A DNA stretch of 64,000 bases, taken from the NCBI RefSeq assembly GCF_038396675.1, contig NC_088932.1:22209501-22273500 (forward strand), in the 5' to 3' direction. This document shows positions 1 through 64,000 of the stretch, piece by piece. The notes below the pieces were generated by a model, which was not told the DNA's origin, ran no database searches, and was given only the letters and a program-made list of their open reading frames with translations. The stretch comes from Hydra vulgaris. Lineage: Eukaryota; Cnidaria; Hydrozoa; Anthoathecata; Hydridae. The position numbers were made by a program, and so were the translations under genes. Each line of letters begins with the position of its first letter. Positions within the stretch are counted from its first letter, which is position 1.

Positions 1-250
1 CACTTTTTTCGCAGCTGATCTTATTAAATTGAGTCTGTTATTTTAAATGCTGTTTATAATTTTTTTTTGTTTTCAACCAGAAAAATTCTTACCTGAAAAA
101 TTTACTTCGTTTTACCTGAGGTGTCCATCTTCAAAAAAAAGTATACTCAACAAGGCTGTATCCCGCCTTTACATATAGGTTTCACTTTACCTTTGACAGA
201 TATAAATGTCATTCTCTGTTAAGGGGTTAAAATTATAATTATAAATTAAA

Positions 251-887
251 TTAAAGCTTCTCTTCCTTGTTCCTTGTCAGTGTGTAACTGTAATTTTCAA
301 TAAGACTGATTTCCCTTTCAGCTACATCATTTACAACTGCCATGTGTGTAGCCAGTTCATAAAACTTTTTTTTCCATGAGGACATCAAAGAAATGTGTTG
401 TTTCTTCTGTCATTAGACCCAATATAAACTGTTCAGATTCACTTATCAACTTTATATGTCAAGGGCTGTTTGCCAATGCTGGTCGATGTAGATTTTGTAT
501 CATCTCTTCTTTGATTGATGCTGAAACTCTGTCATCTAAAAAGGCCATGTCAACCAGATGTTCAAGGCGAAAACAGAAATACATTGAAAATGGTTGATGT
601 GCCTTGCTGGCAACAGTCTTCTTCAAATAGGTCTTCAGATTTAAAAAAAACTTGATGTCATTGAGAAGCGCTCGGATTCCAAGTTGTTCTTCATTCCATT
701 ATTTAATATAAATAAGACTGATGAACAGAGTCAAATCTGTGATATTCTTGGATTTACGAGTAGTGAACTTGAACTGATTTTTAAAAAGAAAGATTTTTAG
801 TGCATAAATGGTTTTTGCCATCCATCGTGCGGGATGTGTTGGACCGGGAGAATTCTCAGTATTTCTCGCTGCCTTTGTATTCACCAT
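251..887 (-). pseudogene. Unclassified transposon-like ORF family, copy A (broken)
   Basis: Read on the minus strand, this tract encodes a decayed protein in more than one frame. In order it shows a start with SPGPTHPARWMAKTIYALK (near 885-800), a segment with EHLVDMAFLDDRVSASIKEE (near 580-510), TEETTHFFDVL (near 400), and then, after a frame change near 365, HMAVVNDVAEREISLIENY and LTRNKEEKL before a stop near 251. I recognise the pattern 'PG..H.ARWM / VVND.AER...LI' from uncharacterised proteins that recur in invertebrate genomes, but I know no function or superfamily name. A relative of this protein lies at 60690-62084 inside an inverted-repeat element, so a transposon origin is likely. 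The break and internal stops show it is dead. No inverted ends were found here. Confidence 0.6.
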
Positions 888-2550
888 GAAACCAGAAGAA
901 TAAACATAAAAATTCCTGTAACGTAAAAATGCAAAAATTCCTTGTAAATCACAGAGTTTTCATCTACTTTCTGAACTTTATTCCTGAGATTTTGTTTGTA
1001 AATAAATTAAATGGTAAAAAACAAACCACAGCACAAACATTTTATATCTATATGCATTTATTTATTTACATGTGTGTGCGAGGGAAAAAGAATAAATAAA
1101 CACACACACATATAAAAGCATAACTATATTGGCACTGTAGAGTCATACTGAAAAAGGGAGATATTTGATCTCAAACAACAACATTTTTTATAAAAAATTT
1201 GGAAAATTATAAACTAATTCCTTACAAAACTTTTATGTTTTAACAAATAACAAAACATCAAAAACAATAAACAAGCTAAACTTTTGATATTTAAAAGATG
1301 ATTTAAAAACTTATAAGAAAATTTTGATTTAATAATTTTTTTTTTCAGGGAAGTGGAAACCCTGCTTGAATGTATAAGTCAAAATTTTAATCAATTTTCC
1401 AAATAACATTACTTTTTGTATCAATACCCATTTTTTAACTATACATGGCATAAATATGACATAATATATGGAAATAAATTATCAATTTGAATATCTAAGT
1501 AAATAATTTGCTCATATTTAACCATAAACAAAGCTCAAAATAAATTAGAAATTGTATTCAACTTAAGTTATTAGTTCTATTACAATTTTTTATTTAAGAA
1601 TACTTACAATGTTAATTTAATAAAAACTTAATAAAACTATTAAGGATTGTCATCCACGCTTGTTTAAAGTTTTTTTTAAATTTAGAAATTTGAAATTAAA
1701 CTGTTCTATAAAATAGTATGGGTTAAAAAATCTCTTTGTTTTGATTATGGCATTTACAATAACAAGATCTGGAGGAAAAAATAAGTATAAACTATGCTAG
1801 CGAATGTTCACTTTATCAAATGAAGGAGATGTTGAACTTTAAAACAAATTTTGAATAAAATGTTACAAATGTTTACACACAGCAGCCTTGTTTGTCAAAG
1901 TTCATGTTTTGGAGTAAAAGAGTTGAGAAAGGGTTGTAACCACAATAAACTAGCTTCATTGACTGTAGTGGCTTTTTCAACTTTGGGAGGGTGAATAGCA
2001 TTAAAAAACAACAACAATAAACAGACAATATATTTTTTTAATTTAATCCCTATGGTGAAATGACTTTAAAATATATGCCAAAGTCACACCAGCTTTAAAA
2101 TCTACATTAAAGTTATGCCATATTTAATAGGTTAAACAATAAAAAAAATAAAGAATTCATCACAACAGAATTTGTTCAGAAATAAAAAATAATCACAGAA
2201 AAAAAAAATTTATAGCTCTACTAATTGTCAAATTTTTTGTACAAATTTTAGTGAGATAATTATAACATCAAATAAAAACAGGAAATAAAATATTGAAATT
2301 TATTTTAAATTTATATTTAAATAATGAAATTATAAAAAAATGATCAATGCATTTATTTGATAACATCAAAGAAATGATATTTCTCAATTGGATCATTTCA
2401 ATATCTCTGGTTGAAACCATCAACATCAACTATTATACCACTATTTAAATCATATAAAAAATCACCTACTGAGCTAAATAAAGACCAAGTATAAGAATTA
2501 CTCAAATACTTCTAACTTTTTAAATGCAATATATTATGCTCATTTGCCTG
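888..2550. other. AT-rich tract, no gene seen
   Basis: Long A/T runs with a short CA/TA-rich stretch near 1070-1110. I see no coding or element signature. Confidence 0.6.
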
Positions 2551-2650
2551 AAGACCATAGATCATCATCAAGTTATCATCATCAAGTAATAAGAAGACCA
2601 TAGATCATCATCAAGTCATCATCATCAAGTCATCATTATCTAGTAATATT
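2551..2650. repeat. 43-bp tandem duplication rich in ATC
   Basis: The unit beginning AAGACCATAGATCATCATCA occurs at 2551 and again at 2594. Each unit itself contains short ATCATC and CAAGT repeats. Confidence 0.8.
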
Positions 2651-3089
2651 TTAAAAATCCGGAAAATTGTTTGGGTAAATTATAGGGAAAAAATCTGGAA
2701 TATGTTTTCCCTTATTTTCCATTTTAATTTCGCATTTAGCTGAGTTGTTTTCAACATTTTTCAAACTTTTCATAATTTTTCCGTAATGAGTGAAAAAGCT
2801 TAAAAAATAAATTTATCACAAAAGTATATACCTTAACTTGCGTGTATGGAAAATGTTTTGAATATCTGGAAAATCTTTAAGTTGAAAAAAATATCCGGAA
2901 AAAGATAATCCCTGGAAGAAAAAAGAAACTCATTTTGGTTTTAATAATAAGTGTAGATGCTGAATTCGTTAAAAGCAAAACAATTAACACTACAACAAGC
3001 TTACATATTTATGTTAAGCAAAGATAAGAGACAAGAATCTTATAAAACATAAATACTCAAAAACTATAAAATATAATGGCATTGTTTGT

Positions 3090-3572
3090 ATTCAATGTTG
3101 TTATCAATGTATTAGCTTATGGAACAAACTACCTCCTGATCTGAAATCTCTTAATTCATTCTCTGAATTCAAAATCAAGCTTTTTTAATTATTTGTTAAA
3201 AAAATACAATTAAATATTTCTACAAATTAGTATTGAAATTCACTATTATATATATCAATTTGCAATCCTTCAGTTTTTAATTTGATATTTTTAACATTTT
3301 GAAATTCTCTACTTATCCACCTACATCTAATTCCTCTGGTTTTCTGTATGCCATTTTTAAACTTTTTATTAATTTTTTCATTCTACTATTATTAATATTA
3401 GTACCAATATTTTGGCATTCTTTATTTATCTATCTATTTATTTATCTCTTTTTATTCAACTACTCTCTACTTCGTACTAAATCTTTGTTGTTACTGTAAT
3501 TATTTACTAAATTTTTGTTGCTGCTGTTTATTTATGAAATTCCTTTTATTATAATTGTTATCACTTTTTTAC

Positions 3573-3606
<34 letters not shown>

Positions 3607-3770
3607 GTTATTATCATTATTATTATTATTATAATTATTATTTATCAGTTATTACTACTATTTTCATCATTGACTGTATATTCAAGTATTTACTTTATAT
3701 TAATACTTGTTCTATTGTAAATTTCCTTGAAATGTTATAACTTATTTCAAAATATATTTGATTTGATTTA
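3090..3770 (+). mobile_element. 3' end of a non-LTR retrotransposon (CR1/L2-like)
   Basis: From about 3108 the plus strand reads CISLWNKLPPDLKSLNSFSE and continues to a stop at about 3188. The 'WNKLP....SL..FK' pattern is typical of the extreme C-terminus of CR1/jockey-type reverse transcriptase ORFs. The rest to about 3770 looks like the 3' UTR, includes a TTA microsatellite, and ends in TTTGATTTGATTT, a short tandem tail of the kind such LINEs use. The upstream RT domain is absent, so this is a 5'-truncated copy. Confidence 0.7.
3578..3650. repeat. (TTA)n microsatellite
   Basis: Nearly pure TTA/ATT repeats inside the LINE 3' UTR. It yields a false tyrosine-rich ORF. Confidence 0.9.
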
Positions 3771-4400
3771 TACTCCTGTACATAAAAAATTCACTGGTGC
3801 TAAACGTTATGCTATTGCATAGCATAAGATATAAATGGGACTTTTTACAGATACAGTAAGAGGATGCGATTTTGCTTAATGACGAGCCACGTGGAATGAG
3901 TTTTGGTTGATCCCATTTGAGATGACAGGTTATTTAAGCAGTGACTATGATAGTATTTGTAGAAAAAAGAAAGATATGCAACCTTACAACGATGGCTAAT
4001 GCTTGGCTGATAAAGCAGGTTCCACTACATTTACATTGTGCTTTTAGACCTTGTCTGAGATGGAGAGGGCTGTTATTTAAACCTATTATCTCAGACAACA
4101 TACAAGATTTAGTTATTTTTACCTTTTACATTGATTTCATGCAATAATAAAAAGACATTTATCTCAAGAGAGATGTTCCTGTATAAAAGATGAAAAAAAA
4201 AGATAACAGTTTAATATAGTGACAAAAAGATGAAAAATGTGGAGTAGAATAAATGCTTGACTTATAACCAAATAGAAAAAAAAAATTTTTTTTTAAATTA
4301 TTCCTTAAGGCCACTACAATTGAGGAGGCTACTTTTTGTGGTTATAACCCCCTCTCAACTCTATAACTCCAAAACACGAACCTCGACGAACAAGGCCGCA
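3771..4400. other. Intergenic, nothing coding recognised
   Basis: There is a short hairpin (ATGCTATTGCATAGCAT) near 3810-3826. A slightly GC-richer patch at 4310-4400 looks like a decayed repeat end, but I cannot name it. Confidence 0.4.
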
Positions 4401-4504
4401 TTTTAGCATGGTTTTTACATGCATTTACATACATTTACAAAAGACAGCAAAATTTTACTTAAAATGAATGATTTGCTATTACTTTAAAAGAAACCATGCT
4501 AAAA
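4401..4504. repeat. 14-bp inverted repeat with 76-bp loop
   Basis: TTTTAGCATGGTTT at 4401-4414 is the exact reverse complement of 4491-4504. It lies just outside the mariner element and may be a small foldback element. Confidence 0.75.
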
Positions 4505-4550
4505 CGCTTTATTTAAAAGTGTCATTTAAGTAAAGCAATGTACGTTTGCA

Positions 4551-5732
4551 TACTAAAAATACTTAAAAGTTTTGAAAAAAATTTAAAGTTTTGCTGAAAT
4601 ATATATAATCAAATAAAATATATAGAATTATTTTGTTTATTATAGTTAAATTTATTGTTATATTAATAATATGATATTTTTATTATTATATACTTGATAT
4701 CTCTCTGTTTTAGGTGAGCCCAAAATGTCTCAATGGGCCTTAATTACGGTACATTTGGTGAATTATCATCCTTAGAAACACAGATTATATTAAACTTCTT
4801 ATAAGTTTTTTGTTAGCTTTGCATAATGACAGCTTGCACCATCAGGCAAAAGTATACATTTTATATTTTTGTGATACAAATTGATTAAGGGAACAAGTTA
4901 CTTTTCAATGCATTCTTTGGAATATATTTTGGCATCAATGGCATTATTCTTAATTGCAAAGAAAGGCTTTGATTTACCAAATCTACTGATTGCAATCTAT
5001 ACTAAACCTTTCGCTTGAAACTTTGATTTAAACTTATATTTAATATTATTTTCAGTTTTGTCTTTATCTTGACTATAAAAGCCATCATTTCCTGGTGTGT
5101 TTTGGCAGCTCAATGTAAAATAGGACTCATCATCCATGATAATTTCAAACTCATTTGACGGTCGGAAAAAAAAGTTTTTGAAAGTTTTAACAGTTGTTGT
5201 TTTTATTTAATTATTTGAACTTTAGAGCTTTCTGGTGCTTTCTTTCTTTTAAAATATTCAAGTCCATGCATGTTAAAAATTTTATAAACATAACTTTTAT
5301 GAATTCCATATTTTAATGCAAGTTTTCCTTGGGAGATTCCAACTTTATTTTCAGCCTTGTTAATGAGTGAAGCAATTTTTCTTATGTCAATTTTGTATGG
5401 TTTTCTGGCACTTCCTGACTTTCTTTTAAGATCAATATTGTCATCAACTCTTTTAATAATATTATAAATTATTCGCCTTGCAACTTTCATTTTCATAAAC
5501 TGATGCACTGTAAATATTTTCCCTTTGTCTATGTTATCTAAATAAAAGTTTCCAATAAGCTTTCGTTTGTAGTTTTCTTTAATTCCATCCATTTTATTTA
5601 TATAATTTTAATTGCCAAAATCAGTATCAGATTATGAAATAAGAATGTCTAGTGAATTTAACTTTGAACTGCAGAAATATTCGAATTTGTTCGCAAGTTT
5701 CGAATGTTTAAATTTTGTGCAAATTTTTAGTA
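4551..5732 (-). mobile_element. Tc1/mariner-type transposon, inactive
   Basis: A 1.18-kb element bounded by TACTAAAAAT at 4551-4560 and its reverse complement at 5723-5732. That gives short inverted ends starting at a TA, the usual mariner target. The length fits a mariner. The ends match only over about 10 bp, so the boundaries are tentative. The transposase inside (4700-5592) is clear. Confidence 0.65.
4720..5592 (-). pseudogene. Tc1/mariner-type DDE transposase, broken
   Basis: The minus-strand ORF from the ATG at 5592 gives an N-terminal helix-turn-helix region of 129 residues (SQGKLALKYGIHKSYVYKIF near residue 90-108) that would bind the element's ends. A TAA at about 5203 interrupts it. 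The same frame continues with IMDDESYFTLSCQN (first catalytic Asp), and after another stop with LPDGASCHYAK (second Asp). A frame change then leads to PIETFWAHLK at about 4705-4735, which carries the third acidic residue. The order of motifs and spacing identify a Tc1/mariner-superfamily transposase. At least three stops and one frameshift make it non-functional. Confidence 0.85.
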
Positions 5733-7057
5733 GCCTTGTGTTAATAACTTATTAAATACTAACTTAATTTTAAGGTTTAAAAATTTAAATACTTAACTTA
5801 TTAAACATTAAGTATTATTATTTTTAAAGGTTTAAAAAAGAAATGTCAATACAACTTCTATTTTATTTTTAGTTCCTTTTTATTTTTATTTACTTAAATT
5901 TATGTTTTTTTTAATAAGTAAATGAGTTTTTTTAATAAGTAAACAAGTTACGAACTAAATTAAGAAAAATTCACTATTTTGTATTAATGGATAATTGCTT
6001 ACAATCATTAAGTTATCGCATATTATTAAGGTTGTTTCCAACTATTATCGCTGATACTATTATTGCTGATTAAACTATTCGCTGCAGCAAAAAAAATAAA
6101 AAAAATTGATTATTGAGTGAAAACCAATCATATTTAAATAGTAAATCACGTGAAGACAACAGTAAAAAAAAGCGAAAGCACGTTGTTTTTGCAAAATGGC
6201 AACAACAACAATGAACAACAACATCAACAAACAAAATGTTCAACTTGGTGTTCTTATTTACTCAGAAATCACTCTGAAATTTGGCAAGCATTAGTAAATT
6301 CATCAAATAAAAATGAATTTTCTAATGCTGTCAATTCAGAAAGTTTCACTTCACAAGAAGGTTGATCTTCTTTCAGAATTGAACCATCTGTTACTTCTTG
6401 CAGTAACAGTTTTTCAACAGAAGTGTTCCTGTTAGAAGTTAGCATTTATTTTCTTAAACAGGTTTTTGCTCATTTTGTAAACTTGATAGTGCTATTGCAC
6501 AGATTGCATAATATTGAATTTTATTTTGTTTATTTTAAATATTTATTCTGCGTGATAAATAATATTTATATTTATCAAATTTAAATAATATACTTAATTT
6601 TCTTTATTACATTTATATTTATTAAGTTTAAAATAATATTCATGATTCTTACTTTTTAATATATATTCTGCCTATTTTAATATATATAGTCATTTGATAT
6701 TAGCAGTGTACCCGCCGGTTTTTCCAAGTAGCCCTGAGGGCGACTGAAACAGATTTATTTATCATTTGAGTCGTCAGCTATGATAACCAGTATTCCGGTA
6801 TAAAAAGGTTTCACTATGTGAAGCAAAAATATTGAAAGCCAAAACTGCAAAGAAATGTTTTATATATCAAATTTAATTTAGTTGAATGTTTAAAACATCA
6901 TGTTTTCAATGTTTTAAACATTTTTCATTATACTAAGATTTTTTTTTAGAAAAAAAGAATTTTCTCGTGCATAATTAATTGTGTTATAATAATGATTTTT
7001 CATGTGCATCTTAATGTTTTTTATTTTGTTAATTTTGCTTGACAAAGTAAAAAAAAA
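5733..7057. other. AT-rich tract, no supported gene
   Basis: A 71-codon ORF at 6150-6365 has Asn/Gln runs and no recognisable domain, so I do not call it. A slightly GC-richer patch lies at 6710-6820. Confidence 0.5.
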
Positions 7058-7058
7058 A

Positions 7059-7140
7059 TTATTTTACTAATGAAAAACAATTTTTTCATTAGTAAAATAA
7101 ATTCAGTGTTATTAACAAAGATTCAGTGTTATTAACAGGG
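7059..7140. repeat. 19-bp perfect hairpin plus 20-bp direct repeat
   Basis: TTATTTTACTAATGAAAAA (7059-7077) pairs perfectly with 7082-7100 across a 4-nt loop. ATTCAGTGTTATTAACA follows directly at 7101 and again at 7121. Confidence 0.85.
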
Positions 7141-8203
7141 AGTCCTTTTGGGACTCTTTTTTTATTCAAAAAAATTTTAAACCTAGTGTTTTTGTATTAG
7201 ATAAAACACATCTAGGGGGTGAGAGCAGATTATTTTCAACAATTGATGCAAACTAAACAAATAAAAAAAAGCTAAAATTAATTACTTTTCAAGGTGGCAA
7301 ATACTAAATAAATTTATAAAAATTTACTTAAATGGTATCAACACATAAAGTATTAAAATGAGTTGTTCCCCTATTTACAGAATAACCATCACTTTTACAT
7401 AATGTTACAGTACTCTCTAACATAATAAAGAGAAACTTGGTTCTTAAGAGAAAAGCTTTTTAATGAATAGTACAATATTTTTAGTAAAAATATTCAATAG
7501 CTTGCAAATAACACTTTAGATTGCAATGCAGTATAAGAAATAATTTACTTATTAAATTATTATTTTTGTTATTAATTTTAATATATTATGTTTTGTAACA
7601 ACCTATTACGCTCCTTTATACTAAAATACGCCTTAAATAGGCTGAATAAAGAGTTAAGATGATATGTGATAAGACAATGGGGAAGAGTGAAAGAAAAGGT
7701 AATTTATAAAAAGTTTGTTAAAAAGGTCACAAACTAATTAAAACTGAGTGACCCTTTCGAAGGATCTCTATAATAAAGAATCTTTGTAAAAAATGCACAA
7801 AAAAAGAGTAACTGAAAAAATTATACATGCAAATGATCCATATAATGGTTGCATTTAAGAAAATCAACTTTTAAAAAATGTATAAAAAATCTTTTTACAA
7901 TAATTTTTACTGGGCTTACTAATTAGTTAATTTTCCAACAAATAAATTAGGCAAAATTTTATCATAAACTTTACTAAAAATAATATTAACTACAAATACA
8001 GTCATTCAAAATTAAAAAAACTAAACTTACATCTGGTTGAATTTTTAAAGTAGTTTCCATTTTAACAATTTTTCTACTTCTGTATTTTTTTATTTTTTTT
8101 ATATACTAACTTTGTAGAAGTTGGCCTTTATTATTATCAACTTTCTAATACTACCATGCTAAATTAATTACACTCTATTTATTTTATTGCTTTACGCATT
8201 CCT

Positions 8204-8204
<1 letters not shown>
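7141..8204. other. AT-rich tract, no gene seen
   Basis: No ORF, RNA gene or element signature recognised. Confidence 0.5.
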
Positions 8205-8870
<666 letters not shown>

Positions 8871-9663
8871 ATGTGTGTAATATATATTTTCAATTCTTTT
8901 CAAACTATTTTTTAATGAAAACCTTTCCTGCCGTGGTTTCAATTGCGCGCTCGGAATCGTGTGAATTTTTTAAATTTTCACTTACAGAATTTTAAGAACG
9001 TATAAAGAAGCTTCACCGGAGCTGTCTGGAAACTACACTGATAGTTTTTAAATAACTTTCAAATAAAGTCAATAATAAAAAAATTACTTGTTTATTAGCC
9101 TAACAAAATATTTTTTTACTTAAATCTCTGTGTAGAAGATTGATATTCTAATTGTTTATTTTAATTTCTTTTGTAAATTAAAAAAAAGAGTGCGATAAAT
9201 ATTATCAATGAATTTGTTTATAAAAACTAAGTTATAAACTTAAATCCTTCATAGGGTATCTATTTTAATTTAATTTTTTATTCCAACACTTTTCACGGCA
9301 GCTTTTACTGGTAATAAGATTTGATTCCAAAAAACTTAAATATCTAATAAGGTATAAATTTTGTTTGTAGAATCGCCTCTGACTACAAATGATTTTAACA
9401 AATGCTTATAAATTTACAGTTAACACGTCAAAACTGTAATGTCAATTTTTTGTTGAAATGTTGCTTTTCAACAACTTGGCTAAATAGTACACTTGTCTTT
9501 AACGTCTCTTGGTTTGATACTTCACTCTTCAGCATTGTTGAAGCAGGATTGCATACAACATTTTTTTCAACTTTTTTAAGCCTTCAAATTCATTTCGATT
9601 TTTGATACAACGTTTAGTAATTCCTATTGTCTGTTTAGTTAACTATAACTTCTATGAAGTTAG
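8871..9663. other. Intergenic, nothing recognised
   Basis: AT-rich sequence. The 67-codon ORF at 9402-9605 shows no recognisable domain. Confidence 0.5.
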
Positions 9664-9761
9664 CCCAATGGGCACAGGACATTTTTTAAACGTTTTTATT
9701 AGGTTTAAACCTAATAAAAACGTCCAGAAAAACGTTTTAAAAACGAACTGTGCCCACTGGG
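9664..9761. mobile_element. Foldback MITE
   Basis: The tract begins CCCAATGGGCACAG and ends CTGTGCCCACTGGG, which are reverse complements with one mismatch. The centre, 9691-9722, is a 32-bp perfect palindrome around AGGTTTAAACCT. The whole 98-bp unit folds on itself and has no coding capacity. Confidence 0.75.
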
Positions 9762-9769
9762 AGGTTCTC

Positions 9770-9835
9770 GGTTAAATGCACTTCCGCGGTGCTCTGTGAC
9801 AAGACTGTTAGGTCTTCTTTAAAATTAGCAGTTGA
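9770..9835 (+). mobile_element. SINE fragment (3' body)
   Basis: Matches the 3' body of the SINE at 15455-15645 (CTTCCGCGGTGCTCTGTGAC, then a 'GTTAGGTCTTCTT' tail). The tRNA-like head is missing. It directly adjoins the foldback MITE. Confidence 0.75.
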
Positions 9836-11116
9836 ACCTCCAACAGTTTTTGATCGCCAAATAAGGTTTTTTTTCGCTAATTTCCTTACTTAACTTACTT
9901 AAATTTCCTTACTTAAGATGTTTTTTGTAATAAAAAAACATATTTTGATCAAATTTTTTCTTATATTATAGTTAAGGTTCTCTTATAAGCATTTCAATCA
10001 GCTGACCTCCAGAAAATTAGTATGGACAAATATCATTAGTCATTGCTTTTATAAAAATGCGGGAATTTAACCAGCAGAAAGTTGATCATTTTGTATAACT
10101 GTTTTTTAATCATAAATAAAGACATTGTGAGATTATTTCTGAGAAAAACGCCGTTTATGCTGTTAATCCAATATTCAAACTTTCAATGTCTTATGGGGAT
10201 CTAAATATCGTCTAATTTTTGAAAAATTTAGCGGGAAAAATTCCCTTAAAAAACAAAAACGCATAAAACGGACTACACAAAAACATTAATCTTAGAAAAA
10301 CTATTTATATCTTATTCTAAAGTATAGATACTATTTTAATAGAATTAAGTGGGTTAGTAAGGAGGTTGCTTACTTTGTTGAAATATAAATACAAATTTAC
10401 TCAAATAAAAGATCACTTCTAAAAATGTTTGTATCAGTAATTGCAATGTTAATTATATATAAAGAAACAAGTGACTTTAGAAATAAAAAATCTTGGATGT
10501 AATATCATATTGTTTGCTTATTGTTTATAAATACTTTTTCATTATAATTTAATTGTTTATTTAATTAGCAAAATGTTAAGCTCAATTAGTAACCTAACAT
10601 TTTAGATTTCACCTTATTTTAGAGACAAAAATAGCAAAGTATCTTAAATAAACGCGCTGTTTCAATTAGAGTTTTCTTTTTCAAGCAAAAAATAAACAAC
10701 GATTAAGATTAAAGCTTCAAAAAAAATTTTGAATTTTAATTTTGAGGAACGTTTAACTTAAAATAAATTGATTTTTATTTCCATTATAAAACAGTATGCT
10801 GGTTTTTATATGCATTTGTAATTAGTTAAATTAGCAGATAAAAAGTGTTTTCGTGACCTAATTTTAAGTACAGTCTTGATGTCGTTTTCGTGAATTTAAC
10901 ACATGTTTTTATTAGATGTAGCTTTCAAGTGAGAAAAGTGAGAAAAAAGTCATTTTTTAATACTAACTTGGTCTCACTACTAAAAAGAAAACTCTATTAT
11001 TTATTAATAAAGGTGTCGCGCCTTTTTACTTGTCTCTAGTTTATAAAAACGTAATAGTAAAAAGCATAAATGATTTATTTAATCTTCTATCACGACTTAT
11101 GATAAACTATGTAAGA
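9836..11116. other. AT-rich tract, no gene seen
   Basis: No coding signal recognised on either strand. Confidence 0.5.
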
Positions 11117-11310
11117 TTTTGTGAGCTACCAAAGTTTTTGTGAACTAGCAAAGTTTTTGCGTTTTAACAAAATTTTTGTGAACTAGCAAAAATTTTGTGT
11201 ACTAGAAAAAATTTTGTGTACTAGAAATGTTTTTGTGTACTACAAATGTTTTTGTGTACTAGAAATGTTTTTGTGTGCTAGCAAAGTTTTTGTGAACTAG
11301 CAAAAAATCT
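11117..11310. repeat. 19-bp minisatellite
   Basis: About nine imperfect copies of TTTTTGTGTACTAGAAATG, with variants GTGAACTAGCAAAG at both edges. The most regular central copies are at about 11209-11290. Confidence 0.85.
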
Positions 11311-12046
11311 GACTTTAGTTCACAATACTTCAGAAACTTTCAATCGTTTTACAAATTCAAACAAAATTTTTTAAACAATTCTTTTTTACTGTCTATTCTT
11401 AAAAAATTATTCAGTAACAATTGAATCTGCAGTTAACAACTGCAAATCCAATTTTTAATCAAGATGCATTGACGACAAAGTGTTTCAATTAGTATTAAAA
11501 AAATACTGTTATTAAATCTATTAAAAAATCTATAGAAGTTTTAAAAATGAAAAAAAAAATTGGTTCATATGGTTGGCTCAACATATAAATGACTCATAAA
11601 GATGGTCATAAAAAATTATTATTTTTTCATAATATTCAATGCAAAATTTATTATTATTTTAAAATATTTCATAAATTTTGCATTAATGTATACTAATTTT
11701 TTTTAGACATCTGGCATCAGAAAAATATTTTGTCAAAAAAGATATGTTAGAGATTGGTGTCAATACTGCCATAATATATTTTAATGTTTGAGCACGTGGT
11801 GTCGATATTGTAGGAGATTTATCATAAAAGAAAATGTATAACTTAACAAGTCAAGTACTTGATGGTACGTAAATAAGAATAGCATTGTTTAAAAAAAAAT
11901 GATGTAGATAATCAAAGTCCAAGAAAAAAAGATAACATCAAATGGAAAAAAAACAACATATAGCTAAGGTCTATGTTTTTGCTGGTTCTTAAGTCAACAT
12001 AGTTTTTTCAAGTTTTTATTGTTATTTCAAACTTTGTTTTTTGAAT
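11311..12046. other. AT-rich tract, no gene seen
   Basis: No recognisable feature. Confidence 0.5.
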
Positions 12047-13935
<1,889 letters not shown>

Positions 13936-13940
13936 CATCG

Positions 13941-14012
13941 CTTGAATAATTTTCAACGGCCATTGATGTGGATTACTTGAATAATTTTCAGCAACGGCCG
14001 TTGATGTGGATT
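13941..14012. repeat. ~36-bp tandem duplication
   Basis: CTTGAATAATTTTCA...ACGGCC(A/G)TTGATGTGGATT occurs at 13941 and again at 13976. The second copy has a 3-bp insertion (GCA). Confidence 0.9.
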
Positions 14013-14108
14013 GTCATAAGTAGGTTTGGTATATCGCGTTTTTTTTTAACCATCGGGAAGGACGGTCGATTTTGATATAAAAGAACTTATTAAGTAATGT
14101 TTAATACC

Positions 14109-14159
14109 ATATTTACGAGCCACCACTCTATGGTGAATAGAGTGTCGGCCCGTAAATAT
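14109..14159. repeat. Two-part hairpin
   Basis: ATATTTACGAGCC pairs with GGCCCGTAAATAT, and inside them CACTCTA pairs with TAGAGTG. This may be a tiny foldback element. Confidence 0.7.
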
Positions 14160-14474
14160 AAAACACAATAAATAAAAATAAATAAAAAACACTTGTTTTG
14201 GTCTGATTTAACTAAAGCACGTTTGCTCGCCAAAAAAAAGTGTTTACTGTGCTACACAGATCATTGATATAGCCTATTTTAGCTATATCTTTATTAAAAA
14301 AAAAACTTATTATGTAAGTATATATAAATAATTTATTATTCTAATAATTTATATAACTTTTATAACTTAGTTATATAAGTATATGTATAAATAATTTATT
14401 GAGGTAATAACTTATATAACTTTTGTAAACTTTAAACATACAAATTATATAAATATTTTATGAATAAATAATTT

Positions 14475-14740
14475 ATACTTAATTATGATGGTGAACAACA
14501 CAAGTTTAGTGTAAATTAAGTGTAAACAAGTTCTTCGTATCTTCAAGAAGATTTTTAAAAGAGTCAAGATTGTTACATTTTGTTATAACTTCAACAGTTG
14601 ACTTTAAGGTAATAGCTACTTCCGTAATTGTTAATACTTAATACTTAATTATGATGGTGTAATACTTAATTATGATGGTGAACAACACAAGTTTAGTGTA
14701 AATTAAGTGTAAACAAGTTCTTCGTATCTTCAAGAAAGCA
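14475..14740. repeat. ~75-bp direct repeat, two copies 187 bp apart
   Basis: ATACTTAATTATGATGGTGA through TCTTCAAGAA occurs at 14475-14549 and again at 14662-14736, near-identical. The second copy is preceded by an extra 21-bp partial duplicate of its own start. Confidence 0.85.
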
Positions 14741-15454
14741 TAAGCTTGATAAACGTAGTAGTCAGCAGAATTTAACAAATTTAGTTGATACTGCAGGCAA
14801 CCAGTAATAAAAACACAGTTGGCAACAAACAATGAAAATGCTAACACAATAAAATTAATATGACAGCTACTAGTAACAACATTTTACTTTGAATGACTTT
14901 CAATATAAAAATAATTAAAAAATTCAAAACTTTACGATTACTTCATATATCTTGCATTGGCGACGTCTTATTGACCTTGCTTAAAGAATGAATTTTTTAT
15001 TAAGGCTGATAAAATGTAATAACTACATTAAAGTTTGTTATTTAAATAAGAGAAAGATGAGTGAATACAGTTGTGAATAATGAAATAATAACGCGAAACA
15101 TAATCACTTTCCAAATAAGAATCGGTTATTGGTGACGTTGAGCACGGTTCATCGTTTTTTGTTGCATTTTGCAAGAAGTAAAACGTTAATATTAAAATCA
15201 TATTTAACTGCAAGAATTTTTGCAGAGGTGGGATTTAGCTAGTTTGAATTAATTATGAACGTAAGTCTGAACTTGTAGAAAGTCGCTTGAAAGTAAAAAA
15301 AAAACAAAAAAACACTAAAACGCTTATGCTCGTATTTAAAAAAAAACAACAACAAAAAAACAAAACGTTTGAGACGGAACGTATGGGGTATTATTTTTGA
15401 AACATTATTATTGAAAGTGGCAAATTACCTTTATAAATAATGACGTCAAATAAA
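14741..15454. other. Intergenic, nothing recognised
   Basis: AT-rich with A-runs at 15295-15360. The minus-strand ORFs at 14638-14847 and 15028-15213 lack any recognisable domain. Confidence 0.5.
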
Positions 15455-15645
15455 AATTTTTTTTTTAGGTGCCCCAAGAAGTGCTTACGGTCTTATCGCA
15501 GAGCACCGCGGAAGAGCATTTAATGGGAAGTTCACGCCTCCTTCCCAACCAATGTCGCAAAACTTGCCCAGAGGTGGGGTTTGAACCACGGATCTTGCAT
15601 TACTAAGGCAAGTGAGCTACAACTGCGCAATAACTGCTCAACCAT
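15455..15645 (-). mobile_element. tRNA-derived SINE, near full length
   Basis: On the minus strand the 5' head resembles a tRNA gene. TAGCTCACTTG (15609-15619) matches the RNA polymerase III A box, and GGTTCAAACCC (15577-15587) matches the B box at 9 of 11 positions. The unrelated body follows (GGAGGCGTGAACTTCC; CTTCCGCGGTGCTCTGCGAT), ending in GGGGCACCT and an A/T tail. Three partial copies of the same body lie in this window, which confirms a dispersed repeat rather than a working tRNA gene. It depends on LINE enzymes to move. Confidence 0.88.
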
Positions 15646-18098
<2,453 letters not shown>

Positions 18099-18359
18099 AT
18101 GATTGGCGTATTAGAGACAGCAGCTGTAATTACAATGGTAGGTCTGATATCCGCTTGGGCAGCTTGGGCTTATCCGGCTCTTAAAGGTAAAAACAAAGTT
18201 ACGCGTAAAACAATGATTTTTACGGAAGATCAGTGCACGTCACCTTTAGTTCCTTCACAGAGCGACAACGAAAAAATTCAACAGATACAAAAAAATAGTT
18301 GTTTTACAAACACGGAAGTAAATCATTATAAACATGTCAACGAAAAAAAAGAAGATTAA
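18099..18359 (+). CDS. Small single-pass membrane protein (unrecognised)
   Basis: An 86-residue ORF that I do not recognise. Residues 3-28 (GVLETAAVITMVGLISAWAA and on) are hydrophobic and rich in Ala, Val and Ile, as in a transmembrane helix or uncleaved signal anchor. Next come a basic stretch (KGKNKVTRK, residues 30-38) and a polar, charged tail to the C-terminus. The base-to-charged order suggests a small protein with its tail in the cytoplasm. The start has A at -3. A polyadenylation signal AATAAA lies at 18472-18477, 112 nt past the stop. Codon use and amino-acid mix are less degenerate than in most spurious ORFs of this window. It could also be one exon of a larger gene. No transposon signature adjoins it. 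Confidence 0.45.
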   Translation: MIGVLETAAVITMVGLISAWAAWAYPALKGKNKVTRKTMIFTEDQCTSPLVPSQSDNEKIQQIQKNSCFTNTEVNHYKHVNEKKED

Positions 18360-20328
18360 TTTTGATATGTGTTTTTAGAAACTTAGAAGTAGTGAACATT
18401 TTTAGAGGGTTTATTTGGAGATGGAAACTTGTTAAAGTTGCTAGTACCTCAGTAAATCTACGTTTGCGAAAAATAAAACGATGTTGCTCAAAAACTTGCG
18501 AATGGTTCTTGAGTTTTTTTAATATATAAATTAGAATAAATTAAATAAATTAGAATAAATTGTTTTTTTTAATAACTAGTTTAAATGTTTAAAAACCCTG
18601 TAAAACTTTGAGAAGAAAATATGAAAAATAAAACATTTAAAAAAGTTAATTTAAAAAAATAAATAAATCCATTGCGTTTCGCCGAAGGTTAATAGAGAGC
18701 GTTTAAAACCAATTTGTACCACAACTTTGAGGTAACCTCAAAAACAATTGTACCACGTTTTAACACATCTTTATTAGAATTTTACACTATCTTCTTTATT
18801 GAAATATACAAGTAGCAAATAATTTCACATACATACGTATATATTCGTATTTTATATATTTTAACATTTATTTTACCCTGAGCTTATGGTGGTGTGTATT
18901 TATTAACTCTCTTTTTATATATGGTTGTTTTAACAAATTATAATTTTTAAATTTGATCATATGTTTAATATTAATTATGAAAATAAGAATTTATTCTAAA
19001 CAAAGCTTATTTTAGAATGTAGACGGCTTAAACTTTTTAAAATTTAGTTTTAATAATGACTTTGTATTTGTTATACCTTTAAAAAATGTTCAAAACTTAT
19101 TTTTTACTTTGGTATGAATGTTGTGACATCTGGGGTAAGTTAGAAAATAGGTTTTGTGCTCCCCTGTGCTACTCTTCACTCTTTGTTTTTATTACGGTAA
19201 AGAGTAACCTAAAAAAAGCAACATTAGGGATATATAATGGGACGGGTTAGTATTTACACGCCAAACAGACTAACTAATCAAACACTTTAACTATTGATCA
19301 AAACAAGTCATAAAACAGTTCCAGTTTGTTTAATAACATTTTTTAATTTTTTTTAGCTTTAATTATTAGTGTGGCGTATTATTTCTCTCTGTCGTATGGT
19401 TTATTAAAAATTGACAAAAATATATTTTATACAATGACTTACATATAGAGAATAACAACCTGAAGAAAACATTTAAAATAAACCATACAAACATAATGAT
19501 GGTTATTGCCTACATAAAAACATTAAACACGTAATATATTAAGTCATAAAATAGGTTATGCGCAGAGTACCGGTTTTATAAAAGTTTTAATTTTTTTTTT
19601 AAATTAGTTAAAACTTATGATTTAAAAATATTTTAAATATTGTTTTGTTAAATTAATTTTGCATTAATTAATTTGTTTGTATAAATTAAAAAAAAAACAT
19701 CCGTTAAAGCTTAAACATTATTACTGGAGTGAAACCACTACGATCAAGCTCAAACAATTACTTTTTTTTAATTTATGCAAACGGTTACAAAATTAAATTC
19801 TAGTTTCTGAAAATATACAACAGTAATATTTGAAAAATATGCAAAAACATGAATAATTGAAATTTAAAAGTTTGATAATAGACGCACATTAACTATGTTT
19901 AATAAACTATGAACGGAAAATTAGAAGTTTTTTATGTGTAATCAAAAATTCACATATCTAATGCAATACAAAATCTTATAAAGTAATCAAATAAAAACTC
20001 GGAACAGCACCCTAAAAATAAGAAAGAAACAAAATGATACCTTTTGTGAGTACAAATCTTGAAAAGTTCTTAAAATTTTTATAAATAGTTTACAGAGATA
20101 ATGAAATCTCGTTTTAAAAATTTAATGGAAATAAGCTTTCGAAAACACCCCTATTGTTATATCACAGCTCAAAAAATATTCAGAAAACTATTATCAAGTT
20201 TTAATAGGGAATCAGCTTTTATAAAAAACGAATGCAAGATTTTAAAATGCATATTAAAACATTGCAAGTTATAAACCTTCAGTTTTATTAAATTATTTTT
20301 CATTAAAACTTCAATGTCATGATAGTCT
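18360..20328. other. AT-rich tract, no gene seen
   Basis: Contains the likely polyadenylation site of the small ORF (18472) and a short palindrome TTTGAGGTAACCTCAAA near 18727-18743. Otherwise no signature. Confidence 0.5.
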
Positions 20329-20520
20329 AAAAACATGGTTTATTATCTCAAAGCTGGTAGTTAGAAGCTAGGCTGATAAAAACATGGTTTATTATCTCAA
20401 AGCTGGTAGTTAGAAGCTAGGCTGATAAAAACATGGTTTATTATCTCAAAGCTGGTAGTTAGAAGCTAGGCTGATAAAAACATGGTTTATTATCTCAAAG
20501 CTGGTAGTTAGAAGCTGATA
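20329..20520. repeat. 49-bp tandem repeat, four copies
   Basis: AAAAACATGGTTTATTATCT starts copies at 20329, 20378, 20427 and 20476, exactly 49 bp apart. The first three look identical. The last lacks AGGCT near its end. Copies abut directly with no unique spacers. Confidence 0.95.
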
Positions 20521-20747
20521 AAAAAACAACATGTATCAAAAAAAACTAAAAAACCTAAAATTTAGAACTTATATAATCATACATGCAGAACAGATACTGG
20601 TTTAAATAAATTTGATCAGTATGTTTACAAATGCCATAAAAGTGAACATTTTTTCAAGTTATATACTATCTTCAAGTTACCTTCTAATGAGAATTGACTT
20701 TTTATATATAAAGCTCCCTGCAAAAGCAGAAACGTATACATGCATAT

Positions 20748-20816
<69 letters not shown>

Positions 20817-20830
20817 ATATATATACACAT
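20748..20830. repeat. (TA)n microsatellite
   Basis: About 80 bp of TA with one TATTATA interruption. Confidence 0.9.
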
Positions 20831-21083
20831 ATATATAATTAATATATTATAAATATATAATAAATCAAGATCTTTTTTCGATAGTTAATCACCAATAATT
20901 GTGTACTCTTGTTTATAGTCATCTTTCATGCACTAGTATTATATGGGCAAGCACTCACAAAACAAAATTAAAAAAATTACAAAGCCTACAAAACCATGCA
21001 TGCAAAGCAATAAATTATTTAAATAAATTAGATAATACCCATGTATGAAAATAATGAAGATCCTAGATATAGTTAAATTAAAC

Positions 21084-22828
21084 TAGTGTTGTTACGACTT
21101 TTAAATAATTCGACTAAATCGACTAATATATTTTCTATAGTCGACTAAAAGTCGATTTAGTCGAAATATAGGAATAGTTTATTTTTTTGAAACAAATTGT
21201 ATTAAAAATAATAAAGTAATTTATATTCGCTTTTTATTTTTTAACATCGTATAGTTTAATAATAATGGAACAAAACAATATGAGAGAAGGGCCGCTCCGA
21301 CAACGGGACAATATATTTCCAAACTCCAATGATTTAGAGACCGTCTTAAATATTTGCTAAATATCATAAAGTCTATACAATCATATTTACAATGTGATTG
21401 TATAAAAGACATATAGATTTTGGAGCTCCACAACTTAACTTTGCTTCAGGGCCCCGAGCCAGCTTGGAACGGTCTTGTATGATATGAAAATCACAAGCAT
21501 CGAGTAAACAAAATGAGTATCATATAAAATCTATTGAAAACAAAATCTCCAAAAATATCTCAATGTTATATAAAGTTAAACCATTTCTTAATATTGAGTC
21601 TTTAAAAGTTATATATTTTCATTTATTTATAATTATCTTTCCTATTGCAATATTGCATGGGGAAGTACCAATTATGTGAAGTTTAAAAGAATCTATAGCA
21701 AACAAAAACATACAAGTAGAATTATTTTTGGTGTCAACAGAACTGTAAATGGTGAATCTCTTTTAATGGAACTTAATGCACTCAATGTTTATAAACTTAA
21801 CATATACCAAGTTATGCTTCTAAGTCAAAACATGGTTTATCTCATAATATACTTCACTCTTCACTAATTCACAGAAATAACTCATAAATACCCCACAAAG
21901 TTTTCAACTTATAATTTTGTTGTTCCAACATCTTATTTAGAACTCAGTTCATTTCATATTCAATACCGTGGACCATTTATATGGAAAAGTTTTTTAAAAA
22001 ACATTTAAAAAAAATAACACTCTTCTAAACTACTCCCCAGAACAATTCAAAAGAGAATCTAAACGATTTCTATTAGAAAATAACTTTGATCTTAAAAATT
22101 TTTTTTTTTAATTAGTACCTAAAATAATTTAACTGAAAAAAGTCATCATTACTCACTTAATTTTATTTTGATTTGTTTCTTATTTTCTTCTTATAAAAAA
22201 TGAAAAATAAAGAACTAAAAGAAAAAATATATATCTTATAATACGATTTACTATTTGTAATATATTGTGTTTTACTATTTAATTTTTAACCTGTAAATTT
22301 TTAACTTTTAATTTGTAATTTGTTTCATAAACTGAAGGCGACAATGGAAACGGGGCTCGGCGAAAAGACAATATGCGTCTTCTTCTTGCTCCGGCCATTT
22401 ATTATATATGTACGATCTTTCTTATTGTAAATTTTATTAAACGGCAAAGTAAAATTTAAAAAAAAAAAAAAAAATGAAATACATTACCGAACGTTTAATT
22501 AGGTATAAATAAAGCTAATGAATATAATGCGATGAATTATATAAAACTTTAAGGGAGTTAACAAAAAACTAGGTAATAGTTATAATAGTATGTGTTATTG
22601 TTATGAAATGAACAAACAAAAATTAAAGTTTGAAAGTTAAATCGATTGAAAAGCTAAATCGAAAATATATAGGGATTTTAAGATTTTTACTCGATTAAAT
22701 CGACTTTTAGTCGATTAGTAAGAAGTCCATAGTCAATTAAATCGACTATTAGATTATTAAAGTCAACTAATTTCGACTTTCGACTAGTCAACTTTTAGTC
22801 GACTTAGTTGAAGCTGATAACAACACTA
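21084..22828. mobile_element. hAT-type element with exact 8-bp target duplication
   Basis: The left end reads TAGTGTTGTTACGACTT and the right end, reverse-complemented, TAGTGTTGTTATCAGCTT. Both are flanked by AATTAAAC (21076-21083 and 22829-22836), the 8-bp target duplication of hAT elements. Subterminal TCGACTAAA/TTTAGTCGA repeats crowd both ends (21105-21165 and 22690-22805), as is common for hAT transposase binding. No hAT transposase is present. Instead a LINE fragment lies inside, so this is a non-autonomous element carrying an insertion. Confidence 0.88.
21500..22475 (+). mobile_element. 5'-truncated CR1-like LINE nested in the hAT element
   Basis: The plus strand encodes the C-terminal part of a reverse-transcriptase ORF: IENKISKNISMLYKVKPFL (about 21530-21590), then after a frameshift SYCNIAWGS and RIIFGVNRTVNGESLLMELN (to 21867), and later degenerate FVVPTSYLELSSFHIQYRG. 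A GC-richer 3' UTR (22330-22400) and an A-tract (22458-22474) follow. The same motifs appear in the minus-strand LINEs at 53590 and 58790. Multiple stops make it dead. Confidence 0.8.
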
Positions 22829-22836
22829 AATTAAAC

Positions 22837-23163
22837 TTTTTACAGATCCTAATAGTTATGTATAAGTACCCAAATAACTTACTACCAAACGTTTTTTTCC
22901 AATTTTTTTCGTTTAAATTTTCTCAAAAGTGTAATCTTCGGTCAAATACCAAGACTATTATTTAGATTCAAAACATTCTTAAAAGTCAAATTTTTTAATA
23001 ATGACTCAATGTCCATTATTATAGAATCAAATAAAAAACACAAGTATAAAAGACTTAAAAACATGTCCTCGTTTAAAGGGAAAAACGTTTGATCTTCTCA
23101 ATTCCTGACATACATTATTTAGTAATATTTCCCAATCTTATTCTTCTTCTCTTTTTCCTCTTA
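22837..23163. other. Intergenic; possible LINE remnant
   Basis: AT-rich with short, broken coding-like stretches. I cannot assign it. Confidence 0.35.
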
Positions 23164-23546
<383 letters not shown>

Positions 23547-25242
23547 GTTGTCCAAATGAAAGAGATAGAGTTAGGCAAGATGAAATTAGTCATTGTTGAA
23601 ATGTAAAAAAATGCTGCTTGGCGAGCGGAAAACTTACTTGTCAGAATTCAGTGTCAAGCAATGTTAATGTTTGTTTATTTGATTTTAAACACTTTAGAAC
23701 AATATTAAAAATGAATTTTACTATTTATAGTAACAGTGGATAACAGTTTTAAATTAAAATGATTTTAAATTTTTTTATAAATTCAAACATAATTATGTTC
23801 TTTTTTTTTAGTCGTCTTTGTCATAACTTGATTAGTTTGCTTACCGTTGAAACATGGTTTTAATTTTGTAAATTTAATGATATGAAATTTACTCTATTAA
23901 TCATTAGTCAACAGTTAGAGAGAAGCTGGAACTTTAAATAATAAAGGTAGAAATAATTTTGTTTACTGGTAACTTAATAAAACCAGTTAATATTATTCAT
24001 TGCGTGTCTTTTTTATTATTTTTAATATGCTGCTTTGAAACACTTTCTTTCTCTCCCTTTCTCTTAGATTTTACGAGTTGCTTGCTATTTTATGATATAA
24101 TTGTTCAAGTTGTTTAACCATAATTGTTCAATATTGTAATAAATAAAATCTTTTTAGTTCAAGTATTTTATTTGATAAAATATCTTATTAATTTGTGATG
24201 TTATTTGGCTGTGTTTTTACTTTAAGTTGTCTAGCCTTTTTATAATCTTTTCTTTTTCATTATTTTGGAGAGACAGTGATGTCTAAGACATAGTGATGTC
24301 TGATGTGTATGCTTACAAATATCTTATGCTATGCGCTATTGTTGCTGTGTTTTGTATTGATAGAGCTGGGCTGTTAAAGCTATTTTTTAATTCTTTATAT
24401 TTTCTGTTATATTATCCTAATTCTACTAGCAATAAAATGCAAATGATACTTTCGTAATTAAAAATTGTAATTATTTTTCATTTCTTTTTTAGGTGTTGAC
24501 AGGCTTTACTTGACTTTCCTTTTATGGTACCTGCTGTGTGTAACAGATTTTAAAAAGAACTTAACTGATGTTAATGTAGTCTTTTTTTGTCGTTAACTAT
24601 AAGCAATGATTTAATTACTAATAACCTGTATTACGGGTTGCTTATTGCTAGTATCTATTATTAGGAGTTACAGTTACGTAACAAAAGAATTGCACTCATT
24701 CATTAAAAATAATTAACAAAGAAAATTTTAAAAACTGGTGTCACTTTTTCTTGAGTGATTTTTCATAACATTTATTAAAGTTATCAAATCGAAAACAGTT
24801 TTTCCGCAAGACCAAGAGCAACTTTAAAAAATTACTTCAGTATAACGACTTTATTAATACTTATTTGAGTCATTTAAATAAGAAAATCTTTGGTTTGTCG
24901 AAGTTTTTACTTACACTTCTTACGTTTATGCGTATGGCCTTAATATCAGTAGGTTGAATTTTAAAATGCTGCAAAGCATTTATATTTAAATTTTTAAAAT
25001 ATTTTTGACGTTAAAACTTCTATCACAGTTTTAGAGGGAGAGAGGTTCAAGTATATGTTTGTGACAGGAGGGAAGGGGTAAGAATTGACAAATATAGGGT
25101 GACGTGCTTTATGGCTGACCCCACTTAATTGCATTTACAAGTGATTTTTTTAACTAAAACAAAAAAAAAAAGGTTCTAACTGATACTTCAACAATACTGG
25201 AGATTTCATTTTTAATGTAGCGGTATCATCATCATCATCATC
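23547..25242. other. Intergenic, nothing coding recognised
   Basis: AT-rich. A purine-rich patch followed by GACGTGCTTTATGGCTGACC at 25093-25112 resembles sequences near 41815 and 50021 and may be a repeat end. Confidence 0.45.
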
Positions 25243-26460
25243 CTAGTCTGAGTCATCATCATCATTTTGATCTCTGTCTGGAGCAGGTCTAGCTGCCATT
25301 TGCTCTTCCATGGAGCGGTATTCCCAAACTGGTATAAAGGAATTTAACAAACCGAAGTTCTCGTTGATGAAAACCAACTTCTCAGTGGTTCATGGAGACA
25401 ACCTACATCTCTTTTCGTGGACCACCTGTCCAGCTTCACTAAAGGCCCACTCACTTGAGGCACTTGAGGCTGGCAGGCAGTAATACTCCCGTGCTAGTCT
25501 TGCCAAGATGGGTATCTCTCTGAAATGTGTCCGCCACCAGTCAAGGACATCAACCTTCGAATCTATCACAGTTGTTTCTCTGAATTTTACCCATTCAACG
25601 GTAATCGGAGGGCCCTCAGTTGTAGCATTTGTTTGCCTGAATTGACTGGACATCCAGTCTGCTGTTGTAGGATGACTGGTTTTCAACTTGTCAAAAATCT
25701 CACCCCTTACACCATAACCATGCAGTTTTTGGCCTTTCAAGAAGTGGTGTAGCAGGCAGCTTACAGCATAAAACATGATGTCACATCTTCTTCTTGAGAA
25801 TCGTTTCTCGACTTCTACAAAGATTCCTATAGAGGAGAGGTAACATGAAGCGAGCTATGCAGGCACCAATTTTAACCTTAAACCTCGAGTCAAAGTGGGC
25901 AAGCAGTCTTTGGAACAGGATGGAGTCACACATGGAGAAAGAGTGAGTCAGTTGCAAGGTAAATCATGAGCTCCACGAAATTGAGTGGTGCTCTGTGTTG
26001 GATAGCACAGATTCTCTCTGGCTTTTAGAACTTCTTTTCCTGTTATTTAAAAAAAATCGTATACGTTTGTTAACATTGAATTAACTTCGGATAACGTTGT
26101 TTACCTCAATAAAATATCATATAAATTTGACATGAAGTCGTATAACTTCGCCACATTGCATCGTAACATCCATTATTTAACCAGTTAAGGAGTTACCAGT
26201 GCCAACTGTTTCCAATTCATCTTCTGCCTCTTCAACTTTGTCCTCCTTGGCAGCCTCTGCCTCATCTCGTATCTTTTGATTCTGACACATTTCGATGTAC
26301 TCATCCTTTTGGTTGGATCGCAGGTAACCACTCAGGGTCGATGTTGACCCAGAATTCATTTTTGGTCCTTCTTGCATATATTGCACACACTATAGACCTT
26401 ATCTCCCCTGTATTCCTTCAGGAAGCACTGCCAAACCAGCGAGCGATGAGTCTTTGGCAT
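25243..26460 (-). pseudogene. hAT transposase with BED finger, internally deleted
   Basis: Starts at the ATG at 26460. MPKTHRSLVWQCF and VCNICKK form the Trp and Cys-x2-Cys part of a BED zinc finger, which binds DNA. A frameshift near 26385 moves to the frame with GSTSTLSGYLRSNQKDEY. After an acidic stretch and a degenerate middle (25790-26040), the reading resumes at 25776 and includes VLDWWRTHFREIPILARLAR and SSASSEWAFSEAGQVV, the hAT C-terminal dimerisation region. A short tail rich in Asp ends at TAG 25243. About 1.2 kb against roughly 2 kb for a complete hAT ORF, so much of the RNase-H-like catalytic core is missing. I found no flanking inverted ends. Confidence 0.85.
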
Positions 26461-26590
26461 ATTTGCTTGATGTTTTACAATGTTTAAATCGTGTTAAATA
26501 ACATACACAAAGTTATAAGTTTTTCAAATTCGTTAAATATTATGCAAAAAAATTTATACGAATTTCATAACCATAAAATTTTGATTTACA
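26461..26590. other. Short AT-rich spacer
   Basis: Probably the 5' flank of the hAT element; no clear end found. Confidence 0.3.
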
Positions 26591-26880
26591 ACTTTTTGTG
26601 GCTTTCAACATCGTTTTAATTAAGTTTTAACAACTTTTAAAGGTTTTCAAAGTCGATTAAAGTTAAAGTTACGACTTTTTACGGCTTTCAACATCGTTTT
26701 AATTAAGTTTTAACAACTTTTAAAGCTTTTCAAAATCGATTAAAAGTTAAAAACTACAACTTTTTACGGCTTTTATAACCGTTTAAATAACTTTTTTTCG
26801 AAGTTTAACGAACTTCAACTTCGTTTAATTTAAGAAACTTTACCTAACTGACGGCTTTCAAAGTCGAACAAAAATTATAC
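26591..26880. repeat. ~93-bp degenerate tandem repeat
   Basis: GCTTTCAACATCGTTTTAAT and the sequence after it occur at 26601 and 26694, nearly identical over about 80 bp. Weaker third and fourth copies follow at about 26767 and 26850 (ACGGCTTTTATAACCG; ACGGCTTTCAAAGTCG). It lies just 5' of the hAT ORF and may be its subterminal repeat region. Confidence 0.8.
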
Positions 26881-27743
26881 GATTTTGAAAACTGTAACTC
26901 GATTGTTTTATCTTCAGAAATAAGAATTAGTTAACGACGTAGTTCATTTTGTTAACGAAAAAGCTCCAGAACTTTACGTATGTAGTTTTAACTTACGTTA
27001 CACAAATTTAAAATAAAAATGTGCTTTAACTAAGCATCGTTATTATTCAAAACTTGAAATGTAATTCTTTCGCATATATTATTAAAAAACTTAATTTTTT
27101 AAACTAAATTTTGGAAAAAACAAATCTTTATCATTTTTTTTGTTAACTTACGTTACATGAAAATTGCAAAAGTTCTTTCGTTATTTTCTTGAAATATATT
27201 TATTTTATAAAATATAAAATCTAACCAACAACAATTTGAACATGATAGCTCCATTTTTACGCTAAATTAACTCCGATTATGAAAATAAATTTATGGTTAA
27301 ACATTTTACAATGCTACTTTTTTTATCACGACAATGAGAAAAACTGTAACTTTCGGAAGCATAAAAATGACTTGAATAAATTTATTTTAGTACTAAAGAT
27401 ATATTTTAAATAAACTTTCATGTGTCTACATCAATATTCATTTGCTGAAATTTGACGAAAAAGAGAATGAAATTTGACTACTTTTTCATTTTCCGCCGTG
27501 GAGTTGCCCATATAGATAATAAATTTCAAAATTTATACAAAAGTTTATTACAATAAAAGAAAAATTAATTCTTATACTTAAATCTTTTTATATAAATATA
27601 CCATTAGATATTTTGACGACCGCCTAATAAAAATAGCTCTAGAAGAAATCTTCTTTATTTTGATTTGAATTGGTTAAAAGCGCTTTAATATCAATTTTGA
27701 TTAGTATTGATTTTATTTATAAAATTAATTAATTTCATACTTG
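26881..27743. other. AT-rich tract, no gene seen
   Basis: No recognisable feature. Confidence 0.5.
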
Positions 27744-28119
27744 AATCGGTGAATGTTAAAAGGGCGGAAGTCCAACAATGTAAACTTTTGGGAAACTAAA
27801 ATAAACAGCACTACTTCCTCAGTAAATTTTTGTTAATGGTTTAACAATTTTTTTTGAAGGGGATAATGTTTTTTCATCTTAAAAGCAAACATATATTTTT
27901 TAATATTTATTTTTAAAGAACCTATAAAACAATTAACACTGTGGACTTCAGCCCTTTTTAACATTTAACAAGTAATTACTGCTTATTTTATTATGATTTT
28001 AACTTTGGGCTACATAAAATAATGTCATAAACTGCAATAAATCTTCACAAAGTGTATATTTATGAACTGTTTATACATTTTAACAAAAAATATAAGGAAA
28101 AAAAGGTCTATTACAGAAA

Positions 28120-29610
28120 TTTTATCAGCTATGCTTAATCATTTTCCTTAACATCTTCTGCTTTTCCATCGTTGCTTTCTGCTGTAGGCCATTACAGTAG
28201 TTCATTATAAAAATTATATGATCATGTGGGATATACTTAATACACTTTCTTAAGTCATTCAATTTAGCAGATTTTATTGAAACCTTTCCGTTTAGGTAAA
28301 GAAGCTGTTCTGGCAGGTTAACTTTGTTTTGAGTATTTTTTTAAAAATCATAAAATCATTTTTTTCATCGATTTTTATGAAATCATAATTTTTTTTTAAA
28401 TTTTATAAAATCAATTTATAAAATCAATTTATAAAATCAATTTATAAAATCATTTTTATAAATTTATAAAATTTTATAAAATCTTATAAAATTTTATAAA
28501 ATTTCATAAAATCTTATAAAATCTTATAAAATCTTATAAAATTTTATAAAATTTTATAAAATTTTGTAAAATCATTGTATAAAATCAATTTTCTAAAATT
28601 ATAAAATCAATTTTTTTTTTAAATCATAAAAGTATGTTTGACACTACCATTGATAATTTCACTTTAGAATGACCTATGTTGTCACAGTTGTCTTGAAAAT
28701 GGTGAAATTTGTTTATTGCAAACTGAGTTGTTGGTTTCTGCGTTTACCCATTGTTTCGATTGAGATACGTTTCTTTTATAGTGGACCAACTTTTAACATC
28801 GTAAACTAAAGATGAACTCTCTACATCAACCACTAAAAACTTTCTTTGATTACTACTTTTTAATATATTTTTATTTATTTCTTGAACGCTGTACACTCTG
28901 TCAAGCCTTCTTTTTATAATCGAAAAGTCACGGTCACAGGCAAAAAGCTGTGCCCTCTGATTGGGAAAAATTGATTGAACTTTTGACCTTTTTAATCCAC
29001 TTATTATCAGTAGGCGCTATAAAAATTTTTGAAAAGGAATGGTTATTATTTTTCGCCCCCTTCCCTCACCTTCCCCCCCTGCCCCTCACAATTTTCGGCT
29101 TAAAAGTTGGTCTGCCCCTTGTAATAAAGGTAGATTGTTGCAATGTTTTTCTTCACGTCATGAATAGAAAAAACGCTAACCATTAACTGCCTTAAGTAAA
29201 ATAGCTCTTGCACAGGTATTTTAGGCAGTGAAATGTTTTGCATATAATCTATTACTAGGGACAAAACATTTACATTTTTTTCTTCCCTAGCGTCCTGTAC
29301 ATCTTGTTTTATGGCTTGGTAAAATTTTTTTGCGCGTCTGTAATGTACTGCCAACTCAGTTACTGCTGTTTACTTAGCAACCTCATTAAGGTGAGGTGAT
29401 TTTATCTTTAGCTTTAACTCTTTGCATATGCAGCATGTGTCTACTTGATGTTGTCCAAACGTAAATGAAAGTGCTCATTGTGGTTGTTATAATAAGACTT
29501 GTAATTGAACTTTACCCTTTCTTATTTTTCATGAATAGTTCATACATTAATTTCACGTTCAAATCTTCACTCAAAAAATATCTTACCTTTCTGCCATAGT
29601 GGATCAGTTT
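28120..29610 (-). pseudogene. Transposase-like ORF of an unclassified family, broken
   Basis: Reading leftwards from 29600: KVRYFLSEDLNVKLMYELF, a degenerate Cys-containing stretch (to 29360), then the 84-codon ORF 29354-29100 with YRRAKKFYQAIKQDVQDARE and IDYMQNISLPKIPVQELFYL. After a gap, FACDRDFSIIKRRLDRVYSV (28960-28900), KFLVVDVESSSLVYDVKSW, and finally LPEQLLYLNGKVSIKSAKL (28320-28250). I recognise this order from uncharacterised invertebrate proteins with conserved 'DYMQNLPLP.IP..E.FY.RQL' and 'CDRDFG.I' blocks, probably DDE-type transposases, but I cannot name the superfamily. The block normally between them, which would hold a second acidic residue, is missing here at about 28960-29100. 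Stops and frameshifts confirm it is dead. Confidence 0.6.
28340..28640. repeat. ~10-bp tandem repeat (TTATAAAATC)n
   Basis: About twenty-five imperfect units of ATAAAATCTT/ATAAAATTTT, interrupting the transposase-like pseudogene. Confidence 0.9.
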
Positions 29611-29616
29611 TTTTTA

Positions 29617-29765
29617 GAAGCAAGAGATCCGTTGTTCAACGCCACATCTGGGCAAGTTTTATAACATCGGTAAGGAAAGAGGCGTGAACTTCCTTTCAAA
29701 TGCTTATCAGCGGTGCTCTGTAATAAGACCGTAAGGATTTTTTGAGGCACCTAAAATAAAATAAA
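29617..29765 (+). mobile_element. SINE copy inside the unclassified transposon
   Basis: Matches the SINE at 15455-15645 from the B-box region (GTTGTTCAACGCC, degenerate) through GAGGCGTGAACTTCC and GCGGTGCTCTGTAATAAGAC to GAGGCACCTAAAATAAAAT. The A-box head is degenerate or lost. Confidence 0.8.
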
Positions 29766-30266
29766 AAAAGAAGATTTGCTATGACTCTCGCCTCTCTTGA
29801 TAATTTTTATATAATACATATTTCTGTTTGTGAGCGTATACCTTAGCTAGTATATCATGTCAATCATCTGGGTTTTTTATTATTATTTTTTTATATAACT
29901 TGTATAATCAGACTCACTACCACTATCACCCATTTAAAAAGCAGTTAATCAACTTAAATCACTATTAAAATGATCACACGTTATAAATCAGCTTTATTCA
30001 CCACGCTGTTGTACAATCAAACCAAGAAAGTAAGGTTACGTTTGGTCCGCTGTCTTCAGCGCAAAGTTTCTTGTTTTTTGTTTAAAGGACTGAAGTCCGG
30101 ACTTCAGCCTTTTCAACCAAACACCAAAACTTTTAGACGCTGTACAGACTATTGAAAAATTTTGACAGACACCTTTTTAACACATAATATCTTTTGAATA
30201 TACAAGGTTGCAAAAAAGTCAATTTTGTAAAATTTGTGACTTTTGCCCTTTTAACATTCACCGATT

Positions 30267-30919
30267 TACTTGATTTACTTGGTCTCTTAAGTCTCTGGTG
30301 GAAATCGAAGACTTAGTGGCTTTAAAGTGAGTTCTAGCTTGAGTATAATTGTTATTTGAATATTTAGTAGGATATTTGTGCTGTAATCTTAAAAATAAAG
30401 TTTTAAAAATAATTAGGACGCTTCTTTATTAACTTTGTACATAAAAATTTAAAGGTGATAGATATTTATTTGGTAAACATTCAGAATATTTAGATAATCA
30501 AACAATGGCTGTGAATACGAGAAACGGTGCGTGTTGGATATTATTCTAATTTTATTTGTTTGTTAAAAGCCCTTTTTATTTTTGTTTTAATATATTTTTG
30601 TTTTAATGCACAATGCGATGTTAGCATAATTAATAGAATATTGAATAAATGAAAAACTAATATATTTCAAGCATATTTGATTTAGGTAAAATTTTCCCAT
30701 ATAAAGTATTTGCCGATATTTTTAAAAACTTTTTTTTTCGATTTTGCATGTTTGATTTTTGCATGTGAAATTTTAGTCAAGGAAAAACCGCTAGAAATTT
30801 CATTGTGTTTTGTTTTTAATATTGTAATACGCAATGCTAATGTTTGAAAGGCAAATTGAAACTTGTCCTCTAAAATTTCCAAAAGTTTAGGAATATTATT
30901 TAAAACAAAAAGCATGCTA
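30267..30919. other. AT-rich tract; minus-strand ORF not recognised
   Basis: A 77-codon minus-strand ORF at 30682-30915 is rich in Lys and Ile and has no recognisable domain. I give no function. Confidence 0.35.
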
Positions 30920-31300
30920 AATAAACATACTTTAATTCAGTTATACCACTCTTTTATGAATTGCCATCTAAACTATTTAATGCGGCTCAGGGTAGTGTTA
31001 ACAAATGTAAATTAGAACCACTTTATCGCCAACAAAAACACGTTGCACGACTTATGAATTTTAAACACCGTTTTTATCATGTTAAGCTTCTTTTAATTGA
31101 AATAAATATTTTTAATGTATATCAACCTAGTATTTTTAATGTACTGTGTTTTAAATCTTTATTTTAAACAAAAGTTTTATTCCTCAACCAGTTTTCAAAC
31201 CTAATTTTGGTAAATTTTGTATTTCGTACTTAGCAAATCCAATATTTAATTCACAACGATTGAGTCGCTACCGGATCACTTGTCAACAAACTTTTTCATG
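30920..31300 (+). mobile_element. LINE 3' fragment (RT C-terminus)
   Basis: LEPLYRQQKHVARLMNFKHR (about 31010-31070), then KLLLIEINIFNVYQPSIFNV to 31167 and degenerate FCISYLANP. This is the thumb/C-terminal part of a non-LTR reverse transcriptase ('QQKHA.R...' then 'LNVYQ..IF'). The catalytic domain is absent. Confidence 0.7.
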
Positions 31301-32040
31301 AGTTTAATAATTTATGCTGGAGCTGCTTTATCTCATTAACGTTATTTTTGTTAAGGATAGCTACAATATTAGAGCGGAGGTAAAAAGATTCAGTTGTTCT
31401 GTCTTCATCATAAACATTTCCAATGCTAAAAGTATTTTTTTCTATGTCAGCTACAAGAATCAATGTAACCTTTTGTTTATTTTTTAAAATTTTACTTTTT
31501 ATTGATTCCTTAATTTTTAAAATCATTTCATTAAAAAACATAAGTGCGTCAGACTTAAGTCTGTAACTTTGGGGTAATTCAGCTTTATATTTTTTAAGCT
31601 GACCTTTCTTTAAGAAGCTCAAAGTTTGGTAAATAATTTTCGGCGTCCTCATCTTTAGCGTCTTCTTCATCCGATTATTAGATCCAACTTTACTAAAAGT
31701 TGTGAATACCTTCGTTACTTAGGTTTCGTATCAAAGGCTCAACAATTTAGGAGGAGGTATTTTTTTTTGTGGTCTTGGAGGAGGTTTAGGTGGCTGTGGA
31801 AACGACGGCTTAAAGAAATTTTTGAAATTAGTTTGACCTTTTACAGGACTAAAAACATTTTTTAATTTTTTCTTTTGTCAACAGTTGGTGATTTTAATAC
31901 TCAACTGGTTGTTCTCTCAGCTGTTTAATAGCTTGCATTGAAACAACTTTTTTGCGAAGCAGATCTTTAAGATCTGAGATTAACTTTTCTGTTTTAAAAA
32001 CCATTTTTTCTTTACATATCTCAAGGGTGTTTTTCTTTAA
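31296..32040 (-). pseudogene. Unrecognised broken gene with a proline-rich linker
   Basis: The longest piece is a 124-codon minus-strand ORF (31670-31296), Lys/Ile-rich with VTLILVADIEKNTFSIGNVY. Upstream in other frames lie MVFKTEKLISDLKDLLRKKV (about 31995-31935), PVKGQTNFKNFFKPSF and a proline stretch PPKPPPRPQKKIPPP (about 31790-31745). These read like one protein split by frameshifts. I cannot identify the family or function. It sits between a LINE fragment and the Transib element, so a mobile-element origin is possible. Confidence 0.35.
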
Positions 32041-32294
32041 TGGAAAATTGTTATATTGTTAGTATAATAACCACAGCATTAAAGTCATGAGTAGTATAAT
32101 AATGTTACAAAACAATTTCAATTAAAAAAAAGCAGTCCAGCGCAGCAAACTGGACTCAGCCCAGTAGCAAACTCAATTAAGAAAATATCAAAAACTAAAT
32201 TCCCTAAATAAAAATTTTCTCACTTCTCTACGCCTACCAAAAATATTCCATGACTTGCTTGCATTATATAAAAATTTTTTTTTCTTCCTCCTTC

Positions 32295-32299
32295 CGATG
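32295..32299. repeat. Left target-site duplication CGATG of Transib
   Basis: CGATG abuts the left terminal heptamer and is repeated exactly at 35242-35246. Five-base, GC-leaning duplications are the Transib/RAG hallmark. Confidence 0.9.
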
Positions 32300-32327
32300 C
32301 ACAGTGGGCCAGGTGGTAGACAAAACC
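32300..32327 (+). promoter_or_regulatory. Left Transib end: 12-type signal-like site
   Basis: Heptamer CACAGTG (32300-32306), 12-bp spacer (32307-32318), then GACAAAACC (32319-32327), one base short of the canonical nonamer. This is the presumed transposase binding and cleavage site. Confidence 0.8.
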
Positions 32328-32963
32328 TCAAAAAAAAAATTTCGAAATACTTCCAACTACTTAGTACATTATATTTATAAGAGCATAATGTATGGTTTAA
32401 AACATTATTTGTAGTTTAATTGTACATCATAAATGTACAATTATTATTTACAATTGAATATAATGGTGAATTAATTTTTTTTTTTTTTTTAATATACCAT
32501 AACAACATAACTATAACAACAAATAACTTTTAAATTATTTAACATATGCGAAATTAATTGACATATTATTAAAATTTAATTTGATAGCTTTTCAAAAAAT
32601 ACCATAACAAATTCCAAGGTCTTGTATTAAAGTCACAGTTTTATTTTGAAATATAAAGGTAAGATTCTTGTTTATAGTATAAAAATATTATGTTAAAAGT
32701 GGCTCATATAATTTAGAACCTGCTGGAACATATGTACAGCCTGTTGGTGCTGTTTTATTCTGCTCATAGCTGCCCCTTTAGGTTTGGTAAACATTTAAAA
32801 AATATATATTGTTGTAAAATGCTATTCGCGACAAACCTATTTTTTGGTTTGTTGTCATTATTAGGTGTTGTGCTTATTGTACTGGCCTAATTAAATATAT
32901 CTGAAATAAAAATAATGGCCATATTCATTCTAATAATTTTAAATTAATTTTTTTGTAGTTGAT

Positions 32964-35010
32964 ATGAAGATAAGTGATGTCCATAACCGTATACGGCATG
33001 ACCAACTAAATCCGAGTGATAAATCATTTTCTTTGTCTGTAGAAGCTATTTTAGTCTCTATGAATTTGGGTTCTACTGGGTGTGCTGCATTTTTAAAAGT
33101 TTATCAAAAGAAATGGAAGGATGCAAACCGAGGAAACATAAAGTTTGAGAGTAAAAATAAAAATTGGTTGACTCAGGACTTTAAATCTACATACAGTAAT
33201 AATATATCTAAGCCTGATAATTCTAGTCAATTACATAAGATTGGTGGAAGACCAAGTTGTTCCTTTAAAGTTGCTTCTGACAAAACCAAAAGGAGAAGAC
33301 TTAATGATATTATAAATAATTTTTCTAGTGATGAGTTGCTCCACTCAGCAAGGCTTAAATTAAGAAATGAGTATAATTATGAGGCTGCCAAGCAAGTTGG
33401 TGAGATATCAGAACCTTCTAGTCAATTTAAAAAGTATACACCTGATGAAGGTCTGGCATTAATTATAGATGGTGGCATGTCAAAATCAACCTACCAACTT
33501 ATGAGAAATGGAGCTGAAGAACGTGACTGCCATATATATCCTTCATACAACAACATAAGATTGTCCAAAGCTAAGTGCTATCCAGAGAACATCTTTGTTG
33601 ATGATTATTCAGCATATGTACCACTACAAGAATTATTAAAACATACAGTAAAAAGACTTTGTGAGGTGCAAGCTCCTGTGATCAGCACAATGCTAGATGG
33701 TTTGACCCGGTTGACTTTGCGTTGCAAGGCTGGGTTTGATGGGGCTACTGGGCAAAGCATGTACAAGCAAATTAGTAGTGAGGAAGCTGGAGATCGTAAC
33801 TTAAAAAAAGAAGAATCTCTGTTCATTACCTGCGTTGCACCACTAGAACCCAGTGGGTTCTGTAATAACAAAAAAGTACTATTATGGCGAAATGAAAAGC
33901 CATCATCTACTGCCTATTGTCGTCCAATAAGATTTTCTTTTCAAAATGAAAGCAAAGCAGTTGTTATAGAAGAAGCAAAATATTTAGAATCTGAAATCAA
34001 AAAATGTGGTGTTTTTAATTTTACTTTTAATGGAAAGGAACTGGTTGTCAAAAGTATTATTGAACTGACCATGATTGATGGCAAAATTCAAACTATTCTG
34101 TCTCATGTGACTAACTCAACTCAATGTTGCTCTGTGTGTGGTGTGTCTCCAAAAACATGAATAACTTAGAAATGGTGCTGAAATTGGACAATTCTAATAA
34201 TTTAGAATTGAAATATGGTCTTTCTAGCCTGCATGCCTGGATTAGGTTTTTTGAGATGGTATTACATATTGGATATAAACTAGAAACTCAAAAGTGGCAG
34301 TCTAGAGCTATAGAAGATAAAGAAAATGTTATGCAAGTGAAGAAACGTATACAGACAGAATTTATGAACCAAATGGGACTAGTTGTGGATTTCCCAAAAA
34401 GTGGAGGATCTGGTAAGTGAAATTACATAAATACTTTTATATAAATCATCAGGTTAACTATCACATATATACAATTTGTAGGTACCAGTAATGATGGTAA
34501 CACTGCCCGACGAGCCTTTGCAAACTATCAATCAACTGCCAAAATTTTGAAAGTAGATGAAACTCTTTTATTTTATTTTTACATCATACTAGTCACTTTA
34601 TCATCTGGATTTGAAATTGACACTGTCAAATTTAAAGAGTTCTGTATTACTGCTCTTAAACTTTACATATCTAAGTATTCCTGGTATTACATGGCACAAT
34701 CAGTACACAAATTTTAGTTCATGGCCATGCCATCATTGCTAGACAGTACTTGCCAATTGGACTGATGTCAGAGGAGGCCCAAGAGGCCTGTAACAAGGAT
34801 TTTAAAAAGTTTAGGGAAGATTTCAGTAGAAAGACTTCCAGAATTGACACAAATCGTGACCTAGTTAACAGGCTACTTGTATCTAGTGATCCTGTCATAA
34901 CATCATTAAGAAAGTGTCATAAAAAAAATGGTAAGAGTTTAAAAAAATACCCAAGTGAAGTTTTGGCTTTGCTGAGGGAATCAGCTCCACCTTCTTCTTT
35001 TTCTTTGTAG
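32964..35010 (+). pseudogene. Transib transposase (RAG1-core-like), two frameshifts
   Basis: This enzyme would cut at the heptamers and paste the element elsewhere by a DDE mechanism, the same chemistry RAG1 uses in V(D)J recombination. The start follows a likely splice acceptor (TTTTTTGTAG, about 32958), so a short upstream exon may exist. ORF 32964-34160 contains IGGRPSCSFK, the first Asp in AGFDGATGQSMYKQ (GAT at 33738), KPSSTAYCRPIRFSF, the second Asp in MIDGKIQ (GAT at 34077) and the zinc-binding pair CSVC. One lost base near 34158 shifts the frame. GLSSLHAWIRFFEMVLH follows, then an intron 34413-34481 (GTAAGT...TTGTAG), then GTSNDGNTARRAF. A second lost base near 34709 falls between the two His of VHK/ILVH. 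The third acidic residue lies in MSEEAQEACNKDF (34765-34800). Total about 650 codons, the normal size. Confidence 0.93.
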
Positions 35011-35202
35011 CTAAACACAATTTGTTGTTTGATTTTTAAAAAAGGTTGATATTGAAAAAAATATTTTTTTACTACCTAAGCCAATTAAATGTCTTTTATT
35101 TTATTAAAAATTAAAATATTCTTGTTAAAAATAAATATTATTTCATATATAATGATTATTTATATATCTAAATAGGTTTGTGGACCAATTGGGTAATAAT
35201 TA

Positions 35203-35241
35203 GGTTTTGTCCACCACTTCCCATATACCTGGCCCACTGTG
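35203..35241 (-). promoter_or_regulatory. Right Transib end: 23-type signal-like site
   Basis: On the minus strand: heptamer CACAGTG (35241-35235), a 23-bp spacer, then GACAAAACC ending at 35203. The first eight spacer bases (GGCCAGGT) equal those of the left end, so the extra 11 bp lie in the middle. Confidence 0.8.
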
Positions 35242-35246
35242 CGATG
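35242..35246. repeat. Right target-site duplication CGATG of Transib
   Basis: Exact copy of 32295-32299. Confidence 0.9.
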
Positions 35247-36482
35247 TAATGAACTGGGTGATATCCTGGGGCGGTGTCTAAGGTGATGTCTTGAGGGGAT
35301 GTGTAGTGGGTTGGTGTTTGAGCGAATTCAAACTCCTTTTTCACATCTAATAAAAAAATAAATGCAAAGCCAATAAGTTTGATTGATAAGGTTTTTTTGC
35401 AACAGAAGGATTACCTAACTTTAATAACTATTGTTAAGGTATGTAAAATTGGTTAAACGCAATAAGAGACTTTTTTATGTTGCGACCACACAAACTTATA
35501 TAATATTTCTGATATTGTATTAGTTAAAAGCGAGACTAATAACTCTAAAAATATTAGGATCAGATAAATGCATTGGATGTGAAAAAATCGTGAATGGTTT
35601 AATAATCAACAATAATTTTAATAATCAACAGTTTATTTTACCATTTTGTTTTTTTATCATGCTTGACATTTTTCGAAGATTTGAACATATTTAAATAAAA
35701 TCACCTCTTTTTGCGGTTTAAACAGCAGGACTTTAAACATGCTTGAAAATTGTTAAATCTTTTACAATGGTTATCAAAAATTTTTAACCATGATTAAATT
35801 GATAGCAAAAATCTTTAGTCATGATTGAAAATTGTTTTGAGTGCTGGACATGTATATTCTTTATATGCCTTCTAGTGGAGCAGTTATTCGTCTTTTTACC
35901 TTTAAAAATAAACTAAATGTTTACAAATTAAGTGGATTTGGTTTGTTTATGTAATGTTATTTATAATGAACTTTATAAATATAATATACTATGAAAATAT
36001 TATGAAATAAAATAAATTAATAATAAAAAATTTTATGATGATTGTAAAAGTATTAAATCTGTTATTAAATTTTTAGTAATGTAGGTACTTAAGATGATTA
36101 TATTTAGTACAATTAATAAAGGCCTTAGGTGATATATCACTCATAACTGCGTCTATTTTTATTATAACCTTTCTCCTTATTCTGTATACTATAAATGGGA
36201 CTCTTAACTGAAAATATACTTGATAATCTCAAGTCAAAACTTTATAAATTATAACGAAACTGACGTTTTGTGGAAAGTTTGTCTTTAAAAAAAACTACCC
36301 TTGCGCAACTGTGTATTTTTTTTTTGTAACAATCGTGGTTTAAGATTGGTACAAGATCGACACAATCGGCAAAATTGGCACAGTGTTGCCGATCGTAAAT
36401 CGATAGTGATAAATAGTTGATACACAAACAGCATAACCGGCACGTTAGTGCCGATTATAATTCAATGATAACCATTCATGGA
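35247..36482. other. Intergenic with short hairpins
   Basis: No coding signal. At 36360-36460 the motif ATCGGCA(A/C) or its complement recurs several times, including ACCGGCACGTTAGTGCCGAT, which may be a decayed hAT end. Confidence 0.4.
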
Positions 36483-38245
36483 CCATACACGGAGAGTTTG
36501 CTGGGTTGTCGTCTAGACAATATTCCTGTCATAGTCTTAAAAAGTGTTCTCCAGAACTCACTTCAATACTCTCTTAACAGTTTAATAAGTGCTTGACTAA
36601 ATCTTGTTTTCCTACCTGCTGGAAAATCACGTGGTTCCAATGTTTAAAAACTCTTTTAAAAACACTATGACGTACATAATCAAATATCTAATATCTTATC
36701 TTGAGTATAATAGCTTATTCTCTGATAATCAATGCGGATTTCAATTCACTTAATCTAAAGCTGACTTGTTAACTGTTATAAAAAAAATGTTCTTTTGTGC
36801 ATTTAACGGTGGTGGTGGGACAGGGCTATTACTTTTGACATATCGAAGAATTTTGATCAAGTCTAGGATTTGTTTTTTATAAGCTTGCTTCATAAGGTGA
36901 TTCTGATAAAGTTTTTGACCGCGGAATTAAAGTTGTCCTTAAAGACTTACACACTTATTCATTTGAGCCACTGTCGTAAAGTTGTATATCTTTTCCATCA
37001 TCTCAAGTTACATCAATAAAATTTATTCTCAGGTGACTTGTCATTCAGTAAAGTTGCATCTCTTTACTGTATCTGTTCCCGCTCTAAAAACCTTTATTCA
37101 TCTTGTTTTTTTTCCTTGCGTCAATTTCAATCTTTTATAACTTCATGTTTTCCTGAGCCGGTTTTTACAGATGATATAAGTTGATATGCTTCTATACGAG
37201 TATGTTCATACGTACGGAAGCATGTATTATAAACTCATCAATCAAATGATTAAGATCAAGAGTGTAGGCAATATCACAATGGCAATTTATAATTTGAGAT
37301 GATTCAATCGCTCAGGTATACATAATAAAATCTTTGCCTGCTTTAAAAACTCGGCAATCAATGGATTTAATTGAGAAAAGACACCATTATGGTCTACAAA
37401 CTCGCTAAAAACTGATTCAAAATCATTCAGTTGAATATTCTAAATAAATATATGTAACAAGCAGGGTACCCCTGGGCTCTGTGCTTAGTCCGCTTCTTTT
37501 TATCTTGTATATATCAAATGACCTCAAAGTCCGTGCCCAGGTAGAGTCTACAGTCTCAGTAGCCAATTACAAATTGGGCCTACTAAAAGAAGTATTCCGA
37601 AGCAGAAGCATTTATCTCTGGCGAACGCTTTACATCACATATGTGCGCCCACACCTGGAATTCGCTATTCAAGCATGGTCTCCTCACCTAAAAAAGGATA
37701 TCAATATGCTTGAAAGAGTTCAGCGCAGAGCGACAAAAGTTTCCTCAATCAAACATCTCCCATATGAGCAACGCTTAAATATATTTAGAATGACAACACT
37801 GGAAGAGAGAAGAGCTAGAGGAGATCTTATTGAACAGTTTAAAATTAAAAATAGAATTGATGATGTTAACTTTTTTGTTCCTCAAAGGATCTCTAACAAC
37901 GTATATTGCAAGAGGAGTCACAATAATCAGCTACACAGACAAATTGTTAGCGATTGCGAGGAGCGACATCACTTTTTAACTAATCGTGTCACACCGTCCT
38001 GGAATATGCTACCACAGGAAGCAATTGACACTCACTCGGTCAGCTTATTTAAAAGTTTCCTATCATGATGGGCATCTTGTCTCGTTGACAATTAGCCCTA
38101 CACATTAGTTAGTATAGAGATGCCTGGTGTTGCATCTCTTCGTCAATATACTTTATAATTAATGATTGACTAATTTACAGTATTATTGAATTTGTAAAAA
38201 CATTAAAAAAAAATTATTATTGATTGTAAATTTATTGATTCTAAA
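36483..38245 (+). mobile_element. CR1/jockey-like LINE, copy 1
   Basis: The plus strand reads through a decayed RT ORF in changing frames: DNIPVIVLKS (36510), LFSDNQCGF (36715-36745), AITFDISKNFDQV (36825-36865, RT domain with Asp), then from 37460 VPLGSVLSPLLFILYI and the thumb region to a stop at 38068. The open piece 37481-38068 joins the RT motif directly to the C-terminus, so the YADD-type active-site block has been deleted. The 3' UTR contains GATGCCTGGTGTTGCATCTC and ends near 38245 in AAATAAAATCAAATTCAAAT. It is dead. Confidence 0.85.
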
Positions 38246-38267
38246 TAAAATCAAATTCAAATTCATA

Positions 38268-38900
38268 CAAACAATCTGCCGGAATATATTACTCATCACA
38301 TTTATGCTAACAATTGTAAAATACTCGCAGTTCTAAAATCTGTGGAGGACTAAAGAACCTTGCAAATTGACATAGATAACTTAGTAGATTGGTTGCATAA
38401 ATGGAATTTATGCGATATATCTACTAAGTTATCTATGTCAATTTGCAACTAAGTTATCTATGTCAGCAAGAGCCAGCAGTAAACTTGGTAAACTAAAAAA
38501 AAAATTTAGAAGTCGTGGACTCTTTTTGTGAAAATTACTTAACGAAACCTATGTAAGACTCGAGTTAGAATTTGCTATCCAAGCTTAGTCACCACACAAG
38601 AAAAAAACCCCGCTAAAACAATCACTGAAATAAAGCACTTGGCATATGAATAAAGACTCCATCATCTTGGCTTAACCCTAATTAAAAAAAGGAGAGTTCA
38701 CGGTGATTTGATTCAACTGTTTAAACTTTCAAAAGGTATTGATCATTTTTGAGTACTCTCAAGCCTACGCACCATTGATTTCCAACTGCAGTTTGCGTGG
38801 ACATTATCTTCGATTTGAAAGTCGTATATTTTAAAACAAAATTTACAAAGCATTTCGCAACGTAATATAAATAAATTTTCTTTTTTAAATTTTAGTTTTT
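38268..38900 (+). mobile_element. CR1/jockey-like LINE, copy 2, rearranged
   Basis: Starts in the middle of the RT domain (NNLPEYITHHIYANNCKIL, 38275-38330, near the active-site block) and IDIDNLVDWLHKWNL. After a rearranged hairpin (38351-38448) come the thumb motifs (CKTRVRICYPS, EIKHLAYE, RVHGDLIQLFKLSKGIDHF to 38745). Same family as copy 1, which it follows directly. Confidence 0.75.
38351..38448. repeat. 29-bp inverted repeat inside LINE copy 2
   Basis: TTGCAAATTGACATAGATAA and nine more bases on the left arm are mirrored perfectly on the right arm (ending ATCTATGTCAATTTGCAA), with about 40 bp between. Part of the right arm is then repeated directly (AAGTTATCTATGTCA at 38451). Confidence 0.85.
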
Positions 38901-39631
38901 TGAGCATAGATTTTTTTTTTTTTAAACTTTTTTATTTATAAGTTATATTATAAATTTTCTTTTTATTTCAGCGCATTTTTGAAAGGCCTTAGATTATCCA
39001 AACTAACTGCCGTAGTCAAGTTGAAAAAAAAAAAAATTTTAAGCGGGGTCAAGAATGGCGTTCGATTGCATTTCTTTAGGTTTTATTGATAATTACAGGT
39101 TTCTCAAACTTTTATCAGGCTATGTATACACACTTTTTGCGATTATGGCACATCAGAGCAAGACGTAAGACGTAAGTTTTTTTTGCTGCACTATGATTGC
39201 ACACAACTTTTTTTTGCTGCCTTATGCCAGAGTAGGCAGAGGTAATTTTAAGAAAATTACCTCTGCCTTAATTTTAAGAAAAACAGGTGACAGGAGGCGA
39301 ATTTAAGAAAATTTTTAATGGAACCCTCTTTCTAACAGTTAGAGTAACAAACTGCTAATCAAACAAACATCAAGGACTTTTTATTGATTGATTTGATTGG
39401 TCGATTGGTTAAGAAACAGATAGTGATTCTAGTTTTTTTATTTTCTTTTTATCTGTAAAACTAGTTTCCCTTCAAAAATATGTTTTTTCATTTATTTTCT
39501 TCCCTCAGTTTTCTCTTACTTTATTTCTCCAGTTAACATTCATTTTTGCTTCTTTATGTAAAAGTTGGATTTATTTAAGTTCAAAGCACTCATCATAATT
39601 TATAGTTTTAATGCTTTATCTTGGTAAAAAA
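38901..39631. other. AT-rich tract, no gene seen
   Basis: Contains a short inverted repeat GGTAATTTTAAGAAAATTACC near 39240-39262. No coding signal. Confidence 0.45.
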
Positions 39632-39890
39632 CTGTTAAGAAAGATTCAATTTCTTCACTAATCGCATCGCCAATGTATGGAATACGCTACCTTTAGACGC
39701 CATAAGTGCTGAATCAGTCAACAGTGTTTACAAATTAAAATTTAATATAGATGAATGATCGGTCACACGAGTGTCTTTTCTTTCAGCATGGAAGTGCCTG
39801 GTGTTGCATATTCTCATCAAAATATATAAATGTAATACAAGCATATATAATTGATTTCTAAAATATATAAAGTTGAACTCAAACTCATTC
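39632..39890 (+). mobile_element. LINE 3' end, same family (copy 3)
   Basis: Encodes RFNFFTNRIANVWNTLPLDA (39645-39705) and SVNSVYKLKFNIDE to a stop at 39760, the extreme RT C-terminus. The 3' UTR shares GTGCCTGGTGTTGCAT with copy 1. Confidence 0.75.
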
Positions 39891-39892
39891 TT

Positions 39893-41061
39893 AAATTTGG
39901 CATGATCCATAAATATATCCCCAAATGCATCCTCTACATCCACAAATACATCCTTTACATTTCTAAATTTATTGAAACATGCTAGGCGTTTCGGAGATCC
40001 ACGAGCAAATGCGATGAATGATTGTTGTCCATCAAACAAATTAACAAAGTTGTGCTCTTGATGTAAACCCCATATAACGCTCCTCAAAATTAAATTTTTC
40101 ATTAACACGGTGAATGCAGATCGAAACTTGTTCATTCGCGGACATATCCGTTGTTTCATCGGCCATCAAACTATAGAATTGTGACTCCTTTATACTTCAT
40201 ATAGCTTATGAAGCGTTACATTGGCAAAGTCTTGTAGGATTTTGTTTTCAATTTCAGGTGAGAGCCACATTTGCTTTTCAGGACAATTCAACCATTTTTT
40301 CACCTCTAGAGAATCTTCTTCTCGTAATTTGAGATTTCTCGTAATTTTTTTTATGTAAAAGTTAGAAATAATTTCAACGTTTCCACAAATGGCAAGACCT
40401 CGCGTTCCCTAATATATTAAGAAGAAACATATAGTTATCCAGTAAACAAATTTAATGATTAATAGTTAATCTAAATTTTTCTTAAACAAAACTGAGAAAC
40501 TACCGAATAAAAAAGAGTTGTAAATATTTTGGATAAAATCTTTATCCATCACTTCTTTCTTCAGGTGTTGATTAAGCTGCTGGATAACGGTCGATTCCAG
40601 TGTTGCTGAGGCTATCATACTAACGGACGCCCTATGGAGTTCAGGTCGCTTGTGAGAAGCAAAAAATTATTAACGGTTTCTTTCACTTAGAAAATCTGTC
40701 TAAAATAAAAGCTTCGTACAAATCTTTTTTTCTTGAATTACTTGGAAAAGGCATTTTCATTTGGGTAGCTTTGATGCAAGTGGAACATGACTTTTACATG
40801 ACTGCGAAAAAAAAAAAAAATTTTTTTTTCGCAGTCATGTGAAACCCATTTATGTTTTTCAATACAGCTTTGTTGAAATTTCCTTCCTTTTTTTGATGGA
40901 CATGATGACTGCCTTTAACAAGAAGGTCAAGGCTGCTCTGTGACTTTACTAAACTGTTATGAGTATTATCTTGGAAGTTGTTAGCATTTTCAGATTTAAA
41001 AAAGGTGCAAGTGTTTCAACTTGATTTTCTTTTCTTGAAAAGTATTCACTAATCTTCTTCA
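39893..41061 (-). pseudogene. DUF4371-type hAT transposase, broken
   Basis: Starts at the ATG at 41061 with MKKISEYFSRKENQVETLAP, typical of this hAT branch. After a frame change: SSLDLLVKGSHHVHQKKEGN, then a palindrome inserted at 40796-40840. Further on, LEVKKWLNCPEKQMWLSPEI (about 40310-40250) and then SLMADETTDMSANEQVSICI (about 40175-40110), which carries the first catalytic Asp of the hAT RNase-H fold. The rest of the catalytic core is degenerate or missing to 39893. The C-terminal dimerisation region is absent. Frameshifts and stops make it dead. Confidence 0.8.
40796..40840. repeat. 20-bp perfect inverted repeat, 5-bp loop
   Basis: ACATGACTGCGAAAAAAAAA at 40796-40815 is mirrored at 40821-40840. 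It interrupts the hAT pseudogene and could be a small foldback insertion or an inverted duplication. Confidence 0.85.
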
Positions 41062-43124
41062 TTGTACAACGTACAAGTTTTTTAATTGAAACAAAAAAGA
41101 TTTATAAATAATGAATACAAATAATACTGCCAAAGTTATCAATTCTGTACGCAAGAAAAAAAAAACAACTAAACAAACGTTTAACTCACAAAACTATCAG
41201 TTCTTTAGTTTTTTTAGTTGCGTTTGTTTGCTTTTTGCAACGTTTTTACCGATCTCAAACTGCTTTGAGAGTCATCGTGAGCGTGGGATTTCTAAAATTC
41301 GACATAATAACTTTGAAACAAGCTTGAACTTAAATGACCATAAGTTTTGAAAATGAGCATAAGTAGTTACCTATTTGCGGAAATATTTCTATTGTTTTTT
41401 AATTATTATTTTTATTATTGTTTAAATATATTATGGTTTTTATGTTTTTAAATAATTTTAAACGCTTGTGAATTTTTCCTAGTGGGGCTAGGCCCAAGCG
41501 ACAATTTTCCGGATGGGGCTCGATCACCCGAACGCAAGCGCTTTCTACGTCTATAAATGCATTAGGAAAAAACAAGTTAAATTAAAAAGTCAATTTTTGT
41601 CATTTGGTACGCTTTTGCATCAAGTACTTACAAGGTATAATAACTTATAAGATATAATAATTTAATACAATAACTTATAGAATTTATATAAATACATTTT
41701 CAACATTTGGACCTCTCCCCCCTCCCTCTTTACAACATAGTAACACTTTAGTAACAAGTCCCGTACGAGTCGTCACAAATCAACGAACCTCTCTTCCCCT
41801 ATCCTAGAGCATGACGTTATTTACGGACGACCCCTTACTAAAACAAAATCGCCAGTAATATACCTAAATATATATACGGTAATATACCTAAATATATTTA
41901 CGGACGACCCCGACGTTATTACGGGCGACTAAAACAAAATTGGTTGTTTTATTTAATTAGCTTTTGCGCTTCCTTCGTGGAAACTATTTCCAAATTTAAT
42001 GTGAATGAAAAAATAAAATAACGCTTTTTGAATAATCTCTTAAAACTTGTTTTATTTTTAATATAAATGAGGTATTAGTTACGAATTTAATTGTTCTGAA
42101 GTGCAATTACGATGTTTTGTTGTTTTATCAAAGTGTGCATATCTTTTTTATAATAGTGTTTCTCTTTTTCGATTTTTAAATTTTACTAGGCAAGAATTTT
42201 TTTTTTCGCTCGGCACGAATAATTTTTTTTTCATTTTTTGACTTTTTTGCTTTTTCTTTGGCTTTGTTTTTATTCTGAATTTCAAGATTTAAAGTCGAAA
42301 CATTGATCTATCGACAGTAAAACAGTAGTTAACAGTTTTCTCTTGCAGAATTTACTTTTTCAAAGTAGTCTCGTGTACTTTCTTTTTTTTTTGATGCTCA
42401 ATAAAATGATAAACTATTTTTTTTAATTTTAATTGGAGCTCCCTTTTTAAAGTCTAAACAGACTATTTTGCATAACATTTTTTAGCCGTATTAATTTTAG
42501 TTTTTTTTTTTACTTTACAAGTATAAACTTCAAAAATATAGAAAAATTGAACTATTTTTTTTTGGCTAAACGAAATCATTGAAACGAACGGAAAGATCAT
42601 TATCACATTTCACATCTCACCGCGAGCATATCACATTTTGTTATCGTAAGCTATACTTGTTAAGGACGATGCAATTTAACATTTTCATACGGCCAAAAAT
42701 ACATACATTATTAATATATTATTATTATCATGGACAAATAATAGATACAAAAGCACCTAAAGGGCTTAGTAGTTACAGTATAGTTAATCAAATCAATTAG
42801 ATGCAGAGGCAACAAAATACTGATGCAATTAATGTCTTTAAAATTGGTTTTAAAATTGATAAAATATAAGTGATTAAGTCAAATACTAAAAATAAAACTC
42901 GTATTTGTTTATGCTATTTGATGCGTCAATGAGTGAAATTCGTCAATCAACTGTTTCAAGTGTTAAGTAAAGAGTTTATTTAAGATGCTATAATAAAGGT
43001 GTCAGAACCAAAATATTTACTGTTATATTAAATCTTTTTTTAACAAAACTGTACTAAACACTATTTATCTTGATAATTTATAAGAAAAAAGAAAAAAGAA
43101 TTGGATTTTCAAAATCGCCATTTT
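41062..43124. other. Intergenic; repeat ends but no gene
   Basis: 41475-41540 is GC-richer (TAGTGGGGCTAGGCCCAAGC) and may be the end of the DUF4371 hAT element. 41700-41940 has a pyrimidine-rich run, GTACGAGTCGTCACAAA (41763), and two copies each of TTACGGACGACCCC and GGTAATATACCTAAATATAT. The ORFs at 41111 and 42579 show no domain. Confidence 0.45.
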
Positions 43125-43210
43125 CCCAACCGGCATTTGGTCCTAAAAAGACATTCAGAACGTCTTTTAACGTTCATAAAACGTCTTTTTAGGACCAAAT
43201 GCCGGCTGGG
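43125..43210. mobile_element. Foldback MITE, second type
   Basis: CCCAACCGGCATTTGGTCCT and AAAAAGAC on the left mirror the right arm (ending AGGACCAAATGCCGGCTGGG) with one mismatch over 28 bp. The loop contains ACGTCTTTTAACGT. Similar in design to 9664-9761. Confidence 0.75.
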
Positions 43211-43872
43211 TTGATAACTACGACTTTTGGTTAAAATTTGAAACGCACGATAGGAAAGTTAGTTCTTCTTGGAGCATTTTAATAGCCTTAAAAATATAAT
43301 ATTTTAGTTTATGAACAAGACTTTTAATATTAGGAAAAAAAAGCATCATTTTTAAATGTCTAACCGAAAAATCCAGATAACCTAAAACTGATCTTGATTT
43401 TAACTTGTTTTATTTAAGCCTCATTATTTTTAAAACGTCTAATAATGTCATGAAAAACAAAGAAATAAAAAATAACAAAAAAACAAAAAAAAAATCAAAC
43501 AAACAACAACAACAATAACAAAAATGTTACATTTAAACAGCTTTATGTAGAAACATTACTAATCTAATTTATAGTAAAACTTTAAACAAATATTCAGAGA
43601 GAGTTTATGTAAAAAGAGGAGGTTAAAAAAATGTATCTCTGCACGTTGTAAGGCAATTTGTTAAGATACTATAAACAACAAAAGAATTAACAAAAGCACG
43701 CAATAAAATCTGTTTAAACACATTTTAACAACTGTAACGTAAATAAATAAACATTTTAATTATCTAGGAAATAGCTTTACCCAGCTTTTAGCACCTAGTT
43801 TCCAATCTTTTGTTTAGCAATATTGTTTCTTAAAACAATATATATAAAATGGTAACGAATTGTTTTTAAACT
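43211..43872. other. Upstream flank of the cystatin gene
   Basis: AT-rich with A-runs near 43470-43520. No element or other gene recognised. Confidence 0.45.
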
Positions 43873-43880
43873 TATATAAA
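43873..43880 (+). promoter_or_regulatory. Probable TATA box of the cystatin gene
   Basis: TATATAAA lies 52 nt before the cystatin start codon, which would place transcription start about 43900-43910. In such AT-rich DNA a chance match is possible. Confidence 0.45.
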
Positions 43881-43931
43881 TACTGATACAAAGTTGACAA
43901 AGTATTAACGGAGTTTCGTGAAATAGGCACA

Positions 43932-44508
43932 ATGAATTCAGTTATTGTTTTTATTGCGCTGATTGGGTTGTCTCTCGGACTACCCGGAGGAAAAGTGCAA
44001 CTCACAGAAAAACAAATTGAAGATCTTGAATCTGAAAACGGAGCATTTTCTGTAGGTTTAAACGTGGCAATTGGAAAACTTAACGATGGCAATGCTAAAT
44101 ATCGGTATGATGAAAAATTGTTAACGAATGTTTAATGTTTTACATATTTCTTGATATATGATTGTATGTATATATACTATATGTATTTATATATTTTCTA
44201 TACGTATATATATTGCATGTATATTTATTCACATATTTATAAAAATTTCTTTATTTAGACAAGTAAGAGACAAGATTATTGGTGCAACTTCACAAGTTGT
44301 TGCAGGTATTCGGTATGAAGTTAACGTGAAAGTTGTCGAATCGGTTTGCGAAAACTTACCAATTAACTCAAATTTTATGACAACAAAAGAATGTCCTGCT
44401 AAAGAGCAATCTGAAGAAAAAGTCTGTAAAGTTTCTATTTGGTACCGTCCTTGGCTTATCCAAACAATGGACTCTTTAATTGTTAACACCTCATGTAAAT
44501 CAGAATAA
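43932..44508 (+). CDS. Secreted type-2-like cystatin (cysteine-protease inhibitor), two exons
   Basis: Inhibits papain-like cysteine proteases by blocking the active-site cleft. Exon 1 is 43932-44104 and exon 2 is 44259-44508. The intron uses GTATGA and TTATTTAG and splits an Arg codon. The product is 140 residues. Residues 1-16 (MNSVIVFIALIGLSLG) form a signal peptide, so it is secreted or lysosomal. Gly19-Gly20 give the N-terminal inhibitory segment, QVVAG at 70-74 is the first binding hairpin and PW at 122-123 the second. Four Cys (88, 103, 114, 137) fit the two disulphides of secreted cystatins. Size and motif spacing are normal and nothing is broken. AATAAA overlaps the stop (44504-44509). 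It is the one convincing host gene in the window. Confidence 0.93.
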
Positions 44509-44779
44509 AAATGCTTTCTTTTAAGCAACTCATAAATTTTTAGAGATTTATAATTTTTGAAGTTTTTTGTTTTAAACGAAAAAGTACGTACACTTTTGGA
44601 ACTTCTTCCGAACTTTTTGTCTTCACAACTAAAAAAGTTTTAATTTAGAAAAAATTGTGTAAATTAAGAAATATTCTTTAAATTAGAGCGTGGGTCTTTT
44701 AAAGTTGATCATACCCGACCCCATCCATTACTTTATCGAACGTTTTTTTCAGATCCCTCCTCCTCCTAATCTTCCTTAG
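44509..44779. other. 3' flank of the cystatin gene
   Basis: AT-rich with CCTCCTCCT at 44757. Nothing recognised. Confidence 0.5.
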
Positions 44780-44789
44780 ATACTTTATA

Positions 44790-44900
44790 CTTGAGATGCC
44801 ACGAATAGTGATTTTGCCGAATACCAAATACCGAATATTTGGCTTGATTCTCCGCCGAATAGCCAAATATTCGGCGGCCGAATATTCGGTAACACTTTGA
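44790..44900. mobile_element. hAT end with GCCGAATATTCGGC subterminal repeats
   Basis: CCGAATA or its complement occurs at least six times within about 100 bp, including the palindromic GCCAAATATTCGGCGGCCGA. Dense short repeats of this kind mark the ends of hAT elements. No matching second end was found. Confidence 0.55.
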
Positions 44901-44971
44901 AATTTTCACGGGTGACAATTTCCGACCTGCATAAGTAAAGTAAATACCGGAGTCATACAACGGGTAATTAA

Positions 44972-46362
44972 TAGGGGTGCACCGATGCCTACTTTTGGCC
45001 GATGCCGATGCCAATGCCAATGCCGATAGGTACAGGCCGTTGCCGATGCATCGGCCGATGCATCGGCATCGGCCCTGAAACTGGATATATGATGGAAATA
45101 TACACCTGAATGGAAATGCCACATTCCATTCATGTGACGATGAAAGCAACATTTTGAAATTGTAATTGTTGAAGTTTATTTTCCATTTATTTCTTTATTG
45201 TTCTCTTGACAATTAGAGCAATTACTTCAATTGAAAATGTTTATCTATTAAATGCTATTAAAGCAATTTTCTCTTCCAGTTCCCATTTATTCAAAGTATT
45301 GTTTCAATTAAACTTTTATTTCTCTCATCTAAAAAAGGAAGAAACGACGCAAAAAAAAAAAAAAAGAAATAAAAAATATAATAGAAGAGTTGAAAAAAGA
45401 TTTTATCTCAAGGTTTTCCAGCTATAAATATAACAAAAACTTGAACATATCTACAGTTTTAGATCAAAGATTCAAACTTAGTTATGCCATATCAGATGAT
45501 GAGAAAGACACAATAAAATCAAATATTCAAGAGAAATACATGAACCTAAATAAAACTGATATTGCAGATTGCCTTTTAACTACAGACAACTTAACTCAAT
45601 CAGATAATGAAACAAACACTTCATCTGAATCAACCCAAGAACCTAGCTCTCCACTCAAAAAATTAAAAATGGCAGAAAACATATACAATTTCTATCAAGT
45701 TTCAAAAGCACCTCTTGACACTGAATTAACAAAATCAAAAAAAGTAAAGAACTGAAAAAAACTTTCAACAGAGGAACAAATTTATTTAGAGAAAAAGGAA
45801 AAAATGTTAGTTAAAATGATTTTTAAATAAGAACTTTGATAACTTTTTGTTCTTTTCTAAATTATAATAAATCATTATAGATAAAACTAAATTCTAAATT
45901 ATCATAAACAAATAAAAATTGAAAAATAAAATGAAATATAATAATTTTACTAATATTCATTAATATTTAACAACTTTTAATAATAAAAATTCGTACTTTA
46001 CATTTTAGTTTAGTTTTAATATTTTTTGTTTACTTACTTTTCTTTAGAACTGATGAAATAAACTTTTACTTATCACTGCCTAATCTGCATCAAAAAGAAT
46101 GTCCATATAAATGGTGGGGAAATTACAAAAATACATGTATAAAGAAACACTCAAGTAGCAATAATATTTTAGACCTCTCATACCTTGCCAAAAAATATTT
46201 AGGAGCTCCGCCTTCTTCTGTGTTCAGTGAAAGATTGTTTAGTACTGGGGGAAATATTTATGAATCGACACGGTCCCGACTAACTGCAGAACAATGAGAA
46301 AATCTAGCTTTTGTGCATGCGAATTGGAAATTTTTTGGAGAAACGGAAACAAAAAAATAGAT
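44972..46362 (+). mobile_element. hAT element, left end plus broken transposase
   Basis: The left end TAGGGGTGCACCGATGCC (44972) is typical of a widespread hAT group, followed by about nine CCGATGC/GCATCGG subterminal repeats to 45075. A plus-strand transposase remnant follows. I could not find the right end, so the element is probably truncated on that side. Confidence 0.75.
45330..46362 (+). pseudogene. hAT transposase, broken
   Basis: ORF 45390-45755 contains NISTVLDQRFKLSYAISDDE, the conserved 'LDPRFKL' block of hAT transposases. It is preceded in a shifted frame by EIKNIIEELKKDFISRF. After a non-coding gap (45756-46070, possibly an intron), the frame with CPYKWWGNYKN, LSYLAKKYLGAPPSSVFSER and LFSTGGNIYESTRSRLTAEQ (46095-46297) gives the C-terminal dimerisation region. 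A stop replaces the next residue after 'AEQ' (46297), followed by ENLAFVHANW. The N-terminal BED finger and the catalytic Asp region are missing, so it cannot work. Confidence 0.85.
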
Positions 46363-47205
46363 TCACAGTTTTATATAATATATTTTATTACTTTTCATAA
46401 CATAATAAAAATTTATATTTATTTTTATCATGACGCAAGTTGGTCTATTATGTTTTAAATACTTTATGTTTATATTTTTTAAATGTGCATTTCTTGATTT
46501 TAAACTTCTTTGTAGAGTTTTGGATCCATAAGTTGTATAATTAATGTACTAAATTATAAGAAAACTCTAAAAAAGTAGAGAGCCCTGTTAAAAGCACTCA
46601 AAAATTTTTAGTTTAGTAGTTGCATATATGCCTATATAATAACTTATTATTAATTAGTTAGACTTATACATTGTATTTATGTTTACGGCGTAATTCTATG
46701 TTTGGATATAATATAGAAACACATAGTCTCAACCTAGAGAAAATTATTATAAAGACATGTTATATATCGTTGGAAAGCTTATTCTTTCTTCTTTTAAATA
46801 AGTAATTGATATATTTTTTTTATTTTGGGGAAAAAAAGTTGCGACGTCACAAAGATTAGCAGAAAGGCACGAAAATTGACGTTTTTTGGCAAAAAAATAT
46901 CATTCTATTAATCAAGTAAATGTAATATATCTTTTATATTTATTACTCCAAAATATTAGTAGCTGGTTTGATGAACTGAAAGCTAAATAAAAACTAAAAG
47001 TATGATATAAGGGTGGAGGGGGACCATTTTTTAAAAATTTTTCGAAAATTTGACGTAAAGATGTGTACATAAAACAAATATTCATCTATTATATATTAAT
47101 ACTGTTAAACGTGATTATTCGGTAAAGTTACCGAGATAATGTTAAACATATTTACAAAGAAGTTTATCTTGGAAACTCCTAAAAATGCAACAAAGTGAAT
47201 CAAAA
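46363..47205. other. Intergenic, nothing coding recognised
   Basis: AT-rich. A G-rich patch GGGTGGAGGGGGACC at 47008-47022 could be the end of the element that carries the next pseudogene. Confidence 0.4.
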
Positions 47206-47211
47206 TTGAAT

Positions 47212-49545
47212 TTATGTAGAAACATCTAAGAAGTGACGGTCATCGGCTGGTTCATTTTCTTTGTCTATTTTTTCCACATTTGTGCAGCTAATTCCAAGAC
47301 AGGTAAAACAGGATGGAGTGCATTGAAGTCCCATCTTTCTGCAGGAGCATCGACTTGAACATGAGTTTTTACACACACATCGAACAATCTTTAGGATATC
47401 CTCTGGACCTGCGTTTTCGTCTGGTGCTATTGGTGAGTACATAAAGCCATTTTATTGCCATCCCCAATTAAGTGGGTCACTTTTACTGTCACTTAGACAT
47501 CTTCAAATACACATTTAATGGTGTACTCTCAATCCGAGGTAGTAAGCATGTAAGCCCGATCAGAGTTTACCATTTCCTCGTACTTTTGCTTTTGTATTTG
47601 TTGTAAATTTGATGTTGAGCAATGTAACAGCTGAAAGAAACAAACTGATGCATATCCAATCTCATCAGGCAATTTACATTGTGGTAAAAAATATTTGCTG
47701 CACCGCTCAAATCTTTGGCTTCAAACTTTCAAAAAATTGAAGTCTTTCCAAAGTTGCGAATTGCTGATATTGTATCACGGCCAGTAAACGCGTGCGCAAA
47801 AAGAATACATCAAAAGGGCTATGAGAATCAAACCATGATTTAATTTTCTGAAAATATTTAGAGTCACGCTTGATCCTTCCCGCACAAAGTTCTTTATATT
47901 CTTCTCGGTGAATGCATGCTAATTCATCCACTGATTGTAAATATAAATGTAATCATTTTGTATAATTATTGTGCCCATTCGAAGCAAGTGCTTTGCATAC
48001 ATTTTGTTGTAGCAATATGTAAGTTCTAGTTACTAATTATTTCCGCTTGAATAAACTCTTGTTCAATAAAATATATAGTGAATATAGTATAGCCATAATT
48101 TTGCTATTCGTGATTTCGCTATGTATTCTTCTTGCTTTTCTTCAAATAATAGAATTAACTTCTTTTGAAGCTCAGTATTATCATTTTTATTATGCATATT
48201 TGAATTGTACATTAATATAATTTTAGCCTTTTCTTAATCGCTTCTTTTATTCCAAATTTCCTCCAGCAACATAGATAAGATAGCCAATACAGCAAACATA
48301 TGTCCTCGAAGACAACGAGCAATTGCCTTTCCAGAAAACATATGGTTGACTGTTACGGAAGCGTAAACAGTTTCAAGAGCAGTTTTCAATCCACTTCCTT
48401 CCATCAATGTTCCGATAGCTCCAAGAAAACTCATTAGCTGATGGAATCTATCAATTCTAATAAAAACGTTCATTTTCTTTGAAGCTGCAATTTCATAGAC
48501 TTTGACATAAAGCTGTTGATCAAATGTCACACAGGGTATTCCAAGTTGTAGCTTTTCTAACTTTTTTACAATAAAACTTAACAAGGATTATAGCGCATTG
48601 AAACCAGTTATTAGTAAGTTGATTACAGGAAGCATGTTTACTTTAGATATAGGTAGGACATTATTAACTTGACAACTCATATAGGCAGCCCAACTAGGGC
48701 AATGTAATTCAAAGATATATGACATGTTCCTAAGTATATCGAACAAATTTGGCTTTAAAGTGACCTTAAATGAAAGAAAAATGAAAAGTTAACCATGGTT
48801 GGCTCATATCATCAAAATAAATTTTATCTATAGAAGTTTTTATTATATTTTAAATATGAAAATTCAACACTTTATTTTTTGAAACACTACTAAGCCTAGT
48901 TATGTAAATACCTTTGTAAATTCTTGAATATTATTTTTTTTATTCGAAATAAAACCGGAACGTCAGAGCTGTAAAACTGAGCGATTTTAATCTGATTGTC
49001 AAAATTTATGTTGAACCAATTATCTTTTCTATCCTTAGGTAATCTTTTCTTATTTGTGTGCCCAATAAAATTTCCATTTGCAATTGATATAGAACCTACT
49101 TCGTGATGTGTGTTTTACCATCGATTGTCGCTAAATCATGATCTGTGTTATCCCTAACAAATTGAATAGATGTTGTACCTTCAAGGCAAAGTATATCATT
49201 AATTTTGTCGTGTTTCTCTATGTTCTGCTTGTAACGAATTACCAAAATAAGTTTTGTTTTTCTTTGTATTCTATATTGCTATGTGTGAAGTATAGATTTT
49301 TCAAAAGATATATACAACTAAAATTATTACTAAATAAACAAACCTTGTCATAACTTGGTACAAAACCCAGTTTTCGAAGAAAGTGTATTATCAACGGTAG
49401 CGGTTACTCCTAACTGCATTGGGATTATTGATTGTGGCCTCGATGCGGAAAATAATGCTTGTGAAATTGACGTTTGTTTTAATGGTACAGAAACTATTTC
49501 TCCGTCTTACTCAGGGCTAGAGTATAAGTGTTGGCATGTGTGTGC
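47212..49545 (-). pseudogene. Unclassified transposon-like ORF with Cys-rich C-terminus, broken
   Basis: Read leftwards, the minus strand gives in order: ISQALFSASRPQSIIPMQLG (49500-49440), TIDGKTHHEVGSISIANG (49125-49070), FDNQIKIAQFYSSDVPVLF (49000-48950), CPSWAAYMS (48690), the ORF 48584-48234 with IPCVTFDQQLYVKVYEIAAS and FHQLMSFLGAIGTLMEGSGL, the ORF 47931-47707 and the ORF 47442-47212 ending in CVCKNSCSSRCSCRKMGLQC. The last part is a CXC-like zinc-binding cluster. I recognise this block order from repeated uncharacterised proteins in cnidarians and other animals, but I know no enzyme assignment. Stops and frameshifts divide it, so it is not functional. Confidence 0.6.
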
Positions 49546-49549
49546 ATAG

Positions 49550-50280
49550 AGAGACAATATACCCTCGACTCTCCTATACCACTCATCCTTTATTTCGCAT
49601 GTTGACAAACTTGGATCTTTTGTCAGAAAATTAATTTTTCTATTTGCGAGGTTAGAGTTTTCTTGTTCTATCTCCACATTTTAGAGTTTTAAGATAAAAC
49701 AATTTAAAAAACAAAAACTTTAGAAGACGTCATATAAAATAATTTTTAGTACTTATGTTTTCTCAGCAACTTTTTTGATTATAACTTAGGTTTCAATATC
49801 GTAGAAAAAACATTACTTTAAGGGACATAATCCAATAAATAACTCATTTTGTTCAAAAAGTAGATATAAAACAAAATAATTCAATCCTCGCAAATTGGTT
49901 AGCTGGCTAATTATGGATAACGATGATGCGGTATGGTTTTATTTATTCTTTTTAAAGTTTTTAACTATTCAAAAAAATTTTTTCAATAGCTATTTGAAGA
50001 CAACCCCCCCTCTCCTTTGAACGTACATACTTTATGGTTGACCCCTAATAAAAAAACATTTGTGAAGTATTTGCATTTCTTTATGAGTGTGGTTTCTTAA
50101 TAGCAGATCGTAGTTTCTCAGATTTATAATAATTTTTTTTTGTGCCGAATTTACCGGTTATTAGAGATATAAATACCGGTAACAAAATTATGGATTTTTA
50201 TTTGATTTACCGGTTCACTAGGAAACCGATTAATCGGTATTACAATATCTAGAGTAAACTGAAAAATTGAATGTTAAAAT
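49550..50280. other. Intergenic with repeat ends
   Basis: 50005-50045 has a C/T run and ACGTACATACTTTATGGTTG followed by ACCCC, like 25093 and 41815. 50147-50245 holds four TACCGGT/ACCGGTTA motifs, resembling a hAT subterminal region. Confidence 0.45.
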
Positions 50281-50282
50281 TA

Positions 50283-50372
50283 AATGCACTTCCGCGGTAC
50301 TCTGTGACAAGACCTTCTTTAGGTCGTCTTGGGGCACCTAAAATAACAAAATTAAAAAAAAAAATGCTTTGT
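50283..50372 (+). mobile_element. SINE fragment (3' body and tail)
   Basis: AAATGCACTTCCGCGGTACT through GGGGCACCTAAAATAACAAA, matching the 3' body and A-rich tail of the SINE at 15455-15645. The tRNA-like head is missing. Confidence 0.8.
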
Positions 50373-50439
50373 TGAATTTTTTTTTGAAACTATATTTATT
50401 ATTAAATAATATATTATTTACTAAAATATGTGTTGATTT

Positions 50440-51140
50440 TGTTATATAAGATTCTCACTAAAATTTTTGAAAATACAAGAAGAACAGATATAGAGCGATA
50501 GTTATTTACATTAGTTGCATCCCCACCTTTAAATATCGGCGTTAGTTTAAAATTCTCTGGAGAAAATAGAATAAATTATTAAATAAATAGAGTGCTTTTA
50601 ATAAAATTGCAAGAAAGTTGAAATCTTCGAATCCTATTGCTTTATTTGGTTTAATTGTTTTAAAAACTTCTGAAAAGACATTTTAATGCAATTAAGATTT
50701 GTTGTGTTTTTAGGTAAAAATTCAAAAGAATTACTAGTATATGGAATATTTTTTGATAAGTTAAACGCCGCTAAAAAAAAATGCTTATTTAATTTAATTG
50801 CTATCTCGCTTGGAACATATAAAATTGTATAATTAACTTTAATACCGTTAGGCAAAGCGCCTGATTTATTATTTGCTTTACCTGTGATTTCTCTTAAAAC
50901 CAAGTAAATTTTTTAATTGTTTTTTACAAGTCAAAAAAGTATTTAAAAAAAAAGTTGGTGGGCGATAACAACAACTTAAATGTATAATATTTATATTTCG
51001 ATTGTTAAAATGTTAATATTTCGATTGTTAAAATCTCTTTATCGTCGTCAGAAATGGTAAAGTCAAGCCTATTAATATACTGCAGGTTTTCTTTTATATA
51101 AATAAAAGTATCGCGCCGCATTTATTCGTTTTACACTTTT
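50440..51140 (-). mobile_element. CR1-like LINE fragment: endonuclease end to start of RT
   Basis: Minus strand, in order: GDTFIYIKENLQYINRLDFT and SDDDKEILTIEI (51115-51030), CCYRPPTFF (50975-50950, an endonuclease motif), the ORF 50903-50634 with FFLAAFNLSKNIPYTSNS, then LTPIFKGGDATNVNNYRSIS (50550-50490, first RT block) and VFSKILVRI. Frameshifts and stops throughout. Both the 5' start and the RT catalytic part are missing. The right part, 51140-51480, may hold more degenerate LINE sequence. Confidence 0.8.
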
Positions 51141-51487
51141 TCAAAATAATAGTTAAACTTGATAAAAAAAGTTTGAGTTAGAATTAGCTTTATTAGAATT
51201 ACACCAAATTACTGTAATGCATATTACATTAAATAATATCGAAAATATCCTCCATATCATTTAAAAAGCTTCAAAATTTTTGTTCATACTTCTTTTAAAA
51301 GTATGCAACACATTTAAATAGTCACGCTCAAGAAATCCTTTTATTTCATTGTTAAAAAAAATAATAAATGCAGTTTCTTTGCAAAGAATAAGCCTCACTA
51401 AAATAATTTAGATCTGGTTCAGAATATTCATTAACCACAAAACTATTTTTTAGAAAAAGTTTCTCGAAGTCATTTCAAAAATATTAA

Positions 51488-52418
51488 GGTAGATTAGAGT
51501 AATATGAGCACCAGCGAAAATTGAAATATTTAAAAAAATAGTTATGCTGGATTCAAAATTTTTGCGAATAAACAGTTTTTAAGGACTCATACTTTTGATC
51601 TACTTAGATATTTGGGCACCCAAAATTTTTTTCTTAAAAACAAAGCGGTTTTAAAAAAGTAGCAAAAATGCTCATATTACCCAGACCACTTGGTAATATG
51701 AGCACTTTAAATTAGCTCAAATAACATTAATTAAGTAAAAAAAACACAAATCTCACAATTAGAACTAATTTTGGAATATAATGATTCGTTATTAATAAAA
51801 CTTATCATTAAAAGATCAAATTTTGAACCACTTTTTGTTGAAACAATAATAATGTTTACTAAAAAAAAAAAAATTCGTTTGTTATTTTTTCAATTTTAAT
51901 AACTCAAACCTTTGAACAATAAAAATTAAGATTTTTTAAAATTTAATTTACAGAGAAATACTGTAAAAATATTAAAATTTTTTCTATGTTTTTTTTTTAT
52001 TCAAAAAGCAATTAAAACCACTGCTATTTTAGGACTTTAAACTAGGTAGTTTCAGTGAAAAACACTGGGTAATTTGAGCATGCTCATATTACACAAAAAT
52101 AGCATCTTTAAAGTCAAAACTAAATGTTTCTATGCATTGTTTTCCAAACAAAAATGGATTGGATTTTTAGCTAACATATTTTTCTTTATGATATTATTTT
52201 ATGATATTATTGTGATGATATTATTTTGACAACTCAAAAAGTTAACAGCGTTTTAATTAGATGATAGCATGTAATTTTACGCTAATTGTACTGATTCCTG
52301 TTATCACCAGATTAAGTCGATTCAAAAAATACAAAGCAAATTTAACTTAACTGCTTACATACAAGAAATCTTTAAGTATGCTCATTTTACCAAGGTGCTC
52401 ATATTACCCTAATCTACC
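51488..52418. mobile_element. Non-autonomous inverted-repeat element, ~0.93 kb
   Basis: GGTAGATTAGAGTAATATGA and GCACC at 51488-51512 are mirrored at 52394-52418 with one mismatch over 25 bp. The core GCTCATATTAC or its complement also occurs inside, near 51670, 51698 and 52079. No ORF of note. TTAA precedes the left end but is not repeated on the right, so no target duplication is established. Confidence 0.75.
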
Positions 52419-52771
52419 CTATGTTCACTGAAAGCCATTTTAGTTACAGTTAGTAATGAACAAACAAGTATAAGAATTTCTATAAAAGATGACACGTAAT
52501 TAATTTATTATATATACAACCATTGCAAATTACCCTTTGTTTCGCAACTCCTTTGCTTCCAAAAACAGCATTTTCCTTATCTCCGTCGTTTTTTCACTGA
52601 AGTTTTTTTTAACATGTTATCTATCCAGAGTTTTAATTTAAAATAATTACCCAGATTTTCTTTTTTATCCTTGTAGTTTAAAAATTTTACTATAATTCTT
52701 TTTTTTTTTTAATTTAAACTCTTGTTTCTTTTTTTCCCATTCTATGAGCTCTCTTAATCATTGAGATTACA
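52419..52771. other. AT-rich tract, nothing recognised
   Basis: T-rich sequence with no signature. Confidence 0.5.
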
Positions 52772-52819
52772 AATAATGCTTAGATCTAAGCATTATTGAT
52801 TGCCCTTCGAAGGGCAATC
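52772..52819. repeat. Two abutting perfect palindromes
   Basis: 52772-52797 is a 26-bp perfect palindrome centred on AGATCT. 52798-52819 is a 22-bp perfect palindrome centred on TTCGAA (GATTGCCCTTCGAAGGGCAATC in full is 22 bp, arms GATTGCCCTTC). They touch with no gap. Confidence 0.9.
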
Positions 52820-53589
52820 CACGCTCAAGTGAGTAATATCGATAAAATGAATAAATACATTCAAACAAAAACCAAGTAATAATTGGGTTGCCATTTGTTT
52901 AAAAATTTTAAATTTTGATTTAATAATGTTATTTGTGTTATTTTTTTTGTTTTAAACTTCAAATTAAAATCATACGTCATACTTTCTAAATGAATGGAAG
53001 CTAAAATACATTTTGATAAAAGCTTAGAATTGTCCCAGTAAGTAACGAAAACTAATTTGATTTAAGATATATAAATAAACAGCTAAAACAATCTTTGAAT
53101 AATTTTATGCAGAATAATAACTACTTATTTAATTTATGAAGCCAGTTTATATAGGTTAAATATTTGGCTTGAAACTCAAAACAACAGGTTTAACACAGGT
53201 TTCAACTAAAACAACAGGTTTAACACAGCATATAATTAACTATAATTCCGAAACTTATTTTTTATTTATTCAACGAAATTTCATTATAGAGGAAAACAAA
53301 TAAATAATTTTGGGATGATTCATGAATATATAAACATCTAATCTGTTAAAATAAAAAATATGTATCTAAAAATGTGACATTACAAAAATCAAAATGTCCC
53401 GTAAGTAACGGTGGAATTGCCCAGAAATGTAAAGCATTACCCACATTGGAAATGATGCTGATTGCATGTTTTTGTTTATTAAATAACCTTTCTATTTTTT
53501 TTTGTACTGTACCAAGGAATGTTTGCGTAATTAAGATGGCAATGAATGAACGAGGAATATAAAAACTTTAAGCAAATTAGATTTAAAAA
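52820..53589. other. Intergenic with short direct repeats
   Basis: AAAACAACAGGTTTAACACA occurs twice (about 53179 and 53210). TGTCCC(A/G)TAAGTAACG occurs at about 53034 and 53396. No coding signal. Confidence 0.5.
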
Positions 53590-54180
53590 AGACTTTGCTC
53601 AACAAAGTAGGCCAATGTTCCTTGAGCTTTTACTTTCGAGATAATGTATGTGATCTTTCCACGTCACATTTTCATAAAGAAGTACGCCGAGAAATTTTAA
53701 TAGGATTTCTTTTTTTATTTCCTGATTGACATTACAATTAATTTTTGGAAGTTTTAAAGAAACTTTATCTTGATCATGAAAACTATGAAAAAAGTTTGGA
53801 TAGATTTGTGTCAGTTGCAAATAAAATTGTTCAGTACAAGCTTTGCTTAAATCATTAATATAAATGAGAAATAGGAGTGGTTCCAATATAGATCTCTAAG
53901 GAACCCCACATGTTATGTTCATATTGGCCGTTTTACCTTCATTATATAAAATGTATTGTTTTTTATTTGACAAACGCCTAAAACCATTTGACAAACAGCT
54001 AAACCAAACAACTTTAAACCACACAATATTTAAATGTTTTATACCACATTTTTCGAATTTTGTTAATTAAATGTAGAGATCGACAGAAAAATCGATAAAC
54101 ACACCTAATGTATATTTATTTTTATCAAATGATTTAAAGATATTATGAACAAGATGAAAAATAGCCTGATAAGTATTAAT
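53590..54180 (-). mobile_element. CR1-like LINE fragment (RT domain)
   Basis: Minus strand: AIFHLVHNIFKSFDKNKYTL (54165-54105), GVFIDFSVDL (RT catalytic Asp block), KTANMNITCGVP (53930), then ORF 53886-53599 with EPLLFLIYINDLSKACTEQF and KFLGVLLYENVTWKDHIHYL. A deletion inside this ORF has removed the YADD active site between these two motifs. Stops elsewhere. Same family as 58790-59400. Confidence 0.85.
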
Positions 54181-55010
54181 ATCAGTGGGGTCGCTAGGGG
54201 GGATGGTAGGATGCGGTCCGCACTGGGTGACATTACCAGAGGAGTTATATCAAAATGAATAAAAAGCAAACACGCCAGAATTTTTTTTTTTTTTTTAAAT
54301 TTTTTTTTAAACATTATTTTACATTATACTTAGTCTAAGTAAATATATTAAGAATCTTTTATAAAGTCATTTAACGAAGATGTAATTTTGCGTTTTTACG
54401 ATTCCTAAAATTGTTTATAAAAGTTTACAATTAAGTTTTCATAGGGAAGCAAGAATAAAAATTTATAAAGCATTAAAACAACCACATTATTTTTTATAAT
54501 TCCATAAAGCAATGTATCTAAATTTGCTGATTTTATTTTCATAGTTTATAAAAAACATGTTTACTGAGTTTGTTGTATTGTATCGACACATGTGATTGTC
54601 AGGTGACAAAGATGTCGTGTCACCCAACAATTAATGAAATGCACAATTCTAAAGCAAACGCTGTCAAAAAAAGTTTTGGTTATATTAGATGGATTACTAC
54701 CGCAATGCTTTTTTTGATTGCATTTAGTAAAGGTTTTAAGGTAGGCTATCTAATATTTATCGGTGGCCCTTTTAGTCATTTTACGAAATATACCTAGTGA
54801 AAGGGTAAATAACTCAATGACTTCATAAGCACAAAATAAATATTTATAGAGTGTTTGAGACAGAGGATATTGTTGGTAAAGTTCACATAAAGCAAAGCAA
54901 GTTTTGAGCAACATATCTTAAATTTTGATGAGCCAATATTATAACTACATGAAATTCTAGTAAGAAATAAATCTTTTTTCATAATCATTATCCTATATAT
55001 AATCATTATC
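54181..55010. other. Intergenic; ORF 54570-54797 not recognised
   Basis: 54190-54240 is GC-richer (GGGTCGCTAGGGGGGATGG) and may be a repeat end. The plus-strand ORF 54570-54797 (75 codons, one hydrophobic stretch) matches nothing I know. Confidence 0.35.
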
Positions 55011-55180
55011 CTATTATAAATCTATTTTTCATAATTTTTATAAATCTACATCTATGTTCATTATTTTTTATAAATCTACATCTATGTTTAATATATTTTT
55101 TTAAATCTAAATATATGTTCATTACTTTTTAATAATATTGATCTATATTGATTATTTTTTATAAATCTTTAATCCATTTA
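55011..55180. repeat. 30-bp tandem array, first block
   Basis: TAAATCTACATCTATGTTCA starts units at 55041 and 55071, with decayed units before and after. Confidence 0.85.
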
Positions 55181-55429
55181 TTTAACCATAAAAATTTACT
55201 ACAATATATTATAAACTTACATAAATAAGGTTAGATGTCACTCATGTGATTAGAAACAATTCAATGGAGTGAATTTTTTTTAATTATATGAGTGATCAAA
55301 AAATAAAAAGAAAAAAATACAAAAACAAATTTTTTAAATAAAACCTGGAAAGAATATAAAATAAAATAAAGAGAGAGAAAAAAAACAAAACAAAAAAAAA
55401 AGAAAGAAAATAAAAAACAAAAAGGTAAT

Positions 55430-55510
55430 ATTAGTAATTGCAATAATAATGTAATAAAAGTTATAGTAATAATAGTAATAACAATAACAATAATAATAAT
55501 AATATGAATA
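55430..55510. repeat. (AAT)n-like microsatellite
   Basis: Imperfect AAT/AATAAC units. They create the false Tyr-rich ORFs on the minus strand. Confidence 0.85.
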
Positions 55511-55600
55511 AAAAAACATTGCAAATTGTAACTATAACATCTTAACTTTACTAAAAATTATAATTAATCATAAAGATGATAGTAAAAATAGTTATAGTAA

Positions 55601-55690
55601 AATCTACATCTATGTTTATTACTTTTTATAAATCTACATCTATGTTCATTATTTTTTATAAATCTACATTTATGTTCATTAGCTGAGATT
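55601..55690. repeat. 30-bp tandem array, second block
   Basis: AATCTACATCTATGTT starts units at 55601, 55631 and 55661. Same unit as 55011-55180, about 420 bp away. Confidence 0.9.
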
Positions 55691-57821
55691 AAGTATTACT
55701 GGAGAAAAAACCGGTAGATTTCTACCTATTGTCAAGCTGTGTTACCATCGTTTTATATAATTATCAAGATGCCGAGTTTGATGTGCCCGCTCTGATGCCA
55801 ACAACAACACCAACTACACATTTAAGTGTTATAGCACCACCTTTTACTAACAGTATATGGAAAACAAAATCTTCAACAAAACCTATTTACCAGAATGACC
55901 AACGCAGCAAATACTTAAAAAATAATTAAATACAAAATATATCAGAAGATATTAAGTATATGCGAGTTGACAAGAGCTTACATCTTAAATTAATCTACAG
56001 AGGTTATTAGTACAATTACCCTAGTATTTTTTTAGTGGTCATAATTGCATTCTAAACTCCTAAAAATGTTACTTGTCTATCCAGTAGTACTCTTATTCTT
56101 CCATATTCCCTTGCCCATACAACTTAACCACGTACTTTTACTTCTTGTGAACCAGCTTGTGTTCAATCTCTACTTGTTTTCCTTTAGGTGGTGTAAACCA
56201 TGATATGATTTTAACCACCCATCTTGTGCTTCTTCTTCTGACTCAATCTAGTATTGCAGTACTTGCTACTAGATTAAAGCTGACTTTGTAAGCTGGTTTT
56301 TTTTGTGTGGTTTTCTTCGTGACAGTCTTTGATATTTTTTGTCTTTCCGCCTATAATTGTGCCTCCTTCGTAATCTGCTGAATTTCGGCGAGAATAGAAG
56401 CTTTTATTTTATCTTTTCGGTTAAAATTCATGGTTTGCACCTTCTTGCGCAACCAAAACCGCACTTTAATAAATTTTGTTTAATGGACGTCCATATATCA
56501 TGTCACAACTTTTGACCGTTTTTGACTCTTCTCTCCCTCTCATTACATCATCATAACTCCTTAGAAACAATACCCATACGAGTCGTCACAAAACTTATTT
56601 TTTAATATAAAAACAAACTTTTTATATGAAGGTGAAAAACTTTTTATGCAGAAAAAACAGCCATATTTCGGCAACTCTGGCATTGGGGTCAGCAGGATAT
56701 TTTTGATATTTTAGTACATATTTAGGCATTATGCAAGATTCAAACTTTGGTATATTTATTCTAATGCCAAATGAAAATGTTTTTGCAAAAAGTTGTGGTT
56801 ACTTGAGCCTGGGAAATAAAATACCCCAATGTTCCAACACCCTTACCCCATAAGTGAACCCATAACTTGTGGGAATGAGCCAATAAAAACATTTTTTTTA
56901 TCTTGTAACACATTTAAATCAGCGGATTTTAAATTAGATCTAATAAAAACTTATGATCAAGTGAAGTTTTCACCATCCCCAAATTGAGGAATATATACAA
57001 GGACGGATCCTAGGGGAAGGGGCGATTGGGGCAACTGCCCCCTTTTTCTATAAGTTTAACTTCTTCTTGTTTGAAAAAGAAGAAATTGATTTAAAATTAA
57101 AAATGATACAAAATTTTAATATCTGGATCCATCAAACCAAAAGAACCTTAAAAATTTTCCCCTCATTTTTACTAGATAATCTAGATTTCCCCATGGTTAA
57201 ATATTTTTCTTTATTATAACTTTCAAACGCTAAAAGATTATTAAACGAAATTAAGAACCTCTAAATGAATATTGATATGTTATAGTGTAGTATAAATTTT
57301 TTTTTTCCTCGTTGCGCTTAGATTGAGCGTGGGGGCAAGCATATTATGGGTATTTTGATTCTGACTAGGATCTAGTCTGCGCAGTATTTTGTAAAGTATT
57401 CTGATTTTATGTAAGTATGATCATACTTAAGTTTGGAGTTAGCGCGTGGCTTGAAAGTGTCAAATTTGTGACATCAGAAAATCGTGCCGACGTTTATGAA
57501 GACTGGTAGAAGTTACAACAAACAAACAAAAATGAAGATAATAATTATTTTTAAGCTTGAATTTTTACAGAGGCTTAGAGCAATTGCCACACTACACACA
57601 TTACACACTTCCGCTCCATGTTTTCATTTAGTTATCACAGTAAATACTTTTGCTAAACGTCTAATTTAATTATCACTGTAGATTTTGCATTATACCAAAT
57701 GTCACAAGCATTAAAGCACATCCACTGATCAACTGAATCTTCATGGACATCAAAATTCGAACATACAGTGTCCTAATTTTGGTGTCTTATTTTTTGGGCA
57801 TTGTGTTTATCATAATCACTA
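55691..57821. other. Intergenic; possible decayed repeats
   Basis: 56060-56450 on the minus strand has broken coding-like stretches (KDKIKASILAEIQQ; WVVKIISWFTPPKG) that I cannot assign. ATACGAGTCGTCACAAA at 56577 matches 41764. GGACGGATCCTAGGGGAAGG at 57002 with GCAACTGCCCCC resembles a common hAT-like repeat end. Confidence 0.4.
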
Positions 57822-57905
57822 TCATTTTTATCTTTCTTTTTTTCGGTAACCCGAGCAGATCTTAAGATCTGCTCGGGTTACCGAAAAAAAGAAAGATAAA
57901 AATGA
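57822..57905. repeat. 84-bp perfect palindrome
   Basis: Two 42-bp arms with no spacer, centred on AGATCTTAAGATCT. Each arm contains GGTAACCCGAGCAGATCTT or its mirror. Pairing fails at the next base on each side. Confidence 0.95.
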
Positions 57906-57952
57906 ATTATAGTTTCTTTACTGGTAAATTATAGTTTCTTTACTGGTAAATT
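57904..57952. repeat. 22-bp tandem duplication
   Basis: AATTATAGTTTCTTTACTGG plus TA occurs twice in a row, directly beside the palindrome, at the broken 3' end of the pogo-like pseudogene. Confidence 0.85.
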
Positions 57953-58310
57953 AAAACATCCATTAAACTTGCGTGTGTTAATAGCATCCTTGTTTAGAGG
58001 AAAAAAGCAAGCTCCTATATAACCACTTTTAACTTGTTCCACATCCCAACTCTAAAATGGGTAGTAGTCCTGAATATTTTTTCTTTCAGAATGGTACGTT
58101 ATGTGTTCTTGCATATTTTAGGAGTAAACTTTGCCATTTACTTTTTACAAGTCGAAAAACAAGTGTATTTAAGAGTTGAAGAAGATGCGTAGGATGAGCA
58201 GGAATGCGCAAAAGAATAACTTTTGCCAAATCAATAAGTGGAGAGCTAATATGAGTGTGTTTGAAACCTAGTATATCAAAGTCCATATTTACTAAATGCT
58301 GTTTTAAATC
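57930..58310 (-). pseudogene. pogo/Tigger-type (DDE_1) transposase fragment
   Basis: ORF 58286-58086 carries HISSPLIDLAKVILLRIPAH followed by PTHLLQLLNTLVF and KSKWQSLL, the region after the second catalytic Asp in pogo/Tigger transposases ('LPPHTTHLLQPLDV'). Downstream, in a shifted frame, lies SGYIGACFFPLNKDAI (58035-57990), the conserved 'GIFPLN' block. The helix-turn-helix and the catalytic Asp residues are missing, so it is only a relic. Confidence 0.75.
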
Positions 58311-58785
58311 AGTTTAAAAACTTTCCAAAGTGCATTTTAAAACAAAGTCTTGTTTTTCATTAAAAATATGAAGAAATTTTTTGCAAAAAAATTGTCCACG
58401 ATATTAAATTTGGTACGAGCTTAATTTACGTTAATTTATGGGAATGAAAACGTTATTCACTAAATATTTGGTATAATGTTTATGAGATATTTCATTAAAA
58501 TAAGATTGAAATGTTAATAGAGATAACCCACATGTTGCTTTAAACATAAACAATATTGCTTGATGAATATTAATCTTATAAATACTTAAAGCTCCAAGCT
58601 GATATATTTTTTAAATTATTTAGTAAAAAAGTATAGTAATCTTTTAAATAATTTTATCTTAACCTTTCCATTTTTCTAGATATAGAAAAATTTTTTGATA
58701 ATTTTTTTCAGTAAAACACTCTATAACTTTAAACAAAATACAAACGCGGGTGTGTTAATTTTTAATTACTCCTCAGAATTAAAAA
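58311..58785. other. AT-rich tract, no gene seen
   Basis: No recognisable feature. Confidence 0.5.
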
Positions 58786-58789
58786 ATGA

Positions 58790-59400
58790 ATCAAAAAAAT
58801 ATTCTTTTTATACCTTGGTTGAATAATCTTCGAAAGTTTTACATCTTGGGTGATAAAATATTTACAACTCCATCAGTGTTTTTGTTTGCTATAAATATTT
58901 TTGAGTTTATTGTGATTAGTGCTACCCCAGGAAACGTTACAGTAAGAAAGATAGCTGTGTATGAACGAACAAAATATGTTTTTTCAGATTCATTATTAAC
59001 AAATGGTTTTGCTCGATATAACATAGAAATACAATTTTGAGATCTTACTTTCAATATATCTAATATGGAATTTCCATCACAATTTTTCATCTAAAAGCAC
59101 TCCTAGAAAGTTTATAGTCAATTCCTTTTTTATTATTATGTTATTGATTAAAAGTTTGGGCAATTTAAGAAGAATATTATCGGTTTTTATGAAATAGGAT
59201 AAATTTATTTTATCTACATTAATCGAAAATCGGTTACTTATAAACTACTTATTGATCTTACTTAAAAAGGACAACAATATATTTGTGAGGATAAAATAAA
59301 TTAGTGTCATTTGCAAATAAGATAGTGATATAATACCTATTTACAAATCTGGTGATTTCCATTAATAAAAAGTTTTTGAGTTAAGTTATTTTTTACAATT
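58790..59400 (-). mobile_element. CR1-like LINE fragment (RT to thumb)
   Basis: Minus strand: ILFANDTNLFYPHKYI (about 59320-59275, the active-site block in the form ANDT), NFLGVLLDEKL (59125-59095), IESKIS, then SMLYRAKPFVNNES (59030-58990) and the rest of ORF 59090-58839. Multiple stops. The motifs match the LINE at 53590 and the nested one at 21500. Confidence 0.8.
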
Positions 59401-59639
59401 TATTTTTTCGAATTTAATTCTCTAATAATATTCCATTTTTTTGAGTGATTCCTTTGTTAATTTCAAGCAATTTACCATAGTAATTTTCTTTTGATCGTTT
59501 TTTACTTTTTTCAAATAAATTTTTATGGTTTTTGTAATTAATTTCATTTTTATAAGTTATATGTTTTAAATATTTTCATACAATTTTTTTTTTACTTCTT
59601 TCTTTGTGAATATATAATTAAGTAATATAAATATAATAT

Positions 59640-59640
<1 letters not shown>
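59401..59640. other. T-rich spacer
   Basis: No recognisable feature. Confidence 0.5.
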
Positions 59641-59743
<103 letters not shown>

Positions 59744-60177
59744 ATTCTATAAGTAGATTTTTTTTTGAGTTTTAACCACTTTTAGGGGTTGCTCAAGTGC
59801 CCTAATCGTCTAATTTTAGACTTTTTTACCCTTTTTTAAGCTTATTTCAACACATTTGAGCGAGTTCTAAAACTCAAAACAATTCTATTTTTTTTTTTTT
59901 CAAAGTTTCTTCTAAGTTAGTAGAAAAAAATAAAAATGCATGGTAATTTAGTTTGTTTAAAATATTTTTTCTAAACCTAACTAAAAAATTGCATAATTAT
60001 GCGGATTTGTACCAATTTTTACGCTTCGCGTTTACTTTAATACTTTTGCGTACTTTCTTAAACACGTTATGCAAATTACTTTTTAGCAAAAACGATATTT
60101 AATTTTCATTTAAAAACGGGGAATAATTATTGATAACTTTCATAATATACTTACTTCATATGCTTATTTACTATTAT

Positions 60178-60191
60178 TATTATTATTATTA

Positions 60192-60224
<33 letters not shown>
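60178..60224. repeat. (TTA)n microsatellite
   Basis: About 45 bp of TTA/ATT repeat just 5' of ORF 60224-60481. Confidence 0.9.
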
Positions 60225-60225
<1 letters not shown>

Positions 60226-60481
60226 GCTATTTACTACAGTTTTATTCATGTCAGGAAAAAGTAAGAAAAAAGTAAATTTTTGGTTGGGGAATCCAGGTCA
60301 TTTGCATTTAAAAGAAAAGCATCCAAAACAAAAAGAAAGTAGAACTATCTACTGTCCGTTGACAAAACACTTTGAAATCAGATGCCATAATGAAAACTCT
60401 TTATGCTGCACTCTTTCAAAGTTAATTGCACCTTGGTTGAAGGGTGGATTTCAGATTTTGCAATTACAAACAATTAGATAG
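60224..60481 (+). CDS. Unrecognised ORF inside the inverted-repeat element
   Basis: An 85-codon ORF with a balanced composition unlike the AT-driven ORFs around it: VNFWLGNPGHLHLKEKHPKQ, CPLTKHFEIRCHNE, LAPWLKGG-like IAPWLKGGFQILQLQTIR, then a stop. It contains five Cys/His-rich positions but no motif I can name. It may be the first exon or a separate product of the element's gene, since it lies 210 bp before the next coding block. The start codon is uncertain because the ORF opens in a microsatellite. Confidence 0.4.
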
Positions 60482-60570
60482 ATACCAGACTGTATATGTT
60501 TTTCTTTTATTTGTATATTATTATTTATTGGAGAAAACAATTAATATAACAAATGTCTGCAGTTAAATAA

Positions 60571-60660
60571 ATTAATTAACAGAAATAGATGTGTTGTAAA
60601 ATTAATTAACAGAAATAGATGTGTTGTAAAATTAATTAACAGAAATAGATGTGTTGTAAA
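60571..60660. repeat. 30-bp tandem repeat, three copies
   Basis: ATTAATTAACAGAAATAGAT plus GTGTTGTAAA, three identical copies at 60571, 60601 and 60631. Confidence 0.95.
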
Positions 60661-60694
60661 ATGTTCAGAATCTACAAATCACATTTTTTAGTAA

Positions 60695-62084
<1,390 letters not shown>

Positions 62085-62502
62085 CATAATATTTGTAAAA
62101 AATAACACTATTATTAAAAAATTTTTAAAATCAAATCGCTAGACGTTTTATGCAACATATCTGGTGTTTCTTCCAAATGACTTTAAATTTTCGATTTTAT
62201 AGATAGATTTGCATGAAATATTTCAGATAAATAGAAATACCATGCATTTTTATTTTTTTCTTCTAACTTAGAAGAAACTCTGGAAAGAAAAATTTTTTAA
62301 TTATTTTGAGTTTTAGAACTTGCTCAAATATGCCAAAAATAGGCTTAAAAAAGTCTAAATTCAGGCAATTGGGGCACTTGAGCAACCCATGAAAATGGTC
62401 AAAATTCAATTAAAAAAAAATTCTATTAATAAAATAGGAGTCTGCGCAGCAGATAAGATTCCACGGTACTTTAAATTTTTTCATGACCCCAAAATGAAGC
62501 AG

Positions 62503-62506
<4 letters not shown>

Positions 62507-62578
<72 letters not shown>

Positions 62579-62605
62579 TAGAAAATATATATATATATAT
62601 TCTAG

Positions 62606-62643
<38 letters not shown>

Positions 62644-62664
62644 AATATATAAATATATTTTCTA

Positions 62665-62740
<76 letters not shown>
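62507..62740. repeat. (TA)n microsatellite with TTCTAGAA interruptions
   Basis: TA repeats broken by three to four TTCTAGAA(AA) units near 62577, 62600, 62638 and 62660, so the block is partly palindromic. Confidence 0.95.
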
Positions 62741-62742
<2 letters not shown>

Positions 62743-62769
62743 AGGAGTAGGGGATTAGGAAAAGGAAAT

Positions 62770-62840
62770 ATTAAAGTTTTTTCTAAAACCGGTTTTTCAA
62801 TGTTTTAAAAACCAATTTTCCGGTTTTCTAGTGTATCTTT
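62770..62840. mobile_element. Probable hAT right end with AACCGG repeats
   Basis: AAACCGGTTTTT and inverted copies (CCAATTTTCCGGTTTT) end near CTAGTG at 62829-62834. Probably the 3' end of the hAT whose transposase follows on the minus strand. Confidence 0.45.
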
Positions 62841-62988
62841 TTACTATACATGTTTCAGGGGAACAACAGCAGCAAAAACATAAATATATAGAGCAACAAT
62901 GTCATATACGTGCATTGAATTTAATTGAGCAGCAAACAAATAAGTCTTTTGAATGGTTAATTTTACGTTTCTTAAGACAATAAGCACG

Positions 62989-64000
62989 TTAAAAACATAA
63001 AGCATTAAGTGTTTTATCATTTAACCTTGACCTTAGTTTAGTGACAAATAGACCATTTGCAGAAAATGACCTTTCAGCTTCCACACTTGTTACGTGGATT
63101 GACTTCAAAGCTAAGTTGCTTGTTCGTTTTTTTGTTAGTTCAAATACTGCCATTTCTTTGAGCATTTGTTTTGAAATTGGTTCTATTTTTTGTTTCTTTG
63201 GTGAAACCCCTTTGACTTTCTCTCTGATGGAGAACTCGAGCTCTTCTGACAAGGAAGTAAATTGTTGTACTTGTTCCTGACTAGTTTCATGATCTGACAA
63301 ATTTTCCTCATTTATAGACTCACTTCTCTTTTGCTCAAACAAACGATTAAACAAACTTGATGCAGTAGTAACAACTGCATTTCTCTTTGGCATGGAATTT
63401 TCGAAAATGTCATAAGTTGCTCTATTAATGACATCAGGATTAATCAGATATTTAACTAAGTTTACTAATATGCCATTTCCTTCTTTCAGTGACTCTTTTA
63501 GTAAATGAGTCAATTAGCTCTTGACTAAAGGTGTTTTCCTGACTATTTAGCTGCTTGAAAATGAACTTCAGAATGCCATTAGATGAGTTCAAGTTCGAAT
63601 CTCTTCTGTAAAGTGCTTCAGCACCAACCTTGATTGGTTCTAAAAAATTTAAAATATTTTGTAAAATTCAGACTCAGAAATCATAATATCGCTTGATAAC
63701 TCAATTAGTGACATTCAAATACATTCCTCAAGGGTCACAAATCTTAAAATCATATCTTGTAAGCTGTTTCAATGTGTCTTAGAGTCTAAAATTAGCTGCA
63801 GCTTCTTAATTTTAAAATTAATTATGTCATTTTTAACTTGAGACTTTAAAAACAATCTGACACATTTTCTGACCTTTTTTATAAGTTCTGTGACATCCTC
63901 CCTGATTATTGTAAGAGCTGATGAACCTGCTTCTGCTGAAACTTCTAATCCTCCTTCCTCATCATGGTCATCATCTTCTTGGTCCTCTTCTAGAATAGTG
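62989..64000 (-). pseudogene. hAT transposase, C-terminal half, broken and cut by the window edge
   Basis: Minus strand from the right edge: an acidic stretch (EEDQEDDDHDEEGG), IIREDVTELIKKVRKCVRLF and KIKKLQLILDSKT, a stop at about 63765, then SLQDMILRFVTLEE, a stop, and after a frameshift LEPIKVGAEALYRRDSNLNS (63635-63575). The last ORF (63513-62989) gives MPKRNAVVTTASSLFNRLFE and, at the end, TSVEAERSFSANGLFVTKLR with SRLNDKTLNAL, the hAT dimerisation region ('S.E.ERSFS..G.....R.RL'). At least two stops and one or two frameshifts. The N-terminal part lies beyond the window. Confidence 0.88.

Follow-up and report, generated by a model that had tools for sequence, protein, structure and literature searches.

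Bipartite 12/23-spaced ends of a Transib transposon in Hydra vulgaris and the spacer lengths of its sister families

Transib transposons bear on the origin of the antibody-gene 12/23 rule. In the available passages of PMC8355894, the 12/23 preference is recognised only by vertebrate RAG1 complexed with RAG2, which ties recognition to RAG2, yet the same passages report 12/23 ends for some insect Transib transposons, namely Transib5 of Drosophila melanogaster and Transib2, N1, N2 and N3 of Anopheles gambiae. A 12/23 Transib is therefore, on those passages, a kind of element that is already known. The known Transibs encode a transposase only, according to excerpts of PMC4411706. The nonamer-binding domain with which RAG1 reads the nonamer of the recombination signal (RSS) is attached by a flexible hinge (PMC7204232, in excerpt), and Transibs have an equivalent nonamer-binding domain with a GRP motif (PMC9435367). 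Tao et al. (2022; PMC9435367) observed that Subgroup II Transibs include both asymmetric and symmetric TIRs, in a set of elements that includes Hydra vulgaris.

The element considered here occupies positions 32300–35241 of the window, which is the whole 64,000-nucleotide stretch of H. vulgaris DNA that was analysed. Like the insect 12/23 Transibs, it is a Transib with bipartite ends, one with a spacer of about 12 bp and one of about 23 bp (available passages of PMC8355894); it belongs to another host and another family, and the comparison covers the described spacers. HzTransib of Helicoverpa zea (PDB 6pqn and relatives) has a homologous transposase, but its ends are symmetric and bear little or no nonamer similarity (excerpts of PMC8289069). 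Amphioxus ProtoRAG is alike in its asymmetric bipartite TIRs and length-sensitive spacers. However, the spacers of ProtoRAG are 27/31 and its second element is different (excerpts of PMC8289069 and PMC8355894), and it carries RAG2L (PMC9435367). With the vertebrate RSS the element shares an identical heptamer, CACAGTG, an 11-bp difference in spacer length and an A-rich second block, and with RAG1 a GRP motif in the N-terminal region (a RAG1 motif according to PMC9435367). Unlike the vertebrate RSS and RAG1/RAG2 system, it has no RAG2-sized second gene by its ORF lists, and its block is one A short.

HvuTransib-7_HMp and HvuTransib-9_HMp (Tao et al. 2022, PMC9435367) and the Repbase Hydra Transibs share the host genus and are known here by description only; it is possible that the family of the window element, designated family A, is identical with one catalogued Hydra Transib entry. 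Text searches of the literature, with figures, Repbase and most subscription papers outside their scope, found no description of 12/23 ends in a Hydra Transib. Literature text searches likewise found no description of a side-by-side spacer series within one genome.

Ends and transposase gene of the window element

The element is flanked by identical copies of CGATG on the forward strand, at 32295–32299 and 35242–35246. The left end, on the forward strand, consists of the terminal heptamer CACAGTG (32300–32306), recognised by sequence reading and pattern search, the 12-bp spacer GGCCAGGTGGTA (32307–32318) and a nonamer-like second block, GACAAAACC (32319–32327). On the reverse strand, the right end presents the heptamer CACAGTG (35235–35241), the 23-bp spacer GGCCAGGTATATGGGAAGTGGTG (35212–35234) and the same second block, GACAAAACC (35203–35211). 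The first eight spacer bases (GGCCAGGT) are the same at both ends, and the extra 11 bp of the right end lie inside the spacer. The heptamers, the exact 12- and 23-bp spacings, the placement of the extra 11 bp and the CGATG flanks had all been claimed in a first-pass annotation of this DNA, and each was borne out when both strands were read. Two Transib hallmarks are thus found on the element: a 5-bp TSD, and TIRs at both ends that start with CAC and resemble the RSS heptamer.

The pattern CACAGTG-N{8,26}-GACAAAA occurs at two places in the window, both of them ends of this element, against 0.02 expected in shuffles. As CACAGTG alone is ordinary in the window (four places, 2.2 expected), the evidential weight lies in the combination of heptamer and block. 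The 12/23 end pattern of the window element is real; it is neither due to chance nor unique.

The fit to the vertebrate nonamer depends on how the spacer is counted. Against the RSS consensus nonamer ACAAAAACC (taken from the available part of PMC8289069), GACAAAACC matches at 6/9 positions with spacers of 12/23, and ACAAAACCT matches at 7/9 with spacers of 13/24. Spacing is exactly 12/23 when anchored on AAAACC and 13/24 when anchored on ACAAAA; the 11-bp difference between left and right is the same whichever anchor is used. The first-pass annotation had called the nonamer one base short and the match weakened by this; the block is indeed one A short.

The first part of the transposase frame runs from the first ATG at 32964 to 34160 (+), within an open frame of 405 aa at 32943–34160 that contains a GGRP motif, the HzTransib-matching region and a GFDGATGQ motif. 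HzTransib (PDB 6pqn) matches residues 165–403 of this frame with E=6.5e-30 (phmmer) and, together with the alignment and the tree described below, this upholds the earlier assignment to Transib. Exon 1 continues in another frame at 34115–34412 (+), this copy being frameshifted relative to others, and is followed by a putative 69-bp intron, GTAAGT ... TTTGTAG (34413–34481, +); family C codes the corresponding GGSG-TSNDGNT junction uninterrupted. Exon 2 opens with TSNDGNTARR... (34482–34717, +), and its C-terminal part lies in a last frame at 34675–35010 (+), beyond a second frameshift relative to the copy L062. Over its length, the twice-frameshifted window copy is 97.2% identical to L062. The main-exon frame of family A measures 492 aa in many other copies. 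No family A copy is called complete, because the last frame of L062 stops earlier than that of the window copy.

Pfam gave no significant match for the window frames, with RAG1 at a sub-cutoff E=0.018 for the 34675–35010 frame, and the first window frame matched no RAG1 chain at E≤1 in a search against solved structures. One ORF list of the element shows no non-transposase open frame longer than 102 aa, and in a second list none reaches 150 aa; judged by these lists, a RAG2-sized partner gene is absent. On this evidence, the window element is classed as a cut-and-paste Transib transposon of family A, single-gene by its ORF lists.

Pairing of short and long ends in families A and B

Genome-wide counts were made on the H. 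vulgaris assembly (911.5 Mb, 15 contigs). CACAGTG-N12-GACAAAACC occurs at 163 places against five for the reversed control, ends of families A, B and D being counted together. When the gap was allowed to vary from 8 to 18 bp, 172 places were found (reversed control, seven), and the spacer was exactly 12 bp in 163 of these A, B and D ends.

The 12-spaced end of family A has 41 exact genome places, and its 23-spaced end has 38 at up to three mismatches (control, 0). Together with four variant 12-ends among the matches listed, these make 83 ends. Of these, 60 can be matched up as 30 inward-facing pairs at distances of up to 12 kb, and the other 23 are unpaired. All 30 pairs are 12/23. Equal spacers or an unconserved block in other copies of the family, against which the first-pass annotation had proposed to check its reading, were thus not found. 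Identical 5-mers flank all six copies for which both flanks were read, and the flanks of the 23-spaced ends (n=30) favour C-A-N-T-G, with C in 26, A in 19, T in 17 and G in 24.

Family B has about 69% protein identity to family A in the queried region. Its long end, GGCCGGATATTAGACATATGGTG, has a spacer of 23 bp and 199 genome places at up to three mismatches. Among the matches listed on contigs C1–C8 (84 12-ends, 60 B 23-ends and 20 A 23-ends), all 52 inward pairs of A and B are 12/23 (18 A, 34 B), and no 12/12 or 23/23 pair occurs among them. Six family D rows on C1–C8 were kept out of this count because both D ends proved to be 12-spaced; for the same reason family D, caught by the 12-spaced pattern, was rejected as a source of extra 12/23 copies. 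Unpaired among the matches listed on C1–C8 are 32 of the 84 12-ends and 26 of the 60 B 23-ends; for these, as for the 23 unpaired ends of family A, truncation, mismatch, nesting or partners beyond the matches listed are candidate causes. The B copies in pairs are 1.7–3.3 kb long, with a few longer, and the four A and B pairs (of 52) that exceed 5 kb may hold nested insertions.

The 23-bp spacers of A and B have 15 of 23 bases in common; by this comparison, spacer sequence drifts while spacer length holds. Of 14 B-type loci scanned for a TSD, five had an exact one and five had one mismatch, and at four no right end was found. One exception in spacer length is the B copy L048 (G000:C2:29549300-29556300), whose right spacer is 21 bp, among ten B right ends examined. 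Another locus, L072 (G000:C2:66635349-66635378), is an old A-like copy whose right spacer, at 14 bp, is 9 bp shorter than the usual 23 and so corresponds to a loss of that length. Its right end has no further genome place within three mismatches, and its left end was not found; the possibility of a 12/14 family was rejected, this being a single damaged copy with no relatives within three mismatches. The left end of the element at L074 was also looked for and not found. In families A and B alike, the 12/23 asymmetry is fixed across the listed copies.

Sister families and the order of spacer changes

Other Transib families of the same genome differ in spacer length. Family C is about 60% identical, with 670-residue open frames in many copies, and has 12/21 ends: the exact ends listed on C1–C3 (95 short, 87 long) gave 70 inward pairs, every one of them 12/21, with no same-type pair among them. 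The TSD was exact in all three copies fetched, in a scan that itself required identity. At the mismatch limits used, long (21) ends number 853 against 529 short (12) ends, and a subfamily whose left end differs could be concealed in this excess.

Family D encodes a Transib transposase and has the heptamer and block of family A, although its spacer agrees with that of A at only 4 of 12 bases. Its 58 ends gave 15 inward pairs, with 28 ends unpaired; these pairs are 12/12, the only kind obtainable from a search with a single pattern. At six D loci scanned for a TSD, two were exact, two had one mismatch and two had none. One D copy, L046 (G000:C1:72900424-72904704), contains a second set of transposase-like frames inside the element, by its motif probably a nested Tc1/mariner-type insertion.

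Families E, F, H and I, known from one copy each, are 21/21, as counted to a block of GA(T/A)CAAAA or GCCAAAA. The TSD is exact in E and in H, where the right heptamer is CATAGTG, and agrees at four of five bases in I and at three of five in F. Family I matches HzTransib with E=5.1e-119 and amphioxus RAG1L weakly, with E=6.6e-07; in Pfam its RAG1 match is sub-cutoff only. Measured from the heptamer to CAAAA, the distances are 14/25 in A and B, 14/23 in C, 14/14 in D, 24/24 in E and F, and 23/23 in H and I. Whether the block or CAAAA is used, the spacers form two classes whose lengths differ by roughly a helical turn.

A maximum-likelihood tree of the transposases was built from eight rows, with D represented by 285 residues and F, known from its ends only, left out. 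Support was 100/99 for A+B, 100/100 for A+B+C and 100/100 for D+E; the deeper nodes are weakly supported (70/80 and 73/75). Since A, B and C group with one another and D groups with E, it is probable that 21/21 ends gave rise to 12-bp spacers on two or more occasions. The parsimonious order would place 21/21 first, then a shortening of the left end in A/B/C, and later a change from 21 to 23 in A/B, with both ends shortened independently in family D. This order, from 21/21 through 12/21 to 12/23, rests on parsimony across few families, given a tree of eight rows with a short D sequence and weak deep nodes. On this reading, 12/23 in this genome probably evolved from 21/21 via 12/21, independently of vertebrate RAG.

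Given the 12/12, 12/21 and 21/21 sister families, 12/23 looks like one evolved, derived variant rather than a universal ancestral rule. The first-pass annotation had proposed a 12/23 synapsis rule that preceded any immune role: the asymmetry is indeed fixed in families A and B, but the sister families and the tree speak against an ancestral rule. The element also shows that a 12/23 spacing like that of the RSS can come about without an immune role. The families of this genome share a heptamer and have blocks that resemble one another, combined with different spacers and known transposase differences, and the presence of 12/23, 12/21, 12/12 and 21/21 Transibs in one genome, family C with open 670-residue frames, makes the origin of the rule testable.

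A proposed pairing preference and its alternatives

In the proposed mechanism, a transposase dimer would hold the heptamer and the proximal spacer rigidly, while an N-terminal, nonamer-binding-like region with the GRP motif would bind the A-rich block GACAAAA via a flexible arm. Like the arm described in RAG1, this one would allow the block to move by roughly a turn of the helix. The ends of the A/B/C clade would have come to differ by nearly one turn (9 or 11 bp), and from this spacing it is probable that transposition in that clade favours one short and one long end. We infer the nonamer-binding role of the N-terminal region from a short motif and from the domain described in PMC9435367. The motif reads GGRP in A, GRP in B, GRK in C and GRP in E and I in the alignment. 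In a comparison with solved structures, the final residues of the N-terminal part of family C matched HzTransib, and the other chains matched were weak and unrelated.

The linker from the N-terminal region to the catalytic core has 10 residues in A, 12 in B and 9 in C, versus 26 in D, 24 in E and 23 in I. Because D has short spacers and keeps a long linker, the short linker tracks the asymmetric clade and not the short spacer. The linker difference amounts to one event in one clade, which does not separate cause from coincidence; perhaps the linker ahead of the catalytic core became shorter as the proposed 12/23-type pairing rule evolved.

Taken jointly, the explanation that we consider likely is that the window element is a family A Transib whose bipartite 12/23 ends evolved from 21/21 ends, with a preference for pairing a short and a long end. 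The stronger proposal is that a non-immune transposase lineage of a cnidarian acquired a 12/23-type pairing rule step by step on its own, with no RAG2 and separately from vertebrates; it is advanced as tentative and rather doubtful. If it were true, the families would form a natural panel for the transposase changes that create spacer-length pairing. The hypothesised functional 12/23 pairing rule would not be general, as families with symmetric ends, both 12/12 (D) and 21/21 (E, F, H and I), have also spread.

In the strongest alternative, the 12/23 ends are simply inherited and obey no synapsis rule; each end would be recognised separately, and both would persist from one 12/23 founder. This alternative is credible, at somewhat less than an even chance. 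The copies are close kin (the first 31 family A rows listed are 95–100% identical in the queried region), and the symmetric 12/12 and 21/21 families share the genome. Because copies share descent, uniform pairing is no independent test of a synapsis rule; common descent alone keeps both ends, and copy counts are therefore no evidence that symmetric pairs are unable to synapse. On the other hand, the long spacers of A and B have come to differ at 8 of 23 bases while both lengths were kept, and same-type pairs are absent from the 52 A and B pairs and the 70 C pairs listed, which include B copies of widely varied length.

A chance match between freely varying spacer lengths and the vertebrate values is improbable. 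It would accommodate the presence of 12, 21 and 23 side by side and a nonamer match of just 6–7 of 9, but the lengths group around two values that differ by roughly a helical turn, the short spacer is exactly 12 bp at nearly all of the A, B and D places counted above, and family D arrives at 12 as well although few of its spacer bases match those of A. Still less probable is that Transib and RAG started out from 12/23, and that the 12/21, 12/12 and 21/21 families lost it. Insect Transibs are also 12/23 (available passages of PMC8355894), and Tao et al. (2022, PMC9435367) propose asymmetric TIRs as the ancestral condition of Subgroup I Transibs and of RAGL. In this genome, however, families C, E, F, H and I all have a long spacer of 21 bp; the 23-bp length is confined to A and B, which are nested most deeply in the tree. 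Furthermore, most Transib families are symmetric in the available text of PMC8289069, and symmetric Transibs have spacers of 20–22 bp in that of PMC8355894; the first-pass annotation, too, had most Transib ends as more symmetric and a few as 12/23-like. A derived 12/23 arrangement with a short-plus-long preference in the A/B/C clade remains the preferred reading.

Several minor features were observed in the genome and the window. Three A-type 12-spaced ends lie on one strand about 15 kb apart (G000:C12:28920802, 28935786 and 28950813), which suggests tandem duplication of a unit of about 15 kb. Elsewhere in the window, open frames at 25390–25854 (−), 62989–63513 (−) and 37448–38068 (+) look by eye, from their motifs, like hAT transposase ends and a reverse transcriptase. 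A 49-bp tandem repeat spans 20328–20516, with 3.9 copies and 100% matches.
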